Positions 1-64,000 of a stretch of 64,000 bases of DNA are shown here, piece by piece. Below the pieces are notes generated by a model that was not told the DNA's origin, did not search any database, and saw nothing but the letters and a program-made list of their open reading frames with translations. The DNA is taken from positions 1 to 64,000 of the forward strand of contig CAMUYW010000005.1 of NCBI GenBank assembly GCA_947165045.1. Direction: 5' to 3'. Origin of the DNA: an uncultured Fibrobacter sp. (GTDB taxonomy: Bacteria > Fibrobacterota > Fibrobacteria > Fibrobacterales > Fibrobacteraceae). Both the position numbers and the translations under genes were made by a program. Numbering within the stretch: position 1 is the first letter of the stretch; each line of letters starts with the position of its first letter.

Positions 1-68
1 CCGTGACTGTCAAGGTCTTCAGCGACGTTGAAGCACAGGTCAAGGTTTGGGTGGTTGCAGAGAAGTAG
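1..68 (+). CDS. C-terminal end of an upstream gene (partial)
   Basis: Reading in the frame that begins at base 3, the last 21 codons end with TAG at 66-68. The visible residues (VTVKVFSDVEAQVKVW...) alternate in a beta-strand manner, but too little is present to name a family. A strong hairpin terminator follows 48 bp later, which supports this being the true end of a transcribed gene. Confidence 0.6.
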   Translation, partial: VTVKVFSDVEAQVKVWVVAEK

Positions 69-115
69 TTCCTTTTGGGAAAGTAATTCTCTTCAGTTCC
101 ACTGAAAATCTTACG

Positions 116-142
116 AACCGTCCCTTATGGGGGCGGTTTTTT
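116..142 (+). terminator. Rho-independent terminator
   Basis: Bases 116-124 (AACCGTCCC) pair with 130-138 (GGGGCGGTT) in a 9-bp stem with one G-U pair and a 5-nt loop, followed by a T-run. It ends the gene that stops at 68. Confidence 0.85.
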
Positions 143-244
143 GTCGTTATTGCACCATTTTACAACGTTTTAACGATGTGGACAGTTGAAAACGTAAGTA
201 AAAAAATATAATTTTAATTGGGTTTGATTAAAAGAGAGTGGCTT

Positions 245-3160
245 ATGATAAAAAAAATTGCATTGTTAGCTCTTGCTGTATCGGCAGCATTTTCGAATGC
301 TTTTGCCGCTAATGATTGTTCGGTCATTTTGTCAGATGACTTTGTTTTTACAGGTGATCAGATAAAACCTGAAGTGATAAAGGTTGAATGCGGAGAGGAT
401 GAATATACCTCTTTTTCTAAAATCGTTTATGGCAAAAACATAAATGCTGGTACTGACGCCGGTTCAGTTACAGTAACTTTGTCTAATGGAAAAATTGTCG
501 AAGAAACATTCGATATCAAGCGAAAAGGTGTTCGCTTGATTGCTGATAATTGCGAGAAAGAACTCGGTGGTTCAACTCCCAAATGCGGTGAAAATGAGAG
601 TCCGACTCTTACATGGACTGTTGATGAAGTGAATAGTGATTTGTCTTCACTCAACGCGGACACTTTGAGCAATTTTTTGGACAAACTGAGTGAAAAAGTA
701 AAATTAGTTGTTGCCGATGGTGAAGAAAATGTTGGTGTAGCTTTTGAAATTTCTGGTGATCCGACTGTTAATTTGGCTTCTCTTTTCCCGAACTATAATG
801 TCATCGTGAAAAGTGGGGAAATGCTTATTACCAAGACCAAGATTAATATTGTCGTATCGAGTACGGCGAAAGTCTATGGCGCTAAAGACCCGGAATTTGA
901 ATACAAAGTTTATGGAAACATCGCTCCTGCGGATTACGATAAGCTAGGTGATATTGCTTTGGATCGTGTTCCCGGTGAAAATGCAGGTAACTATGCTATT
1001 AAGGTTAGTATTGATGGTGATGTATATTCGGATAGGCCGTCTAAAGTGGAAAGTTGCGAAAAGCCCTATTGTAAGGAAACTTCGGATTATCTCATATACG
1101 TGATTTATGGAACATTTGTTATTCAGCCTGCTCCGGCAACTGTTACTGTGAATAATGTTTCTAAGTCTTATGGCGATGCTACTCCGGAATATACTTATAA
1201 GACAACGGGGCTTATTGGTAAAGATGTCTTGAAAAATGTTACCATCACTTGCGCAAAGTGCTCTGAATCCGGTCTCGAAAATGTTGGTAAGTACACGGTT
1301 TCTGCTAGCGTGAATGCTACGTCTAACCCCAACTACAAGGTGACGACTACGGACGGAACGCTTACCGTTAAGCAGAAGGCTGCAACTGTAACACTTGATG
1401 ATGCTGAAAAGACTTATGGAGACAAGGACCCGAAGTTTACGTATACGACGGAAGGTCTTGTGAAAGGTGAAACTCTTAAAGGTGTGACGATTACTCGTAC
1501 TGAAGGTGAAGATGTTGGTTCTTATATAGTAAGTATCGATTTCGCTGAAGGCTCTAATGCAAACTATACATTGACGACTGTGCCGAGTACCCTTAAGATT
1601 ACTCAGAAACCTGTTACTTTGGTTGTCGATGAACTTACGAAAAAGTATGGCGAAAAAGATCCGGAATTGACTTATACCGTTGATGGTATAGTGACTATTG
1701 GCGAAGAAGAAGATGAGTTGAAGGGTGTTGCTTTATCGCGTGAAGCTGGTGAAGATGCTGGTGTATATGCAATTACGGCTTCTGTGAATGCAAAATCGAA
1801 TCCGAACTATATCGTATCTATTAAAGATGGAAAGTTGACTATCACAGCAAATAACGACAAGATCGTTGTGACCATTAAGGGCCATACCGAAACGGTTCAA
1901 TACGATGGCAAAGAACATGCTGTTCAGGGCTTCGACATTTCTACAAGTAGCGAAGCTTATGATCTTAAGTATGTTGAATATTCTGGTGAAGCTGAAGTCT
2001 CGGGTAAGGTCAATGCTGGCAAGTATCCTATGGGCATTTCTGCTGCAGACTTCAAGAATACGTCGCTCAACTATCCTAATGTAACGTTCAACATTACGGA
2101 CGGTCTCTTGCAGATTACTCCGAAGACTTTGGTGGTGACAGCAAAGGCTGATACGATTACATATGGTGATGAAATCCCGACGGAATTTACGTGGTTTGCA
2201 GATAGTCTTTTGGAAGGCGATGAACTGGATAATATCCATGTAACGCTCAACAAGAGTGGACTTCTCGATGCTGGCGATTACGCGCTTACCTTTGATAAAA
2301 AGAATCCGACAAATGCGAACTATACTGTAAGCAAGTATGAATCGAGCTTCCTTACTGTGAAGAAGAAGGTCGTAATCGTGACGGTCGATGATACCTCCAA
2401 GGTCTATAGCGAAGCTGATCCGGAAAAATATACGTATAAAGTATCTGGCCTCCTTGATGGCGATGTCTTGCCGGAACTTGTCCTGAAGCGCCAAGCAGGT
2501 GAAGATGTGCTTCCGGAGGATGAATCTTATGCGATTTCTGCGGCCTTTGCCAAGGAAGAGCCGAATTCGAATTATCAGGTGAAAATCCGTCAGGGAAGCT
2601 TTACAATTAAGCCTTGCTCTCAGAAAATTACCGTTGCTATTTATGGCGATAATATTGTGGCTCAGTACGATGGAGGCAATGACGTTACAGTACGTAAGAC
2701 CTTTGATGTAAGCCCGATGCGTATCCCTGGTGAACCCTGGTTGCCGGAAGAATTTGCTTACAGAAAGGAATTTGTTTCCTATAAGGGTGACACGACTATG
2801 ACCGAAAAGGATCTTGGCGTTTACGCTATGGGCCTTTCCTCTTCTGACTTTGTCAACGCGTCTCTGAACTTTGAGAATGTCAGTTTTGTCATTGCTATAG
2901 ATGGTACATTCAAGATTACGGATGAAGAAATTTCTCTTGCATCGCTCAAGGGAGCAAAAACATTCGGACTTACTGCAGTGAATCGTAATATCCAGGTGAG
3001 CGGTTCTACGGTGGGTAAGCGTTTTGCTGTCCTTGATATGCAGGGCAGAGTTGTTCGTAAGGGCGTTGTTGAATCCTCGAATTTCGAAATTCCGGTTGCA
3101 AATGCTGGTATTTACATGGTTCGCGTAGGAGCATCGACGCAGCGCATTCGCGTTAAGTAA
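245..3160 (+). CDS. MBG-repeat surface protein with C-terminal sorting-like domain
   Basis: Exported protein of 971 aa. I chose ATG 245 because it starts a classic signal peptide (MIKKIALLALAVSAAFSNAFA); an upstream in-frame TTG at 218 would only add a polar extension. At least six MBG-type units are visible, each starting with a YGxxDPxxxYxxxGL-like motif (for example SKSYGDATPEYTY and EKTYGDKDPKFTY). Two further related units carry a VQYDGKEH / AQYDGG motif and a YxMGxSxxDF motif. The last ~70 residues (FAVLDMQGRVVRKG ... GIYMVRVG ... RIRVK) resemble the type A C-terminal sorting domain of the type IX secretion system. MBG domains are known from bacterial surface adhesins. Inferred role: secreted or surface-anchored adhesin. 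The C-terminal sorting assignment is by motif only. Confidence 0.85.
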   Translation: MIKKIALLALAVSAAFSNAFAANDCSVILSDDFVFTGDQIKPEVIKVECGEDEYTSFSKIVYGKNINAGTDAGSVTVTLSNGKIVEETFDIKRKGVRLIADNCEKELGGSTPKCGENESPTLTWTVDEVNSDLSSLNADTLSNFLDKLSEKVKLVVADGEENVGVAFEISGDPTVNLASLFPNYNVIVKSGEMLITKTKINIVVSSTAKVYGAKDPEFEYKVYGNIAPADYDKLGDIALDRVPGENAGNYAIKVSIDGDVYSDRPSKVESCEKPYCKETSDYLIYVIYGTFVIQPAPATVTVNNVSKSYGDATPEYTYKTTGLIGKDVLKNVTITCAKCSESGLENVGKYTVSASVNATSNPNYKVTTTDGTLTVKQKAATVTLDDAEKTYGDKDPKFTYTTEGLVKGETLKGVTITRTEGEDVGSYIVSIDFAEGSNANYTLTTVPSTLKITQKPVTLVVDELTKKYGEKDPELTYTVDGIVTIGEEEDELKGVALSREAGEDAGVYAITASVNAKSNPNYIVSIKDGKLTITANNDKIVVTIKGHTETVQYDGKEHAVQGFDISTSSEAYDLKYVEYSGEAEVSGKVNAGKYPMGISAADFKNTSLNYPNVTFNITDGLLQITPKTLVVTAKADTITYGDEIPTEFTWFADSLLEGDELDNIHVTLNKSGLLDAGDYALTFDKKNPTNANYTVSKYESSFLTVKKKVVIVTVDDTSKVYSEADPEKYTYKVSGLLDGDVLPELVLKRQAGEDVLPEDESYAISAAFAKEEPNSNYQVKIRQGSFTIKPCSQKITVAIYGDNIVAQYDGGNDVTVRKTFDVSPMRIPGEPWLPEEFAYRKEFVSYKGDTTMTEKDLGVYAMGLSSSDFVNASLNFENVSFVIAIDGTFKITDEEISLASLKGAKTFGLTAVNRNIQVSGSTVGKRFAVLDMQGRVVRKGVVESSNFEIPVANAGIYMVRVGASTQRIRVK

Positions 3161-3185
3161 CTTTTAGCTTAGAATTTGTTGTATA

Positions 3186-3215
3186 AAGCCTCGAATTTGT
3201 GTTCGGGGCTTTTTG
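3186..3215 (+). terminator. Rho-independent terminator
   Basis: AAGCCTCGAA (3186-3195) pairs with TTCGGGGCTT (3202-3211), 10 bp with one G-U pair and a 6-nt loop, followed by TTTT. It ends the MBG-repeat gene. Confidence 0.85.
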
Positions 3216-3248
3216 TTTTGATAACATTTTTTGCTATTTTAGAATCAT

Positions 3249-4715
3249 ATGCGCAAGTTTGCTCTTTTACCCTTATTTTTAGGTCTGTCTCTCGCTCAGG
3301 TTTCTTTTGCCCAAGTGCGAGACCTTTTCGATGAATTTGAAAAAGAAGCTGGGGGTCCTGCAGCTCCTGCGAGTTCCTCTGCAATTCAGACGCCTGCTCC
3401 TGCAACTCCTGCGAGCTCTGCGACTGTTGTCGTAAGCTCTTCTTCGGTCAAGGTGAACGTTCCGAGTTCATCTTCTGTGAAGGTTGTCGTTCCAAGTTCT
3501 TCTTCTGTGGCTGTTGTGCCTGTCAGCTCTTCTGCGGTTGTTCCGGTAGAGTCCAGCTCCTCTGCCGCTAACGTGATGTCTTCTGCAGTCGAAGTTGCTC
3601 CGGCTGTTGCAACTGCTGATACGGCGGTTCTTGATTCTGCAACGCAAGATTCCTTGATGCGCGAAGCAGCCATTGCCGAAGCCGAAAGAGTTCGCGCTCT
3701 TGCCGATTCGGTCCGTAAAGCTGATTCCCTCGCACAAGCAAAGGCCGCAGGCCTTACGAATTTGAGCAGCAGCTCTGTTGCTGCATCGTCTAATAGCATG
3801 AGCCGTCGTGAATTGCTCGGACCGGTGAAGGTCTCCAAGGTCCATGGTATTGATGAAATGAAGGGCCGTTACAAAAACCCGCGTAAGGCATTGTTCTTGT
3901 CGCTCTTGGTTCCCGGTGCTGGCCAAATGTATGTGGGTGGCAATACGTCAACCTACGTTCGTGGTGGCGTCTATATGGCCTTGGAAGTATTTATGTGGAG
4001 TGGCTGGGGCTATTTCTCCATCTACAAGTATAACCAGCAGGTCGATAAGTACAAGAAGTTTGCTAAGGAACATTATTCGATCGGTCGCTATGAAAGCGCT
4101 ATGCGTGAACTCTACAGCACGGGTGGAAACCTCCATATTTCGACATTTACTAGCCGCTATATGGGTACCCGCAAGTCGTTCTGCGAAGCTATTTATGGCG
4201 ATGCATCTAAGGGCAAGTGCTATCAGGAAAATGCCTTGTTTGATAACGATCAGGAACATTTGAATAAGTTTGCTGATAAGAACAAAAATTTGGGTAACGA
4301 AATGAAGGACTTTAAGAAATCCTTCAGTAAGGAATCTGAACTGTTCCAGTTAATCTCGGAAGACGCTTACGTGCGCGGATGGGATGATGTTAAGGATGGT
4401 GGAACTTTGGCTATCAATCTTAACCTCGAAGATGAAGATTCTGAAGTTGTGTCGCTGGGCGAGTCCGATCATTTGAACAAGTATCGTTCGATGCGTCGCG
4501 ATGCAAATGATTATGCTGACATGCAGGTGTGGTTCATTGGTGGTCTTATCTTGAATCATATTGTTTCTGCGGTTGATGCAGCCATTACGGCGAATGCCCA
4601 TAACAAGGTCCTTTACGAAGAAGACATTTCTTGGTACGACCGTCTGCATTTTGATAGCGGTGTGTCGTTCACGGATTCCTTCGGTTGGACTGTTCGTGCG
4701 AACTGGGGATTTTAA
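3249..4715 (+). CDS. Exported membrane protein with Ser-rich linker (DUF5683-like)
   Basis: 488 aa with an N-terminal signal peptide (LLPLFLGLSLAQVSFAQ). Residues ~35-105 form a Ser/Val/Pro-rich linker made of SSSSVKV-like repeats, a style common in Fibrobacter exported proteins. A coiled, Ala/Glu-rich stretch follows. The core begins with LFLSLLVPGAGQMYVGG, a PGxGQxY motif next to hydrophobic segments as in DUF5683-type membrane proteins, and ends with GGLILNHIVSAVDAAITA. The same two signatures occur in the next gene, so the pair are paralogs. The stop codon overlaps the next start (TAATG), so the two are translationally coupled. A TATTTT box lies 8 nt before the ATG. The function is unknown. 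Confidence 0.8.
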   Translation: MRKFALLPLFLGLSLAQVSFAQVRDLFDEFEKEAGGPAAPASSSAIQTPAPATPASSATVVVSSSSVKVNVPSSSSVKVVVPSSSSVAVVPVSSSAVVPVESSSSAANVMSSAVEVAPAVATADTAVLDSATQDSLMREAAIAEAERVRALADSVRKADSLAQAKAAGLTNLSSSSVAASSNSMSRRELLGPVKVSKVHGIDEMKGRYKNPRKALFLSLLVPGAGQMYVGGNTSTYVRGGVYMALEVFMWSGWGYFSIYKYNQQVDKYKKFAKEHYSIGRYESAMRELYSTGGNLHISTFTSRYMGTRKSFCEAIYGDASKGKCYQENALFDNDQEHLNKFADKNKNLGNEMKDFKKSFSKESELFQLISEDAYVRGWDDVKDGGTLAINLNLEDEDSEVVSLGESDHLNKYRSMRRDANDYADMQVWFIGGLILNHIVSAVDAAITANAHNKVLYEEDISWYDRLHFDSGVSFTDSFGWTVRANWGF

Positions 4716-5422
4716 TGCGCATTATTCTTGCCATACTGCTCGCTTCAGTCACCGCTTTCTCGCAAATCGTGGTAAGCGTCGATGAAAACGTCTACAAGAA
4801 CAGCGATAAGAACGTGTTCATGGCTGTAGGTGCTTCGGCGCTTTTACCGGGCATGGGTGAACTTTATTTGGGTGAACAGAAACTCGTGCGTCCCTTCGTG
4901 TGGACGGATCTTGCTTTGTGGGTTGCCGCTATTGGTTCCTATGTCGTGGGCGACCGCTATGTGTCGTCGGCTCACAATTATGCTGTGCGCCATGCTGGTT
5001 TTACTGGCAACAAGAATGTTTCCTTGTTGAATACGGTGGGCGCTTATCGTAGTCGTTCAGGCGTTTTCGGCCAGAACTCTTCGCCGGATATGAACGAAGA
5101 TTACAACCAGGCGATGATTCGTTCAGGCAAGCAAATTGATGAAGAGTTTTCCAAGGATATCCAGTGGGATTGGGGTGGATCCGATAATCCCGAAACGACG
5201 GCGCACATAGAGGAATTCAAGAGCCGCATGCGTCATTATCGCGTGAGCCGCATTGTTTTCCAAGTTTCCGTTGGTGCTTTGATTTTGAACCGTGTGGTAT
5301 CCATGCTTGATGCCGTGCGTATATATCGTGCTACATCGACCACGTCGTTCTCCAGCAGGGTGCAGTTTGAACCAGAGTTCTATCAGGACGGCGGTGCACT
5401 TATGATGAATGTGAAATTCTAG
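4715..5422 (+). CDS. Exported membrane protein, paralog of the preceding gene
   Basis: 235 aa. The start at 4715 shares one base with the upstream stop (TAATG); it begins a signal peptide (MRIILAILLASVTAFSQ). An in-frame ATG at 4685 lies inside the previous gene and would spoil the signal sequence. The protein carries LLPGMGELYLGEQ and, near the C-terminus, VGALILNRVVSMLDAVRIY, matching LVPGAGQMYVGG and GGLILNHIVSAVDAAI of the upstream protein. It lacks the serine-rich linker. The family is DUF5683-like and uncharacterised; a cell-envelope location is inferred. A terminator follows directly. Confidence 0.8.
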   Translation: MRIILAILLASVTAFSQIVVSVDENVYKNSDKNVFMAVGASALLPGMGELYLGEQKLVRPFVWTDLALWVAAIGSYVVGDRYVSSAHNYAVRHAGFTGNKNVSLLNTVGAYRSRSGVFGQNSSPDMNEDYNQAMIRSGKQIDEEFSKDIQWDWGGSDNPETTAHIEEFKSRMRHYRVSRIVFQVSVGALILNRVVSMLDAVRIYRATSTTSFSSRVQFEPEFYQDGGALMMNVKF

Positions 5423-5428
5423 AAGGAT

Positions 5429-5454
5429 GCCCGCATGGCGGGCTTTCTTTTTTT
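5429..5454 (+). terminator. Rho-independent terminator
   Basis: GCCCGC (5429-5434), loop ATG, GCGGGC (5438-5443), then a T-rich tail (TTTCTTTTTTT). It closes the 3249-5422 gene pair. Confidence 0.85.
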
Positions 5455-5518
5455 GCAACGCTTTCAAAATTTCAAACATCTAAATACGCGAAAATCCTCT
5501 AACCACAAATCTGTTTTT

Positions 5519-6610
5519 ATGAAAAAAATTCTTCTCGCTTCTTTGATGACCCTGTTGCTTGTCGCATGTGGTAGTAAAGATGATTCCGCCAAGGGGGCTC
5601 CTGCTGGCAAAGGCGCCGGTGGTAAAAAGGGTGGCGCCCAGCGCGTGTTGAATGTAGAAGGATATGTGGCCGAGCTTTCTTCGCAAGGCAAAAATTTCCA
5701 GACCATGGCGACTCTCGTGCCGAAGAATAGCGTTTCGCTTTCGGCGGCGATGTCTGGTCGCTTGGTGAGCCTTTCTGCAAAGGACGGCGCTGTGGTAAAG
5801 AAGGGCGCGCTCCTTGCCAAGATTGACGATTCTGAACTCCGCGCACAGCTCAAGCAGGCGGAATCGAACAAGATGCTTGCCGAGCAAAAAGAACAGCGCA
5901 TTCGCGGTCTTTTTGAAAAGAACGGTGCTACAAAGCAGGACTTGGAATCTGCCGAGGCTTCGCTCAAGTCGGCGCAGGCAAGTGTGGAACTCATTCGTGC
6001 TCAACTTGCAAAAACCGAAGTTCGTGCGCCGTTTAGCGGTAAGCTTGGATTTGTGGATGTCTCTGTGGGCGCTTGGCTCAACTCCGGAACGCCGATTGCA
6101 GAACTCAGCGAAGTGGACCGCCTCAAGGCCAAGTTTGCTCTCCCGCAGCGTTACGCATCTGTGATTAAGGTGGGCGACAAGATTTCTCTCAAGGACTCTG
6201 AACGTAATGTCGAAAAGCAAGGCGTTGTATCTGCATTGGATGCCGTGATTTCTGAAAGCAGCCGCACTCGTCGCGTGATGGTGGATGTCGATAACTCCAA
6301 GGGTGAACTCATTGCAGGTAGCTTTGTGAGCGTGAATGTCGCCATGCAGGCCAGTAACGTTGAAAGCTTTACCATTCCTTCCGAAGCGATGATTCTCGAC
6401 AGGGAAGGTGCTTACGTGTTTGTAAGCCAAGGCGGCAAGGCTAAAATCAAGCATATTACGACGGGTCTTCGCACCCCGATGTCCGTGCAGGTGCTTTCGG
6501 GCCTTGATGTGGGCGATACGGTGATTGTTTCCGGCATTGTGAGCTTGCGTCCGGGCGCAGATGTTAAGATTAAGGGACTCCGTCACTCGATTAATTACGA
6601 GGTGGAGTAA
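5519..6610 (+). CDS. RND efflux periplasmic adaptor lipoprotein
   Basis: 363 aa. ATG 5519 begins a lipoprotein signal (LLLVACGS, lipidated Cys17); the longer in-frame start at 5435 would begin inside the preceding terminator. After a Gly/Lys-rich linker the protein shows the membrane-fusion-protein layout: a lipoyl-like half (MSGRLVSLSAKDGAVVKKGA ... LLAKID), an alpha-hairpin coiled coil (about residues 100-155), the second lipoyl half (KTEVRAPFSGKLGFVDVSVG), and beta-barrel and membrane-proximal parts. Adaptors of this family link an inner-membrane RND pump to an outer-membrane channel. It overlaps the permease start by one base (TAATG), so the two work as one unit. No TolC-like gene lies beside it. 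The substrate cannot be told from sequence. Confidence 0.93.
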   Translation: MKKILLASLMTLLLVACGSKDDSAKGAPAGKGAGGKKGGAQRVLNVEGYVAELSSQGKNFQTMATLVPKNSVSLSAAMSGRLVSLSAKDGAVVKKGALLAKIDDSELRAQLKQAESNKMLAEQKEQRIRGLFEKNGATKQDLESAEASLKSAQASVELIRAQLAKTEVRAPFSGKLGFVDVSVGAWLNSGTPIAELSEVDRLKAKFALPQRYASVIKVGDKISLKDSERNVEKQGVVSALDAVISESSRTRRVMVDVDNSKGELIAGSFVSVNVAMQASNVESFTIPSEAMILDREGAYVFVSQGGKAKIKHITTGLRTPMSVQVLSGLDVGDTVIVSGIVSLRPGADVKIKGLRHSINYEVE

Positions 6611-9600
6611 TGAGCGTTAGCCAACTCTCTGTTCGTCGCCCGGTGCTTATGACAGTGATGGCGCTTGTCATCCTGTTGCTTGGCTTTTTTGGTTTGACTT
6701 CGCTCGGTATCCGTGAATACCCGAACGTCGACTATCCTTTGATTCAGGTGCGTACTTCTTACCCTGGCGCAAACGCTGCCGTGGTTGAAGCCGAAGTGAC
6801 TGAAATCTTGGAAGCATCCATCAACAGTGCGTCTGGTATTAAGGCGCTCACTTCTACAAGCCGTGATGGATTCTCTTACATCAGTATTGAATTTGAAACG
6901 GGCATGGACCTAGAAGCGGCTGCAAACGAAATCCGCGACCGCGTGAGCCGTGTACGCCGCCGTTTGCCGGATGATGTGGACGAACCGACCGTCTATAAAT
7001 CCGATAGCGACAGTGACCCGATTTTGATGGTGAGCCTTGTGAGCGACAAACTCGACCCGATGGAAGTTTCGGAAATTGCGAACAACCATGTGAAGGAACG
7101 TTTGCAGACGATTAACGGTGTTTCTGAAGTGGCTATCTGGGGCGAAAAGCGTCCGGTAGTGCGCCTTTGGATTGACCCGATCCGTATGCAGGCTCTTGGC
7201 GTTTCGGGTGCCGAAATGTCGGCTGCTCTCAGTAAGGGAAATTTGGAACTCCCTTCCGGTTCTATTGAAGGAACAGAAACGACGCTTTCGATTCGTACGC
7301 TTGGCCGAATTCTCGACCCGAAGTCCTTTGGCAATATTGCTGTAAAGACCGCTGCAGACGGAACTGTAATTCGCATTTCGGATGTGGCAGACATCCATTA
7401 CGAACCGAAAGATACGCGTACCGGTTTCAGACGCAATGGCAAGAACTCGATTACGCTTGCACTCATGGCGCAACCGGGCAGTAACCATGTGGAAATTGCA
7501 AACGAATTCTACAAGCGTGTCGAAGATATCCGCCGTGAAATTCCCGAAGGCGTAGAATTGCTTTATGGCCGCGATACGTCAATTAACATTCGCGCATCCA
7601 TTAAGGAAGTGGTGGAGACGATCTTTATTGCTTTTGTGCTTGTGATTGCGATTATCTTTGCGTTCCTCCGCGAAGGACGCACGACGTTTATCCCGATGGT
7701 TGTGGTGCCGGTCTCTGTGATTGGAAGTTTCTTTGTGCTTTACCTCTGCGGGTTCAGTATCAACGTGCTTACACTTTTGGCGATGGTGCTTGCAATTGGG
7801 CTTGTGGTGGATGATGCTATTGTGATTGTGGAAAACATTTACCACAAGATTGAAAATGGCATGACACCTAAGCAGGCTGCCGTTGCGGGTACGAATGAAA
7901 TTTTCTTTGCCGTGATTGCAACTTCTGTGGTGCTCATGGCTGTGTTTATTCCGGTGCTTGCGCTTGGCGGTACGACAGGCCTTTTATTCCGTGAATTTGT
8001 GGCGGTGATGATTGGTACGGTGTTCCTCTCGACACTTTGCGCATTGACACTTTCGCCGATGCTTTGTTCAAAATTCTTGAAGCTCCAGAAAAAGGGCGCC
8101 TTTTACAAATGGACAGAACCGTTCTTTGAATGGCTCAATACGTTCTATTCGCGCTTGCTGGGCGGGTTTCTTAAGTGGCGCTTGATGTTGTTCCCGGTTG
8201 TGGCTGTGCTCTTTTTTGCTGCTTATTACTGCTTCAATAACATGAGTAGTGAAATGGCGCCTACCGAAGATGCTAATGCCGTGATGGTGAACATGAGCAT
8301 GCCCGAAGGCGTGAACCTCTCGCGCACCAAGCGCATGGCCGATGACTTTGCTGATGAAGTGATTTCAATTCTCGATTCCAATGAATACTCGGAATTCCAG
8401 GCGGGTGCTTGGAATGCGGGAAACTCCAGAATGCGACTCTTCTTGAACGATGACAAGAAGGCTCGTCGTCCGCAGAGCGAAATTGCTCGTGCCATCCAGG
8501 TGCTTGGTAATGAATACCCGGACTTGCGCGTGATGGTGTTTGAACCGCAGAGCATCAGTACACAGCGCGGTGGCCTTCCGGTGCAGTTCGTGCTGCAGGC
8601 CCCGAATATCGAAGTGCTGCGAGACCTTGTGCCGAAATTCGAAGAAGCGGCCAGCAAGAGCCCTGTGTTTAGCGTGGTGAACAGCAATTTGCGTTTCACG
8701 AAGCCGGAGCTTCATATCGAAATTTTGCGCGACAAGGCAAATGAAGAGGGTGTTTCGGTGAACGACATTGCGCAGGCGGTGCAACTTGCGATTAGTGACC
8801 AAACTTATGGCGATTACTATAAGGATGGGCGCCAGTACGATATTATCGGCGCGGTCGGGTATCAATATCGCGATACGCCAGAAAACCTCTCGATGCTCAC
8901 GGTCAAGAATGGCAAGGGCGAATTGGTGAGCTTGGATAACTTTATCACGTATAAGGAACAGTCTGCATCTCCGTCGCTCCCGCGTTACAACCGCTTTAGC
9001 GCTGCTACAATCCAGGCGGGCCTTGTGCCCGGTAAGACTATTGGCGATGGCGTTGAAGAAATGCGCGCTATTGCAAAGAAACTCTTGAAGGATTACCCGA
9101 GCGTAAGCACGACCTTGAGCGGTTCGTCCAAGGAATTCGAAGAAAGTTCTTCGGGCTTGTATGTGGTGTTCTTGCTTGCTTTGGCACTCGTGTTCTTGGT
9201 GCTGGCCGGGCAGTTCGAAAGTTTCCGCGCGCCGTTCGTGATCTTCTTTACGGTGCCGCTTGCACTTTCGGGTGCATTGGTGAGCTTGTTTGTGACAGGC
9301 CAGACGCTCAATATCTTTAGCGAAATTGCGTTGATTTTGCTGATCGCTCTTGTGACGAAGAACGGTATCTTGATTGTGGAATTTGCAAACCAGATCGCCG
9401 AGAATACCGGATGCAGCAAGCTTGAAGCGGCTCGGATGGCGGCGGAACGCCGCTTCCGCCCAATCCTTATGACGAGCCTTTCGACGGTATTGGGCGCGGT
9501 GCCGCTCATCATGACCGGCACCCCGAGCCGCATTGCGATGGGCATTGCTATTGCTGGCGGTCTCACGTTTGCGACGTTCATGTCGCTGTTTATTGTGCCT

Positions 9601-9666
9601 GCCGCATACAGCTTCTTTGCGGGAAAAGTAGAATCCGTCCGCAGTGATGCTAGCAAAATGGCGTAG
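6610..9666 (+). CDS. RND (HAE1-type) efflux permease
   Basis: 1018 aa, the usual length for AcrB/MexB-like drug/proton antiporters. It starts with the typical SVRRPVLMTVMALVILLLG first membrane helix, and has the first periplasmic porter domain, the TM4 proton-relay motif LAIGLVVDDAIVIVENI (acidic pair D401/D402), a second porter domain, and a last TM block with LLIALVTKNGILIVEF. The family exports hydrophobic compounds from periplasm or inner membrane using the proton gradient, as a trimer with the adaptor encoded just upstream. The start overlaps the adaptor stop by one base. The substrate is unknown; bile acids, antibiotics or detergents are family possibilities. Confidence 0.95.
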   Translation: MSVSQLSVRRPVLMTVMALVILLLGFFGLTSLGIREYPNVDYPLIQVRTSYPGANAAVVEAEVTEILEASINSASGIKALTSTSRDGFSYISIEFETGMDLEAAANEIRDRVSRVRRRLPDDVDEPTVYKSDSDSDPILMVSLVSDKLDPMEVSEIANNHVKERLQTINGVSEVAIWGEKRPVVRLWIDPIRMQALGVSGAEMSAALSKGNLELPSGSIEGTETTLSIRTLGRILDPKSFGNIAVKTAADGTVIRISDVADIHYEPKDTRTGFRRNGKNSITLALMAQPGSNHVEIANEFYKRVEDIRREIPEGVELLYGRDTSINIRASIKEVVETIFIAFVLVIAIIFAFLREGRTTFIPMVVVPVSVIGSFFVLYLCGFSINVLTLLAMVLAIGLVVDDAIVIVENIYHKIENGMTPKQAAVAGTNEIFFAVIATSVVLMAVFIPVLALGGTTGLLFREFVAVMIGTVFLSTLCALTLSPMLCSKFLKLQKKGAFYKWTEPFFEWLNTFYSRLLGGFLKWRLMLFPVVAVLFFAAYYCFNNMSSEMAPTEDANAVMVNMSMPEGVNLSRTKRMADDFADEVISILDSNEYSEFQAGAWNAGNSRMRLFLNDDKKARRPQSEIARAIQVLGNEYPDLRVMVFEPQSISTQRGGLPVQFVLQAPNIEVLRDLVPKFEEAASKSPVFSVVNSNLRFTKPELHIEILRDKANEEGVSVNDIAQAVQLAISDQTYGDYYKDGRQYDIIGAVGYQYRDTPENLSMLTVKNGKGELVSLDNFITYKEQSASPSLPRYNRFSAATIQAGLVPGKTIGDGVEEMRAIAKKLLKDYPSVSTTLSGSSKEFEESSSGLYVVFLLALALVFLVLAGQFESFRAPFVIFFTVPLALSGALVSLFVTGQTLNIFSEIALILLIALVTKNGILIVEFANQIAENTGCSKLEAARMAAERRFRPILMTSLSTVLGAVPLIMTGTPSRIAMGIAIAGGLTFATFMSLFIVPAAYSFFAGKVESVRSDASKMA

Positions 9667-9671
9667 AGGCC

Positions 9672-9950
9672 CTATTTCACCAACTGAAACACTTTCTCGT
9701 TTTCGCGGCTCATGCCGTAGCGAGTGCGGAGAATTTCTTCTTTGTAGAGAGAGTCGGTCTTTAGTTTCTGGATGAGCTCGTCACGTTCTTCGATGATTTT
9801 TGTTAACGAGTCAATTTGCATCTGGTAGAGCTCGATTTCTTTTGCAATTCTATGTTGCTCCGGGATGCTGTTCTTGCCGAACAGCAAATGGAACACCAGG
9901 AACGCGAACGTAATCGAGGTGGCAATTCCAATAATAAGTCGTATGTGCAA
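9672..9950 (-). CDS. FtsB/DivIC-like septum formation initiator
   Basis: 92 aa: a short N-terminal tail, one TM segment (LIIGIATSITFAFLVFHLLFG), then a coiled coil (residues ~35-75) and a C-terminal RTRYGMSRENEKVFQL stretch, which resembles the conserved end of FtsB/DivIC proteins. These bind FtsL and FtsQ in the divisome. The start codon is TTG at 9950, preceded by GGAG 9 nt upstream; the next ATG lies inside the coiled coil. It sits 4 bp after the dprA stop, so the two are probably cotranscribed. Confidence 0.78.
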   Translation of the reverse strand: MHIRLIIGIATSITFAFLVFHLLFGKNSIPEQHRIAKEIELYQMQIDSLTKIIEERDELIQKLKTDSLYKEEILRTRYGMSRENEKVFQLVK

Positions 9951-9954
9951 CTAA

Positions 9955-10854
9955 TTATGCTCCGTTAAAATAGAATTGGAAGTTGTCTTTTGATGTAACT
10001 AGACCAGATATTTCTAGCTCCGTCAATATAGCTAAAAGTTCCGGTGCCTTAAAGTCAAAATCTTCTTGAAGTTCCGAAAAAGTTTTACGGAATCCCTTAA
10101 ATTGATTGAAAACTTTCTTCGCCCCGTTTGAAAGTTGTACTCCGCATGTCGCCAACTGCTCGATTTTCGCACCTTCGATGAGTGGAATACCTGCTGCCGT
10201 CCGCAAACTTTCGGGGATGAACACGGGCTTTGCGCGGCCGCTATCGAGGAGTGCGTTGGTGCCGCTATAGAGGTCGCAGTCGAAGTTCCCGGGGACGGCT
10301 AGGAGTAATTTGCCTTCGTCTATGCAATATTGTGCGGTGATGAGGGCGCCTCCTTTATTACGGCTCTGTACCACGAGCGTCGCTTGGCTCATGCCGCTGA
10401 TGATGCGGTTGCGCGCGATAAAGCAACCTTTGTAGGCGGGAGCGTCCCCTTCGTATTCGCTTAGGAGCGCGCCTCCGGCTTGCAAAATGCGTTCTGCGAT
10501 AATGGCGCGTTCTCCTTCGATTTTTGCGTCCAGCCCTTGTGCAAGTACCGCTATTGTCGGAATCCCGGCGTCTAGAGCCGCTTTATGGCAATAGCTGTCT
10601 ATGCCTTGCGCTAGTCCGGAAATTACGACCGCATTTGTGCCTTTTAGCGATGCAACAAGCCGCCTGCAAAGCTCTTCAGCGGAGGCTGTTGGTCGGCGGG
10701 TGCCGACCATGGCGATTCCAATTTTGTCAGCGGTGGGGAGGGCGCCTTTGCAAAAAAGTCGCTTGGGGCGCAACTTAGATTTGCTTAAAAGCAGGGGATA
10801 ATTTTCGGGTGCTAGTTCGCGGTACGGTTCGTTGAGAAAAAGATTCGTTTCCAT
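9955..10854 (-). CDS. dprA: DNA-processing protein DprA/Smf
   Basis: 299 aa. The Rossmann-like DprA core is clear: VGTRRPTASAEELCRRL, VISGLAQGIDSYCHKAAL, GIPTIAVLAQGLD, IARNRIISGMSQATLVVQ, KGGALITAQYC and AVPGNFDCDLYSGTNALL. DprA loads RecA onto incoming single-stranded DNA during natural transformation. The C-terminal ~60 residues look like the winged-helix (DprA-WH) domain found in many homologs. The N-terminal SAM-like extension of some DprA proteins is short or absent. It is followed 4 bp later by the ftsB-like gene. No Shine-Dalgarno motif is obvious at the ATG. Confidence 0.93.
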   Translation of the reverse strand: METNLFLNEPYRELAPENYPLLLSKSKLRPKRLFCKGALPTADKIGIAMVGTRRPTASAEELCRRLVASLKGTNAVVISGLAQGIDSYCHKAALDAGIPTIAVLAQGLDAKIEGERAIIAERILQAGGALLSEYEGDAPAYKGCFIARNRIISGMSQATLVVQSRNKGGALITAQYCIDEGKLLLAVPGNFDCDLYSGTNALLDSGRAKPVFIPESLRTAAGIPLIEGAKIEQLATCGVQLSNGAKKVFNQFKGFRKTFSELQEDFDFKAPELLAILTELEISGLVTSKDNFQFYFNGA

Positions 10855-10874
10855 AAGGTTTTGTTGTCTTTGCT

Positions 10875-10910
10875 GTCATCCTGTAGCCCCGTTAGGGACG
10901 ATAGGATTCA
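10875..10910. repeat. REP-like intergenic palindrome
   Basis: Imperfect palindrome ATCCT ... CCC ... GGG ... AGGAT between the divergent dprA and mazG genes. It resembles the palindromes at 45985-46004 and 46027-46058. Confidence 0.45.
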
Positions 10911-10942
10911 ACAGGCTTTTTATTTTTCTTAAACTGATAAAC

Positions 10943-10980
10943 GTAACGATAAAAGGAAACGATAAAAGTAACGATATAAG
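10943..10980. repeat. Three direct 13-bp repeats
   Basis: Three contiguous copies: GTAACGATAAAAG (10943-10955), GAAACGATAAAAG (10956-10968) and TAACGATATAAG (10969-10980). They lie in the AT-rich gap between dprA and mazG (10855-11139), which otherwise holds only two palindromes and no gene. Confidence 0.6.
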
Positions 10981-11039
10981 AATATTTATAATTTAATGAA
11001 TTTATCTAATAAATGCAAGGTCTAACGTATAAATAATGG

Positions 11040-11056
11040 ATTCTCCTACGGAGAAT
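11040..11056. repeat. Small intergenic palindrome
   Basis: ATTCTCC-TAC-GGAGAAT, a perfect 7-bp stem followed by GACG. The sequence after the stem (ATGAC) matches the palindromes near 46.0 kb. Confidence 0.5.
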
Positions 11057-11139
11057 GACGCCCCGCCCGCATAAAGTTCTTTCTTGAATTAAAAAGAAAC
11101 CTTAGGCGGTTAGCCGTTATACTTTCTATCTTTACGTGC

Positions 11140-11937
11140 ATGAAATACTCGTTTAACGATTTGGTTGATATTATGGCGCGTCTCCGCTCGGAGAACGGCT
11201 GCCCGTGGGATCGCAAACAGGATACCCATTCGCTGTTGCCGTATTTGGTTGAAGAAAGTTGTGAATTTATCGATGCCGCGCAAGAGGGCGACAAGGAACA
11301 CATGTGCGAGGAACTTGGCGATGTGCTATTCCAAGTGATTTTCCATTCGCAAGTGTGCAAGGAACAGGGCGTTTTTTCCATTGACGATGTGATTCAGGGA
11401 CTTTGCGAAAAAATGGTGCGCAGACATCCACATGTGTTCGGTGATGCCCAAGTCGATAACGCAAACGAGGTCAGTCGCCGTTGGGACCGCATCAAGGCTC
11501 AAGAAAAGAACAACTTAAAGCATGCTGGACAGTCTATTATGGACAAAGTCAGTAAGAGCATGCCTACGCTTGCACGCAGCCAAGATATTATTCGACGAGT
11601 TGCAAAAGTCGGATTTGACTGGGGTGAGCCGGGACCTGTTTTTGACAAAGTTCAAGAAGAGTTTGCTGAATTCCGTGCCGAGATGGAATCTGTGACGCCC
11701 GAAAATGCAAATGTTGATCGCCTCGAAGATGAATTCGGCGATATCATGTTCAGCTTAGTCAATGTAGCCCGTCACTGCGGCTTTAATGCCAACATTGCAT
11801 TGCAACGTGCAAACAACAAGTTCGAAAAGCGCTTCCGCGAAGTGGAACGCCTTGTCAAGGAACAAGGTCAGGAAATCAAGGATGTAGGCTTAGAAGGTCT
11901 GCAAAAACTGTGGAAACAGGCTAAAACAAGAGCTTAA
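11140..11937 (+). CDS. mazG: Nucleoside triphosphate pyrophosphohydrolase MazG
   Basis: 265 aa, the normal size of two-domain MazG. It shows the N-terminal LRSENGCPWDRKQDTHSLLPYL signature, the metal-binding EESCEFIDA and EELGDVLFQ helices (ExxE...ExxD), KMVRRHPHVFGD, and a second MazG domain with RLEDEFGDIMFSLVN. MazG hydrolyses NTPs/dNTPs to monophosphate plus pyrophosphate and acts in nucleotide-pool sanitation and the stringent response. A TATACT box lies 16 nt before the ATG. Confidence 0.95.
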   Translation: MKYSFNDLVDIMARLRSENGCPWDRKQDTHSLLPYLVEESCEFIDAAQEGDKEHMCEELGDVLFQVIFHSQVCKEQGVFSIDDVIQGLCEKMVRRHPHVFGDAQVDNANEVSRRWDRIKAQEKNNLKHAGQSIMDKVSKSMPTLARSQDIIRRVAKVGFDWGEPGPVFDKVQEEFAEFRAEMESVTPENANVDRLEDEFGDIMFSLVNVARHCGFNANIALQRANNKFEKRFREVERLVKEQGQEIKDVGLEGLQKLWKQAKTRA

Positions 11938-12010
11938 TACGCCTCGTATTCCATATTGGAATGTTCCGCGCGGGATTACGAAAGTTCACAAAATTTTGTC
12001 CGCACAAGCT

Positions 12011-12036
12011 ATTCTCGTGATATATTATTCTCGTGA
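12011..12036 (+). repeat. 10-bp direct repeat around a TATATT box
   Basis: ATTCTCGTGA occurs at 12011-12020 and 12027-12036, separated by TATATT. The TATATT could be a -10 element for the RNA candidate that starts at about 12033; the repeats could be regulator sites. Confidence 0.5.
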
Positions 12037-12149
12037 CACCAGTAAATTCTGGTTCTGAGACGGGAAGCCGAATCGAATCGCGGAGTAGAACTTACTAGTG
12101 TTACGTTATTATGAGAGTCCCGTGGGCCCCCTTGCGGGACTCTTCCTTT
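12033..12149 (+). ncRNA. Candidate structured small RNA with terminator
   Basis: The gap 11938-12354 has no gene. On the + strand GTGACAC (12033-12039) can pair with GTGTTAC (12098-12104), enclosing two hairpins: CAG/CTG with a TAAATT loop, and GTTCT (12052-12056) with AGAAC (12087-12091). A 9-bp hairpin AGAGTCCCG / CGGGACTCT (12114-12122 and 12135-12143) followed by TTCCTTT would end the transcript. A TATATT box lies just upstream. I do not recognise the family; it lacks the 4.5S RNA core and I see no tmRNA or RNase P motifs. It could also be an untranslated region of mazG. Confidence 0.4.
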
Positions 12150-12194
12150 GTCTGGATTAGGTTGGGGGCTGCGTCATTTGGGTGTTTGGGAACA

Positions 12195-12228
12195 AAAAAG
12201 ACCTGCAACAAACGTTGCAGGTCTTTTT
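12195..12228. terminator. Bidirectional hairpin terminator
   Basis: GACCTGCAAC (12200-12209) pairs with GTTGCAGGTC (12214-12223), flanked by A5 and T5, which extends the stem and gives a U-tract on both strands. It separates the + strand mazG/RNA unit from fusA on the other strand. Confidence 0.85.
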
Positions 12229-12264
12229 AAATCTCGAAAGATTATGGTTTAAGATTCTGTGAGC

Positions 12265-12299
12265 AAAAAGAAGCCCTCGGTATTAACCGAGGGCTTCTT
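12265..12299 (-). terminator. fusA terminator
   Basis: AAGAAGCCCTCGG (12268-12280) pairs with CCGAGGGCTTCTT (12287-12299), a perfect 13-bp stem. On the minus strand it is followed by a T-run, so it ends fusA. Confidence 0.9.
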
Positions 12300-12354
12300 G
12301 CGAGAGCGAGGGGCTGACGGAGTTTTAATCTGCGTTTAGCCCCGAGCGGTCGTA

Positions 12355-14484
12355 TTAGGCGCGAGCCTTAACCTTGTCGCCGTACTTCTTGATGAGTTCT
12401 TCCTGGATGTTCTTCGGAACCGGGAGGTACTTGCAGAATTCCATCGTGAATTCTGCCTTACCCTGAGTCATGGAACGGAGGTCCGTAGCATAACCGAACA
12501 TTTCGGAAAGCGGAACTTCTGCATCGATCGTGGTCATGCCCTGTTCTTCGCTAGTGCCAGTGATTGCACCACGACGCTGGGAAACGTTACCCACGACACC
12601 GCCCTGGAATTCGGTCGGGGTCTGGATTTCGACCTTCATGATCGGTTCGAGAATCTGAGCGCCAGCCTTAGCGAAAGCTTCGCGGAAGGCCATACGGGCT
12701 GCAACCTGGAACGCCATATCAGAGGAGTCGACCGGGTGGAATGCACCATCCTGGACTTCCATTTCGATACCCACGACCGGGAAGCCGATCAAGGAACCTG
12801 CTTCCATGCAGCTCTGGAAACCCTTGTCGCAAGACGGGATGTATTCCTTCGGAATACGGCCACCGACGACGGAGTTGACGAAGTTGTAGACCTTTTCCTG
12901 GTCGCCTTCGACAGCCATCGGACGCATTTCACCGACAACCTTAGCGTACTGACCAGAACCACCGGTCTGCTTCTTGTGGGTGTAGTCGAACTTGGCCGGA
13001 CGGGTGATGGTTTCGCGGTAAGCAACCTGCGGAGCACCAGTCGTCACGTCGCACTTGTATTCACGGCGCATACGTTCGATATAAACGTCAAGGTGGAGTT
13101 CGCCCATACCCTTGATGATGGTCTGACCAGATTCCTTGTCAACTTCGACCTGGAACGTCGGGTCTTCCTTCGTGAAGCGGTTGAGGGCCTTGGACATGTT
13201 GTCGAGGTCGTCACGGTTCTTGGCTTCAATAACAAGTTCGATAACCGGGTTAGGAACGTGCATAGAAGTCATGTTGTAGTGGTTCTTGCCGTCGGTAAAA
13301 GTCGTACCGGAGGCGCAGTCGATACCGAACAGGGCAACGATGTCGCCTGCACCGGCTTCGGTGATGTCCACCATTTCGTCGGCGTGCATACGCACGAGAC
13401 GGCCCACGGACACCTTCTTGCCGGTGGCCATGTTGGTGATCATGTCGCCCTTCTTGAGGGTACCCTGGTAAATACGGACGTAGGTGAGCTGGCCATAGCG
13501 GTCGTTCACGAGCTTGAATGCGTAGCAGACGAGCGGTGCGTTGTCTTCGGACTTGAGAACAACTTCAGCTTCGTTGTTGTCGAGGTCGAGAGCCTTGTTT
13601 TCAACGTCGGTCGGGCACGGGAGGTAGTCGACGACACCGTCGAGGAGCTTCTGGACACCAACGTTCTTGTGAGCGGAGCCCATGAACACCGGAGTGATGT
13701 CGAGGCGGATGGTAGCTTCGCGGATAACCTTCTTGAGGAGGGCCTTGTCGATCTGGTCGACGCCATACTGGCCTTCCATAGCCTTTTCCATGACTTCGTC
13801 GCTGTAGTCTGCGCAGCAGTCAACGAGCTTTTCACGGTATTCGTTAGCCTGGTCGACGAGTTCTTCCGGGATATCCTTTTCGATCATGTCGTCGCCGTTT
13901 TCGCCTTCGAAATAGTAGGCCTTCATTTCGATAAGGTCGACCACGCCCTTAAGATTGGATTCCAAACCTATAGGAATCTGCATGACGCACGGCTTGTGGT
14001 TGAGCTTTTCCTTGAGCATGACAGCCACGCGGAGCGGGTTTGCACCGGAGCGGTCGCACTTGTTCACGAACACGACGCGCGGCACATGGTAGCGCTTCAT
14101 CTGGCGGTCAACGGTAATAGACTGGGACTGAACACCTTCCACGCCGGTGAGCACGAGGATAGCACCGTCGAGCACGCGGAGAGAACGTTCCACTTCGATC
14201 GTGAAGTCCACGTGCCCCGGGGTATCGATGATGTTGATGGAGTCCTGTTCACCGGTCTTGGTGTGCGTCCAGTTTGCAAACGTAGCAGCAGACTGAATCG
14301 TGATGCCGCGTTCGCGTTCAAGTTCCATGGAGTCCATCGTGGCACCGACGCCGTCTTTACCACGAACTTCGTGGATAGCGTGGATACGCTTTGTGAAGTA
14401 GAGGATACGTTCGGTAAGAGTAGTCTTACCGGAGTCGATGTGAGCAGAAATACCAATATTTCTGTGCAGCTGAATGTCTTTCAT
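12355..14484 (-). CDS. fusA: Elongation factor G, spdEFG1/mitochondrial-like subtype
   Basis: 709 aa GTPase that translocates tRNA-mRNA on the ribosome. G1 is AHIDSGKTT (residues 14-22), then [30 protein letters not shown] (G2), DTPGHVDFT (G3) and NKCD (G4). Domains II to V follow, ending with a Lys/Arg-rich tail. Ser18 in the P-loop (usual bacterial EF-G has Ala, AHIDAGKTT), the [14 protein letters not shown] block and [16 protein letters not shown] are typical of mitochondrial EFG1 and its bacterial relatives in spirochaetes, planctomycetes and deltaproteobacteria. It stands alone rather than in a str operon (no rpsL, rpsG or tuf nearby). GGA precedes the ATG. Confidence 0.96.
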
Positions 14485-14620
14485 ATTTTTATTCCACTAA
14501 TGGAGTTGATGTTATTGAATGTTGCGCCCAAAAATAGAAAATTTTGGGGGGAACTCAAGGGCGCTTTTTCATTTGATTGTATAAATGGGGGCTAAATCGG
14601 CCTAAATTTGCCAAAAAATG

Positions 14621-14651
14621 GAAAAAGCAACCTTAAACCAGGCTGCTTTTT
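14621..14651 (-). terminator. Terminator of the 22.5-14.7 kb gene run
   Basis: AAAAGCAACC (14623-14632) and GGCTGCTTTT (14641-14650) form a 10-bp stem (one G-U pair on the minus strand) with an 8-nt loop and a T-tail on the minus strand. It lies just after the last gene of the run. Confidence 0.8.
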
Positions 14652-14677
14652 GGAAACTTTTGTGATAAAAAATAAGT

Positions 14678-15394
14678 TTAAACGTTTTCTTCTGATGAAC
14701 CTTCGGTTTCACTTTCGCTTTTTTCGCTCGGTTCTTCATTAGATTCGCTTGCGTCGGGATCCTTGTCGATGTTATTTTCGACGAGTTCCGGTTTTTCAAC
14801 GCCTTCAAGCGCCTTGAAGTAAGCCATGGCGGTCTTTCCGACTTCGGTTGTGTCAAAGTATGTGTAGGCTCCGTTACCGATGGCGCCAATGGCGGGAATG
14901 GCACGGAGTGCGATGCGACCGAGGAAGTTTGCAGAAATTTTCACGCCGATTTTCTGGAGCAGCTTTTGGAGTGCCGTGAGCGAAAGCTTCTGGACGACGA
15001 TGCGGCTACCTGTGCGAACGGCAACGTCACGGAGGAGCGAGGCTGCACTGTGGCGGAAAAGGCACCAGACCATAGCTTCACGGGAGAGCAGAGAGAATTT
15101 GCCGTAGGTGCAGGCGATGTCAGAGACGAGCTGTGCCTGGATGCGCCAAACGGCGGCAATGTCCGGGATAGAGGTCAACACGCCTGTAAAGCCTGCCGGG
15201 ATGGAGAGCGAGGTACTCACGGTGGCAGCCTTCAAAGCTGCTTGCTTGATAAGAACGTCGGCGCGCTTGTCGGGATCGTTGTTGGGGCAGAGGAGCGAGT
15301 CCGGAATGTCTGTAATCAGATTGAAGACGATAGAGTTAAACAATTCCTGAATGGATTCGCTTTTTTTGTCTTTGTATTCTTTAAAATTCAACAT
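14678..15394 (-). CDS. Hypothetical protein, possibly EcsC-like
   Basis: 238 aa without a signal peptide. The middle is hydrophobic and Ala/Gly/Ile-rich (IPAGFTGVLTSIPDIAAVW, then ALRAIPAIGAIGNGAYTYFD), the pattern seen in EcsC/DUF697-type membrane-associated proteins. The last ~40 residues are an acidic, Ser/Glu-rich tail. I cannot assign a function. It is the last gene of a long minus-strand run and is 21 bp from the small gene upstream. The family label is tentative. Confidence 0.6.
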   Translation of the reverse strand: MLNFKEYKDKKSESIQELFNSIVFNLITDIPDSLLCPNNDPDKRADVLIKQAALKAATVSTSLSIPAGFTGVLTSIPDIAAVWRIQAQLVSDIACTYGKFSLLSREAMVWCLFRHSAASLLRDVAVRTGSRIVVQKLSLTALQKLLQKIGVKISANFLGRIALRAIPAIGAIGNGAYTYFDTTEVGKTAMAYFKALEGVEKPELVENNIDKDPDASESNEEPSEKSESETEGSSEENV

Positions 15395-15415
15395 GGGCTT
15401 GCTCCTTTGTTACTC

Positions 15416-15703
15416 CTATTTCAAGAACATTTTAACAATTCTTGAAAGATTTTGGGGAATCCTATATTGAAAATTACTTTTTTCTAGCCACAATTGCACA
15501 ATTTCATCGACCCAAATTCGATCGGAGGCTACTTTTTCGACGATTATTTCGGTTTCTTCGCCGTTTTCGACGAGTTTGTAGTTTAAGTGGAACGAAATGG
15601 GGGTAGTTTCGCCATGCGGGAGGACAGTAAGGTCCATCGTCTGTTTGCTTGCGTTCACGCTGAAGGAAACGTTGTTGAATACTTTTTGAAGCTGTTCATC
15701 CAT
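15416..15703 (-). CDS. Small hypothetical protein, tandem paralog A
   Basis: 95 aa, no signal or membrane segment. It shares with the gene at 15722-16057 the motif LPHGETTP (ILLHGETTP there), a following hydrophobic strand ending in Y, an acidic turn, VEKVASDR / INKVDSPR, and a W-containing helix (IVQLWLEK / IAACWFKD). The two are therefore duplicates. The function is unknown. Both sit between map and the EcsC-like gene. Confidence 0.65.
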   Translation of the reverse strand: MDEQLQKVFNNVSFSVNASKQTMDLTVLPHGETTPISFHLNYKLVENGEETEIIVEKVASDRIWVDEIVQLWLEKSNFQYRIPQNLSRIVKMFLK

Positions 15704-15721
15704 GATAAATTCCTTCGGTGA

Positions 15722-16057
15722 TTAGAACAAAATCTTGGCGAATAGGCCCGTGCCTTTGGGGAGTGCTTTCTTGACAGAATGGTCCTTGAACCAGCACGCG
15801 GCGATCTCGTTGATCATTTCTCTCGGGCTATCGACTTTGTTTATAACGATCAACGTTCCTTCGTCTGTGTCTTCAAAGCAATAGTGGGCGCAAAGAAGGG
15901 TTGGCGTGGTTTCGCCATGCAGAAGGATTGTGATGTTCGCTTGGTTTTCTTGCGAGTCGATATCAATGCTTTGGATTTCTCCAAATTGCTTGAAGAAATC
16001 GTTGCGCTGAAAGAAAAATTCAACGGCTTTATCGCGCGCGTTACTGAGGAAGGACAT
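15722..16057 (-). CDS. Small hypothetical protein, tandem paralog B
   Basis: 111 aa when started at the ATG at 16057 (MSFLSNARDKAVEFFFQRND). The open frame continues upstream into map to 16159, but the start at 16057 follows the map stop (16060) by 2 bp and gives a length similar to its paralog. It carries the ILLHGETTP motif and the W-containing C-terminal helix shared with the 15416-15703 protein. It is probably translationally coupled to map. No function is recognised. Confidence 0.65.
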   Translation of the reverse strand: MSFLSNARDKAVEFFFQRNDFFKQFGEIQSIDIDSQENQANITILLHGETTPTLLCAHYCFEDTDEGTLIVINKVDSPREMINEIAACWFKDHSVKKALPKGTGLFAKILF

Positions 16058-16059
16058 GA

Positions 16060-16821
16060 CTATCTTGGAAGCGTGAGAATCTCGATGCCGTCCTTGGTTT
16101 TGACGACTGTATGTTCCCACTGGGCGCTTAAGCTTCCATCGCGGGTGACTGCGGTCCAACCATCGGCGAGAGTCTTTGTTCCCGGACGTCCGACATTGAG
16201 CATCGGTTCGACGGTGAACACATTACCGACTTCGATGAACGGGCAACGTTCGTAGTTGCGGAAGTGGTAGACGGTCGGTTCTTCGTGGAAGCCGCGGCCG
16301 ATGCCGTGACCGCAGTAGTCTTCGACAACACTAAAGCCGTGTTCGTCGGCGATGTCCTGGATGGCGCAGCCGATGTCGTTCCAGTGGGCGCCTCTTTCGC
16401 CTGCAGCGCGGATGCCTTCTTCCATGCAGAACTTGGCGGTGTCGACGAGTTCGCGGGCAATGTCAGAGACCTTGCCGACGCAGAACATGGCGGAGGTGTC
16501 GCCGTGGTAGCCGGAGAGGATTGTCGTGATGTCGATGTTCACGATGTCGCCATCCTTGAGGATGGTGTTGGCGTTCGGGATGCCGTGGCAGACAACTTCG
16601 TTGATGCTGATGCAGGCGTAGCGCGGATAGCCGTGGTAGCCCATGCAGGCGGAGATTCCTTTGTGCTGGCGTGTGTAATCGCCGATGAATTCGTCGATTT
16701 CGAGGGTGGAAACGCCGGGCTTTACCATTTCGCCCGCGCGGATCAGCGTTTCGGCAGCGAGTGCGCCGGCATCGCGGATCAGTTCGATTTCCTTTGCGGA
16801 TTTAACTTTAATCTTAGCCAT
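16060..16821 (-). CDS. map: Type I methionine aminopeptidase
   Basis: 253 aa, typical of type Ia MetAP without an N-terminal zinc-finger extension. The metal ligands are visible: the two Asp in NIDITTILSGYHGDTSAMF, His in GHGIGRGFHEEP, and Glu in FTVEPML and WEHTVV. The substrate-side His is in NEVVCHGIP. It removes initiator Met from new proteins, an essential step after deformylation. The gene lies between the DEAD helicase (39 bp upstream) and two small unknown genes. Confidence 0.97.
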   Translation of the reverse strand: MAKIKVKSAKEIELIRDAGALAAETLIRAGEMVKPGVSTLEIDEFIGDYTRQHKGISACMGYHGYPRYACISINEVVCHGIPNANTILKDGDIVNIDITTILSGYHGDTSAMFCVGKVSDIARELVDTAKFCMEEGIRAAGERGAHWNDIGCAIQDIADEHGFSVVEDYCGHGIGRGFHEEPTVYHFRNYERCPFIEVGNVFTVEPMLNVGRPGTKTLADGWTAVTRDGSLSAQWEHTVVKTKDGIEILTLPR

Positions 16822-16860
16822 TGTTAGGTCTTCTTATTTTAAAGTTCTTTTGAGTGTCGC

Positions 16861-18252
16861 CTACTTCTTCCATGCATATCTGTCGAGCAAATAGGCGAGG
16901 AGCATTTGGTCGTCGGTGGAGCCGTTGGCGAGTTCTTTTACGAGCGGGAGCATGCGGCTGATGCGTTCGGTAGCTTTCTGGCCGCCGAAGTGCTTGCGGA
17001 CTTCTTCGAGGCGGACTCGGGTACGTTCGCTCACCTTCTTTGCGATTTCATCGTTCGTGAGCGGGTCCATCTTGATAAAGTTGATGCCGAAATCGACGGC
17101 CGTCTGGCGTAAATCGATTTCTTCAACCGGCGTGATGAGCGAAATGCAAAGACCGCTGCGGCCTGCTCTTGCTGTACGTCCACTACGATGTACGTAAACT
17201 TCGTGGTCGGCAGGATGGTCGTAAACAATCACGTGCGTCACGTGGTCCACGTCGATGCCGCGGGCGGCGACGTCCGTGCAGATGAGAATCTTGAGTTTCT
17301 TGTCGCGGAAGGCGTTGAGCGTTTTTTCGCGGAGGCTCTGTGCTACATCACCGCTGAGTGCGCCGACTTCAAAACCGTAGCCAGAGAGCACCTGTTCGAG
17401 GTAGCTCACATCGCGCTTGTAGTTGCAGAATATCATGCAACTTTCAGGATTGTAGTATTCCAGAACTTTGATGGTCATGGAATCCTTTTCCATCACGTCG
17501 CATGTGTAATAGCGGTGTTCGAGGTTGTTGGCGATAACCTTGTCGTAGCTGAGCGAAAGGAAATCGGCACCCGGGCGCTGGAATTCGCGAGCAAGGCTCT
17601 TGACCGTCTGCGGAATCGTGGCGCTGTACATTGTGCAAGAAATTGCCTTGGGCAAGTACTTGCGGATTTTCTGCATGTCGGGGTAGAAACCCATCGAGAG
17701 CATTTCGTCGGCTTCGTCAAGCACGAGGTCGCGAATTGAAAGCAAGTCGACATTTCCGCGCTGAATGTGGTCCATCAGGCGGCCTGGTGTGGCTACAATT
17801 ACATGGACTCCAGAGCGGAGCGCCTTGATTTGCGGTTCGTAGCTTACACCGCCAAAAATAGCGACGGACTTGATGCCTGTGCCCTTCGAGAGCTTTTCAA
17901 ATTCTTCTTGCACTTGAATGCAAAGTTCACGAGTTGGGACGAGAATAAGTGCCTGCGGATACGGATGGTCGCGGACAATGACCTGCAAAAGCGGGAGTGC
18001 GTAAGCGCCTGTCTTGCCCGAACCGGTCTTGGATTGCACGAGCATATCGCGGGCGGCGAGCATGTAAGGGATGGACTTGCGCTGGACGGGCATGAGTTCG
18101 GTCCAGCCATGTTCCCGAAGGATAGCCTTCTGTTCTTCGGGGAGCATGTCAAAGGTATAATCGGGGAGCTTGTTCTTGGGCTCGATAATTTTGACGGGTG
18201 TTAAAAACGGATTGACTCTTTCTTTCGTTTCTTCTTTAATGTCTTCACTCAT
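16861..18252 (-). CDS. DEAD-box ATP-dependent RNA helicase
   Basis: 463 aa from ATG 18252. An in-frame ATG at 18312 would add 20 residues, but these fall inside an intergenic repeat (18269-18349), so the shorter start is preferred; TAAATTTG at 18261-18268 could be its -7 promoter element. Motifs: Q-motif region LMPVQRKSIPYML, I QSKTGSGKTGAY, Ia VPTRELCIQ, II DEADEML, III YSAT, V TDVAARGID, VI HRSGRTARAG. It has a short C-terminal extension and no RNA-binding dbpA domain. The family unwinds RNA in ribosome assembly or RNA decay; the exact role is not clear. Confidence 0.93.
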   Translation of the reverse strand: MSEDIKEETKERVNPFLTPVKIIEPKNKLPDYTFDMLPEEQKAILREHGWTELMPVQRKSIPYMLAARDMLVQSKTGSGKTGAYALPLLQVIVRDHPYPQALILVPTRELCIQVQEEFEKLSKGTGIKSVAIFGGVSYEPQIKALRSGVHVIVATPGRLMDHIQRGNVDLLSIRDLVLDEADEMLSMGFYPDMQKIRKYLPKAISCTMYSATIPQTVKSLAREFQRPGADFLSLSYDKVIANNLEHRYYTCDVMEKDSMTIKVLEYYNPESCMIFCNYKRDVSYLEQVLSGYGFEVGALSGDVAQSLREKTLNAFRDKKLKILICTDVAARGIDVDHVTHVIVYDHPADHEVYVHRSGRTARAGRSGLCISLITPVEEIDLRQTAVDFGINFIKMDPLTNDEIAKKVSERTRVRLEEVRKHFGGQKATERISRMLPLVKELANGSTDDQMLLAYLLDRYAWKK

Positions 18253-18268
18253 AGTGCGAGCAAATTTA

Positions 18269-18349
18269 GCAAAAGGCGAGTGACGCGGCAAAGCAACTTG
18301 TTGCTTTGACATGGCCGAGCCGTATTAAATGCACTCCGAAGGAGTGCCA
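18269..18349. repeat. Intergenic hairpin repeat, copy 1
   Basis: About 80 bp that align with 33260-33339: both begin AAAAGGCGAG(T/C)GACGCG, both contain CCGAGCCG, and both end TAAATGCACTCC-NAA-GGAGTGCC. The middle is a hairpin, CAAAGCAAC-TT-GTTGCTTTG here, different in sequence but also self-complementary in the other copies. Confidence 0.7.
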
Positions 18350-18359
18350 AGATAGCAAA

Positions 18360-19616
18360 TTAGAGAGTCCAGTGGTATTCAATGCCTAGGCTGATAAAGC
18401 AATCGATGGTGGATTTTCCGATAATGGTTGGAGCTGCGCCGGCATCGGGGGATGGGGCCTCATAAAGATCTCTACCGCGGCTCGAAATTCCGGCACGGAG
18501 ATCTATTCCGTAATGTTTCAAAAAGACAAATTGTCCACCAACACCAACTAGCGCGCCTTTGTAAACGTCTTCGAATTTGATACGGTACTTGTATGATCTT
18601 GATGGTTCTTTAACACCTTTTTTGAGTCCAATGTCTTCGACATAGAATGAATATTGGAATCCTAGGAAAAATAGCGGGGTGATGTCCAGCCACGGCGTGA
18701 TGGGGTATGTCATGGACAAGAGTGCGTTAAGACCGATGTCGTGCTGCCCAAAGTTCCAATGATCGAGTTCTTTATAGATGGTATCGGAAGCATCGAGTTT
18801 CATGTGACGGTTAGAATAGCGGTACATGAATTCGATACCGATAAATCCGTGCCATGTGAGGCCCGCATAAAGGCTGAGGAACGGGTCTGCATCATCGATG
18901 AAATTCCAGAGGCTGACGGAGTCCTTTGTGGCGCGGTAATTCTTTACGCGACTATTGGTATGGCTGCTTGTCCAGTTATCGGGCGTGAGTGGGAAATGTG
19001 CTTGCGAAAAACCGACTCCTACGCCTGCCCAAATTTTTATGTTGGGAACTTCTTTGTAGAGATCGTCGGGCTCTGTTTGCATTTTGAGGCGTTCTTCTTT
19101 GGAGAGACGGCGCTTGGTGCGCTTGTCAAAGAAGGTGGCGGCGATATCATCGCTAAGGGCAATCTTGTCGCTATTGGCTTTCACGATGCCTGCGGCTTTG
19201 GGCTCTTGAACGGTCTCGTCAAAAATGGCTACTTGAATATCTTTTCCGTGAGGTGCAAGGAAAAGTACGATATTGTCTTCGAGCGTTTGGATTTTTGCTG
19301 CCATGCCTGGGTGCCTTGCTCGTAAATGGACCGGCGGCAATCCTTTTTCGAGATTTTGCGAAAACCATTGACCATAGCGTTGTGCTACGGAATCGCGTTC
19401 CCATTCACCGAGCTCTCGGCATTTTGGGTCTCCGATGCCTGTATTGTTGCGACGGAGCGAAAGGCATAATTCAGCGGCATTGACGGGGGTGTTTCCATCG
19501 GGGGTCCATATTAAAATAGTTGCATCTTTCCAAAGGGTCCAATTCGAATTGAAGTAGACTTCGGAAGCGCATGCATAGGCCGCAAAAATCATGAGTATGA
19601 TGAGGAGCTTTTTCAC
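18360..19616 (-). CDS. Exported protein with predicted outer-membrane beta-barrel
   Basis: 418 aa with a signal peptide (LLIILMIFAAYACAS). The N-terminal ~200 residues look like a periplasmic domain. The C-terminal half has alternating aromatic strands with the pattern of a barrel (KIWAGVGVGFSQAHF, FLSLYAGLTWHGFIGIEFMY, FISLGIEYHWTL) and ends in an aromatic-rich strand. Its start overlaps the stop of the upstream lipoprotein gene by 4 bp, which suggests the two proteins act together at the outer membrane. No family name is recognised. Confidence 0.72.
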   Translation of the reverse strand: MKKLLIILMIFAAYACASEVYFNSNWTLWKDATILIWTPDGNTPVNAAELCLSLRRNNTGIGDPKCRELGEWERDSVAQRYGQWFSQNLEKGLPPVHLRARHPGMAAKIQTLEDNIVLFLAPHGKDIQVAIFDETVQEPKAAGIVKANSDKIALSDDIAATFFDKRTKRRLSKEERLKMQTEPDDLYKEVPNIKIWAGVGVGFSQAHFPLTPDNWTSSHTNSRVKNYRATKDSVSLWNFIDDADPFLSLYAGLTWHGFIGIEFMYRYSNRHMKLDASDTIYKELDHWNFGQHDIGLNALLSMTYPITPWLDITPLFFLGFQYSFYVEDIGLKKGVKEPSRSYKYRIKFEDVYKGALVGVGGQFVFLKHYGIDLRAGISSRGRDLYEAPSPDAGAAPTIIGKSTIDCFISLGIEYHWTL

Positions 19617-20308
19617 TTGACGACTCCTTCATAAAGATTCTTGCGGATTTTTTGGACGGCCAGTTGGATGAGATTCGTCAAATTTGCAAGCTTGTAGGTT
19701 GTAATGGGCTGCTGGATTTCGTCAACGGCACTGAAAAGCGGACGTTGCTTTAGGTTATCCCAAAGTGTGTACGAATAAACTGCACTGACGTTATCCGGTT
19801 TTTTGATGTTTCCGCTTTCGTTATGAATGAGCGCGTAATCAAAAAAGTTTTCACGCTTCAAGTCTGTGCCGATGATGAATTCGTGCAAGATAAGGACGAC
19901 GGGTGGTACATTCCCAGCCGGATCCCTGAGGGGGACTCCCTGTTCAGGAATGTGCCCTTTTATGAAAATGCGCTCGTCAAGCTTTAGACTTTCTTCAGGA
20001 AACTTGGTATTTGTGGTGTCCGGAAGAACAATCAGGTTCCCGTATGCCTTGCGCATCTCCGTTTCGAAAATGCTACGGCAGTGGAGCGTTCCTTTAATTT
20101 GGATGCTGTCCTTGCCGATTTCAAGGCGCTTGGCAAACCAGGAAGATCGCGTAATCACAAATGCGTTTTCGATGCCTGTTACAGCAATGCCACCATAAGG
20201 CGCTTTATGGTATGCTGGATGGCTAGCTGTCCAATGATAAGAATCTGCACACCCGGTGAGCATGCAGATTGCAAATCCGAAGAAAAGGATAGACTTCTTA
20301 AACGTCAT
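19613..20308 (-). CDS. Lipoprotein of unknown function
   Basis: 231 aa. The lipobox is LTGC with lipidated Cys20, after a hydrophobic stretch. The rest is soluble, with VVLILHEFIIGTDL and a C-terminal helix rich in Leu/Lys. No domain is recognised. It overlaps the beta-barrel gene by 4 bp (19613-19616), so the two are probably made together, as an outer-membrane barrel with a lipoprotein partner (inference). It follows pyrE by 36 bp. Confidence 0.75.
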   Translation of the reverse strand: MTFKKSILFFGFAICMLTGCADSYHWTASHPAYHKAPYGGIAVTGIENAFVITRSSWFAKRLEIGKDSIQIKGTLHCRSIFETEMRKAYGNLIVLPDTTNTKFPEESLKLDERIFIKGHIPEQGVPLRDPAGNVPPVVLILHEFIIGTDLKRENFFDYALIHNESGNIKKPDNVSAVYSYTLWDNLKQRPLFSAVDEIQQPITTYKLANLTNLIQLAVQKIRKNLYEGVVK

Positions 20309-20344
20309 TTGCTCTCGTGGATTTCGCGGGATGGTTTTGCAGCT

Positions 20345-21016
20345 TTAGACTGCGCCCCACTTTTCACGGTAGGCGTAGACTTTATCAAGGATTCCTTCGG
20401 GCGCGTTAATCTTCTTGCGATTGTCTTCGTTTTCGAGGAATGCGATGATATCGTTGATGTTCACGATGGAATGGGCTTCGATGCCGTATTCATCTTGAAC
20501 AGTCTGGAGCGCTGACTTGCCGTTTTCGAGCTTTTCCTTGCGGTCTACAGAAATTAAAAGGCCAATGACGTTTGCGTTTTCGATTTGCGAAAGGGCCTGC
20601 ATCGTTTCATTGACGGATGTACCTGCGGTAATCACGTCTTCGATGATGACGACGTTAGTCTTTTCTGCATACTTGTAACCGACAAGAGAACCGCCTTCGC
20701 CGTGGTCCTTGACTTCTTTTCTGTTGTATGTGAATGTCAAATTCTGGGCGTACACATCGGAAATCTTCATGGCGGTGGCGGCACACAGCGGAATTCCCTT
20801 GTAGGCCGGTCCGTAGAGGTTTGTGGCCTTGCCGTCAAAGTGCTTCATGAATGCTGCAGCGTAGAATTCTGCGAGCTTCGAAAGGGAGGCGCCTGTGCGG
20901 AACTCTCCAGTATTGATAAAGTAAGGTGTTTCGCGGCCGCTCTTGGTCACGAAGTTGCCGAATTTGAGAGCGCCAGATTCTACGAGAAAGTGTACGAAAG
21001 TATCAGTATTGTTCAT
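20345..21016 (-). CDS. pyrE: Orotate phosphoribosyltransferase
   Basis: 223 aa. PyrE converts orotate and PRPP to OMP in pyrimidine synthesis. The PRPP-binding motif is VVIIEDVITAGTSVNE. The substrate loop is KEVKDHGEGGSLVG, and KSGRETPYFINTGEFRTG is the conserved N-terminal block. The size is normal. It lies 9 bp after a membrane-protein gene and in the same run as purU, linking pyrimidine and one-carbon/purine steps only by position. Confidence 0.95.
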   Translation of the reverse strand: MNNTDTFVHFLVESGALKFGNFVTKSGRETPYFINTGEFRTGASLSKLAEFYAAAFMKHFDGKATNLYGPAYKGIPLCAATAMKISDVYAQNLTFTYNRKEVKDHGEGGSLVGYKYAEKTNVVIIEDVITAGTSVNETMQALSQIENANVIGLLISVDRKEKLENGKSALQTVQDEYGIEAHSIVNINDIIAFLENEDNRKKINAPEGILDKVYAYREKWGAV

Positions 21017-21025
21017 TGAACGATC

Positions 21026-21643
21026 CTAAGCTTTTGCTCCGATAAGGAGCGCAACGACTTCAGAGATGATGTTGTAATCGGTAATAAACTGGATAGCGAA
21101 TAGCGATATCAAGCATATTACGCAAAGTACTAAATAGGTATGGAAGGATTTTTCAAAGCCTTTGATTTTTAGCTTGAAAATGAGCCAGACACCGAAACTC
21201 AGAATGGAACTGAAAACCCATGCTGCAGAAGTGTTCAAGTCGACGAGGCGGCTTGCTGCAAACGTAATGGTAATGCCTGGCAAGAAGAAAAATGCAAAGC
21301 TCAAAACAACGAGCAGTGCGAAGCCTACGTAGTAGGCCAGTCCGCGGTCTTTCTTGATGATGACCTGGGGGCCTCCAATAGAGGTCAGTTCTTCTTCGCC
21401 TGTCATCGGATTGACGTAGGCTTCCGGTTTGAACTGCTTGTACGGCGAATTGGAAGAATCTTCCTTGTGCTTTGCCGGGCGGATGACTTCGCCGGTCAAA
21501 GGATTGATGATTTCTTTATCATCATCGGATTCGATAATAGTCTGTTTGACTTCGGCTGCAGCTTCGGTCTTGACTTCGTTTTCGATAGTGGTAGCCGGTT
21601 CTTGTTTCTGAGCGGGGACTTCGTTCTGAATTTCTTCGGACAT
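21026..21643 (-). CDS. Membrane protein with acidic cytoplasmic N-terminus
   Basis: 205 aa. Residues 1-90 are polar and Glu/Lys-rich with two similar short motifs, INPLTGEV and VNPMTGEE. Residues ~100-205 form about four hydrophobic segments (YYVGFALLVVLSFAFFFLPG, AWVFSSILSFGVWLIF, YLVLCVICLISLFAI, ISEVVALLIG). AGGAG stands close before the ATG. It sits between purU and pyrE. I do not recognise the family. Confidence 0.7.
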   Translation of the reverse strand: MSEEIQNEVPAQKQEPATTIENEVKTEAAAEVKQTIIESDDDKEIINPLTGEVIRPAKHKEDSSNSPYKQFKPEAYVNPMTGEEELTSIGGPQVIIKKDRGLAYYVGFALLVVLSFAFFFLPGITITFAASRLVDLNTSAAWVFSSILSFGVWLIFKLKIKGFEKSFHTYLVLCVICLISLFAIQFITDYNIISEVVALLIGAKA

Positions 21644-21652
21644 TGGTGACTC

Positions 21653-22498
21653 CTAGAGAATAAACGTTCTGCCCGCGTGAACAAACACGCGGTGTTCAAG
21701 CCAGAGCTTGAGCGCTTGGGAAAGCGTACGCTTTTCGATGTCCTTGCCGAGTTCGACAAGTTCGTCGATGCTTGCTGTTTCGGGAACGCGCTGGATGTCT
21801 TGGCAGATAATCGGACCTTGGTCGAGGTCTTCTGTTGCAAAGTGCGCTGTAGCACCGATAATTTTCACACCTTTATGCCATGCCTGATGGTAGGGCTTTG
21901 CGCCCTTGAAAGCCGGCAAGAATCCGTGGTGAATATTGATGATGCGGTACTTGAATTCTTCGGTAAAGTTCTCGCTCAAAATCTGCATGTAGCGGGCGAG
22001 GACGATGGTATCCGTTTTCGTTTCTTCGATAATTTCGCGGAAGCGGTTTTCGGGAATGGTCTTGTCCGGGTTGGACGGCACGTAGTAGAACGGCACGCCA
22101 AAGGAACCGCCTACAGGGCCCAAGTCCGGGTGGTTTCCGACGATGCAGCTGAATTCGCAGGGGAGGTCTCCATCACGATGCTTGAGGAGAAGGTCATAGA
22201 GGCAGTGGTCGGTCTTGGATACGAATATCGCAACGCGTTCTGTCTTGGAAGTATCAAAAAGTTTCCAGTTCAGCTGGAGGTGCGGAGCGATGGTCTCGAG
22301 GTGTCTTTTGACTTCGGGAATGTCGCTTGATTCTATATCGAATACGGCGCGCAAGAAAAACGTTTCGATATCCTTGGCGGTATGTTGCTGGAGGTCAATA
22401 ATATTAGCTCCGGCTTTTGCAAGAACTTGCGTTGTGCCGGCGATAAGCCCTTTTTGGTCGGGACAAAGAATTTGAAGAATGTAACGAGTCATAGACAT
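21653..22498 (-). CDS. purU: Formyltetrahydrofolate deformylase
   Basis: 281 aa; an alternative ATG two codons in is equally possible. The N-terminal ACT domain (residues ~4-85) is followed by a formyl-hydrolase domain with the catalytic Asn-His-Asp: IINIHHGFLPAFKGAKPYHQ and HFATEDLDQGPII. PurU releases formate from 10-formyl-THF, supplying formate for PurT and balancing the one-carbon pool. It heads the minus-strand run down to 14.7 kb. A TAATAT box lies 6 nt before the first ATG. Confidence 0.95.
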   Translation of the reverse strand: MSMTRYILQILCPDQKGLIAGTTQVLAKAGANIIDLQQHTAKDIETFFLRAVFDIESSDIPEVKRHLETIAPHLQLNWKLFDTSKTERVAIFVSKTDHCLYDLLLKHRDGDLPCEFSCIVGNHPDLGPVGGSFGVPFYYVPSNPDKTIPENRFREIIEETKTDTIVLARYMQILSENFTEEFKYRIINIHHGFLPAFKGAKPYHQAWHKGVKIIGATAHFATEDLDQGPIICQDIQRVPETASIDELVELGKDIEKRTLSQALKLWLEHRVFVHAGRTFIL

Positions 22499-22599
22499 AC
22501 TATAATATTAAAAAATTTAGGCCATGTTACCAAATATTTTATTTCCAAGTAGACAAAAAATAACTAACATTGCAGTAAGTAAATAAAAAGGATTAAAAA

Positions 22600-23721
22600 A
22601 TGGAGAGAATTAAATTGTTCAAACTAGGAATTTGCTCTGTGCTAATGCTGTCCGCAGTACAGGTTTTTGCTGCACCGCCGAAAACTTGGGACGCTATTTT
22701 TAATGCCGAAGGACAGGGTGATTATGCTGCCGCTAAAATCAGTGGCGATATCCGTTTTGGTCAGTACACACATTACAAAAATGTCCAGCCGGTTTCGTTC
22801 CGAGTCTTGGATGACAAATTCGATTTCTCTGTTGCGGGTAACATGACTGTTCCGGCAAAGATGATTGAAAATCCGGAATTCTACGAAAATTGCCGCAACA
22901 CCATGGAAGCATGGATTTCTTACTTCGACAAGCCGCGCCATTTCGGTAATGAAGATCTTATCATCAACATTGCGGGTGTTGACTTTGCATGCGGTAACGA
23001 CTTGTTCAATATCTACGATTTACGTATAAAGTTTACAAATCCACAGGCTCAGAAGGCTTGGGTGGCTGAACTTGAAGGCCGTCAGAAATACAAGCGTGAA
23101 CAGCTTTCTGCTTTCCGTAAGGCAGAACAGGAACACCGCGCTGAAATTCGTAACAAGTCTACTTCGTTTACGGACCCGCGTGATGGACAAGTCTATCGCA
23201 TTATTAAGGTGGAAGGTCGTGAATGGTTTGCTCAGAACGTGAACTACGAAGTTCCGGGACATTCTTGGTGCTATGAAGACAAGGATTCTTATTGCACTCG
23301 TAGCGGTCGTTTGTATGACTTGGAAGGTGCTCGCAAGGCTTGCCCCGAAGGTTGGCACTTGCCGCGTGACCGCGAATGGTCTGACATGCTCAAGGGCCTT
23401 ACGGGATGCTACGATGGTGTTGACAAGTGCGGTAACTTTGCTACAAAGATGAAAGCTACGACTGGTTGGCAGGGCGGTGGCGGTACCGACGAATATGGTT
23501 TTACCGTGTTCTCTTCGGGCTACCGCAAAGTGCTTGGCAAGTCTACAGTGCGCTATGAAGATATGGGCGAATACGCTGGATTCTGGAGCGCTCAGAACGG
23601 CCGTAACGAAACGATTTGGCTCTGGGCTATGGGCCGCATGAGTGACCAGATGGTTCGCCAGCTTGTTCCGGCAACCGCTAAGAACAATGGCTACTCTGTT
23701 AGATGCATTAACGGAAACTAA
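22600..23721 (+). CDS. Fibrobacter major paralogous domain protein (exported)
   Basis: 373 aa with a signal peptide ending VQVFA. The C-terminal ~190 residues match the Fibrobacter succinogenes major domain (TIGR02145): DPRDGQVYRIIKVEGREWFAQNVNYE, LYDLEGARKACPEGWHLPRDREW, then a Gly-rich block with EYGFTVFSSGYR and a closing YSVRCINGN. The domain is expanded in Fibrobacter surface and lipoproteins; its role is not established. The N-terminal half is unique in this window. It stands alone, with terminators on both sides. Confidence 0.9.
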   Translation: MERIKLFKLGICSVLMLSAVQVFAAPPKTWDAIFNAEGQGDYAAAKISGDIRFGQYTHYKNVQPVSFRVLDDKFDFSVAGNMTVPAKMIENPEFYENCRNTMEAWISYFDKPRHFGNEDLIINIAGVDFACGNDLFNIYDLRIKFTNPQAQKAWVAELEGRQKYKREQLSAFRKAEQEHRAEIRNKSTSFTDPRDGQVYRIIKVEGREWFAQNVNYEVPGHSWCYEDKDSYCTRSGRLYDLEGARKACPEGWHLPRDREWSDMLKGLTGCYDGVDKCGNFATKMKATTGWQGGGGTDEYGFTVFSSGYRKVLGKSTVRYEDMGEYAGFWSAQNGRNETIWLWAMGRMSDQMVRQLVPATAKNNGYSVRCINGN

Positions 23722-23746
23722 TAGTTAGGCACCTGCGGTGCAAAAT

Positions 23747-23778
23747 AAAAACGAGAGCTTAAAAAGCTCTCGTTTTTT
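23747..23778. terminator. Bidirectional terminator
   Basis: AAAACGAGAGCTT, loop AAA, AAGCTCTCGTTTTTT. It provides a T-run on both strands and sits between the convergent genes ending at 23721 and 23824. Confidence 0.88.
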
Positions 23779-23823
23779 AATGCTAATCTGTAGCCCGCCG
23801 TGGCGGGCGTTATTTCGTCAAAC

Positions 23824-25536
23824 CTACATTTGCCTAATCGGGAAGAGGCCAAGCAAGTCGAGGACGTTCTCGAGCACAATCTGTGTAGACTGTACGAGGA
23901 ACAAGCGAGACTTTTCTTCGGCAGATCCGAGCACGCGGTCTTCGTGGATGAACTTGTGTGCGGCTTCGGCAATTTCGAGTGCATATTGCGCGAGAACGCT
24001 AGGTTCATCATCCTTGACAGCGCCAAGAATTTTTTCGCCCTTCTTCGCGAGAATGTTGATGAGGTTGTAGGCTGCATCATCGGTGAGTTGCGAGTAATCG
24101 GCTTCGCTTGCGGAAACGGTGTAGCCGGCCTTGCGCATGATGCTGCAAAGACGCACGTGGGCGTTCTGTACATACGGACCCGTGTCGCCTTCAAAGCTCA
24201 TCACGGCATCCCAGTCAAAGCGCACGTCCTTCAAACGGCTGTTCTTGAGATCGTTGAAGGTGAGTGCGGAAATACCGATCTGGCGTGCAATGAGTTCCTT
24301 GTTTTCAAGCGTCGGATTCTTTTCATCGATGAATTCGAGAATCTTCTTTTGCGCTGCTTCAATCACGTCGCGGAGGAGGCTTGCCGTACCGGTACGTGTC
24401 TTGCCCTTTTCCCACTTGCCATCGACCAGCTGGAGGATCACGCCGAACGGAATGTGGTACATGTCCTTGTACCATTCGCGGCCCATCTTCTTGAGCACGT
24501 GGAACACCTGCTTGAAGTGGAGAGCTTGTCCGAGGTCCACCACATAAAGGCACTTGTCAAAGTTGTATTCCTTCTTGCGGTAGATAGCGGCAGCGAGGTC
24601 GCGAGTTGCATACAACGTGGAACCATCGCTCTTGCGGATAAGGCACGGATTCAAGTCGAATTCATCGAGCATCACCACGTCGCGTTCCTGGCTGTTCACC
24701 AACAAGTTCTTTTCACGGAGTTCGTCGAGAACGGCCGGAATCTTGTCTTCAAAGAAGGATTCGCCGGTGTAGTGGTCAAAGCCAACGCCCATCATGTCGT
24801 AAATGCGCATGAGTTCCTTAAGCGTTGCTGCGCGGAATGCGGTCCACAACTTGCGGTAGAATGCATCGCCCTGTTCAAGCTTTGTGAATGCGGCACGTGC
24901 TTCGTCTTCAAGGCCGGGCTCTTCTTTGGAGGCTTTGGAGAAGCTTGCGTAAAGGATGTTGAGTTCCTTCACGGTGAGGGCGTCGAGTGTCGCGTCATCG
25001 GTCGGGAGCTTTTCGCGGAGGTACATCACGATGAGCTTACCGAATGCCGTACCCCAGTCACCCAAGTGGTTGATGCGTTCGACCTTGTAACCGGCAGCCT
25101 TGTAAATGCGGGCGAGAGAGTTTCCGATCATGGTAGAACGCAAGTGGTGGAATGCGAGTTCCTTACCGATGTTCGGGGAACTGTAGTCGATGCAAACGAC
25201 CTTGCCATTCGGGGCAGCGTGACCGTATTCCAAGCCCTTGGCGGCAATGGCGTCCAAAGTTTCCTTGGCGAGGAAGTTGCGGTCAATAAAGAAGTTCAAA
25301 TAACCGTTCACCGCTTCGACCTTGGAAAGACCGGCTGGGAGCTTCACCTGTGCAGCGAGGTCTTCGGCAATTAGCTTCGGAGCCTTGCGGAGAGTCTTTG
25401 CAAGAGAAAAACACGGGATGGTGAAGTTTCCGTGGCTTGTATCAGGCGGTACGGAAATAAGTTTCAATGCGGCATCTTCAGCAAATGCTCCAGTAGCGGC
25501 AAGTGCCTTTGCGATTTCTGCATTAAATGAGTTCAT
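23824..25536 (-). CDS. argS: Arginyl-tRNA synthetase
   Basis: 570 aa. ATG 25536 is chosen because GGAG stands 7 nt upstream; the open frame runs to 25587 but that part lies inside rsfS. The N-terminal additional domain contains STSHGNF-like PDTSHGNFTIPCF. The class I signature is modified: SSPNIGKELAFHHLRST, with an FHH in place of the usual HxGH. INHLGDWGTAFGKLI and the C-terminal anticodon-binding helical domain follow. It charges tRNA-Arg. The start overlaps the end of rsfS by 14 bp. Confidence 0.95.
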   Translation of the reverse strand: MNSFNAEIAKALAATGAFAEDAALKLISVPPDTSHGNFTIPCFSLAKTLRKAPKLIAEDLAAQVKLPAGLSKVEAVNGYLNFFIDRNFLAKETLDAIAAKGLEYGHAAPNGKVVCIDYSSPNIGKELAFHHLRSTMIGNSLARIYKAAGYKVERINHLGDWGTAFGKLIVMYLREKLPTDDATLDALTVKELNILYASFSKASKEEPGLEDEARAAFTKLEQGDAFYRKLWTAFRAATLKELMRIYDMMGVGFDHYTGESFFEDKIPAVLDELREKNLLVNSQERDVVMLDEFDLNPCLIRKSDGSTLYATRDLAAAIYRKKEYNFDKCLYVVDLGQALHFKQVFHVLKKMGREWYKDMYHIPFGVILQLVDGKWEKGKTRTGTASLLRDVIEAAQKKILEFIDEKNPTLENKELIARQIGISALTFNDLKNSRLKDVRFDWDAVMSFEGDTGPYVQNAHVRLCSIMRKAGYTVSASEADYSQLTDDAAYNLINILAKKGEKILGAVKDDEPSVLAQYALEIAEAAHKFIHEDRVLGSAEEKSRLFLVQSTQIVLENVLDLLGLFPIRQM

Positions 25537-25942
25537 TGTCGTCTCCAGACTTCTTAGCGTCTTCGTTGATGAAGTCATGCTCATCAAGGTTCATGAGTTT
25601 GCCGTCTGCATAAAGACGGTCGAAAGAAATTTCGTTTCTCTTTTCTTCTTCGAACAAGTGGACCATCAGGTCAAGACCTGCATCAAAGATGGCCCAACGT
25701 ACGCCTTCCTTGTATTCAACGCCGACATAGTGGAGTTTGCGAGCCTTGAATTCTTTGGTGAGCTCGTTCAAAATAGCTTGCATTTGGGCTTCGCTTTCGC
25801 ATGTGGCAATGAGGAAATAATCCGCTTCGTTCTTGACTCCGCGGAGGTCTATGAGCTGCACGTTTTGAGCGCGAAGTTCAAAAAGGATACCTGCACCAAG
25901 CTTTACGGTTTCAGAAAAATCTTGGTTATTTTTTGCTGTCAT
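25523..25942 (-). CDS. rsfS: Ribosome silencing factor RsfS
   Basis: 139 aa. The RsfS/Iojap core is visible: LRAQNVQLIDLRGVKNEADYFLIATCES, then WAIFDAGLDLMVHLFEEEKRN and a LYAD-type end. RsfS binds uL14 on the large subunit and blocks subunit joining when nutrients are short. The C-terminal ~20 residues are an acidic extension. Overlaps with both neighbours (17 bp with the LytR_C gene, 14 bp with argS) show a tight operon. Confidence 0.93.
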   Translation of the reverse strand: MTAKNNQDFSETVKLGAGILFELRAQNVQLIDLRGVKNEADYFLIATCESEAQMQAILNELTKEFKARKLHYVGVEYKEGVRWAIFDAGLDLMVHLFEEEKRNEISFDRLYADGKLMNLDEHDFINEDAKKSGDDNELI

Positions 25943-26375
25943 TTTTTTCTCCCTGATCGGGTTCTACTATTTGTTGAAAATCTCTTCCGGTGTGCACGAT
26001 TGCATCAACCGTGGCGTTCTTGTTCAAGAGGATCAAAACGTTTTTTGTTTTTAATGTGGCCGCGAGTACTTGTGCGCCTTCCCATTCCGGGTTTCGGAGT
26101 ACAATGATGGTTTCGTCATAGTTCTGTAGTTGTTCATTATCGATGTGTACGACATCAAAACCATTGTCTCGCAAAAATGCACGCATTTTTACGGCGGCGC
26201 CTTTCATACTGCAACTGTTCAGTACTTCAACCTCTCCCTTGATGCGGCGCACTTCATGTACAACAGGAGCTGGCTTTTCTTCTTCGCAACCTGTAAAAAG
26301 GAATGCGGCAAAAATAGCCGAAGAGGCTCCTACGGCAAAGTTCAGGCGGAGTGCTTTAGAAAGGTTTTGGAACAT
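25926..26375 (-). CDS. LytR_C-domain lipoprotein
   Basis: 149 aa. The signal ends in LFTGC with lipidated Cys30. The mature part begins a LytR/CpsA C-terminal (LytR_C) domain: GEVEVLNSCSMKGAAVKMRAFLRDNGFDVV. In many bacteria this domain gene sits next to rsfS, where an LCP-family protein may be its partner; here only the LytR_C part is present, anchored as a lipoprotein. It overlaps rsfS by 17 bp. The role in cell-wall glycopolymer attachment is inferred from the family only. Confidence 0.8.
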   Translation of the reverse strand: MFQNLSKALRLNFAVGASSAIFAAFLFTGCEEEKPAPVVHEVRRIKGEVEVLNSCSMKGAAVKMRAFLRDNGFDVVHIDNEQLQNYDETIIVLRNPEWEGAQVLAATLKTKNVLILLNKNATVDAIVHTGRDFQQIVEPDQGEKNDSKK

Positions 26376-26400
26376 TCTTTGCCGTAAAATTTAGAAAAAT

Positions 26401-26439
26401 AAAAAAGCCCCCGTCTCGCAAAAACTTGGGGACGGGGGA
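26401..26439 (-). terminator. Rho-independent terminator
   Basis: CCCCCGTC (26408-26415) pairs with GACGGGGG (26431-26438), extended by two more pairs. A T-run follows on the minus strand. It ends the genes lying at 26457-29050. Confidence 0.85.
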
Positions 26440-26456
26440 CTGTTTAGGGTTGAGTC

Positions 26457-26939
26457 TTAGTCGTTATGGAAAAAGCGGCGTGGGCCGTAGGCTTTAAATG
26501 AGTCTCTTTCGTTGACGTACGAGACTCTTAATAGAGTGTTTTCACTAGGCTTATATTCCAATGAAACTTCTGGAATCAAAACGTTGACGTTGCCTTGACG
26601 CAAGTCTTCTCTTGCAATTTTGGAGCCGTTGTTGATGTTTGCGTAAAGCGGCATCCAAAGGCCTACGTTTGCGTACAAGTGAAGATTAGGTGTGAACTCG
26701 TAGGCAAAATGTCCCATAAAACTTTGGTTTGCTAGGGAACCGAAACTCCCTGCTACAAAATTTAGGGAATAGGTGTACGCGACTTTTAATGCGGGGTCGA
26801 AAGTGTCGTGTCGCACCATTTGGTTGGAATCAAATTCGCGGTTCCAGGGAATTCCAGTAGATTCGGTATTTGCGGGAATGTCCGCAAAAGCTAGCGTTGC
26901 AAAGCTTAAGGCTGATAAAATAAAGTGTTTCATATTCAT
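26457..26939 (-). CDS. Small exported protein, tandem paralog 1
   Basis: 160 aa with a signal peptide (FILSALSFATLAFAD). It is closely related to the next upstream gene: both carry SGIPWNRE / TGIPWNRE, VRHDTFDPALKVAYTYS, FAYEFTP(N/S)LHLYANVG, LWMPLY(A/S)N and a closing YGPRRFF. The spacing of aromatic residues in the second half suggests beta strands (HLYANVGLWMPLY, VSLEYKPSENTLLRVSYV). It is probably a small outer-membrane or periplasmic protein; the function is unknown. TATATT lies exactly 7 nt before the ATG at 26939, so it may be transcribed as a leaderless message from its own promoter. Confidence 0.75.
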   Translation of the reverse strand: MNMKHFILSALSFATLAFADIPANTESTGIPWNREFDSNQMVRHDTFDPALKVAYTYSLNFVAGSFGSLANQSFMGHFAYEFTPNLHLYANVGLWMPLYANINNGSKIAREDLRQGNVNVLIPEVSLEYKPSENTLLRVSYVNERDSFKAYGPRRFFHND

Positions 26940-26982
26940 GTAAATGAATATACAAAACTACTTTTTACGAGAGTAGTAGAAT

Positions 26983-27537
26983 TTATCTGCAATAGAAAGG
27001 ATTGTTCCAGGGACAATCATCGTAGAAAAAGCGGCGCGGGCCATATGCCCTGAATGCATCACGTTCGTTGATGTACATGACTCTAAATGTCACTTTATCA
27101 TTGGGCTTGTATTCCAACGCGATGTCTGGAACTAAAACGCTTACGTTCCCTTGCTTTACATCTTCTCTTGCTATCGGGGTTCCGAAGCGGATGTTTGAAT
27201 ATAGCGGCATCCAGAGGCCTACGTTTGCATACAAGTGCAAACTTGGTGTAAACTCGTAGGCGAAATGAGCCATGAAACTCTGTTGTGCAAATGAACCGAG
27301 CGACCCGCCGATGAAACTCACAGAATAAGTGTATGCGACTTTCAATGCTGGGTCGAAAGTGTCGTGTCGCACGAGGCGCTCTGGGTCAAAATGTTCGCGG
27401 TTCCAGGGAATGCCGCTGGATTGAATGACGTAAACTGTATCGACAATAGAATCTTGGGCTGCAACGGGCTTTGCCTTCGCAGGATCTACTGCAAAAGCGA
27501 ATGTCGCAAGAGCTATTGTCAATAACAGTAAACGCAT
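26983..27537 (-). CDS. Small exported protein, tandem paralog 2
   Basis: 184 aa from ATG 27537 (MRLLLLTIALATFAFAVD, a signal peptide). The open frame extends upstream to 27831 but that part is inside the flotillin gene; the chosen start is 2 bp after the flotillin stop. It is the paralog of 26457-26939, with ~30 extra residues between the signal and SSGIPWNRE and a short C-terminal addition (DDCPWNNPFYCR) containing two cysteines. It is likely cotranscribed with the flotillin. The function is unknown. Confidence 0.75.
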   Translation of the reverse strand: MRLLLLTIALATFAFAVDPAKAKPVAAQDSIVDTVYVIQSSGIPWNREHFDPERLVRHDTFDPALKVAYTYSVSFIGGSLGSFAQQSFMAHFAYEFTPSLHLYANVGLWMPLYSNIRFGTPIAREDVKQGNVSVLVPDIALEYKPNDKVTFRVMYINERDAFRAYGPRRFFYDDCPWNNPFYCR

Positions 27538-27538
27538 T

Positions 27539-29050
27539 TTACTTTTCTTTGTTATCGCTTGAGTTGTCTTTTGTGACACCAGCGAGCTTTGCGCCGAACA
27601 TGGAACCAAGCACTGTGCGGAGGTCAATGCCGAGCGAATCTGTAAGCCCGTTCGTGACTTGAGTGAGCGTCTTGGTGATGTCGCCCGTGAGCTTTGCCGT
27701 ATTGCCTTCGCCGTACATGGTGATGTTGCCAATCTTTTCCATCGGTTTTGCAATGGCGGCTGCGATTTGTGGCATCTGCTCGAAGTATTTCTCAATCGTC
27801 TTGAGCTGCATTTCTTGGCGAGCGGCGTCACCGTAAAGTTTCATGGCTTCGGCCTTCTTGTTGAGAGCTTCTGCTTCGGCAAGACCTTGTGCCTTGATGG
27901 CTTCAGCTTCTGCCAAGCCCTTTGCCTTTGTTGCTTCAGCCTCTGCTAATGCTTTTGCCTTGGTAGCTTCAGCTTCTGCAAATGCTTTTTCCTTTTCTGC
28001 TTCTGCAATCTGCTTGATGGCCTTTGCGCGTTGTTCTTCTTTATAGCGGACTGCTTCTGCATCTTTCTGTTGCTGGAAGAGTTCTGCTTCGGAACGCTGA
28101 ATTTGAGCTTGGCGATCGGCTTCGGCTTTCTTTTCGATTTGGGCTTTAAGTTCCTTTTCGGTCACGACGACCATGCGTTCGCGAATTTCAATTTCCTTTT
28201 CTTGCTTGGCGACTTCAGCTTCGGCCTGTGCTACGTTGATTTCCTTTTGCTGCGTCTGCTTCTGGATTTCGTATGCGGCGTCTGCAATAGCTTTTTCTGT
28301 ATCGGAAATCTTTTGCAAGTTCGCTTTTTTCACGGCGAGATCGTTTTGCTTCTGCGCAATTTCGAGTTCGGCGGCAACGGCTGCGTCGTTAGCTTCTTTC
28401 TTGGCCTGCGATTGTGCCACGCTGATGTCTCTTTCTGCATTTGCCTTAGAAATAGCGGCTGCCTTGCGGATGGCAGATGTCTTATCGACACCGAGGTTTT
28501 CAATCACGCCATTGGCATCTTCAAAGTTCTGGATGTTGAACGTCTGCACCACGATACCGAGCTTTTCAAGGTCCGGAATTGCGTTTTCAAGAACGAGTTC
28601 AGAAACCTGTTTGCGGTCACCCACGAGGTCAACGAGCTGCATTCGGCCCACGATTTCACGCATGTTACCTTCGAGAATATCGACAATCATGGCGCGGATA
28701 TCTTCAGGCTTTTTGTTCAAGAAGTTCTGTGCCGAAGATTTGAGACGGTCCGGATTATCAGAAATCTTGGCAGTCACGACGGCATCGACAGAAACGTTGA
28801 TGTAATCTTTTGTGGGAACCGGGCTTCCTGTTTTCACGTCAATCTGAATCAATTGCAATGAAAGGTGGTCCGCGCGTTCGAAGAACGGAATTCTGAGGCC
28901 GGCTCTACCGATGATGACTCTAGGTTCCTTGCGGATTCCGGAAACAATTATAGCTTCGTCCGGAGCAGCCTTGATGTAAGACATAACGAAAATAATGACG
29001 AGTAAAACAATTGCGGCTGCAATAGCTAAGTAAAGAATATTATCTGGCAT
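27539..29050 (-). CDS. Flotillin-like SPFH/Band 7 protein
   Basis: 503 aa. An N-terminal membrane helix (ILYLAIAAAIVLLVIIFVM) is followed by an SPFH domain (residues ~30-200; ADHLSLQLIQIDVKTGSPVPTKD, then RAMIVDILEGNMREIVG) and a long coiled coil rich in Ala, Glu and Lys. Near its end a ~10-residue unit recurs (AEAEATKAKALAEAEATKAK...). This layout matches flotillins such as FloT, which scaffold membrane microdomains. The gene has a leader: TATATT at about -45 and GAGG before the ATG, unlike its leaderless-looking neighbour. The two genes downstream may be cotranscribed. Confidence 0.88.
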   Translation of the reverse strand: MPDNILYLAIAAAIVLLVIIFVMSYIKAAPDEAIIVSGIRKEPRVIIGRAGLRIPFFERADHLSLQLIQIDVKTGSPVPTKDYINVSVDAVVTAKISDNPDRLKSSAQNFLNKKPEDIRAMIVDILEGNMREIVGRMQLVDLVGDRKQVSELVLENAIPDLEKLGIVVQTFNIQNFEDANGVIENLGVDKTSAIRKAAAISKANAERDISVAQSQAKKEANDAAVAAELEIAQKQNDLAVKKANLQKISDTEKAIADAAYEIQKQTQQKEINVAQAEAEVAKQEKEIEIRERMVVVTEKELKAQIEKKAEADRQAQIQRSEAELFQQQKDAEAVRYKEEQRAKAIKQIAEAEKEKAFAEAEATKAKALAEAEATKAKGLAEAEAIKAQGLAEAEALNKKAEAMKLYGDAARQEMQLKTIEKYFEQMPQIAAAIAKPMEKIGNITMYGEGNTAKLTGDITKTLTQVTNGLTDSLGIDLRTVLGSMFGAKLAGVTKDNSSDNKEK

Positions 29051-29095
29051 TTAATAACCTCAATATGATAGTTTACATCTAATATACAACATTTT

Positions 29096-29131
29096 CAAAT
29101 AAAAAGCCCGCGCACTTTATATGTGGCGGGC
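29096..29131 (-). terminator. panD-operon terminator
   Basis: GCCCGC (29106-29111) with GCGGGC (29126-29131), plus CAC/GTG after a bulged G. The minus strand ends in a T-rich tail. It separates panD from the flotillin gene. Confidence 0.82.
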
Positions 29132-29154
29132 GAAATTCACTGCTTAATTTAGAG

Positions 29155-29511
29155 TTAAATCTTTTCGATGATTTCGTTTTTGCCGTTAACGCGTATAACG
29201 GTCGGCTTCCATGTCTTGGCTTCTTCTGGGGACATGGTTGCGTAAGCCACGATAATCACGAGGTCGCCTGGCTGAACCAAGCGGGCTGCGGCACCGTTCA
29301 AGCAAATCACGCCAGTACCTGCTTTGCCTTCAATGACGTATGTATCAAGGCGAGAACCATTGTTGACATCGAGAACGCCAACTTTTTCGAAAGGAAGGAT
29401 GCCTGCTGCATCCATCAAATCGCGAGCAATAGTAATTGAGCCCTCGTAATTGAGGTTTGCATCAGTTACTGTAGCGCGATGGATTTTGCTTTTAAGTAAT
29501 TCTAGCTGCAT
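29155..29511 (-). CDS. panD: Aspartate 1-decarboxylase
   Basis: 118 aa. PanD makes beta-alanine for pantothenate. It is a pyruvoyl enzyme that cleaves itself at Gly24-Ser25 in NYEGS, visible here at the right place. [29 protein letters not shown] and [19 protein letters not shown] are the family blocks. It starts 7 bp after the stop of the upstream membrane protein gene, and no other pantothenate gene is nearby. Confidence 0.97.
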
Positions 29512-29518
29512 GATGCGC

Positions 29519-30247
29519 TTAGAACTTCACATTGAGGAAGCTTGCAACGCCCTGGTCCGGAGTCGGAATAATACCAAAGCTGAAGCGGTTTGCGTCCGGG
29601 TTGCTATCCCACTGGGTGCTGATGAAAGCATCTGCAAAAGACCAGAGGTGAGCTGCTGCGATTCCAAGGAAACCATACCACCAGTAGCTCTTATCTTGTG
29701 CATAAAAAACTACTGTGCAAGCGATACTGCCGACTTCAAGAACATCCATAAAGGTAGCCTTGGCGGTCTGCTTTGTTTTCCACTGGTAGTACGAAGGAAT
29801 CAAAAGAGAAATGTAAGCGCTTCCTTGATCACCACTGCGATAGCGATAGGAGCGGTCGATGTCTGCATCTTCCATACCTTCAGCACGCTGACTGAGCCAA
29901 TCTTCTTCGCTCACACCAAGTCTGTTCCAAGGTTTCTGGAGATATTCAGTCGGACGAATGCCGAGTTCGACGAGTTTCGTCAACTTTTCACGAGAGACGC
30001 CTTGTTCCTTAGCCTGCTGGTATTCCCATTGGGTAAGACCCATGTCTTCGTACTTGAAACCTTCCCATTGGCCGCCAACAGCTTGAGCTGTGCCAACATT
30101 TGCTTGGGAAGCTTCTGCATTTGCTTGTGCTATGGAATCTGCAGTTGCAGCGTCTTGGAAATCGTCAGAAAAGAGGTCGTCAGACTGAGCAAACGCTAGT
30201 GAGCCCGCGAAAAGAACAGCAGAAAGCACTTTAAACATGTTACTCAT
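29519..30247 (-). CDS. Exported membrane protein, DUF5683-like
   Basis: 242 aa with a signal peptide ([15 protein letters not shown]) and a polar, Ala/Gln/Asp-rich region to residue ~60. The second half has [21 protein letters not shown] and [16 protein letters not shown], which parallel LLVPGAGQMY...GGLILNHIVSAVDA of the proteins at 3249 and 4715. I take it as a third, more distant member. It is cotranscribed with panD. The start lies 25 bp after tRNA-Leu on the same strand. The function is unknown. Confidence 0.72.
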
Positions 30248-30272
30248 TTTGATCTCTTTCTTAAACGTTTAA

Positions 30273-30356
30273 TGCCGGGGGAGGGAATCGAACCCTCACA
30301 CTCTCGCGAGTACTGGATTTTGAGTCCAGCGCGTCTACCAATTTCACCACCCCGGC
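30273..30356 (-). tRNA. tRNA-Leu (CAA)
   Basis: Minus-strand cloverleaf of 84 nt. The acceptor arm GCCGGGG pairs with CCCCGGC plus discriminator A. The anticodon stem CTGGA/TCCAG encloses CTCAAAA, giving anticodon CAA. A class II variable arm (about TACTCGCGAGAGT) and GGTTCGATTCC T-loop are present. CCA is not encoded. Confidence 0.95.
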
Positions 30357-30475
30357 GGGGAGGTAACACAAATATAGCACATTTTTCGCCTTTTTTGTAG
30401 GTATAATGCGAAAAAACGCATGTTTTATGCGCAAAAAACAGTAAAAAATTTTTTAGCTAGGCGGTTTGTAAATGT

Positions 30476-31423
30476 TTAGAGAGCTTGCTTTACGAGCATC
30501 GGTCTAAATTCGACGTTCAGCGGGGCCAGTTTTTTAGCTCCATAGTCTACGGCGTTTTCCTTTGTATCAAAAGGACCGGTGCGCACGATGTAAAGGACTT
30601 TGCCGCTTTCTAGAGTATTCTGCGTGATTGTGCAAGATATGTTGCGCTTTTTCAGGTTATCGACGAGCAAGTCGGCGTTGGACTTGACGCCAAATGCGCC
30701 CAGTTGCAGCTGCCATGCGGATTTTTCTTCGGCAGGCTTTGCTTCGATTGCGGTTTGCTGTGCCGCTTGGTTTGTTGACTGCACAGAGATCGATGGCGTT
30801 GAATTTTGTTGTGCAGGGTTCGCCTGTTCTTTGGGCAGTTCAGCGGTTTGTGGCTTTTGTTCTGCGTTTGCAATCTGTTCTTTCTTGGCGGCTTGTTCTG
30901 CCCTGGCTTTGAGGGCTTCGGGGTTGCCGAGATCCTTGCAGGCTGCGTTCAATTCTTCGCTATGGGCGCGGTCTTGCACGGCGGCGCAGACTTTTTGCAG
31001 TACGGTAACTTGGTGCGGCTGAGACGTTTCTATAGCGTGAACGAGGGATTCTGCGGCTTTGTTGTAGCGGCCAAGGTACAGCTGGAATTGAGCCTTGGTC
31101 ATCATGAGGTCGGCGTAAATGGCTTTTTGCGGGTTTGTTTTTTCGATGAGGCTGTCGAGGCGTTTGCCGGCCTTGCTAAAATCGGCGGTTACGCCAGTCT
31201 GAGAGAGGGCGAGTATATTCCACAAAAAGCATTCGGTGCGTGTGGAGTCGGGCTGTGCGGGGCAAACGACTTCGTAAGCGGCGGCAGCTTCTTTCCAGTT
31301 GCCGTTGACATACGCTTTTTGAGCTGAAGCTAGTGTTTGTGCGGGTTGCGCGAAGGATGCTGTCGTGAGAAATGCGCTCAGGGCGCCTGTAATAACCAAA
31401 TTACGAATAAAATATTTAGCCAT
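30476..31423 (-). CDS. Periplasmic SPOR-domain protein with TPR-like N-terminus
   Basis: 315 aa. Signal peptide (VITGALSAFLTTASFAQ); residues ~30-165 are helical with TPR-like repeats (KAYVNGNWKEAAAAYEVVC, LYLGRYNKAAESLVHAIE). A Gln/Ala/Glu-rich linker follows, then a C-terminal SPOR domain (SAWQLQLGAFGVKSNADLLVDNLKKR...VRTGPFDTKENA). SPOR domains bind denuded peptidoglycan at division sites. GAGGG lies 5 nt before the ATG. A long structured RNA candidate ends 18 nt upstream of the start codon, so expression may depend on it. Confidence 0.9.
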   Translation of the reverse strand: MAKYFIRNLVITGALSAFLTTASFAQPAQTLASAQKAYVNGNWKEAAAAYEVVCPAQPDSTRTECFLWNILALSQTGVTADFSKAGKRLDSLIEKTNPQKAIYADLMMTKAQFQLYLGRYNKAAESLVHAIETSQPHQVTVLQKVCAAVQDRAHSEELNAACKDLGNPEALKARAEQAAKKEQIANAEQKPQTAELPKEQANPAQQNSTPSISVQSTNQAAQQTAIEAKPAEEKSAWQLQLGAFGVKSNADLLVDNLKKRNISCTITQNTLESGKVLYIVRTGPFDTKENAVDYGAKKLAPLNVEFRPMLVKQAL

Positions 31424-31441
31424 ATTGCCCTCTTTCGGTCC

Positions 31442-31738
31442 CCTCTAAAAATTCATTTTCGAAAATTTCGAGAAACTCTTGCGACTCGGATATGTCCGTT
31501 CGAACAATTTCGACGGCCAATCGCTCGTCTTACAGAGTTTTGGCTGCGACACATCGTGCTGGTTGTATGTTCATACCAACTGTACAGTTCGGTCATGTCC
31601 ATGCAAGCATGGGCGCAACACTCACTTTGGACAGTTGTCGTCATTCAAAGTGGCAAATACCTCCAGTATTCACCACTTTTCATTCCTGCCATCACTCGGT
31701 CTCGCTCAAATTTCCTTTATCAAAGCAATTTTTAGAGG
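31442..31738 (-). ncRNA. Candidate ~300-nt structured RNA or leader
   Basis: The gap 31424-31845 has no convincing gene. Its core is closed by a perfect 12-bp inverted repeat: CCTCTAAAAATT (31442-31453) and AATTTTTAGAGG (31727-31738). Inside are a 14-bp hairpin (31666-31679 with 31647-31660, loop 5 nt), a CCATGC/GCATGG hairpin (31599-31612), a GTTG...CAAC hairpin (31562-31580) and a bulged CCGTTCGAA/TTCGACGG hairpin (31496-31516). In the 14-bp hairpin two positions are G-U on the minus strand but A-C on the plus strand, which favours a minus-strand RNA. It would be the leader of the SPOR gene or a separate RNA. I do not recognise the family. Confidence 0.5.
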
Positions 31739-31845
31739 TAACCTTTTTATAAAAATAAAAAAAATAGAGAAAATTGGCGAATGCTGAAATGTGTAACTCG
31801 TTGATATTGCGTGAGTTACGCGAATAGACCTCGGTGCGGAGTCGG

Positions 31846-33168
31846 CTAAACGAGAGTGCCGCGGAGCGTCCAACCGCGGATGTCATCGATTTTCACGTTC
31901 ACGTAATCGCCCGGCTTGATGATGCGGCTTTCTTCGGGCTTGAAGATGACCTTCTTGAAATTGTCCGTTTTACCAACAAATTCAGTTGCATCGCGGGTGG
32001 AGCTAGCTTCGACGAGAATTTCTTCGGTGCGACCGATCATCATCTGGTTACGCTTGAGTGTAATCGCGTTTTGGAGTTCTACGAGGCGTGTGTGGCGTGC
32101 CGACTTTTCTTCGGGCGTGAGGATTTCGGGCTCGTTGTACGATTCCGTTCCTTTTCGCGGGCTGTAGATGAACATGTAGGCGGTGTCGAACTGGCAGGCT
32201 TCAAATGCCTTGATTGTTTGTTCGAAATCTTCATCGCTTTCGCCCACGAATCCGCAAATGACGTCCGTCGAAATCGCATAGTACGGGTCGTGGCTACGCA
32301 GCTGTTCGATGACGGTCATGTACTGTTCCATGTTGTGCTGGCGGCGCATCTTCTTGAGGATGGCGTCGGAGCCGCTCTGGAGCGGGATGTGAGCGTAATG
32401 GCAAACTTTCGGGTTGTTCAGAAGAACGTCGATGAGTTCGTTCGTGTAGTGGCGCGGATGCGGGCTTGTAAAGCGGATGCGCTTGATGCCGCCGATTTCG
32501 GAGACCTTCGTCAAAAGCGTCGCGAAGTCTTCGGTAGCGGTCTTGTAGGCGTTTACCGTCTGGCCGAGCAGCATCACTTCGCTAATGCCCTTGTCGGCGG
32601 CCCTGCGGACTTCGGCGAGGATGTCGTCTGCTTCGCGGTATTTCTCGGGACCGCGGAGGTACGGCACGATGCAGTAGCTGCAACGCTTGTTGCAACCGCG
32701 CTGGATGGCGACAAACGTGCTGAAGTTGTTGCTCAATTTGGCGTAGTCACCGAGGTAGTTCTCGCTACGGTCTTCGTCGATGAACATCTTGTGGTGCGTC
32801 TGGTGCAGCGGGCTGTGGGCGTCGCCGAACAGAAGCTCCGGAATTTTGCGGTACTGGTCCGGACCTACGATGTAGTTCACGTTCTTGAGGCGCTTCAACA
32901 GTTCTGGCCCGCGGTTCTTGGCCATGCAACCGCAAACGACGACTTTCACGTCGGGATTCTTTTTGCGCAAGTACTTGAGCTTGCTGATGTTCACGATGGC
33001 GGTTTCCTCGGCCTTTTCGCGTACGCTGCAGGTGTTCACGATGATGATGTCGGCGTCTTCCTGGTTGTTCGTCTCGACACAGCCGCACATGTCTAGCTGT
33101 TGAGCTATCATCGCGGAGTCGTATTCGTTCATCTGGCAGCCGTATGTGGCCAAGTGGTATTTCTTCAT
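31846..33168 (-). CDS. miaB: tRNA-2-methylthio-N6-isopentenyladenosine synthase
   Basis: 440 aa. ATG 33168 (MKKYHLATYGCQMNEYDS) is the standard MiaB N-terminus; the frame runs upstream to 33195. The N-terminal MTTase domain carries three cluster cysteines (TYGCQMN, VNTCSVREKAEE, CGCMAKN). The radical-SAM cluster is QRGCNKRCSYCIVPYLRG. A C-terminal TRAM domain (RIIKPGDYVNVKIDDIRGW) is present. MiaB adds methylthio to i6A37 in tRNAs, including tRNA-Leu. TAAATTTG lies 5 nt before the ATG. Confidence 0.95.
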   Translation of the reverse strand: MKKYHLATYGCQMNEYDSAMIAQQLDMCGCVETNNQEDADIIIVNTCSVREKAEETAIVNISKLKYLRKKNPDVKVVVCGCMAKNRGPELLKRLKNVNYIVGPDQYRKIPELLFGDAHSPLHQTHHKMFIDEDRSENYLGDYAKLSNNFSTFVAIQRGCNKRCSYCIVPYLRGPEKYREADDILAEVRRAADKGISEVMLLGQTVNAYKTATEDFATLLTKVSEIGGIKRIRFTSPHPRHYTNELIDVLLNNPKVCHYAHIPLQSGSDAILKKMRRQHNMEQYMTVIEQLRSHDPYYAISTDVICGFVGESDEDFEQTIKAFEACQFDTAYMFIYSPRKGTESYNEPEILTPEEKSARHTRLVELQNAITLKRNQMMIGRTEEILVEASSTRDATEFVGKTDNFKKVIFKPEESRIIKPGDYVNVKIDDIRGWTLRGTLV

Positions 33169-33193
33169 GCGGCCAAATTTAGTAAAAGTGTGC

Positions 33194-33239
33194 AAGGCGA
33201 ACGATGCGCAAAAGCTCGCTTTTGCATATCTAAACCGCC
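33194..33239. repeat. Intergenic hairpin repeat, shortened copy 3
   Basis: CAAGGCGAACGATGCGC followed by GCAAAAGC-TC-GCTTTTGC, then ATATCTAAACCG. It matches the first half of copies 1 and 2; its hairpin sequence is different but also self-complementary. Confidence 0.5.
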
Positions 33240-33259
33240 GCCACGGACGCAGAATGCGT

Positions 33260-33339
33260 CAAAAGGCGAGCGACGCGCGAGTTAAGCTTGCTTGAACGAG
33301 CATGTCCGAGCCGAGCTAAATGCACTCCAAAGGAGTGCC
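33260..33339. repeat. Intergenic hairpin repeat, copy 2
   Basis: About 80 bp aligned with 18269-18349. It shares AAAAGGCGAGCGACGCG, CCGAGCCG and TAAATGCACTCC-AAA-GGAGTGCC. The variable centre GTTAAGCTTGCTTGAAC folds on itself with one bulge. Confidence 0.7.
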
Positions 33340-33389
33340 ATTTAGAAGGTAGTGGTTGGTGGTTTGAAAGTGCCTAAAATCGCAAAAAG

Positions 33390-33607
33390 TGCTACCAAAA
33401 TGCATGGAAAAATGAAAATGGTAGCATAAATTGTATGTAAATTAACTAAAACCTATCGAATTTTGGGGTGCTTTGGAGAAATTATGCTACCAAAAAGGGT
33501 TAGTTTCTTGTTTTGGTAGCATGTTTTTCGCTGTTTAACCCCTAAATGATGCATATAAACTAAAAATTATGCTACCAAAAATATCTTTTGGGTTCGTTTG
33601 GTAGCAT
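33390..33607. repeat. Alternating GCTACCAAAA inverted-repeat array
   Basis: Three inverted repeats share the arm ATGCTACCAAAA: unit 1 at 33391-33425 (7-bp stem), unit 2 at 33484-33522 (perfect 12-bp stem, 15-nt loop), unit 3 at 33569-33607 (11-bp stem, followed by TTTTTT). Forward arms are 96 and 84 bp apart; loops and spacers differ. The array fills most of the 33169-33805 gap and lies just upstream of the nuclease-like gene. Unit 3 could act as a terminator. Confidence 0.75.
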
Positions 33608-33805
33608 TTTTTGAAGAAAAATGCATTTTCACGCTCGCGATGCCTTGCTTTGAATGGAAAAAATTTGCATATTCTAATTATCGGTTGCGCAAGGATGACT
33701 TGTTTGACCCTGTTATTATATGTTGGTTGCGTCCAGAAGTCTCTTTAGACGTTTACCTCGGTTTGCTATATCGTTCTTTTTATGTACTATCAAATTGAGG
33801 GTGTG

Positions 33806-34630
33806 ATGCAGTCTTTCGAAAGACTTTCTCCTGATATACTTTTGCCCATGTTGCAAACTCGTGCGGATGAACTTCTCCGTGCTATTGAGTTGACGAAAAA
33901 ATCGCTGAACCGTGTACCGCAAGGGCGTTTAAAGCTGGCGAGGCGTAATCATGATTTTTACGCTTATCATGTGGTGGATGATAAGAGCGAATATATTCCC
34001 AAGGGCAATTTTGCGTTGGTGACGAAGTTGGCTCAAAAGGATTATGATGAAAAGGTGCTTGATGTGCTGGAACGCAAGCTTGGTTTACTCGATGCTTTCA
34101 TTGAAAAATACAAGACGATTGAGAAACAAGACGTTTATGAAAATTTGAGTGAGGAGCGAAAGTCAATGGTTGAGCCGGTTCTGCTTTCTGACGCCGAATT
34201 CGCTAGGCGTTGGCTTGCTGTGCCGTATAAGGGGAAAGGTTTCGAAGCGGGCGCTCCTGATTTGCGGACGATGAACGGAGAACGAGTTCGTTCCAAATCT
34301 GAAGTTATTATCGCAGATGCGCTAGAACGTTCGGGAATTCCGTACAAATACGAAAGCCCAAGAGAACTTTCTGATGGAGGCGTGCGTGTATATCCTGATT
34401 TTACTTGCCTAAATTTGAGGACTCGCAAAGAAGTGTTGTGGGAACATTTGGGAATGATGGATAACCCTGAGTATGCGTCTATGACCGTGAAAAAAATTTC
34501 GTCCTATCTGAAAAACGGATTTGTCTTGGGTGTGAATTTGATTGTTTCAATGGAATGTTCGGACAAGCCTTTGAATCAAACAGAAGTAAGAAAAATTATA
34601 CAGGGCATATTTAGGGTAGATAAAAAGTAG
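33806..34630 (+). CDS. PD-(D/E)XK nuclease-like protein
   Basis: 274 aa from ATG 33806 (MQSFERLSPDIL), chosen because TTGAGG precedes it; an in-frame ATG at 33782 adds eight residues. The N-terminal half has RLKLARRNHDFYAYHVV and LAQKDYDEKVLDVLERKL. The C-terminal half reads as a restriction-endonuclease-like fold: SKSEVIIADALERSGIPYKYE, then VRVYPDFTCLN and EVLWEHLGMMDNPEY. Glu166, Asp198 and Glu213 (His214 in place of the usual Lys) are candidate active-site residues. I have seen similar uncharacterised proteins in gut bacteria. It is AT-rich compared with neighbours and sits alone after the inverted-repeat array. A defence or repair role is conjecture. Confidence 0.7.
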   Translation: MQSFERLSPDILLPMLQTRADELLRAIELTKKSLNRVPQGRLKLARRNHDFYAYHVVDDKSEYIPKGNFALVTKLAQKDYDEKVLDVLERKLGLLDAFIEKYKTIEKQDVYENLSEERKSMVEPVLLSDAEFARRWLAVPYKGKGFEAGAPDLRTMNGERVRSKSEVIIADALERSGIPYKYESPRELSDGGVRVYPDFTCLNLRTRKEVLWEHLGMMDNPEYASMTVKKISSYLKNGFVLGVNLIVSMECSDKPLNQTEVRKIIQGIFRVDKK

Positions 34631-34645
34631 ATGGATTGAAATTTG

Positions 34646-34651
34646 TATAAT
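34646..34651 (+). promoter_or_regulatory. -10 box 6 nt before ATG 34658
   Basis: TATAAT followed by six bases and then the ATG. With a usual -10 to start-site distance, transcription would begin at or near the A of ATG, giving a leaderless mRNA. Confidence 0.5.
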
Positions 34652-34657
34652 AGGGGT

Positions 34658-35358
34658 ATGGCAAAATTTATTAGAAAATGTTTTCGCGAATTCGCGTTGA
34701 CGGCTGCGGCGGTGCTGTGGGCGGGGTGTAGCGATGTTGATAAAGACGTAAAAGATGTTGCGAGAGAAACGCACAAGATTGAAAAAACGGATGAATTTAC
34801 CGCGTTGGAAACTGTTAAAGCGGAACAGGTCCAGAATGAAAAGAAAGATTCTATACTGAATGATTCTGTATTGGCAGAAATTTCGAAAAATGATAGTGTT
34901 TCTAGCGGTAGAATGAAAAAATACAAATCCGATATGTTAGATGGAATGGGGAGCTATTACGGAGTTGTTCAAAATATAGATCCTAACTTGTTTGCGCTGA
35001 ATCACACTGAAAAGGTTCAAATAAAAGAAATTATCATTGAAAAAAACAGTGCTTTGAAAAAAGATCACGTTGCCAAAGTTGTACGAAATCGAGTTCCGGG
35101 ACTTCGACATGTTTATTACAAGTATTTAAAAAGGATTCCGTAGATGTTTTTGAAGATAAAATTTTTGGCGGCGAAATCGTCTTGAAATTGACGATTGCTG
35201 CGGATGGTTCAGTAAAGGACGTTGAAAAGATATCTTCGAACACGAGTAAAAAGCTTTTTGAAGAAGAAATTATAAAATTGGTTGGACGATGGACATTTTG
35301 GCGTGTAAAAATTGGAAACACTATTGCCACTATCACGTTAGTTTTTTCCAAAAAATAA
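34658..35358 (+). pseudogene. Frameshifted AgmX/TonB_C-like lipoprotein
   Basis: The first frame (34658-35143, 161 aa) has a lipoprotein signal AAAVLWAGC (Cys24) and stops soon after GLRHVYYKYLK. One extra A in the A5 run at 35128-35132 would restore a frame continuing to TAA at 35356-35358 with GGEIVLKLTIAADGSVKDV...SKKLFEEEIIKLVGRW, the AgmX/PglI or TonB_C-like domain found intact in the next gene. So this is either a real frameshift mutation, slippage at the A-run, or a sequencing error. It is the first of three tandem paralogs with near-identical signal peptides. Confidence 0.7.
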
Positions 35359-35440
35359 AAAGTCTTGTGGCTTTGCTGCGTTTTCCCGTATTCTTTGGTG
35401 ATTGAAAAGTTTTTTACGTTTACGTGGATTCGAAATTTTG

Positions 35441-35446
35441 TATAAT
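35441..35446 (+). promoter_or_regulatory. -10 box 6 nt before ATG 35453
   Basis: TTTTG-TATAAT-CAGAGT-ATG. The spacing is identical to the box in front of the other two lipoprotein paralogs. Confidence 0.5.
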
Positions 35447-35452
35447 CAGAGT

Positions 35453-36484
35453 ATGGCGAAAAACTTTAGCAAATATCTTGGTAAACTCGCTATGATGACT
35501 GCGGCTGTGCTGTGGGCGGGGTGCGGCGATTCGGAACTAGAGGCTGATGAACTAGTCTCGCAAACAAATGTTCAGGTGAAATCTCAAAAGGTTCAAGAGC
35601 AACCTAAAAAAGGTCTTCTAGGTATTCTTGATGTGGTACAAGTTTTCAAACCAGGATATCATCCTATAATTGAACTCCCTAAATTATCTGGTGTGACTCC
35701 ACTTTATGGATGTTGTAAAACTGAAAAAGAATATCTAGAAGATTTTAGTTTCGAAGAGGAAGGTGTTTTTGTAGAAGTCTCCAAATGGACTAAACGTGGA
35801 AAAAAATCTAATTGGGATTTCAAGATTATTGAAAAAAAGATTCGTGGCGAAGCAAAAGTTCTTTTTGATTTTTACAAGTCATTTTTTGAGAAAAACCGAT
35901 TGTATATGTATTCTGTCTTTCTTAAAGTTTCTTTGGATAAAAAGGGTGTTGTAAAAAATATCGTAGTCAATTCGCCAGAGGCGGAATATGCTGCTTTTGA
36001 AAATCAGATTGTAGATTATGTGAAAAATCTTCGTTTTAAGGGCTTTGCTTCGTCTGCTTTTTCGATGAATCTTAATTTCTATATCCCCATGAAGGAAAAT
36101 AAACTTTCTAATTGGGATGAGTGGCAACAGGCTTTGTCGAAACGGTTTGTGAAGGCTCCCAAGAGGTCGGATATCGTTGTTGTTGATGCTTATGGCCTTG
36201 ATATAAATGATATATGGAGGGTGTGCCGTCAGCGGACTCCTTTCTTGCGACAAATTTATAGAAACTATTTAAAGAAAAATCCAAAATTCAGCGGAACTGT
36301 TGTTCTGAAAATAGAGGTTGGATTTGGAGGTTTCTTTAAAAAAGTCGAGATTGATTCTTCAACAACGGGGGACAATGAATTTGATGAAAAAATTAGGAAT
36401 GCTGTGAGTCGTTGGAGTTTTGGAAAAAAACAAATCCAGGGAACATTTAAGATTCCGTTTACGTTCTATGAAAAAGAAAATTAG
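35453..36484 (+). CDS. Lipoprotein with two AgmX/TonB_C-like domains
   Basis: 343 aa from ATG 35453 (MAKNFSKYLGKLAMMTAAVL; lipobox AGC, Cys24). After a linker, residues ~155-225 (VFLKVSLDKKGVVKNIVVNSPE...VDYVKNLRFKG) look like one TonB_C/AgmX-type domain and residues ~270-340 (GTVVLKIEVGFGGFFKKVEID...DEKIRNAVSRWSFG) like a second, better-conserved one. Such domains occur in TonB and in the gliding-associated AgmX/PglI proteins. A lipid anchor in place of a TonB membrane helix suggests a periplasmic or outer-membrane protein-protein contact. It is the intact middle member of the trio. Confidence 0.78.
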   Translation: MAKNFSKYLGKLAMMTAAVLWAGCGDSELEADELVSQTNVQVKSQKVQEQPKKGLLGILDVVQVFKPGYHPIIELPKLSGVTPLYGCCKTEKEYLEDFSFEEEGVFVEVSKWTKRGKKSNWDFKIIEKKIRGEAKVLFDFYKSFFEKNRLYMYSVFLKVSLDKKGVVKNIVVNSPEAEYAAFENQIVDYVKNLRFKGFASSAFSMNLNFYIPMKENKLSNWDEWQQALSKRFVKAPKRSDIVVVDAYGLDINDIWRVCRQRTPFLRQIYRNYLKKNPKFSGTVVLKIEVGFGGFFKKVEIDSSTTGDNEFDEKIRNAVSRWSFGKKQIQGTFKIPFTFYEKEN

Positions 36485-36518
36485 GAAATTTTTACGATTC
36501 TACGAATAACCTATTTTA

Positions 36519-36524
36519 TATAAT
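36519..36524 (+). promoter_or_regulatory. -10 box 6 nt before ATG 36531
   Basis: TATAAT-CAGAAT-ATG, the third copy of the same arrangement upstream of a lipoprotein paralog. Confidence 0.5.
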
Positions 36525-36530
36525 CAGAAT

Positions 36531-37034
36531 ATGGCAAAGAACTTTAGCAAATATCTTGGCAAAATTGCGTTGATGACCGCGGCGGTGCTGTGGGCGGGGT
36601 GTAACGATTCTAACAAAAAGACAGATGAACCTGTTGTGCAAAAAAGCGTTAAGGCGGAACAATCGCAGAATGCTGAAGTGCTTGTGGAACAGTTGAATAA
36701 ATTAGAAGTTCCTCAAGCGAGTGTTGCTGAAACTGCAGAGTCTTCGACGGACGCGAGTAAGGTTGCTGAATCTTCAGCTTCGGTTGGTGATAATGTTGCC
36801 GAGCGTCCTAACGATAGCCTGCGGAAAAAAGCATCTCGCATTAAGAAAGTAAAATCTGAAATCGGCATGATTAGGGCTTTGTACGGCGTTGTCGAAGAAG
36901 ATATGGGGCGAGCGGTCGCTCTTTACGGTGTTCGGCCTCCGCGTGAGATTATTATGCCAGATGGTCCGCATAAAGTAAATCCTCGTTCGTCGTCATCGGA
37001 ACAATTGGGGTCATCTTCGTCTGAGACTAAATAA
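36531..37034 (+). CDS. Lipoprotein paralog lacking the C-terminal domain
   Basis: 167 aa. The first 24 residues (MAKNFSKYLGKIALMTAAVL..., Cys24) are almost the same as in the preceding gene, and the DNA around the start is nearly identical, so the pair arose by recent duplication. The rest is Ser/Glu/Ala-rich and ends in SSSSEQLGSSSSETK, a Fibrobacter-style serine tail. There is a YGVVEED...LYGVRPP segment that matches YYGVVQN and PLYGCC in the two paralogs. The AgmX/TonB_C-like domain is absent, so this may be a decayed or specialised copy. It converges with gph, overlapping by 8 bp. Confidence 0.7.
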   Translation: MAKNFSKYLGKIALMTAAVLWAGCNDSNKKTDEPVVQKSVKAEQSQNAEVLVEQLNKLEVPQASVAETAESSTDASKVAESSASVGDNVAERPNDSLRKKASRIKKVKSEIGMIRALYGVVEEDMGRAVALYGVRPPREIIMPDGPHKVNPRSSSSEQLGSSSSETK

Positions 37035-37818
37035 ACTCAGCAAAGTCTTTGATATGCCCTGCGGTGTATCGCGGTTTTAGGGGCAGGAGGTTTTCTGCTT
37101 TGCCAAAGCCTTCGAATAGCGTGATGCAGTCGATGCCTGCGTTCTTTGCTGCTAGAACATCGGGCGTGTCGTCACCGATCATAATTGCTTTTTCAGGAGC
37201 AATTCCGGTTTGGCGTAGAATTTCGAAAATTCCGGCGGGACTTGGCTTGCGCTCGGGCGTGGTGTCGCCACAGAGATAAGTGGCGAAAGAATTTTTGAGT
37301 CCGAATTTTTCGAGAATTTTCTTTGCTGGTGCGACCGGCTTGTTCGTGAGCATCGCGGCGCATTTAGTCCCGGCTCGCTTCTTATCATTTTCCGCGCAGT
37401 CCCTATCACATCCCGCGCTTTGGACAATTCGCTTAATGAGTTCCACAACGCCTTCGTAAGGCTCCGTATTTTCGGTACAATGTTCCCAGTAGTAATCGGA
37501 ATAAACTTTGTGAATCTCTTTGACTTTTTCTTCGCTGTAGCCTTCGCGTTCTAGAACGGCCGCGACTTCATCAAAGTTGCGGACTTTTGCCACATCAATA
37601 TAATTAGCGGCAGCCGCTCGGCGAATAAGGTTCATGGAACCATTGCCGATGAATGTTCGCACGTCATCGTTGCTGTGCGTCTTTAGCCCGAACTGCGTCA
37701 TGGCGTAATTGACTGCCGGGGCCAAATCGCCCAACGTATTGAATAGCGTGCCGTCTAGATCGAAAATGAACAGTTCCCTTTGTGCTAGCAAAGCCTTGAG
37801 TTCGTCGCGTGGAGTCAT
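37027..37818 (-). CDS. HAD-family phosphatase, phosphoglycolate phosphatase-like
   Basis: 263 aa. HAD motif I is IFDLDGTLFNTLGDL, motif II AMLTNKP, and motifs III/IV are in KPSPAGIFEILRQTG...MIGDDTPDVLAAKNAG. The helical cap domain is of the Gph type. About 15 polar residues with three Cys (AGCDRDCAENDKKRAGTKCA) are inserted before motif II. The family hydrolyses 2-phosphoglycolate or related sugar phosphates; specificity is uncertain. TAAATTTG lies 5 nt before the ATG. Confidence 0.88.
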   Translation of the reverse strand: MTPRDELKALLAQRELFIFDLDGTLFNTLGDLAPAVNYAMTQFGLKTHSNDDVRTFIGNGSMNLIRRAAAANYIDVAKVRNFDEVAAVLEREGYSEEKVKEIHKVYSDYYWEHCTENTEPYEGVVELIKRIVQSAGCDRDCAENDKKRAGTKCAAMLTNKPVAPAKKILEKFGLKNSFATYLCGDTTPERKPSPAGIFEILRQTGIAPEKAIMIGDDTPDVLAAKNAGIDCITLFEGFGKAENLLPLKPRYTAGHIKDFAEFI

Positions 37819-37841
37819 GGCGCCAAATTTAAAAATTTTTG

Positions 37842-37847
37842 TATATT
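37842..37847 (+). promoter_or_regulatory. -10 box 7 nt before ATG 37855
   Basis: TTTTTG-TATATT-ACCATAC-ATGAAT. The box in front of 26939 (minus strand) reads TTTTG-TATATT-CATTTAC-ATGAAT, almost the same. The gap to gph is only 36 bp, so the two divergent promoters are packed into it. Confidence 0.5.
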
Positions 37848-37854
37848 ACCATAC

Positions 37855-38586
37855 ATGAATTACAAAAAGTTTTCTCTTGCTTTTTTAGTCGCTTTTTTTG
37901 TGGCTCCCGTGCTCGCTCAAGATATTATCCGTTTTGTGCCGGATCCGTATCCGATTGGTTATGCAGATCAGGGCGATGTCAAACATATCGTTATCAAGGG
38001 CGCGAATGTTACAGATAAAGAAATTGTCCTTGAAACTGTAATGGGGCAGGGCATTGGCATGTCGAACTTCAAGTATCCGACGAAAATAGCCCCAAATGCT
38101 CCGATAACGATTGAATTCGACATGGATTTTGCAGGCATGGATGGCCAAATCAACCCGGTCGTGGTCATTGTCGATAGCCAAGGCAAGTCGTATGCAGCAC
38201 AGCTCGATGGCTATGTGAAAAATCCGATTTTCTTTGGCGAAAAGCTATTTGATACGGGTTACTACGCTCCGAACGAAAAGCGTGAATGGACGTTCTACGT
38301 GTGGGGTATCGACAAGAAAACTCGCCCGGACCTAGCGCTTGATGAAAATGCCCAAAAGGAATTTAAGCTCAAGACGAAAAACGTGATGCTCAATGTCGAT
38401 GATATGGGTAAAATCAAGGAAGGCGGCAAGGTTCCTGGCCTGAAGTTGACGCTTTCGACCAACGGACTTTCTCGCTCTGGCTGGGAACTTAAGCAGAAGA
38501 GCATCCGCAAGATTGTGGGTTTCAAGAGTAAGAAATTCCCGAAGGCAACGCCGGAAGTGTTAATCGTTGGCTATTGGAAAGACTAG
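37855..38586 (+). CDS. Periplasmic protein of unknown function
   Basis: 243 aa with a signal peptide (FLVAFFVAPVLAQ). The mature part is strand-rich: VKHIVIKGANVTDKEIVLETVMG and then IAPNAPITIEFDMDFAGMDG suggest an immunoglobulin-like fold as in DUF1573-type proteins, followed by VVVIVDSQGKSYAAQLDGYV. The C-terminal 100 residues are not recognised. It is a single gene with its own promoter just before the ATG. The function is unknown. Confidence 0.72.
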   Translation: MNYKKFSLAFLVAFFVAPVLAQDIIRFVPDPYPIGYADQGDVKHIVIKGANVTDKEIVLETVMGQGIGMSNFKYPTKIAPNAPITIEFDMDFAGMDGQINPVVVIVDSQGKSYAAQLDGYVKNPIFFGEKLFDTGYYAPNEKREWTFYVWGIDKKTRPDLALDENAQKEFKLKTKNVMLNVDDMGKIKEGGKVPGLKLTLSTNGLSRSGWELKQKSIRKIVGFKSKKFPKATPEVLIVGYWKD

Positions 38587-38682
38587 CGCTGGTGGAATGG
38601 GTTAATTTTTGCTTTTTTCGAGAGCCTGCCTTGAAAAAATACCATGGTTTAACTAACTTTGGCATACTCTTGTAAGAGACCT

Positions 38683-38756
38683 CGGGATGTAGCTCAGCCT
38701 GGTAGAGCGCTTGAATGGGGTTCAAGAGGTCGCTGATTCGAATTCAGTCATCCCGA
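38683..38756 (+). tRNA. tRNA-Pro (GGG)
   Basis: 74 nt. The acceptor CGGGATG pairs with CATCCCG, discriminator A. The anticodon stem CTTGA/TCAAG encloses ATGGGGT, giving anticodon GGG. The D-arm (TAGCTCAGCCTGGTAGAGC) and T-loop (ATTCGAAT) are normal. C1-G72 is the usual proline identity pair. CCA is not encoded. Confidence 0.95.
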
Positions 38757-38758
38757 CT

Positions 38759-38788
38759 AAAAAGACTCGTCATTGACGAGTCTTTTTT
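38759..38788 (+). terminator. tRNA-Pro terminator
   Basis: AAAAAGACTCGTC-ATT-GACGAGTCTTTTTT, 13-bp stem. The A-run and T-run make it able to work on both strands, so it may also end the gene at 38866-40866. Confidence 0.88.
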
Positions 38789-38865
38789 GCGTTAAAATCT
38801 GCGAGCTTTTTTATGCGGCCTTGAATTGTCTCGACGCATCTCGTTGGTTCGAAGCGTCTTTTAGA

Positions 38866-40866
38866 TTAAAGTCCGTGTTCGAGCGAGTAATCCGAAATCT
38901 TGATGAGCGTGTCGAGCATTGCGTGCATTTTTGCGGTGCGTTCGGACTCTGTCTTGGCGAGGTCGTGTTCCTGACGCATGTCGTTATCTGCAAAGAGATA
39001 AATTTCGTCGTTGGAGTTTGTCTTTGAAACAACGCGGTAGTTGTCAATGCCGAGTGCGGAGTAACCGGAGTAAGCTCCCAGTGAAAGTCCGGCAATTGGT
39101 TTCGGCGCAGTATTTGTCGAATCTGTCGAACCTCCACGCAACAAATTATGCCCCATGAAAATGTTCGGGACTGCAAATCCTGCAAGCTCAAGTACGGTCG
39201 GGGCAATGTCGATTTGAGCGGCTGTAGTCGTGTCGCGGACTGGTTCTAGACCCTTGCCGTGGATAATGAACGGAATCCAGCTGATGTTCGAAAATCCGCC
39301 GCCGTTCATGGTGGAAACGCCATTTTCTCCCAAGGGGAATCCGTGGTCGGCCATGATAATGACGTAGGTGTTCTTGTACCATTCTTCGTTTTGAATTGTG
39401 CGGATAAAGTGGGCGAGTTGCCTATCGGCGTAGTTCATGGTGACGTTGATGCGTTCTTGCAGGGGGCGGGCTTTTTGCTCGTCGGTCATGCCCGCGGCAA
39501 AATTGAACGGGTAATGGTTCGAGCGCGTCATGAGTGTAGCGAGGAACGGCTTGCCTTGCTTTGCTAGCGTATCGCGCACGTAGTGGGCGGCATGTTCCAT
39601 GAAAGTAGAATCGTCTTCGCGTTCGCGATTGTAATGTTCGGCTGTGTACCATTTTGCCATCCAAACGCCGAGATTGTCCCAGGCGGGGTCGGCGGCGGAC
39701 ATGTAGTGCGTGCTGTAGCCGTTGCCTGTGAGTACGGAAACAAAGCTGGGGAGCGTGATATGTGCAAGGTCGGTTGCTTGAGCGAGTTTTGAATGGTGGG
39801 GAATGCCGAGGTGAGTCGAAAGGACTCCGCCTGTTGTCGGGACACCGCTGGTGTGCATGCGCATCCACACGTGAGAATTGGCGGCAAGCGAATCAAGGAA
39901 TGGCGTGGGCGTGGGCTGAATTTGCTGGTTCATGAATCCCGTGTTGAGCCCGCGATGCGATTCCATGAGCACAAAGATGAAATTGGGTTTCATTTCGCGC
40001 TGGGCGGCGAGTTTTTCGCTATTTAAAAGTTCAGCGCTCGGCACGCGGTAAAGCGGGAGCCCGTTGCCTTCTTTTGCATCCGAAAATTCCCAATGGTTAT
40101 CGCCTTCAATGCGTTGCCACAAGTTCTGATAAGATGTGCGGTAGGTTGCAAGATCTTTTTCTGTAAGCCCGGCTTCTTTTTTTGATACAAAAAGATCGTT
40201 ATAGAGCAGCGAAACAACAGGACGGAGCTTTGCCATGCGGGCATTTCCGGTCCAGATAAAGTAAACAAACAAGTAAGAGGCTATGTAGAAAATGACCATC
40301 GCGATGACTGACTTTTTCAGGCGGAAACCTTCGGGCTTGCAGTAATGTTTGGCCAAGAATTTGTAAAGACCATAAGTTAGCGGAAGCATCAGCACGAGTA
40401 CGACAAATTGCAAATAAGGAACGGACAAATCGTTTGCCACGTAATCGTAGAACATGGTGATTGAAGACGTGTCCTTGTAAGTGTCCATGAGCCCAAAGCT
40501 TAAATGCCCGCCCAAGAATCGTTGCACTTCGTTGTCCAAAAGCGTAAATAGCAAGATAACGCTGTGGAAAACAGTGTAAAGGATTGTCGTTACTTTTGCG
40601 ACAGTTTTTGTTTGCACGGCGTGAGCAAAAATCCCACCTAAAATTGCAAACACCACAAGCGCATTGCAAATCCACATGAAGTCGATGCAAACGGCGTGGA
40701 ATATAAACCAGTCCGGCTTCGATACGAACGGGAAACCATAGGGATTGCTACGGAACAATAGCATTACGCGGAGCAGAATGTGCGTTATCCAAAAGGCAAG
40801 CGAAATTAAAACCAGGTTCTTGGAGGGTTCTAAAAACTTGGCAATCTTTTGTATAAAGTCTTTCAT
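38866..40866 (-). CDS. LTA synthase-like sulfatase (phosphoglycerol transferase)
   Basis: 666 aa: five N-terminal membrane helices (to about residue 215), then an extracytoplasmic sulfatase domain. NFIFVLMESHRGLN supplies the first metal-binding Glu, SGVPTTGGVLSTHLG the catalytic Thr region, and IIMADHGFPLGE the Asp-His pair. The family (LtaS, OpgB, MdoB-like) moves glycerol-phosphate or related groups onto envelope glycans. In a Gram-negative-type cell an osmoregulated glucan or lipopolysaccharide target is more likely than lipoteichoic acid. It overlaps the glycosyltransferase gene upstream by 4 bp, so the two probably build or modify one glycan. Confidence 0.88.
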   Translation of the reverse strand: MKDFIQKIAKFLEPSKNLVLISLAFWITHILLRVMLLFRSNPYGFPFVSKPDWFIFHAVCIDFMWICNALVVFAILGGIFAHAVQTKTVAKVTTILYTVFHSVILLFTLLDNEVQRFLGGHLSFGLMDTYKDTSSITMFYDYVANDLSVPYLQFVVLVLMLPLTYGLYKFLAKHYCKPEGFRLKKSVIAMVIFYIASYLFVYFIWTGNARMAKLRPVVSLLYNDLFVSKKEAGLTEKDLATYRTSYQNLWQRIEGDNHWEFSDAKEGNGLPLYRVPSAELLNSEKLAAQREMKPNFIFVLMESHRGLNTGFMNQQIQPTPTPFLDSLAANSHVWMRMHTSGVPTTGGVLSTHLGIPHHSKLAQATDLAHITLPSFVSVLTGNGYSTHYMSAADPAWDNLGVWMAKWYTAEHYNREREDDSTFMEHAAHYVRDTLAKQGKPFLATLMTRSNHYPFNFAAGMTDEQKARPLQERINVTMNYADRQLAHFIRTIQNEEWYKNTYVIIMADHGFPLGENGVSTMNGGGFSNISWIPFIIHGKGLEPVRDTTTAAQIDIAPTVLELAGFAVPNIFMGHNLLRGGSTDSTNTAPKPIAGLSLGAYSGYSALGIDNYRVVSKTNSNDEIYLFADNDMRQEHDLAKTESERTAKMHAMLDTLIKISDYSLEHGL

Positions 40867-42044
40867 TTTTTTAGTCCGGTAATTTCTTTGTAGAGCGCGA
40901 GTTGGCGCTTAAAGCAATCGTTCCAACTGAATTTTTCGGCGTACTTTCGAGCTTTGATTTTCTTTTCCGTGAGGTCCGAATTGTAAAGCTCTACGATGGC
41001 ATTGGCAAGCGCTTCGGGCGTACGTTCCTTGAGAATTGTGCCTGCGCCTGATTCCGTAACATGCTCGAATGCGGCTCCAGCAGCGGCTCCAACGAGTGCG
41101 TTTCCGCTTGCCATGCTTTCGAGAATCGAAAGCCCGAATGTTTCCCAGCCAGAAAGTGCAAGTCCCATGTCAACGCTCGCGTAATAGCGGGCCATTTCGT
41201 CAATGGAATTTACAAATCCGATGTAGCTTACGTGCTTGTATTTTTCAGCTGCGGCTTGCACGAGCGGGAGGCTTGGGCCTGTGCCTGCAAAAACGATGGC
41301 GGGTTCGTGTCCGAGCTTTTGCGTTAAAATGTCATATGCGCCGAGAACAAGGTCTACGCCTTTTTCATTGCAATGTCTGTGCGGGAAAAATATGGTGAGG
41401 CGATTCGGGTCGCCATCCTTGAGTTCTTTGACGAGCGATTCGTCGCGGCGGTTTGGCGAGAATGTGTCGATATCGCAACCAAGTGGAATCCAGCGCGGGT
41501 CCGGTAGGCCGTTTTTCTTGAGGCGTGCCATGGCTTCTTTCGAAGAAGCTTGTACACAATCGTAATCTTTAAATTCTTGCTTGGCGTACCAGAATGCGAT
41601 TTTGCGGAAGAATGTTCCTGCGCTTGCACCGAATTTTTTTGCAATGGGGCGCCCTACGTAAGTTACGGGGAAGTCTGCATGCCAAAAGCTAAATAACGCC
41701 GCATTAGGGACAACCTTCTTTGCGATGCGATGTACAACCGACGGTAAAATGTACGGCGATCCAACTTCAATAGCGTCCGGTTTATACTTTTCGAGAATGG
41801 GGCGGATTTGCTTGGATTTCCACATAAATCGGTATTCCCAGTTGCCTGGGAACCGGAATGCTTCCACATGCTCGATAATTAGTCCGTCGCTTTTCTTTTC
41901 GGTATAAGTTGTCTGTGACGGCATCACGAAAACGGACAGTACTTCGTTTTGCTTTTCGTAGAAAGCCATTTTTTGCAAATGGTAACGGCGGACTCCGCCT
42001 CCTGACGGACTCCAGAAGTTGTTGAAATCGACAATGGTAAACAT
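40863..42044 (-). CDS. Glycosyltransferase, family GT4
   Basis: 393 aa, two Rossmann domains (GT-B). The N-terminal SPSGGGVRRYHLQ loop binds the acceptor. The C-terminal domain has IFFPHRHCNEKGVDLVL, IVFAGTGPSLPLV and the ExFGLxxxE-type motif GWETFGLSILESMASG. Members use nucleotide sugars to make glycolipids or polysaccharides. It lacks membrane segments. The gene is coupled by 4-bp overlap to the LtaS-like gene and by 1 bp to the primase-like gene upstream. The sugar and acceptor are not known. Confidence 0.9.
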   Translation of the reverse strand: MFTIVDFNNFWSPSGGGVRRYHLQKMAFYEKQNEVLSVFVMPSQTTYTEKKSDGLIIEHVEAFRFPGNWEYRFMWKSKQIRPILEKYKPDAIEVGSPYILPSVVHRIAKKVVPNAALFSFWHADFPVTYVGRPIAKKFGASAGTFFRKIAFWYAKQEFKDYDCVQASSKEAMARLKKNGLPDPRWIPLGCDIDTFSPNRRDESLVKELKDGDPNRLTIFFPHRHCNEKGVDLVLGAYDILTQKLGHEPAIVFAGTGPSLPLVQAAAEKYKHVSYIGFVNSIDEMARYYASVDMGLALSGWETFGLSILESMASGNALVGAAAGAAFEHVTESGAGTILKERTPEALANAIVELYNSDLTEKKIKARKYAEKFSWNDCFKRQLALYKEITGLKK

Positions 42045-43927
42045 TAAGCTTCTTTCATGCGGCTAGATTGTGGGTCAATCAAGATTTTTTCTTCGTAGAT
42101 GCGACTTGAGCCCAAACGCTTGGAATCGACAGCGAGTTTTAATTTGCCGTCTTTTTCGGTGAGCCAATAGATGGCGTCGGAATCACGGAGATAAGCGCGA
42201 GGTCCTAAAAGTCCCATGTTGGAATCGATGAGTTCACCACCGAGGAATATGGGAATGTCGAGTGCTTTATACAAGTCGAGCATGATGGATGAACGCTTTT
42301 CGTGAATGTCCGGGAGTTCCGGGCGATCCGTAATTTTTAAGTGGTCAATGCCATCGATGACGAGGATCAAATTCGGGTGATCCTTGAGTTCCGGCTGTAA
42401 CGTTTTCAAAAGATCGTTGAAGTCGAGCGAGGGCATATCGTCCCAAATTTCCAGACGATTGTTGCGCACGAATCCCATGAGGTCTCGTGTCGCTTCCGTA
42501 ATTTTCTTGTTGATTTCGTTGTCTGCATTTTGCTTGCGAACGGAGAGGATCGATTCCCCGATGATCATGGAAACAAAACGGTCGAAAATTTGGCGACGCG
42601 GAGTTTCGTAAGCAACGTAAATGACCTTGAGGTTCGGGTTGCTGTTGATGAGGTCTAGCGTGAGGCTAGAAAGCAAAAATGTCTTGAGGCCGAATGGTTG
42701 CGACGATACAAAGAAACATCCTGATTGCACGCCGTCGATTTCTTGGGTGAGCTTGGGGAATGTGGTGAGCTTGTAACCTACACTTTGGTCTGGCGGGCAT
42801 GCCATTGCGGTATCGAAGTTTTCCTTGATGTCCTGCAACAGCATGGAGCGGCGGTGCGAGTGGATTGTATCGACCTCGGTTTTGGAGATAAGATCGAGCA
42901 ACTGGTCTGCGCCGTTCTTGCGGACGAACGTATCGACCGATTCGTCTTTCGGAAGAACGATGGACTTAAGACTCATGTGCATTTGTTCGGCGAGCTTCAA
43001 GTACTTTTGAATCTTGAGTTCTTGATTGCGACGATCTTCTTCACGGCGTAAAATGACTGTGAATGATTCTGCGCCACAAGCTTTGAGCTTGTATAGGTGA
43101 TTGATGTTCAGCTCTTGGAACATTGTGGAGACAACGCCTGGGATGCCGGCGAGGTCGGCTGTAAGGGCGTCAAAGAACCCTTGCACGATAATCGGATTTT
43201 CACTATCTGCTTGGATATTGAATGGAATTACTGTCGGGCCCGAAGCGTATGTGATATACGTGTGGCTTTTTTCGTTATCGTCGATAAGCCTTCCGTAGAC
43301 GGAATGTATAAATCCTTTGGAGTTGCGTGCCGGGATTGTAATTCTCGGTTCGTGATAGGCGTCGAGGTTGTCGAGATAGAAACTGATTTGATGGCGTTCA
43401 ATGCCGGAGAGCATGCAGTAGCTGATGAACGGTTCTGGGTCACCGCTGTAGTAGCCGAGACCGTAAAGTTGAGCTTGACCAATGCTCCAACCGCGGGCTT
43501 CCAAGAACTTCGCGGTGGATTCGCTTTTGCATGCGGCCCAGTGGCAGTAACGTACAAAGCATTCGAGTACTTTGGATTTCTCTCCCCCAACTTCTTTGAC
43601 CCAGGGGTGCTCGCTATCTTGGTTATTGATCAAATCCTTGTCGAGTGAACCGAGAAACTCAAAGGCTTCAGAACGTGCGGATTGCTCGTCGAGACCGTTA
43701 AAGCGGCTTTTGACGAGAAAATCAACCAAGTCTCCTTCGGCTCCGCATTGGAGACAGCGGTAACGCCAATAACCTAGCGCATCGTAGAAAAATAACGAAG
43801 TTTCTTCTGGTGCGTGGAACGGACAGCAGGCTATAAGGTTTCGCCCCCAACGGCTCAGTGGAATTCCCAGTTGCCTTGGGTGTGCCTTTGTTCTCATATA
43901 ATCTGCGTGTTCTTGATCAATAAGCAT
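42044..43927 (-). CDS. DnaG-zinc/Toprim-like plus DnaB-like fusion, catalytic motifs degraded
   Basis: 627 aa, ordered like a T7 gp4 or Twinkle primase-helicase. Residues 34-70 hold a CHC2 zinc finger (CCPFH...YRCLQCG, C35, H38, C58, C61). Residues ~245-340 are Toprim-like, but the catalytic VEGxxD is VQGFFD (Q249), the FDGD-type pair is replaced by ILRREED (292-298), and only LPKDESVDTF resembles the last motif. Residues ~385-627 match the DnaB RecA domain; Walker A is SSQPFGLKT (K415 kept, preceding Gly is Leu) and Walker B is LILVIDGIDH. Primase activity looks lost, ATPase doubtful. AGGAGG precedes the ATG. It could be a replication accessory factor or a domesticated phage/plasmid gene. 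Confidence 0.8.
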   Translation of the reverse strand: MLIDQEHADYMRTKAHPRQLGIPLSRWGRNLIACCPFHAPEETSLFFYDALGYWRYRCLQCGAEGDLVDFLVKSRFNGLDEQSARSEAFEFLGSLDKDLINNQDSEHPWVKEVGGEKSKVLECFVRYCHWAACKSESTAKFLEARGWSIGQAQLYGLGYYSGDPEPFISYCMLSGIERHQISFYLDNLDAYHEPRITIPARNSKGFIHSVYGRLIDDNEKSHTYITYASGPTVIPFNIQADSENPIIVQGFFDALTADLAGIPGVVSTMFQELNINHLYKLKACGAESFTVILRREEDRRNQELKIQKYLKLAEQMHMSLKSIVLPKDESVDTFVRKNGADQLLDLISKTEVDTIHSHRRSMLLQDIKENFDTAMACPPDQSVGYKLTTFPKLTQEIDGVQSGCFFVSSQPFGLKTFLLSSLTLDLINSNPNLKVIYVAYETPRRQIFDRFVSMIIGESILSVRKQNADNEINKKITEATRDLMGFVRNNRLEIWDDMPSLDFNDLLKTLQPELKDHPNLILVIDGIDHLKITDRPELPDIHEKRSSIMLDLYKALDIPIFLGGELIDSNMGLLGPRAYLRDSDAIYWLTEKDGKLKLAVDSKRLGSSRIYEEKILIDPQSSRMKEA

Positions 43928-44016
43928 TGCAGCCTCCTATAAGAGAAATCTAATAAAGAACGTTCTCGGAAATGCGCATTTTTTGAAAAAAAGGCAATTT
44001 TATCTATTTTTTTGTC

Positions 44017-44586
44017 ATGGTTATTCTAGGTATCGACCCGGGCTCCATTACGACCGGATATGCATTCTTGAAAAAGACGGACAATCAAATTCAAGTGTTG
44101 GAGTATGGCACGTTTCATGCCAATGCTACCAAAAATCTTGAAGACCGGCTTGTGCATATTGTTTCTGAACTGGAAAAGCGTTTGGACCACTATCGACCGG
44201 ATGCGCTTGCGATGGAAGGGGTGTTTTTTGCGAAGAACGTGAAGAGCGCTCTTGTGCTTGGGCATATTCGTGGGGCGATTCTGGTGGCGTGCCACCGTCG
44301 CGGTATGACGTACGAAGAATATCCGCCGCGTGTCGTGAAACAGGCTGTTACTGGCGATGGTGCAGCCTCAAAGGAGCATGTGGCGAATATGATTTTTGCA
44401 CGTCTTGGAATTGCAGCTGCGGAACTCCCGCTAGATGCGACAGATGCGCTTGCCATTGCTTGGACTCATGCGAATCCGGCTTCTCCGGTGCAGTCTCTTG
44501 TCACGAAAAAGAAGACGACGAGGAAGAAAGCGACGGTACAGCAATGGAAGGATTTGATTGAGAAAATGGGAGGGACGATTCAATGA
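44017..44586 (+). CDS. ruvC: Crossover junction endodeoxyribonuclease RuvC
   Basis: 189 aa. RuvC cuts Holliday junctions as a dimer with RuvAB. The acidic residues are placed as expected: LGIDPGS (Asp7), LAMEGVFF (Glu), and LPLDATDALAIAWTH (two Asp). PPRVVKQAVTGDGAASKEHV is the conserved central block. The C-terminal ~25 residues form a Lys/Thr-rich extension. The stop overlaps the next start (ATGA). ruvA and ruvB are not nearby. Confidence 0.96.
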   Translation: MVILGIDPGSITTGYAFLKKTDNQIQVLEYGTFHANATKNLEDRLVHIVSELEKRLDHYRPDALAMEGVFFAKNVKSALVLGHIRGAILVACHRRGMTYEEYPPRVVKQAVTGDGAASKEHVANMIFARLGIAAAELPLDATDALAIAWTHANPASPVQSLVTKKKTTRKKATVQQWKDLIEKMGGTIQ

Positions 44587-45260
44587 CGGACATGTCTCAG
44601 CTATTGCCGTATGGCCTTGGAACGCCGGACTTGGTCGAGTTCCAGCCGGGGTATTTTGTGGATCGGGAAATTGTTGCTGATTTGCGAGCGTTGTCGGAGG
44701 TTGCGAAGGCGAATGGTTTTGAACTTCGTATTGAGTCGGCGTACCGTTCGTTTGAAAAGCAACTCTCGATTTGGAATCGCAAAGCGCGTGGCGAACTAGC
44801 GCTATTGTCGGCGGAGGGGGTTCCGATGGAACGCCCGACGGATGAAGAAGAACTGATGTATGCCATTCTCACGTGGTCTGCACTTCCGGGGGCGAGCCGT
44901 CACCATTTGGGGACGGACATCGACGTGGTCGATGGAGCTGCGTGCCCGGAGGGCTACGAAGTTCAGCTCACGCCCGCGGAATGCGAAGGTATGTTCGCGA
45001 AGTTCCATGCGTTCTTAACCGCGCGCATGGAGGCGGGCGAAGCGTTCGGTTTTAGCCGTGTGTTTGTTCCCGGTCGTGGAAAAATCCGCCCGGAGGGCTG
45101 GCATATTGCGCACCTGCCGACATCGCGCAAGCGTTTGGAACATTTTTCGCTCGATGTGCTGCGAGGCATTTATGAACGTTCGGACATGGAATGCAAACGC
45201 GCTGTGCTTGCAAACCTCCCGAAACTTGCTGAAGAATATATTTATCCTTACTTTGTATGA
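44583..45260 (+). CDS. M15-family D,D/L,D-carboxypeptidase (VanY/LdcB-like)
   Basis: 225 aa without a signal peptide. Zinc ligands are in SRHHLGTDIDVVD (SxHxxGxxxD) and EGWHIAH (ExxH-type), the signature of peptidase M15B. IESAYRSFEKQLSIWN is the usual N-terminal block. Such enzymes trim terminal D-amino acids from peptidoglycan peptides. The lack of a signal fits a cytoplasmic recycling role. It overlaps ruvC and the M14 peptidase gene by 4 bp each (ATGA), so the three are coupled. Confidence 0.9.
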   Translation: MTDMSQLLPYGLGTPDLVEFQPGYFVDREIVADLRALSEVAKANGFELRIESAYRSFEKQLSIWNRKARGELALLSAEGVPMERPTDEEELMYAILTWSALPGASRHHLGTDIDVVDGAACPEGYEVQLTPAECEGMFAKFHAFLTARMEAGEAFGFSRVFVPGRGKIRPEGWHIAHLPTSRKRLEHFSLDVLRGIYERSDMECKRAVLANLPKLAEEYIYPYFV

Positions 45261-45976
45261 TTTTCTCTCCTGAATCTCGCGGAATAATCCGTCTACAGTC
45301 GCTCGAATACGGCCGCACGGTGCTCGGTTCTCCGCTTCTGTATTACCCGTGCAAGCGAGAATGCAAACTACTTGTGATTGCCGGAATCCATGGTGAAGAA
45401 CCTGAAACGACGTTTCTCTTGAGTCGAGTGTTGCGTGCATTTGACGATAATTTTGATTCCATAGCGTTTGTCCTATGTGCTAATCCAGATGGAATGACGC
45501 TTGGTACGCGCGGTAATGCAAATGGCGTAGATCTAAACCGCAACTTTAATACACAGAATTTTTCGAAAGAAATGGTCGGCTCGCGCTCAATTTTAGAAGC
45601 ACCCCGTGATACGCTGCTATCTTCAGGGGGTGCTGCCGAGAGCGAACCGGAAACGCTGGCTTTGGTGTCGCTTGTAGAAAATCTTAAACCTGCGAGTGTG
45701 CTTGCGATGCATGCCCCCATGGGCTGTGTTGATGCTCCACAAAAGACTGCGCTTGTTGAACGTTTGATGGCTACGTTTAACTTGAAGTGGCTGCCGGACA
45801 TTGGGTACAAAACGCCGGGGAGCTTTGGAACGTGGTGCGGGGAACGCGGAATCGAATGCGTGACGCTGGAACTCCCGCGCATGTCGCTCGAACATTTGTT
45901 TGAACGATATGGCTTGGCCTTTGCCGAATTTTTGGAAGGCATGTTACTCCCCGTCAGGGAAATCTATTATTTCTAA
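45257..45976 (+). CDS. M14 murein peptide amidase, MpaA-like
   Basis: 239 aa, no signal peptide. The zinc-carboxypeptidase motifs are clear: GIHGEEPE (HxxE), CANPDGMTLGTRGNANGVDLNRNF, MHAPMG (third zinc His) and TLELPRMS (catalytic Glu). The NPDG...RGNANGVDLNRNF block is typical of MpaA, which splits gamma-D-Glu-diaminopimelate in the cytoplasm. The M15 enzyme just upstream could make its tripeptide substrate (inference). Start by 4-bp overlap. Confidence 0.88.
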   Translation: MIFSPESRGIIRLQSLEYGRTVLGSPLLYYPCKRECKLLVIAGIHGEEPETTFLLSRVLRAFDDNFDSIAFVLCANPDGMTLGTRGNANGVDLNRNFNTQNFSKEMVGSRSILEAPRDTLLSSGGAAESEPETLALVSLVENLKPASVLAMHAPMGCVDAPQKTALVERLMATFNLKWLPDIGYKTPGSFGTWCGERGIECVTLELPRMSLEHLFERYGLAFAEFLEGMLLPVREIYYF

Positions 45977-45984
45977 AAAAGAAA

Positions 45985-46058
45985 ATCCCGGATGGGTCCG
46001 GGATGACATCGTAAAAAGATTTGCACAGGATCCTTCGGGCTTTGCCCTCAGGATGATA
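45985..46058. repeat. Two REP-like palindromes
   Basis: ATCCCGGA-TGGG-TCCGGGAT (45985-46004) followed by GACA; and ATCCT..GGGC-TTT-GCCC..AGGAT (46030-46054) followed by GATA. They lie in the short gap between the convergent mpaA-like gene and pssA and may also serve as terminators. Confidence 0.55.
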
Positions 46059-46060
46059 CG

Positions 46061-46864
46061 TTACTTTTCGTTCTTTGCGGCTTTTGCTTCTTCAATAATT
46101 TGCTTGCGGTAGGCGAGGCCCACACCGAAACCAATCAGCATGTAGCTACCGCCAAGAATTAGCAGGTATTCAAGGATGTACGGCACCTTTTCGTTGTAGA
46201 AGAGAATTCCTGCAACGTAGGTGAGCAAAATCAGCACAATCTGGAAAATGTTGAAAGCCTTGTTCTTGCGCGGCTGGAGTTTCGGGAGGAACAACGGGCT
46301 CACCATCAAGAATCCGGTAGCGAGGAACACGATAACCGGAAGATAGAAGAGGAATGTATTCGGTTCATCAAAAACACCCTTGCTCTTGAGGAAAACGATA
46401 AGCACGGCGTTAATCATACCGGCAAATGTAGATGGGAGACCGGAGAAGTGGTGGTGGTAGGTGTCCGAGTCGCAGGCATTGTACTTGGCAAGGCGCATGG
46501 CTGCGCAGAGCACATAGATAGAGAGTGCGACTGTCATCAGGAGGCCGTGGTTCTGGAACCAGTCCGGGGCGCCATTCTTATAAGAGAAGAAAAAGCAGAA
46601 TGCCGGAGCAAGGCCGAATGCAATCAAGTCTGCGAGGCTATCGAACTGGGCTCCGAATTCGGAACTGGCGTTCACGAGTCGAGCAGCAAAGCCGTCAAGC
46701 TTGTCAAAAAGGGCACACAGCATGACAAAATATGCACCCATGCGGATTTGGTCTGCCGTACTAAAAGAGTCGAACGCTCCGGTTGTCCAACAAATGGAAA
46801 ATACACCCAGCAAAAAGTTCAGGCTTGTAAAAGTATTTGGCAAAACAAAACGTAATTTTCCCAC
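46061..46864 (-). CDS. pssA: CDP-diacylglycerol-serine O-phosphatidyltransferase
   Basis: 267 aa integral membrane enzyme that makes phosphatidylserine, the precursor of phosphatidylethanolamine. The CDP-alcohol phosphotransferase motif is intact: DGFAARLVNASSEFGAQFDSLAD (DGxxAR...G...D...D). There are about eight membrane segments. The start codon is GTG (46864) with AAGGAG 6-7 nt upstream; GTG gives the standard MGKLRFVLPNTFTSLNFLLG N-terminus. The psd partner is not in the window. Confidence 0.94.
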   Translation of the reverse strand: MGKLRFVLPNTFTSLNFLLGVFSICWTTGAFDSFSTADQIRMGAYFVMLCALFDKLDGFAARLVNASSEFGAQFDSLADLIAFGLAPAFCFFFSYKNGAPDWFQNHGLLMTVALSIYVLCAAMRLAKYNACDSDTYHHHFSGLPSTFAGMINAVLIVFLKSKGVFDEPNTFLFYLPVIVFLATGFLMVSPLFLPKLQPRKNKAFNIFQIVLILLTYVAGILFYNEKVPYILEYLLILGGSYMLIGFGVGLAYRKQIIEEAKAAKNEK

Positions 46865-46924
46865 GTTATACTCCTTGAAATGATTTGCAAAAGATAATTT
46901 TTTTAAAGGAAAAAAGGAACTTTT

Positions 46925-48706
46925 TTATTGATTATCCGGCTGTTCGACGGGCTTAATTTCCCAAAGAGCGCTTACGCCTGCGGCAACAATCAGGTTATTG
47001 GGGGGCGCGTACGGGTTTTCTTCCGTCGGAAAGTTAGTCCAGTGCTTGGTCGAGAACTGGTAGTAGGTCGCAGGCCTATACATGATAGGCAGGACAGGAA
47101 CCGTTTGCATGAACAGCTTGTTGAGCTCTCGGTATGCCTCTACGAGTGAATCTTCGGCTGTGATGGTCGGAATTTTCATCAAAAAGTTGTTGATTTCTGC
47201 GTCTTGGAAGCGTCCTTGGTTGGCATAAGCTTCTTCGCCAATAGGCTTGTAGGAGGAGCTGTCTAGCATCTGATAGAACCTGTTCCATGGATTCGCTATG
47301 GAGTGTTCCGAAGGCGGTGTCTTCATGGTGAGGTCGAAAGTCCCGCGGCGAAGATCCATATCCCAGGTTCCATAATCGACAATCTTCGGAACTGCGGTAA
47401 TGCCTATTTCTGCAAAAGACTCGACGATGACGTTGATGGCTTCTATCCAGTCGTTCCATCCTTGAGGGCATTCAATAGAAATACTGCGAATTTGTTTTTT
47501 CTTCCTGTCCAGAAGTTTTCCCTCGTCATTCCAGGAGTAGCCGGCTTCTGTAAGAATTTCGCGGGCTTTGTCCGTATTGAAATTGTAGCCGTAAGTATCT
47601 GCATCTTCTTTGTTGAAGAACTTCTTTTCTGTGCCGAACGGGAGGATGAACCCGGGTTGCATGGAGGGGGTGTAATTAGAAAATGCTCTGGCTTTGATTT
47701 TTTCAAAGTCGATCGAGTGGGCGAGGGCGCGTCTAAAGTTTACATTGTTGAAAGGTTCTTTCTGTGTGGCGATCACTAACGCGGTAATGGTTGTCGGAAG
47801 CTGGTAGGGCTCTTCGCGGCTCCAGGCGCGTATGCTGTCTTTAGACTTTTCCCAAATTCTCGGCAAGAAGATTGAGGAAACATCAAGGTTCCCGCGAATC
47901 ATCGCGCTATTGAAGTTGTCGTTGTTGCTGTAAATCGGGTGGATGATGTATTTAGGAGATGGGCTTCTTCCACCGTAATGGTTTGTTCTCCAGTAGTTTG
48001 TGGAGCGTTCTAGAACGATTTGGTCGGGGGTGTATTCCTTTAAGTTGTATGGCCCCGATACAATGGGGAGAGAATCGTTCTTGAAGTTCCAAATTTTCTC
48101 CATGTTATAAGTCTTTCCGCTTTTGGCTGACTTGACAAGCGGCTCGAAGACCGACTTGGGGAGAATGGATGTTTCGGCGATAGCGTTCAGGACCATAAGC
48201 GGGTTTCTGTTGCCTGCCAAATGGAACGTGATTAGGTTGTTCTCTTCGATTGTAATCGTCTTGATATGCTTCCAATTATTATGGTGTGCGGTCGGAAGAA
48301 GCGAATCAATCTTGAATGTGTAAATGACATCATCTGGAGTAACGGCTTCTCCATTGCTCCATTTGGCTCTTGGATCGAGGTGGACCGTAATGCTCGAATC
48401 CGTTTGGGTGTAGCCTTCGGCAAGCATCGGGTCCAGTTTCCCCGTAAGCTGGTTGAAGGCGAGAAGCGACTCGTACATGAGTCTTATATTGCCATCGGCC
48501 GGAAAGTTAGGGTCTGGGTCTAGCGGATTGAATGTGGAGGGCGGTGCCCAGTCAAATCCACCGATGTACAAAGTCTCGTTTCTCGGGAAATCAGAAATTT
48601 TTACTTTGGGCGTTTTGGAAACTTCGTCCTTGCAGCCTGTGACCATAAAAGCAACCGCTATGGAGAGGTAGCATAGAGGGGCGATTTTCTTAAATTGGAC
48701 GCTCAT
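46925..48706 (-). CDS. ABC transporter substrate-binding lipoprotein, family 5
   Basis: 593 aa. Lipobox MVTGC (Cys25). The mature protein follows the OppA/DppA (SBP_bac_5) layout: IRLMYESLLAFNQLTGKLDPMLAEGY, WSNGEAVTPDDVIYTFK, NFRRALAHSIDFEKI and a C-terminal VPVLPIMYRPATYYQF. Family 5 proteins bind peptides, nickel or oligosaccharides; in some cellulolytic bacteria they bind cello-oligomers. No permease or ATPase gene is adjacent, so the partner lies elsewhere. The substrate cannot be told. Confidence 0.92.
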   Translation of the reverse strand: MSVQFKKIAPLCYLSIAVAFMVTGCKDEVSKTPKVKISDFPRNETLYIGGFDWAPPSTFNPLDPDPNFPADGNIRLMYESLLAFNQLTGKLDPMLAEGYTQTDSSITVHLDPRAKWSNGEAVTPDDVIYTFKIDSLLPTAHHNNWKHIKTITIEENNLITFHLAGNRNPLMVLNAIAETSILPKSVFEPLVKSAKSGKTYNMEKIWNFKNDSLPIVSGPYNLKEYTPDQIVLERSTNYWRTNHYGGRSPSPKYIIHPIYSNNDNFNSAMIRGNLDVSSIFLPRIWEKSKDSIRAWSREEPYQLPTTITALVIATQKEPFNNVNFRRALAHSIDFEKIKARAFSNYTPSMQPGFILPFGTEKKFFNKEDADTYGYNFNTDKAREILTEAGYSWNDEGKLLDRKKKQIRSISIECPQGWNDWIEAINVIVESFAEIGITAVPKIVDYGTWDMDLRRGTFDLTMKTPPSEHSIANPWNRFYQMLDSSSYKPIGEEAYANQGRFQDAEINNFLMKIPTITAEDSLVEAYRELNKLFMQTVPVLPIMYRPATYYQFSTKHWTNFPTEENPYAPPNNLIVAAGVSALWEIKPVEQPDNQ

Positions 48707-48809
48707 TTATTTCTCGCAAAAACTTGATGCGCAAAATGTAGTGAGATTTTTGAAATGTGACCACTAAAATTTAGTTTACTAAAACGTTTGGCCCGCAAAT
48801 TTGGTTAAA

Positions 48810-51341
48810 TCAAAGCGGAAATGCGTAGAGAACACGTTTGGGTGAGGCGCTGAACAAAGTATGGTTCAAAATGAGAGGGGTACCTGCTCCGCCTGGGGTA
48901 CTGAATGTTTTGATGATTTTACCGGTCTTGAGTGAAATGGCTATGAGTTCATTACCTTGGTCGATCCAAGCTTTGCCATCATAAATAAATGGTTTTGAAA
49001 AAATAGATTTCTTCCCCTGGAATTTCCAGAGCGGAGTGCCTATGCTTGAATAAAGGTATATAGATTGGTCCGAAAGCGAAATGATAATCTTGTTTTCGCC
49101 TTGGTCCCTAAGTACTTGCATTGAAACAATCGGGCTTTCCATGAGCACTTGCGTTGGGCTGAAATCCTTGTGTTTGGTGTTTTGCAAGAACAGCTTGTTT
49201 GTGCTGGAGACAAGTACAAGTGTGGAATCGATGCCTTCCATGGCCGTGATGTTCACTTGAACTTTGTTTGTCGAGTTGTCCAAGGTAAGGCCGTTTTCAT
49301 CGTTTATGCGCATTAGTTCACCATCAAGGTTGCATAATTGCAAGAACTTGTTGAGTTTCACGATGTGGAAAGGCATTGAATAGACTTTGCGAGACCAAAT
49401 AATGCTGTTTGTGTTTCTTGCGATTTTTAATAAGAATCCATTCCATGTGGACGCGTAAACGTAGTCTCCGGCGAGTGTAAAGTTAAAAGCTTTGCCCGGA
49501 AGCTGTAGCGGCTTGTTGAACGCTTCCTTGTTCATGTCATAAATGTTAATTTGGTAGCCGATTGAGATGACTATCGTATTTTCATCGGATTGGATGACAG
49601 GCGCATTTCCGACTTTGCCTAGATACTTGCTCCAGCGCTGCTTGCCGGTCTCTGCGTTGATGCAAATAAGCTGTTCCGTGGCCGGGTCGACCATGTACAG
49701 ATTCTTTTTAGAGCCCAATAACTGAGGATACATCGTTTTCGGGGATACATTCAGCTGGGTGGCGTAGTTTGCTCCGATGACTTTGCTGTAGTACTTTAAC
49801 ACGATTCGTGCAATTTGCGGGCTGCCTGTGGACAGTCTCACTGCTTCGGCCCATGCTTTTTGACGATCCTTCTCGGGGGCATTGCGTATTTCCAAGTTAA
49901 ATGCCTTAAGGAAGTGCGCTTCTGCATTGCCGGGTTCGTTTTGGATAATCGAAACCAAGAGCGGTGGAACTTTATCCCATTCTTTGCGTTTTGCTAAATG
50001 GACGGCTTGGGAGGCTAACTTGCTGGAGTATAGCGGGCGTTGTCCGTAATAGTGGGCGTCAATGGCGAAAATCTTTCTATTGTCGAATGGAATGTAGATG
50101 AATCGTCTCTTGACGACGGGTTGTGTCATTGGAGATTTTCCGAAGTTGAATCCCCAAAGCGGGCGGAGTAACGTATCAACAGTGATGACGGAACCTTCAT
50201 TGGAGAATAGCCCGAGGGTACCTTGAGCGAGTTGATAAATGTTCGATGCGTTGGCGCGAACACTAGCAAGAATGGCGCCTGTAGCTTGGTTGTATAGGTT
50301 GATTTTCCCGGAAGCTTCTAGGGTGACTATGTTATCTTCGAAGGCTTGGATACATTCGATGTTGCCTACGGTTGTTTTCCAGAGCACATTTTTTGTGTCA
50401 TTCAAGGCATAGTTGAAGAGGTTGTTTCCTGAAATCAGATAGATATTGTTCTTGTGGATGAACACTCGTTGGATGATGTCGTATTGTGCTATCGTGAATG
50501 ATTCTGTTGCCGTATTTGCCGAAATAAAGTGTAGCGCGTTGTCGGTACAGTTGACGATAAAGTTTTCGTTGACGAATTGGTTGTTTAGCAATTGGCATGA
50601 GGAGTAGTCGGTATTATTCTTGATGATAGTCCCCTTGCGATCCAGAATGTAGAAGCCTTTTTCGGTAATGGCGATGGCGTTTCCGTTTATTGCGGTAAAT
50701 TGCTTCACATACTTAACGTCGTAAGCGGTCGTTTGATTGGGTGAATTGTGTTGCTTATAGAAGAGAGAGTCGCGTTCAGTATTTTGGTACCACATCCCGT
50801 CGGAATCGATTTGCAGCAAGTGACTGGATGCATCGAGCTTGGATGCAATTTCTACAATTTTTCCATTTTCAACTTTGGCGATATGGCCGTTTTCGAAAAG
50901 TATGTTGGCATTTTTGCCATCGAAGAATTTGCGGATGGGACTTTTAAGCGTGATGGTCTTTTGCAACAGCATTTCTGGACTGTATGTTGTCGCTGCATCG
51001 CGGCCGGCTAGCCAGTAAGCTTTGCTTGTAGTCTTGTTAAATGCTTGGCTGCGGCTGTAAAAGTGGTTTGCCTGCGCTTTGTTGCTTGCTAAATCATAAA
51101 TTTTCCCGAGATAGAAGAATGCGGATTCCTTGTCGTCGTTGTCCCCTTGTCTCGAAATTTTTTCAAGCAACCGGATGGATTCGCCAACTTCTCCCTTCAT
51201 TTCAAAGAGGTAAATCGCTTCTTGAAGCTGCGAGGCCATTTTACTTGCGAATGCTTGGCTAGAAAATAGCGTACAGAATACGAGGACCGCAATGGTCCAC
51301 GCATTGAACGAGTCTTTTCTATTTAGCCAAAAATTACGCAT
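48810..51341 (-). CDS. Exported PQQ-like beta-propeller protein with TPR N-terminus
   Basis: 843 aa from ATG 51341, which overlaps the response-regulator stop by 8 bp; an in-frame ATG at 51362 would add seven residues inside that gene. Signal peptide-like AWTIAVLVFCTLFSSQAFAS, then TPR-type helices (SIRLLEKISRQGDNDDKESAFFYLGKIY). The rest is built of repeated strands with PQQ-like signatures (ICINAETGKQRWSKYLGK, YSSIGTPLWKFQGKKS, AISLKTGKIIKTFSTPGG). These propellers act as scaffolds (as BamB does) or sensors. It is the last gene of the LysM/two-component operon, so its product may be the sensed or controlled envelope part. Confidence 0.85.
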   Translation of the reverse strand: MRNFWLNRKDSFNAWTIAVLVFCTLFSSQAFASKMASQLQEAIYLFEMKGEVGESIRLLEKISRQGDNDDKESAFFYLGKIYDLASNKAQANHFYSRSQAFNKTTSKAYWLAGRDAATTYSPEMLLQKTITLKSPIRKFFDGKNANILFENGHIAKVENGKIVEIASKLDASSHLLQIDSDGMWYQNTERDSLFYKQHNSPNQTTAYDVKYVKQFTAINGNAIAITEKGFYILDRKGTIIKNNTDYSSCQLLNNQFVNENFIVNCTDNALHFISANTATESFTIAQYDIIQRVFIHKNNIYLISGNNLFNYALNDTKNVLWKTTVGNIECIQAFEDNIVTLEASGKINLYNQATGAILASVRANASNIYQLAQGTLGLFSNEGSVITVDTLLRPLWGFNFGKSPMTQPVVKRRFIYIPFDNRKIFAIDAHYYGQRPLYSSKLASQAVHLAKRKEWDKVPPLLVSIIQNEPGNAEAHFLKAFNLEIRNAPEKDRQKAWAEAVRLSTGSPQIARIVLKYYSKVIGANYATQLNVSPKTMYPQLLGSKKNLYMVDPATEQLICINAETGKQRWSKYLGKVGNAPVIQSDENTIVISIGYQINIYDMNKEAFNKPLQLPGKAFNFTLAGDYVYASTWNGFLLKIARNTNSIIWSRKVYSMPFHIVKLNKFLQLCNLDGELMRINDENGLTLDNSTNKVQVNITAMEGIDSTLVLVSSTNKLFLQNTKHKDFSPTQVLMESPIVSMQVLRDQGENKIIISLSDQSIYLYSSIGTPLWKFQGKKSIFSKPFIYDGKAWIDQGNELIAISLKTGKIIKTFSTPGGAGTPLILNHTLFSASPKRVLYAFPL

Positions 51342-52053
51342 CGAACTTGTAGCCTGCTCCACGGATCGAAAGGATGATTTTCGGGTTTGCCTGGTCGTCT
51401 TCGAGTTTGCGTCTTAGGTTCACAATATGGTTGTCGATCGTGCGCGTTGAAGGCATGTTGTCGGGTGTGTATCCCCACAGGTCCTGCAAGAGGTCTTCGC
51501 GCAAAACAACTTCGCCACGGCGTTGCCAGAAGTATTTGAGAATCTGGAATTCCCTCGTGGAAAGTTCAAGCGGAACACCGCCCTTGGTGGCGACGAACTT
51601 CTTGAAGTCCAAGTGGATATCGGCAAAGTCAATCGCATCGACGGAAGCAAGCTGCTTTGCTGGGCGTGCCTGTGATTGCAAGTCGATTCGGCGGAGGAAC
51701 GCTTTTACGCGGGCTAAAAGTTCCAGAATCGAGAACGGTTTTGTAACATAGTCATCGGCGCCCATGTCAAGCCCTGCGACTTTGCTTGTTTCCTCCGTCT
51801 TTGCCGTGAGCATGATGATAATGCATTCCGGGTGTTTCTTGCGGATGAATCGGCAGACTTCAAAACCGCTCTTTTTGGGGAGCATCACGTCCAGCAAAAT
51901 CAAGTGCGGTTGGAACGAGTCCGTTTTGGCGATGGCTTCTTCGCCATCGCAAGCTGTTTCGACTTCGTAGTTTTCGAGTTCGAAGTTGTCTTGGAGCCCA
52001 AGCCGGATGATTTCTTCGTCTTCAACAATGAGGATTCTGTGTTGCATAATCAT
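51334..52053 (-). CDS. OmpR-family response regulator
   Basis: 239 aa. Receiver domain: VEDEE acidic pair, phospho-acceptor Asp in ILLDVMLPKKSG, then LTAKTEE and DDYVTKPFS. The C-terminal winged helix (STREFQILKYFWQRRGEVVLRE...RTIDNHIVNLRRKLEDD...IRGAGYKF) is of the OmpR/PhoB type and binds DNA. It overlaps the kinase gene by 4 bp, so the two form a cognate pair. Target genes are not known; the operon suggests envelope control. Confidence 0.95.
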   Translation of the reverse strand: MIMQHRILIVEDEEIIRLGLQDNFELENYEVETACDGEEAIAKTDSFQPHLILLDVMLPKKSGFEVCRFIRKKHPECIIIMLTAKTEETSKVAGLDMGADDYVTKPFSILELLARVKAFLRRIDLQSQARPAKQLASVDAIDFADIHLDFKKFVATKGGVPLELSTREFQILKYFWQRRGEVVLREDLLQDLWGYTPDNMPSTRTIDNHIVNLRRKLEDDQANPKIILSIRGAGYKFDA

Positions 52054-54098
52054 TCTGCCTTTTTGAATCGTACGGTAAAGGTCGAGCCCTTGCCCGGTTT
52101 GCTGGTGAGCGAGATGGTTGCTTTGTGCGATTCCGCGACACGTTTCACGATGGCAAGACCAAGTCCTGAACCCTTCGTGCTTCGAGTCATTTCGTCACCG
52201 ACTCTATAAAAATCATTAAATATATTTTTTTGTTCCGAAGAGGGGATGCCTATGCCGGTATCTGCCACGGAGAAAACGACTCTGTCTTCGTCTGGAGTTA
52301 CGGTTATCGTAATATCTCCAGGAGCGTTTGTGTACTTAATGGCATTTTCAATAAGGTTTTGCACCAAGCTGTAGAGGGCCGTGTAATCACCGATTACGTA
52401 TAAACCGGGCTCAATCTTGGTGTTGAACAAAAGACCTTTTTCGACGCCGATATCTTCAACGTTGTCAAATACTTTTTGCACGCAAGCCGAGAAATCGAGC
52501 TTTTCCCAATGGAAACCGCTCTTGCCGTGTTCCATGCGCGTGTAGTTCAAAATGGCGCCAATCAAGTTTTCGAGGCGGGTCGCTTCTTTGCCGATAAGCC
52601 CTGAGTATTCTTGCACTTTCTCGACTTTTTGCACTCGCCCGCGAGCCATCATTTCCGCAAACATCTTGATGGAGGTGAGCGGCGTCTTGAGCTCGTGAGA
52701 AATGCTCGAAAGGAAGTTTGCCTTCATTGTCAAAAGCTTGTGCTCTTGTGTCAAGAATCTAAACATCACGATGGAACCGAGCAGAACTGTAATAAGCGAG
52801 AACGAAAGAAGCCCGTACATGAGGAACATGCGCTTGCGCGTTTCCTTTTTGATTTCACTCAGCCCTTTTTCGTATAAGGTAAGGTTCCATGAGATGACTT
52901 TGTCAAGTATGACCTGAGTCATGATGGCTGAACTGTCCGAAACGTGGCCGAGAATCAGCGTCTTGTCTGAGCCTTCGGTGATGGAATAGGGAATGTTTTT
53001 CCAACCCTGTGCCGAAGTCCTTAGCTTGGAACGCATGCGTTCACGGTATTCTTCGGTATTCACCTTGGCTAGTACCACCTGGTCTCCGGAGAGAATGGGG
53101 TAGCTCATCTTGATGAAAGTCGACTTGTTGTCGGACATGATGTCTATGCCGTTCTTGGACGTCGTTTCCTTGTTCAGGAGCGCTTGGACAATATCCTTGT
53201 TATTGAAGAAAATGTCCATGTAGCCGAGCTGGCGGTTGAAGTTTTCGCGGAGGTTCCAGAATGCTTCGCGCTTTTCTTGACTCAGGTTTTCGAAGGAAAG
53301 AATCTGCGTAAATGCGGTTTCAAAGAAGAACTTTGCCGATGATAGATTCTCGATGTTTTCGCTTTGCAAAAACTGGTTCAAGACGGCAATGGTGTAATCT
53401 TCGGCTTCTTTGTGCTTCTTTTGTGCGACGAGAATCTCGAAATGGAGAAGGTTGACGGAACGCGTCAAGTCGGGATGTAGATAGCCCTGTTGATGCGGGT
53501 GTTCTTCAAGAATGTTGAGGAGGCGGAGTGCTTCGTCGTAATCCTTGGTCTTGTAGGCGATGCGTACAAGTCCAAGGATATTCTGGATTTGGTCATCCTT
53601 TGTGTCGAATGCAAATCGCAGCTGGCGGGCCGATCGTGAGAGGCTGGCCGGCTGTGGCATTGCTGAGGTGACTTCTTCGCGGAAAATCATTCTTTCGAAT
53701 GGATTTGCGATGCTGTTCGAGAAGTCTGACGTCTTCGAAAAATGTTTGGAAGAAATGTCGGGGTAAATCAGCGTGCCGTTGTTGAAAAGGAACATTGCCT
53801 CGATGCCGTTCACGGTTTTGAACTGCGTCGCGTTTCCAAAATCCAAAAGGCTGTGCGGCTGTTCGTAAAGGTACAGCGATGCGGACTTGACCTCTTGGAA
53901 AATCTTGTTCTGTTCTTTGCTGATGGTCGATTCGCATTCTTCGCGGAACGTCGCCGTGCTCTCATTGTAGTTCTTCTGTGCTAGGTAAGCTTCGTTCTGA
54001 ATGTTTCTTACGCTCAAGAACGAAAGAATGGCTGTCGGTAAGACAATGCCACCTGCGAAAAAGGAAAGGAACAGAAGATTGCTACGAGATATCCGCAT
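52050..54098 (-). CDS. Membrane sensor histidine kinase
   Basis: 682 aa. TM1 is at residues ~7-28; a ~385-residue extracytoplasmic region holds TPR-like helices (KDYDEALRLLNILEEHPHQQ); TM2 lies at ~410-432. The H-box is SSISHELKTPLTSIKMF, the N-box LIENAIKYT, and ATP lid motifs are VADTGIGIP and GSGLGLAIVKR. No HAMP domain is evident. It phosphorylates the response regulator encoded just downstream. The large TPR-like sensor part is unusual and may bind a protein partner such as the LysM or PQQ-propeller proteins of the same operon (inference). Confidence 0.93.
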   Translation of the reverse strand: MRISRSNLLFLSFFAGGIVLPTAILSFLSVRNIQNEAYLAQKNYNESTATFREECESTISKEQNKIFQEVKSASLYLYEQPHSLLDFGNATQFKTVNGIEAMFLFNNGTLIYPDISSKHFSKTSDFSNSIANPFERMIFREEVTSAMPQPASLSRSARQLRFAFDTKDDQIQNILGLVRIAYKTKDYDEALRLLNILEEHPHQQGYLHPDLTRSVNLLHFEILVAQKKHKEAEDYTIAVLNQFLQSENIENLSSAKFFFETAFTQILSFENLSQEKREAFWNLRENFNRQLGYMDIFFNNKDIVQALLNKETTSKNGIDIMSDNKSTFIKMSYPILSGDQVVLAKVNTEEYRERMRSKLRTSAQGWKNIPYSITEGSDKTLILGHVSDSSAIMTQVILDKVISWNLTLYEKGLSEIKKETRKRMFLMYGLLSFSLITVLLGSIVMFRFLTQEHKLLTMKANFLSSISHELKTPLTSIKMFAEMMARGRVQKVEKVQEYSGLIGKEATRLENLIGAILNYTRMEHGKSGFHWEKLDFSACVQKVFDNVEDIGVEKGLLFNTKIEPGLYVIGDYTALYSLVQNLIENAIKYTNAPGDITITVTPDEDRVVFSVADTGIGIPSSEQKNIFNDFYRVGDEMTRSTKGSGLGLAIVKRVAESHKATISLTSKPGKGSTFTVRFKKAE

Positions 54099-54113
54099 TG
54101 GAAGTTCACTTCC

Positions 54114-54230
54114 TTAAAATGGGATATGCGCTGACAATTCAGGATAATTGAGTATAAGGACACTTCCGGCCATGAGAATGGCCAGAATCAGAATCGCAAT
54201 GCCGATAATAATCAATAAATTCTTTGTCAC
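54114..54230 (-). CDS. 38-aa single-pass membrane peptide
   Basis: A short frame of 38 codons plus TAA starts with GTG at 54230, overlapping the stop of the LysM gene in the sequence GTGA, and ends 15 bp before the kinase start. The peptide is one hydrophobic helix ([19 protein letters not shown]) followed by a short polar tail ([11 protein letters not shown]). The overlap and operon position suggest a real gene. It may be a small partner of the sensor kinase, as known for other small membrane peptides, but this is inference. Confidence 0.55.
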
Positions 54231-55384
54231 TGGGCTAGATTTGCTTTGTGGGTCACAGAGACCTTGTTTCCAAGTTCTATACGGCGACTGTTCGAATAGA
54301 TTTCACGAACAAGCACTGTAGATTCGTTGTCGGTTGCTCTTGCGATAACGCCTCGGCCAAGAAGTCTTGGCGGGAGACCGGCATCGGATCTGTCTTCATC
54401 CCAGATGGCTACTGCATCACCGGTGTTATAGTCCTGCTTTACACCTTTATCCACCATGATATAGGCGTAGGCTCCGATGAAAAGCGTCGGGTCCATCGTA
54501 TAGCGGACCATTGCCATTTCTTCAATCTTCGCTTCGGGGATGGCTGTGTAGCTGGAGACGTTCAGCACATTGAGGGGCTGTTTCAAGCGAGCCTTGGAAT
54601 GGTCCATCTTGATTTCCCTAAAGCTTTGGACAATCTTCGCTCTCGAAAGCGTGTCGCCTATGGCTGTTATCTTCGCGTAACCCGAAAGTCTGATTAAAGC
54701 GTAGTTGTCAAAACTTTTACCCTTGTGGCCTGGTACTTCAATCGCACGTGCATCCAGAATTTCGACCAAGTCTCCCTTCTTGATGTTGGCGTTTGTCTTC
54801 CTCCCTATGCCCACGACGATTTCAGATTCTGGGATATGGATGATTGGTTCCTTCTTTTCTCCAGAGCGGATAGAGAAGTACCTGGGATCCTTTTTAATAG
54901 AATCGAGCGTGTAGATTTCAGGGGCGAGAATCTGGTAGTAGCCGTTGAAAATTTTCGGTTCAGGACGTTTCTGGTAGATATAGGTGTCCGCTAATTTTTT
55001 CTTCTTTTGCTTTTTGTCCTTATCGCGAAGGTTGCCGAGCATTTTTTCGAAATCGCCATTGCGGGCATCACGATCGTCGCATCCGACGGCCCTGATGTTT
55101 TTGGGCAAGTTGGAATCGGCAACAGCCGCTTCGCAAGGGCGCGTCTTCGGAAGACGGTATCCGTCGTCCTTGATGCCTTCACCAAGGTAAATGGAATCGC
55201 CTGGATAAATCCAGTGTGGATCTTCTATATGTCTGTTGTTTTCCCAGAGGTCCGGCCAAGCGAACGGATCGTTTAAAAATTCAGCACTCAAGTCCCAGAG
55301 TGTGTCGCCTTTTTTAACCACATAGGCAGATGCAATCAGGGCCGAAAGGCCAATGCAAATCGATGCACATTTAAAAAATCGCAT
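54227..55384 (-). CDS. Exported LysM-domain protein
   Basis: 385 aa from ATG 55384 ([23 protein letters not shown]); the frame continues upstream to 55402. The signal peptide is followed directly by a LysM domain: [46 protein letters not shown]. LysM binds peptidoglycan. The rest ([60 protein letters not shown]) is strand-rich and resembles LysM proteins that sit beside dprA or BON genes elsewhere. It heads an operon of LysM, 38-aa peptide, kinase, regulator and PQQ propeller. Confidence 0.88.
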
Positions 55385-55424
55385 ACACTTTTTCCTAAGC
55401 AAATATTATTTGTCTCTTACTAAT

Positions 55425-56807
55425 TTAATCTTTTCTTTGCTTAAAAGTGGGCGTTTTTTGCACAAAATGAGGAATATCAGACATATTCGAACGTTGCGGA
55501 CGTTCCTTAGGACGCTGAATATTGCGGGAACGGTGTGCTTGGGCCGGGTTTAACCCTAAAATACCGACTCTATCCGGAACGAAAAGGAAGAGAATTTCAA
55601 AGTTGCCTCGACCAGGTTCCATGCAGAACGGAATACTTTTGCGGAGCATGTAGCCTTCGTTTCGGAAAGCCTTGATGGCCTTGGAGGCGGCTTCGAGGTT
55701 TCCTGTTTGCAAGAGAATTCTTTCGGGGCGCGAGCCGGCGAGCGTGAGAATAATTTCCGAAGAGAGCACGTCGTTTGCATTCAGGTTGATATAGAACGTC
55801 CAGCGGCCTTCGGCGTTTTCGCTCTTGGAGAAGAACTTCGAGATGAAGTTTGCGTCCAAATGGCTGCGATGGAATCGCATGTTCTGCGTGACGACATTGC
55901 GAATGTTCAACTTGGAGGACTGCATGGCCGATTCGCGGCAATCAAGCGCTTCGACTTGTTTGAAGAACGGAGCAAGCGTTGCAGAAACGTAAGACGATCC
56001 CGAGCAAAATTCAAAGAAACGGTCTTCGCGATTCGGGTGGATGGCATCCTTTATGCGTACGGGCAAGTTAAACCATGCGTCTTTTATGCGGGGTGTCCAA
56101 TCTAGAACATGCATGCAGAAGCCTGTGCTTGCGATGGGCATAAAGTCACTGCCGAAAGAGCTCTTGGCGATAACCTTCATGCCTTGTGCTGTTGCTGGAT
56201 CAAAGAGTCTGTCGGGAAGACACTGAATTTGGTGACAGCTGATGACTTCGGGGCAACTGCGTTCGATGAAATCGATGAACGTCTTGTAGCCGTGTGCGGA
56301 CATTTTGCCCTTGACATCGACTTGCACAAGGAGCGCGAAACGTCCGTCACCTGTGGCGCGGAACCAAATTTGGCGTAATGCTTTCTTGAAGATGTGCAAA
56401 TGCTCTTTGTGGAGCTGCTCCATGACGCGGCTAACGAGTTCGAGCGGTTTCATGTCGCGGTTTGGGGCGTCAATGATTAGGCTTTCCTGAGCTCCGCGGT
56501 ATTCCTTGACGATTCTCCAGTCGGAGTTCTCGGGTGTTGCTTCTGCTGTAAACCAAGCCTGTAACTTTCCCGGAATGCGGTCGTTTTCCATCCATGCAGA
56601 AACTTGTGCCTTGATGTCTTCGAACGAAAGAATTTTGCGAACAATGGGCTTTTCTGCCTTCGTGTTTTTCTTTTCGAATCCATCGTCCCTATGGACATCG
56701 GGTCTTCTGGAAGCGTGAAATTTGCCTCCGGCGAGGGGTTTGCCTATTCTGTTGCCTGCAGTGCTTTTGGCGATGCGGCCTGAAAAACGATTGTTTTGTT
56801 TGTACAT
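55425..56807 (-). CDS. TrmA/RlmD-like methyltransferase homolog lacking catalytic residues
   Basis: 460 aa. The basic N-terminal 60 residues and C-terminal 45 look disordered and could contact RNA. The middle follows the RNA m5U methyltransferase fold: THUMP/TRAM-like strands, then a SAM-binding block FFEFCSGSSYVSATLAPFF (residues 264-282) and EALDCRESAM. However, the DPPR motif is replaced by NLNANDV (~341-347), the catalytic VSCN by LQTGN (366-370), and the DMFPxTxHVE end by FCMEPGRGNFE. So it may bind RNA or SAM but probably does not methylate uridine. The family link is by motif order only. Confidence 0.6.
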   Translation of the reverse strand: MYKQNNRFSGRIAKSTAGNRIGKPLAGGKFHASRRPDVHRDDGFEKKNTKAEKPIVRKILSFEDIKAQVSAWMENDRIPGKLQAWFTAEATPENSDWRIVKEYRGAQESLIIDAPNRDMKPLELVSRVMEQLHKEHLHIFKKALRQIWFRATGDGRFALLVQVDVKGKMSAHGYKTFIDFIERSCPEVISCHQIQCLPDRLFDPATAQGMKVIAKSSFGSDFMPIASTGFCMHVLDWTPRIKDAWFNLPVRIKDAIHPNREDRFFEFCSGSSYVSATLAPFFKQVEALDCRESAMQSSKLNIRNVVTQNMRFHRSHLDANFISKFFSKSENAEGRWTFYINLNANDVLSSEIILTLAGSRPERILLQTGNLEAASKAIKAFRNEGYMLRKSIPFCMEPGRGNFEILFLFVPDRVGILGLNPAQAHRSRNIQRPKERPQRSNMSDIPHFVQKTPTFKQRKD

Positions 56808-56828
56808 CTTTAAAATCGTGTTGAATGT

Positions 56829-58610
56829 TTAAACTATAAATCTAGGATAAATCCAGGAACATTCCTTGGCGAGAGTCTTCGGAAATTCGCGGAACGAACC
56901 GTTAATCTGGTACATATTGAGGCTACCTTCCACAGGCGAGAGCATCATGACGCTATCGGCGCGTGCTTCGAGGTAGGGGTATTCGTTTATGTTGGTTGAA
57001 GTTACGACTGCGCAACCTGTAAGGGCGATAATCGAATCGACCATCTGCATGAGAATTTGGTGCGGAGAACCGCTAAGTCTTGCAGACTTGGGGTTGTGAA
57101 GAACTGCCGAAATTGGGTCGATGACCACGACTTTGTAGTCGTGATTTTCGAGTTTCTTGGCGCCTTGAATTCGCTTGGCAATGAGCTGCGCAATTTCGAG
57201 CGGCGAGAGCGCTGTCCCGCGGAGGTTCAAGAAACCGAACTTGGGCGTATTCGCTTCGAGTTTACGTTTTTCGGCGAGTGTAAAGAGACGGTTTAAGAAA
57301 ACGGATTTTGTGAGTTCAAGGTTGATGAATAAAACATCGTTTTCGTTTGTCGTGTTGCCAAACCAATCTTCACCATAGCAAATGGAAAGCGCCATGTCCA
57401 AGAGCGCAAGCGATTTTCCGCTTTTCGGCGGTGCCGTGAACAAGAAAAATTCGCCGGCCTGCAAAACGTTTTCGATAATGCAAGGATCTTTTTTGGGTGC
57501 TTCTTCGCTGTCGCTTGCAAGTTCAATGAGAGGCTTTCCGTCGAGCGAGTATTCTGCCCATTCGCGCCATTCCGTGAAGTTCTTGGCGCCTTGTTCTAAC
57601 GCAATGAGGTACTGTTGTTTGCCATTGCGGAGTACGCCTGGCATGCGAACCATTTGGTTCGGGTTACGGTTGCCGTCATCGACTTTGAAACCTTGTGATT
57701 CAAGTGTCTGGAACAAGAAGTCTACGCGTTCTTTGTATTCTTCCTGGTCGGCAGCTTCGATTTTGATCCATGCCTGTACGGAGTTTGCACCCGTATTCAC
57801 GAGGGCGGCACAAGGGAGATTCAATGCCTTGTAGTAAGCAAGCTGCTTTGCAAGTGTCATCTTTGGGTTATCGACGACAACGTAACGGTAGTGCCAGCTT
57901 TCGTCGGCCGCTTCTGCGCCGCCTTTTACGGCGTTGATTGTCAAGAGCGCACCGTCCGGGCTGTCGAGCTGCTTCATGATTTTCTTGAGCGCTTCATCTT
58001 GCCCGGTGATGTTTGAAACAAGTTCACGGGAACTGTTTGGCGTGTTCGAAATCTTGAATTCTACAGTCTCGTCGGGCTTGAAAGTTGCGGCGAGCAACTT
58101 CGCAAAGTCTTTGCGCCAGTCGGGAGCTGGCCATGGAATCGAGAGCGCCTCGGGGTCAATCTTGAAGTTCTGCAACAGCTCCAGCGACTGGGTATCAAGC
58201 CCGAGCGCAATCATCTGCTGCATCATTGTTGCCGAAAGCGGCGAGATGATTGTGGGTCCCATGGATGCCATGCCTGGGGCAACTCCAGGTGCAACACTTG
58301 CTTGTGCTTGTTGTGGCGCCGCTGGTTGAGACGCGGCCTGAGCTTGCGCTGCTGCTTTTTTCTCTTCTTCGCGTTCGGTTCTGCGTTTTTCTTCGGAGAA
58401 GGCGTTACGCAAAATCGTTTCGACTTCATCCGGCGAAAGCCCCTCGTCCCTAGCCTTTCCGCCTAACTGGAATGTGGCGTCCATGAACGTCCAACCTTCA
58501 TCCAAGGCGGCAACACCGGCCTTGAACAGTTCCTTCTTCAGTTCATTCTGATCGGAGAACTTGGTCTTGATAAATTCATTGAGAATTTTTTTTGCGTTTT
58601 CCATAGACAC
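56829..58610 (-). CDS. AEP-primase-like plus RepA/RecA-like ATPase
   Basis: 593 aa. Residues 1-80 are helical, 80-118 an Ala/Gln/Pro linker. Residues ~185-340 resemble the archaeo-eukaryotic primase domain of plasmid/phage RepA-type proteins: YRYVVVDNP, LVNTGANSVQAWIKI and RMPGVLRNGKQQYL. The usual His of the SxH motif is Gln279 and the first acidic residue before D247 is missing, so primase activity is doubtful. Residues ~375-593 are a RecA-like ATPase of the RepA/AAA_25 type with intact Walker A (APPKSGKS, K399) and Walker B (VVVID, D498). The gene stands alone before thiC. It may be a domesticated replication protein or a DNA-repair helicase. Confidence 0.75.
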   Translation of the reverse strand: MSMENAKKILNEFIKTKFSDQNELKKELFKAGVAALDEGWTFMDATFQLGGKARDEGLSPDEVETILRNAFSEEKRRTEREEEKKAAAQAQAASQPAAPQQAQASVAPGVAPGMASMGPTIISPLSATMMQQMIALGLDTQSLELLQNFKIDPEALSIPWPAPDWRKDFAKLLAATFKPDETVEFKISNTPNSSRELVSNITGQDEALKKIMKQLDSPDGALLTINAVKGGAEAADESWHYRYVVVDNPKMTLAKQLAYYKALNLPCAALVNTGANSVQAWIKIEAADQEEYKERVDFLFQTLESQGFKVDDGNRNPNQMVRMPGVLRNGKQQYLIALEQGAKNFTEWREWAEYSLDGKPLIELASDSEEAPKKDPCIIENVLQAGEFFLFTAPPKSGKSLALLDMALSICYGEDWFGNTTNENDVLFINLELTKSVFLNRLFTLAEKRKLEANTPKFGFLNLRGTALSPLEIAQLIAKRIQGAKKLENHDYKVVVIDPISAVLHNPKSARLSGSPHQILMQMVDSIIALTGCAVVTSTNINEYPYLEARADSVMMLSPVEGSLNMYQINGSFREFPKTLAKECSWIYPRFIV

Positions 58611-58636
58611 CTCCTGTTAGGACGAGTTTCGGGTTG

Positions 58637-60333
<1,697 letters not shown>

Positions 60334-60444
60334 ATAATATAGATTAATAATCTAGGGATTAGGGGAGTGGGGATAGGTGGTCGTGCTTTGAAATATTAAA
60401 TTATTTAGGCAGACTTTATGGGAATGTTTGCAAAGGAGTATTTT

Positions 60445-60618
60445 ATGTCGGAAAAGGTGATGAATAACCAAAGAGCTATTTATGCGCTTTCGGACCTGAG
60501 AGTATATGCTAGTTCGCATTCGCTAGATGCGATTGATTACGCGATTGAGGTTCTGCAAAAACTGGAAAATGCGGGTATTAAAAATCCGCTGGAATCCTTA
60601 ACTCCTGGGGATAAGTAA
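60445..60618 (+). CDS. Small protein ahead of the NhaC antiporter
   Basis: 57 aa from ATG 60445, which has AAAGGAG 7 nt upstream; the ATG at 60418 lacks this. The sequence is helical and soluble (AIYALSDLRVYASSHSLDAIDYAIEVLQKL). The stop is 2 bp before the nhaC start, so the genes are coupled. I do not recognise it; a regulatory role for the antiporter is only a guess from position. Confidence 0.65.
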   Translation: MSEKVMNNQRAIYALSDLRVYASSHSLDAIDYAIEVLQKLENAGIKNPLESLTPGDK

Positions 60619-60620
60619 TT

Positions 60621-62135
60621 ATGGAACAATCTGCAAATACTGTATTGGCTTACGGAACCTTTTGGGCGCTCGTACCGGCCCTTGTTGCAATTATCCTTGC
60701 GCTTGTGAGTAAAGAAGTTTATTCGTCCCTTTTTGTGGGAATTGTTGTCGGAGGCCTGTTGCTTTGTCAGGGGAGCGGCTCCGGCTTTTTTGATGCTGTT
60801 TTCAAAAACGGCTTGATTGCGAAAGTTGCCGACCCTTATAACGTAGGCATTCTCGTATTCCTTGTGATGCTTGGCGCGATGGTCGCGCTTATGAACAGGG
60901 CGGGGGGCTCGGCTGCTTTTGGTAACTGGGCCAAAACGCATATCAAGTCAAAAATCGGTGCGCAGATTGCGACGATTTGCTTTGGCATCTTGATTTTTAT
61001 CGATGACTACTTTAACTGCCTTACGGTCGGTAGTGTGATGCGTCCGGTTACGGATCGCTTCAAGGTGAGTCACGAAAAGCTCTCGTACTTGATCGACTCT
61101 ACGGCGGCGCCGATTTGCATTATCGCTCCAATCAGTTCTTGGGCGGCGGCGGTTTCGGGATTTGTAGAAGGCGAGGATGGCCTTACGCTTTTTATCAAGG
61201 CGATTCCGTTTAATTTTTACGCCTTGCTGACAATTTTTACTTTGTTCCTAGTCGTCCTTTGGAATGTGAATATCGGACCGATGAAAAACTATGAAGTGGA
61301 TGAAGAATCGGATGCTCGGCTAGAAGCGTTGGATTTGATGGAAACAAAAGGTCGTGTCCTTGATTTGGTGATGCCTATTGTATCCTTGATTGTGTTCTGC
61401 GTGCTCGGTATGATTTATACCGGTGGGTATTTTGCTTCGGGCGATGCGGCGAAGGGCTTTGTGGATGCGTTTGCTTCTAGCGATGCTTCGGTCGGTCTTG
61501 CGATTGGTTCGTTTGGCGCGTTTATCTTTACGGTTTGCTTCTACATGAGCCGTCGCGTTTTGCGTTTTAACCATTGCATGGCTTGCTTGCCGGATGGCTT
61601 CAAGGCGATGGTTCCTGCAATTTTGATTTTGGCATTGGCATGGACGCTCAAGGGTACGACGGATGCTCTTGGCGCAAAGGAATTTGTGGCGGGCCTTGTG
61701 AAGGGCGGCGCATCTGGATTCATGAACTTTATGCCGGCGATTATCTTTGTGATTGCAGCTTTCCTTGCCTTTGCTACGGGAACGTCCTGGGGTACATTCG
61801 GAATCCTTATCCCGATTGTCGTTGCTGCTTTCGGTGGCGTGGATTACAGCCTCATGATCATTTCGATTTCGGCTTGCATGGCGGGCGCCGTTTGCGGTGA
61901 CCACAGCTCTCCGATTTCGGATACGACGATTATGGCAAGCGCTGGTGCGGAATGCAATCACGTGAACCACGTGAATACGCAGATTCCGTACGTGCTTGTG
62001 GTGGCTGCAATTTCGTTTGTCACTTACATCGTGGCGGGTTTAACCCGTAGTGCAGTGCTTTCGCTGTTGTTCGGCTTCGTGCTTACCTTTGGCGTGTTCG
62101 TTCTCGTCAAGAGACGTGCAAAAAAGAAAGGCTAA
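60621..62135 (+). CDS. NhaC-family Na+/H+ antiporter
   Basis: 504 aa, about 11-12 membrane helices. Typical features of the NhaC/ArsB-like superfamily are visible: ALVPALVAIILALVSKEVYSSLF, IFIDDYFNCLTVGSVMRPVTD, SSWAAAVSGFVE, ATGTSWGTFGILIPI and CGDHSSPISDTTIMASAG. It exchanges sodium for protons, or possibly an amino acid pair such as malate/lactate in related members. The stop codon TAA (62133-62135) overlaps the stop of the convergent EamA gene (CTAA). Confidence 0.92.
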   Translation: MEQSANTVLAYGTFWALVPALVAIILALVSKEVYSSLFVGIVVGGLLLCQGSGSGFFDAVFKNGLIAKVADPYNVGILVFLVMLGAMVALMNRAGGSAAFGNWAKTHIKSKIGAQIATICFGILIFIDDYFNCLTVGSVMRPVTDRFKVSHEKLSYLIDSTAAPICIIAPISSWAAAVSGFVEGEDGLTLFIKAIPFNFYALLTIFTLFLVVLWNVNIGPMKNYEVDEESDARLEALDLMETKGRVLDLVMPIVSLIVFCVLGMIYTGGYFASGDAAKGFVDAFASSDASVGLAIGSFGAFIFTVCFYMSRRVLRFNHCMACLPDGFKAMVPAILILALAWTLKGTTDALGAKEFVAGLVKGGASGFMNFMPAIIFVIAAFLAFATGTSWGTFGILIPIVVAAFGGVDYSLMIISISACMAGAVCGDHSSPISDTTIMASAGAECNHVNHVNTQIPYVLVVAAISFVTYIVAGLTRSAVLSLLFGFVLTFGVFVLVKRRAKKKG

Positions 62136-63046
62136 TGGCGCTTAAAATCGATTTGGGCAAGGATGACGGCGGTGAACATTAAAACACAGCCGATTCCTTC
62201 CTGAAGCGTGAATCGCTCGCCAAGAACGGCCCATCCAGAAATAACAGAAAATACAGATTCCAGGCTCATCAATAGCGATGCTAGGGTGGGCCTGATTTTA
62301 TTTTGGGCGATAATTTGCAAAGTAAACGCTACACAGCTCGAAAGTATGGCGGCGTACAACAGCGGAATCCACGGCTTGAAATGCGAATAAACATCGGCAA
62401 TGTTGCCAAAGCCTGCGAATGAACCTTTCAAGTCGACAAAGAACATTGGGAATATCGAAAGCGTTGCGACTACGAGAAACTGGATTGCCGAAAGCCTGAT
62501 GTTATCAACGTGCGTGCCGAACCTGTCGATGACCAAAATGTGGCTTGCAAAAGCGAGCGCGCACAAGAGCAAAATTGTATCAGAAATTTCGATAGAAAAA
62601 TCGCCCTTGATGCAGAGTAGGTAAAGCCCCGTGACCGTAATGGCTACGCAAAGCCAAATCTTAGTTGAAATTTTCTTGCCGAAAAACAGACTCAGAATTG
62701 GGACGAAAATGATGTAGCAGGTGGTGAGAAATCCCGCCTTCCCGGCAGAACAGCCCAAGTAAAGTCCCGTCTGTTGCAAGTTCATTGCAAAGAAAAGCGT
62801 CAGTCCGCAGAGGACGCCTGCTTTCCAAAGTTTGCGACGGTCTTCCTTGTTCTTGGGGCGTCTGGGATTTTTACCAAGCTTGTCTAAAATTTTAGCCAGA
62901 CCGAAAAGGACCCCAGTTGCAATAAAATTGCGCATGCAAACGAACGCGAACGGACCAATGTCGTTCCCTTCGATTTGCGCCACAAAGGTGGATCCCCAGA
63001 GGAATGCCGCCAAAACCAGTAAAAAACTATATCCAATATTTGCCAT
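62132..63046 (-). CDS. EamA/DMT-family transporter
   Basis: 304 aa with ten predicted membrane helices and two EamA repeats. The first repeat starts SFLLVLAAFLWGSTFVAQ, the second LLLCALAFASHILVIDRFG. A motif like WGSTFVAQ and a C-terminal AVLGERFTLQEGIGCVLM are typical of RhaT/YdcZ-type metabolite exporters. The substrate is unknown. It converges on nhaC with overlapping stop codons and no terminator hairpin between them. Confidence 0.9.
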   Translation of the reverse strand: MANIGYSFLLVLAAFLWGSTFVAQIEGNDIGPFAFVCMRNFIATGVLFGLAKILDKLGKNPRRPKNKEDRRKLWKAGVLCGLTLFFAMNLQQTGLYLGCSAGKAGFLTTCYIIFVPILSLFFGKKISTKIWLCVAITVTGLYLLCIKGDFSIEISDTILLLCALAFASHILVIDRFGTHVDNIRLSAIQFLVVATLSIFPMFFVDLKGSFAGFGNIADVYSHFKPWIPLLYAAILSSCVAFTLQIIAQNKIRPTLASLLMSLESVFSVISGWAVLGERFTLQEGIGCVLMFTAVILAQIDFKRH

Positions 63047-63130
63047 TCTAGTGTAAAAATAGAAATGCTTGTCAAAGATTGTTCAGTCTAAGCCCTAAGT
63101 TCAATAACCTTATATTGCCACTATTTCCTC

Positions 63131-63157
63131 TCGTCTCTCGTCTCTCGTCTCTCGTCT
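63131..63157. repeat. TCGTCTC heptamer repeat, about 4 copies
   Basis: Tandem TCGTCTC units (63131-63157) lie 42 bp upstream of the glnS start. This position is within the presumed promoter or leader, so unit number could affect expression. The rest of 63047-63199 shows no gene. Confidence 0.75.
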
Positions 63158-63199
63158 ATTTTCTAAATTTCCTTCGTAAAATTTTAAAAGGACCCTGTT

Positions 63200-64000
<801 letters not shown>

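Follow-up and report, generated by a model that had tools for sequence, protein, structure and literature searches.

A folded element ahead of a Fibrobacter SPOR-domain gene: an IS5-type MITE, almost certainly, with probable selection on its RNA

Small palindromic elements and the locus in Fibrobacter

Bacterial MITEs derived from insertion sequences (ISs) have been reviewed (PMC10969869), and several described systems come close to the element presented here. The Correia elements, or NEMIS, of Neisseria are 107-155 nt long, have terminal inverted repeats (TIRs), and give transcripts in which they form long stem-loops that RNase III cuts within mRNAs (PMC2229807, PMC10969869). The ERIC, or RU, elements of the Enterobacteriaceae are imperfect palindromes of ~127 nt that lie between genes, are transcribed, and affect mRNA levels (PMC10969869), with processing by RNase E (PMC10969869, PMC2229807). 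For RUP of Streptococcus pneumoniae, mobilisation by IS630-Spn1 has been proposed (PMC2229807).

The Fibrobacter family resembles bacterial IS-derived MITEs in being short, non-coding, intergenic, and multi-copy, with TIRs, a short AT-rich target duplication, and the ends of an autonomous IS. It differs from bacterial MITEs generally in an interior that is probably under strand-specific RNA-pairing selection and holds conserved tandem G·A modules, and in a wide size range that runs from 35-nt TIR-only copies to a 758-nt multi-arm copy. Both sequence and host phylum separate it from Correia/NEMIS, with which it shares TIRs and a hairpin, and any shared processing would be by analogy. Sequence and host also distinguish it from ERIC/RU, as do the IS5-family IS with matching ends and the duplication of 4 bp. 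RUP is likewise small and palindromic, with ends that match those of a resident IS, but its partner is an IS630 with a TA target, whereas the Fibrobacter family goes with the IS5 family and 4 bp. Within the IS5 family (NCBIfam NF033581), an element labeled L203 has the GGnnnCCTCTAAAAATT ends and 4-bp duplication of the family; the window element lacks a transposase and has an unrelated interior. The kind, an IS-derived MITE with a transcribed hairpin, is already known. This family, and its combination of strand-specific RNA selection and modular arms, appear to be new; a search of open-access literature, outside which fell the insertion-sequence supplement of the S85 genome paper, turned up neither a Fibrobacter MITE nor this RNA.

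The window, the whole stretch of 64,000 nucleotides that was analyzed, holds the element between a MiaB-like gene and a SPOR-domain gene, both on the minus strand. An earlier note on this DNA had proposed a structured RNA of ~300 nt here, closed by a perfect 12-bp inverted repeat. The repeat is indeed there, with 31442-31453 (CCTCTAAAAATT) perfectly complementary to 31727-31738 (AATTTTTAGAGG), and so is a hairpin with the 14-nt arms that had been described (31647-31660 / 31666-31679). The feature is real and its bounds of 297 nt were too small: the perfect repeat is the core of a longer, imperfect one with 22-nt arms (31437-31458 / 31722-31743, 82% complementary), and the element occupies 31437-31743, with its RNA sense on the minus strand. 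These ends leave 13 nt, rather than 18 nt, between the element and the SPOR ATG. The features of the locus are as follows.

31437..31743, minus strand: complete element, a 307-nt copy of what is almost certainly a MITE (ends by alignment with other copies, GGnnnCC...GGnnnCC; multi-copy)
31722..31743, minus strand: 5' terminal inverted repeat GGTTACCTCTAAAAATTGCTTT (same ends on the IS5-family element)
31437..31458, minus strand: 3' terminal inverted repeat AAATGAATTTTTAGAGGGGACC (alignment)
31744..31747, minus strand: left flank AAAA, candidate target duplication, imperfect (3/4 against GAAA)
31433..31436, minus strand: right flank GAAA, candidate target duplication, imperfect (3/4 against AAAA)
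31647..31679, minus strand: apical hairpin AAAGTGGTGAATACTGGAGGTATTTGCCACTTT (several compensated pairs)
31565..31638, minus strand: extra arm 1, 74 nt, with REP-like hairpin CATGCTTGCATG (alignment)
31469..31541, minus strand: extra arm 2, 73 nt, fold-back hairpin (alignment)
31750..31757, minus strand: TATTTTTA, at the position of a putative promoter-like -7 box (alignment of empty sites)
30476..31423, minus strand: SPOR-domain gene, downstream neighbor, same sense (name from the earlier reading of the sequence)
31846..33195, minus strand: MiaB-like radical-SAM methylthiotransferase, upstream neighbor, same sense (name from reading the protein)

The perfect 12-bp repeat was rejected as evidence by itself because such repeats within 300 nt are not rare: the 64-kb window has seven places with one, and Markov simulations gave 0-7 matching 12-mer pairs per 64 kb. 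The fold of the interval is another matter. The fold energy of 31437-31743 is -101.4 kcal/mol, against a mean of -74.9 kcal/mol for dinucleotide shuffles (z = -5.65, 0/100), and 31435-31745 gave z = -5.9 on the minus strand and -6.0 on the plus strand, so the interval is structured, as had been claimed, on both strands. The statement that it matches no known RNA class also held when Rfam was searched. No match for the element was found at gathering score and nothing credible lay below the thresholds, where the matches, far short of the cut-off, were to snoRNAs of eukaryotes or to other small families; RNase P, tmRNA, SRP, 6S, and riboswitches were set aside with no gathering-score match, and over the window only two tRNAs, both elsewhere, reached that score. 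IMG/VR had no match for the exact core pattern, phage and plasmid records had none for a 160-nt copy, and a phage or plasmid origin was rejected on these searches. A scan of the element for sigma-70-type patterns recognized no promoter or terminator.

Dispersed copies, target duplications, and an IS5-family partner

The window's own MAG holds further copies and fragments, and other members of the genus have many copies. A covariance model built from 13 copies and searched against 80 Fibrobacter genomes matched the family in 38 of them, with up to nine matches per genome, and among GTDB species genomes the exact core pattern occurred only in Fibrobacter records. Most copies have a standard form of 159-161 nt. 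All aligned copies have sharp ends, GGnnnCC...GGnnnCC, the copies carry the terminal inverted repeats GGnnnCCTCTAAAAATT, and copy length ranges from 35 to 758 nt with size classes that include 123, 160, 233, and ~305 nt. The longest closed ATG open reading frame (ORF) in 43 distinct short copies is 27 aa. The smallest members are palindromes of 35-38 nt with little beyond the two ends; most of them are flanked by target duplications, and the ends therefore suffice for transposition. The 758-nt copy (L176:1843-2600, duplication TTTA) is non-coding and has many nested hairpin arms and a predicted fold of -298.5 kcal/mol in which the terminal rod is intact.

Perfect 4-bp repeats flank the element in 15 of 63 distinct flank pairs, against 2.0 expected from shuffled flanks (0/2000 shuffles), and repeats of 2 and 3 bp in the same pairs are at chance. 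The window copy's own flanks, AAAA and GAAA, match at three of four positions, and no exact empty site could be read for it. A first transposase search with PF01609 in 20 copy-rich genomes gave three matches only, one of them beside a matching end. The fragment L201, a truncated DDE transposase beside a matching end, was then traced through 80 genomes to the intact L203, a 1255-bp IS5-family element in another Fibrobacter with ends GGTAACCTCTAAAAATT / AATTTTTAGAGGTTCCC and the duplication TAAA. This partner encodes an IS5-type DDE transposase of 335 aa, which scores 293.5 bits against NF033581 (cut-off 140) and 104.6 bits against PF01609 (DDE_Tnp_1) and also has DUF772. The ends of the family are the ends of L203, the duplication has the same length, and L204 and L205, two decayed relatives, share these ends, with the duplications TGAA and ACAA. 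The window's own MAG and the copy-richest genomes yielded no intact IS of the L203 type, and the genome that carries L203 has no covariance-model matches. On the fragment itself, at L201:1330-1761, an ORF fuses a radical-SAM-like piece to the truncated DDE transposase tail beside the family-matching IS end.

The family thus has TIRs at both ends, a 4-bp target duplication, dispersed positions with occupied and empty sites, no transposase or conserved ORF, and an autonomous relative with matching ends. Because the ends and the 4-bp duplication are shared with an IS5-family element, the feature is, with close to full certainty from sequence comparison, a MITE and the family a set of IS5-type MITEs. 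The shared ends and duplication length suggest that an IS5-family transposase would mobilize the family in trans.

At the SPOR locus, leaders were read in the 17 nearest relatives (L049-L065), and none of them has the element; the window copy is therefore an insertion specific to its lineage rather than a leader passed down by descent. Comparison with these empty sites puts the insertion point between a TATCTTTG/TATTTTTG-like box, immediately upstream, and the GAGGG-AAT-ATG start region downstream; relatives without the element have TATCTTTG/TATTTTTG at the position of the promoter-like box. The box is a candidate for the SPOR promoter; the sigma-70 scan found nothing. Since the insertion lies between the box and the start, a transcript from the box would carry the element as a leader.

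Relative to the 160-nt form, the window copy has two insertions, arm 1 and arm 2, each of which is predicted to fold back on itself with the rod unbroken. Three other genomes have arm 1 too, in their 233-nt copies, and its REP-like hairpin occurs alone in most Fibrobacter genomes (relatives of query 178-212); these relatives may form a separate REP family. The whole of arm 2 occurs in this copy only among 80 genomes, with short pieces that recur in the 758-nt copy, and was rejected as a separate dispersed element on that ground. Upstream of an aspartokinase-like gene, several Fibrobacter species have a copy at one shared locus, with arm 1 in one copy (L009) and without it in three (L089, L099, and L102), which suggests arm gain or loss at a fixed locus. 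Elsewhere in the window, AGCTTGCTTGAACGAGCATGTCCGAGCCGAG at 33284-33315 resembles the REP-like hairpin of arm 1, and beyond the MiaB-like gene, at 33370-33615, repeated ATGCTACCAAAA / TTTTGGTAGCAT palindromic units look like a second dispersed-palindrome array.

Pairing across copies and the sense of the RNA

The unfitted alignment, made with MAFFT from 45 copies (43 of them distinct), gave a consensus rod of 53 pairs. In this rod 97.9% of cells pair, compared with 93.4% when the 3' letters are shuffled and 37-52% when they are slid, and two-sided changes occur at 22 of the 53 pairs, compared with 7.7 in the shuffled control and 2-5 in the slid one. Since the same copies yielded the structure, it has an advantage on the cells paired; the two-sided changes are still far beyond the controls. 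Because the copies are related, the covariation counts are not fully independent, and the comparison of G-U with A-C was made on events on a tree of the copies. Canonical pairs changed to G-U 24 times and to A-C four times (p = 1.8e-4), with 16 and two such changes in the interior helices (p = 1.3e-3). Per-site changes at unpaired sites were about equal (A>G vs T>C, 1.12/1.19; C>T vs G>A, 0.97/0.87), and this symmetry means that mutation bias does not explain the G-U excess. G-U pairs matter only in RNA of the one sense, and the sense under selection is the minus strand in the window, as the earlier note had read from the G-U pairs of one hairpin. In the apical hairpin, one G-U pair is fixed in 42 of 43 distinct copies.

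The rod also contains four tandem G·A modules, each flanked by pairs and nearly invariant (44-45 of 45 copies, with G or A at column 48). The G·A steps fall at alignment columns 42-43/124,126; 48-49/116-117; 60-61/103-104; and 64-65/99-100, and their near invariance speaks against simple correction of a DNA palindrome. Compensatory changes exceed the controls, and one strand tolerates G-U more than A-C, so it is likely that the fold is selected as RNA and that the feature is a mobile element and a folded RNA at once. The earlier note had counted conserved pairing in related genomes for its structured RNA and a MITE with target duplications against it. Pairing is conserved, with compensatory changes, and the copy family does consist of MITEs with target duplications, so both came true and the two readings are compatible. 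What holds of the original candidate is its fold, its minus-strand sense, and its lack of an Rfam family; a discrete noncoding RNA or leader of ~300 nt that belongs to the SPOR gene is not supported, since this is one insertion of a dispersed family.

What the rod may do

The explanation that we favor overall, with good confidence, is an IS5-mobilized MITE whose fold is kept by selection on the transcript of one strand. The non-autonomous MITE would be moved in trans by an IS5-family transposase that recognizes the GGnnnCCTCTAAAAATT ends, and it leaves a 4-bp AT-rich target duplication. In most copies, the ~115-nt interior and the ends fold together as a single long rod that contains the tandem G·A modules, and selection on the transcript of one strand (minus here) probably maintains it. 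Variants, among them the window copy, grow as they acquire hairpin arms. In the window, the element landed between the SPOR promoter-like box and the Shine-Dalgarno region, and the SPOR mRNA should carry it as a hairpin leader of ~310 nt.

The strongest competitor, itself unlikely, is an ordinary MITE without RNA function, in which the hairpin is a by-product of palindromic ends and the complementary changes come from arm-to-arm correction in DNA (quasipalindrome templating) or shared descent. Every MITE hallmark is present, many MITEs form hairpins merely through palindromy (PMC10969869), and there is no sense bias relative to genes. Arm correction, however, would erase internal loops and G-T pairs, yet the four G·A modules and the G-U pairs persist; the preference for G-U has no counterpart at unpaired sites; and the interior covaries although the 35-38-nt copies transpose without it.

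If the fold is selected as RNA in an IS5-mobilized MITE, the likeliest reason would be that each copy is a self-contained double-stranded domain in host transcripts, so that a double-strand-specific RNase excises or trims the rod, or the rod insulates the message next to it. Such cis action on host messages is the most economical proposal, and the analogy with Correia/NEMIS and ERIC would make the element a processed or insulating hairpin in host mRNAs. The orientations of genes around copies (>> 16, >< 11, << 9, <> 8) give no clear sense bias, suggestive at most, which counts against a strict cis-mRNA role because such a role would predict one. A mobile structured RNA that acts in trans with MITE ends as its vehicle, such as a selfish RNA to which a host or transposase protein binds via the G·A rod, is a more novel reading than cis action and an improbable one. 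It would fit strand-specific RNA selection in every neighborhood without sense bias, highly conserved G·A modules, and an interior dispensable for movement; against it, no promoter or terminator was recognized in the element among the sigma-70-type patterns scanned, there is no Rfam relative, and nothing supports a discrete transcript. A vertically inherited leader or riboswitch-like RNA of the SPOR gene, despite the sense orientation, the strong fold, and the place 13 nt before the ATG and downstream of a promoter-like box, is scarcely credible and was rejected, since the orthologous gene lacks the element in the 17 nearest relatives and other copies adjoin unrelated genes in all orientations.

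A broader proposal, which we offer tentatively, is that IS5-type ends carry a cargo: a selected, strand-specific RNA rod of repeated tandem G·A modules, dispensable for transposition, that acts on host messages or in trans. The spread of the MITE would thus supply genes across Fibrobacter with an RNA module for regulation or processing. The debate over whether bacterial MITEs are inert debris or carriers of selected RNA functions rests mostly on folding energies. This family offers a sequence test, in which G-U is compared with A-C and unpaired sites serve as the control, that points to RNA-level selection, and the naturally occurring 35-nt TIR-only copies serve as controls as well. It also adds a MITE/IS pair for Fibrobacter, and it accounts for intergenic hairpins of a class that one would otherwise wrongly take for riboswitches or for leaders of particular genes.
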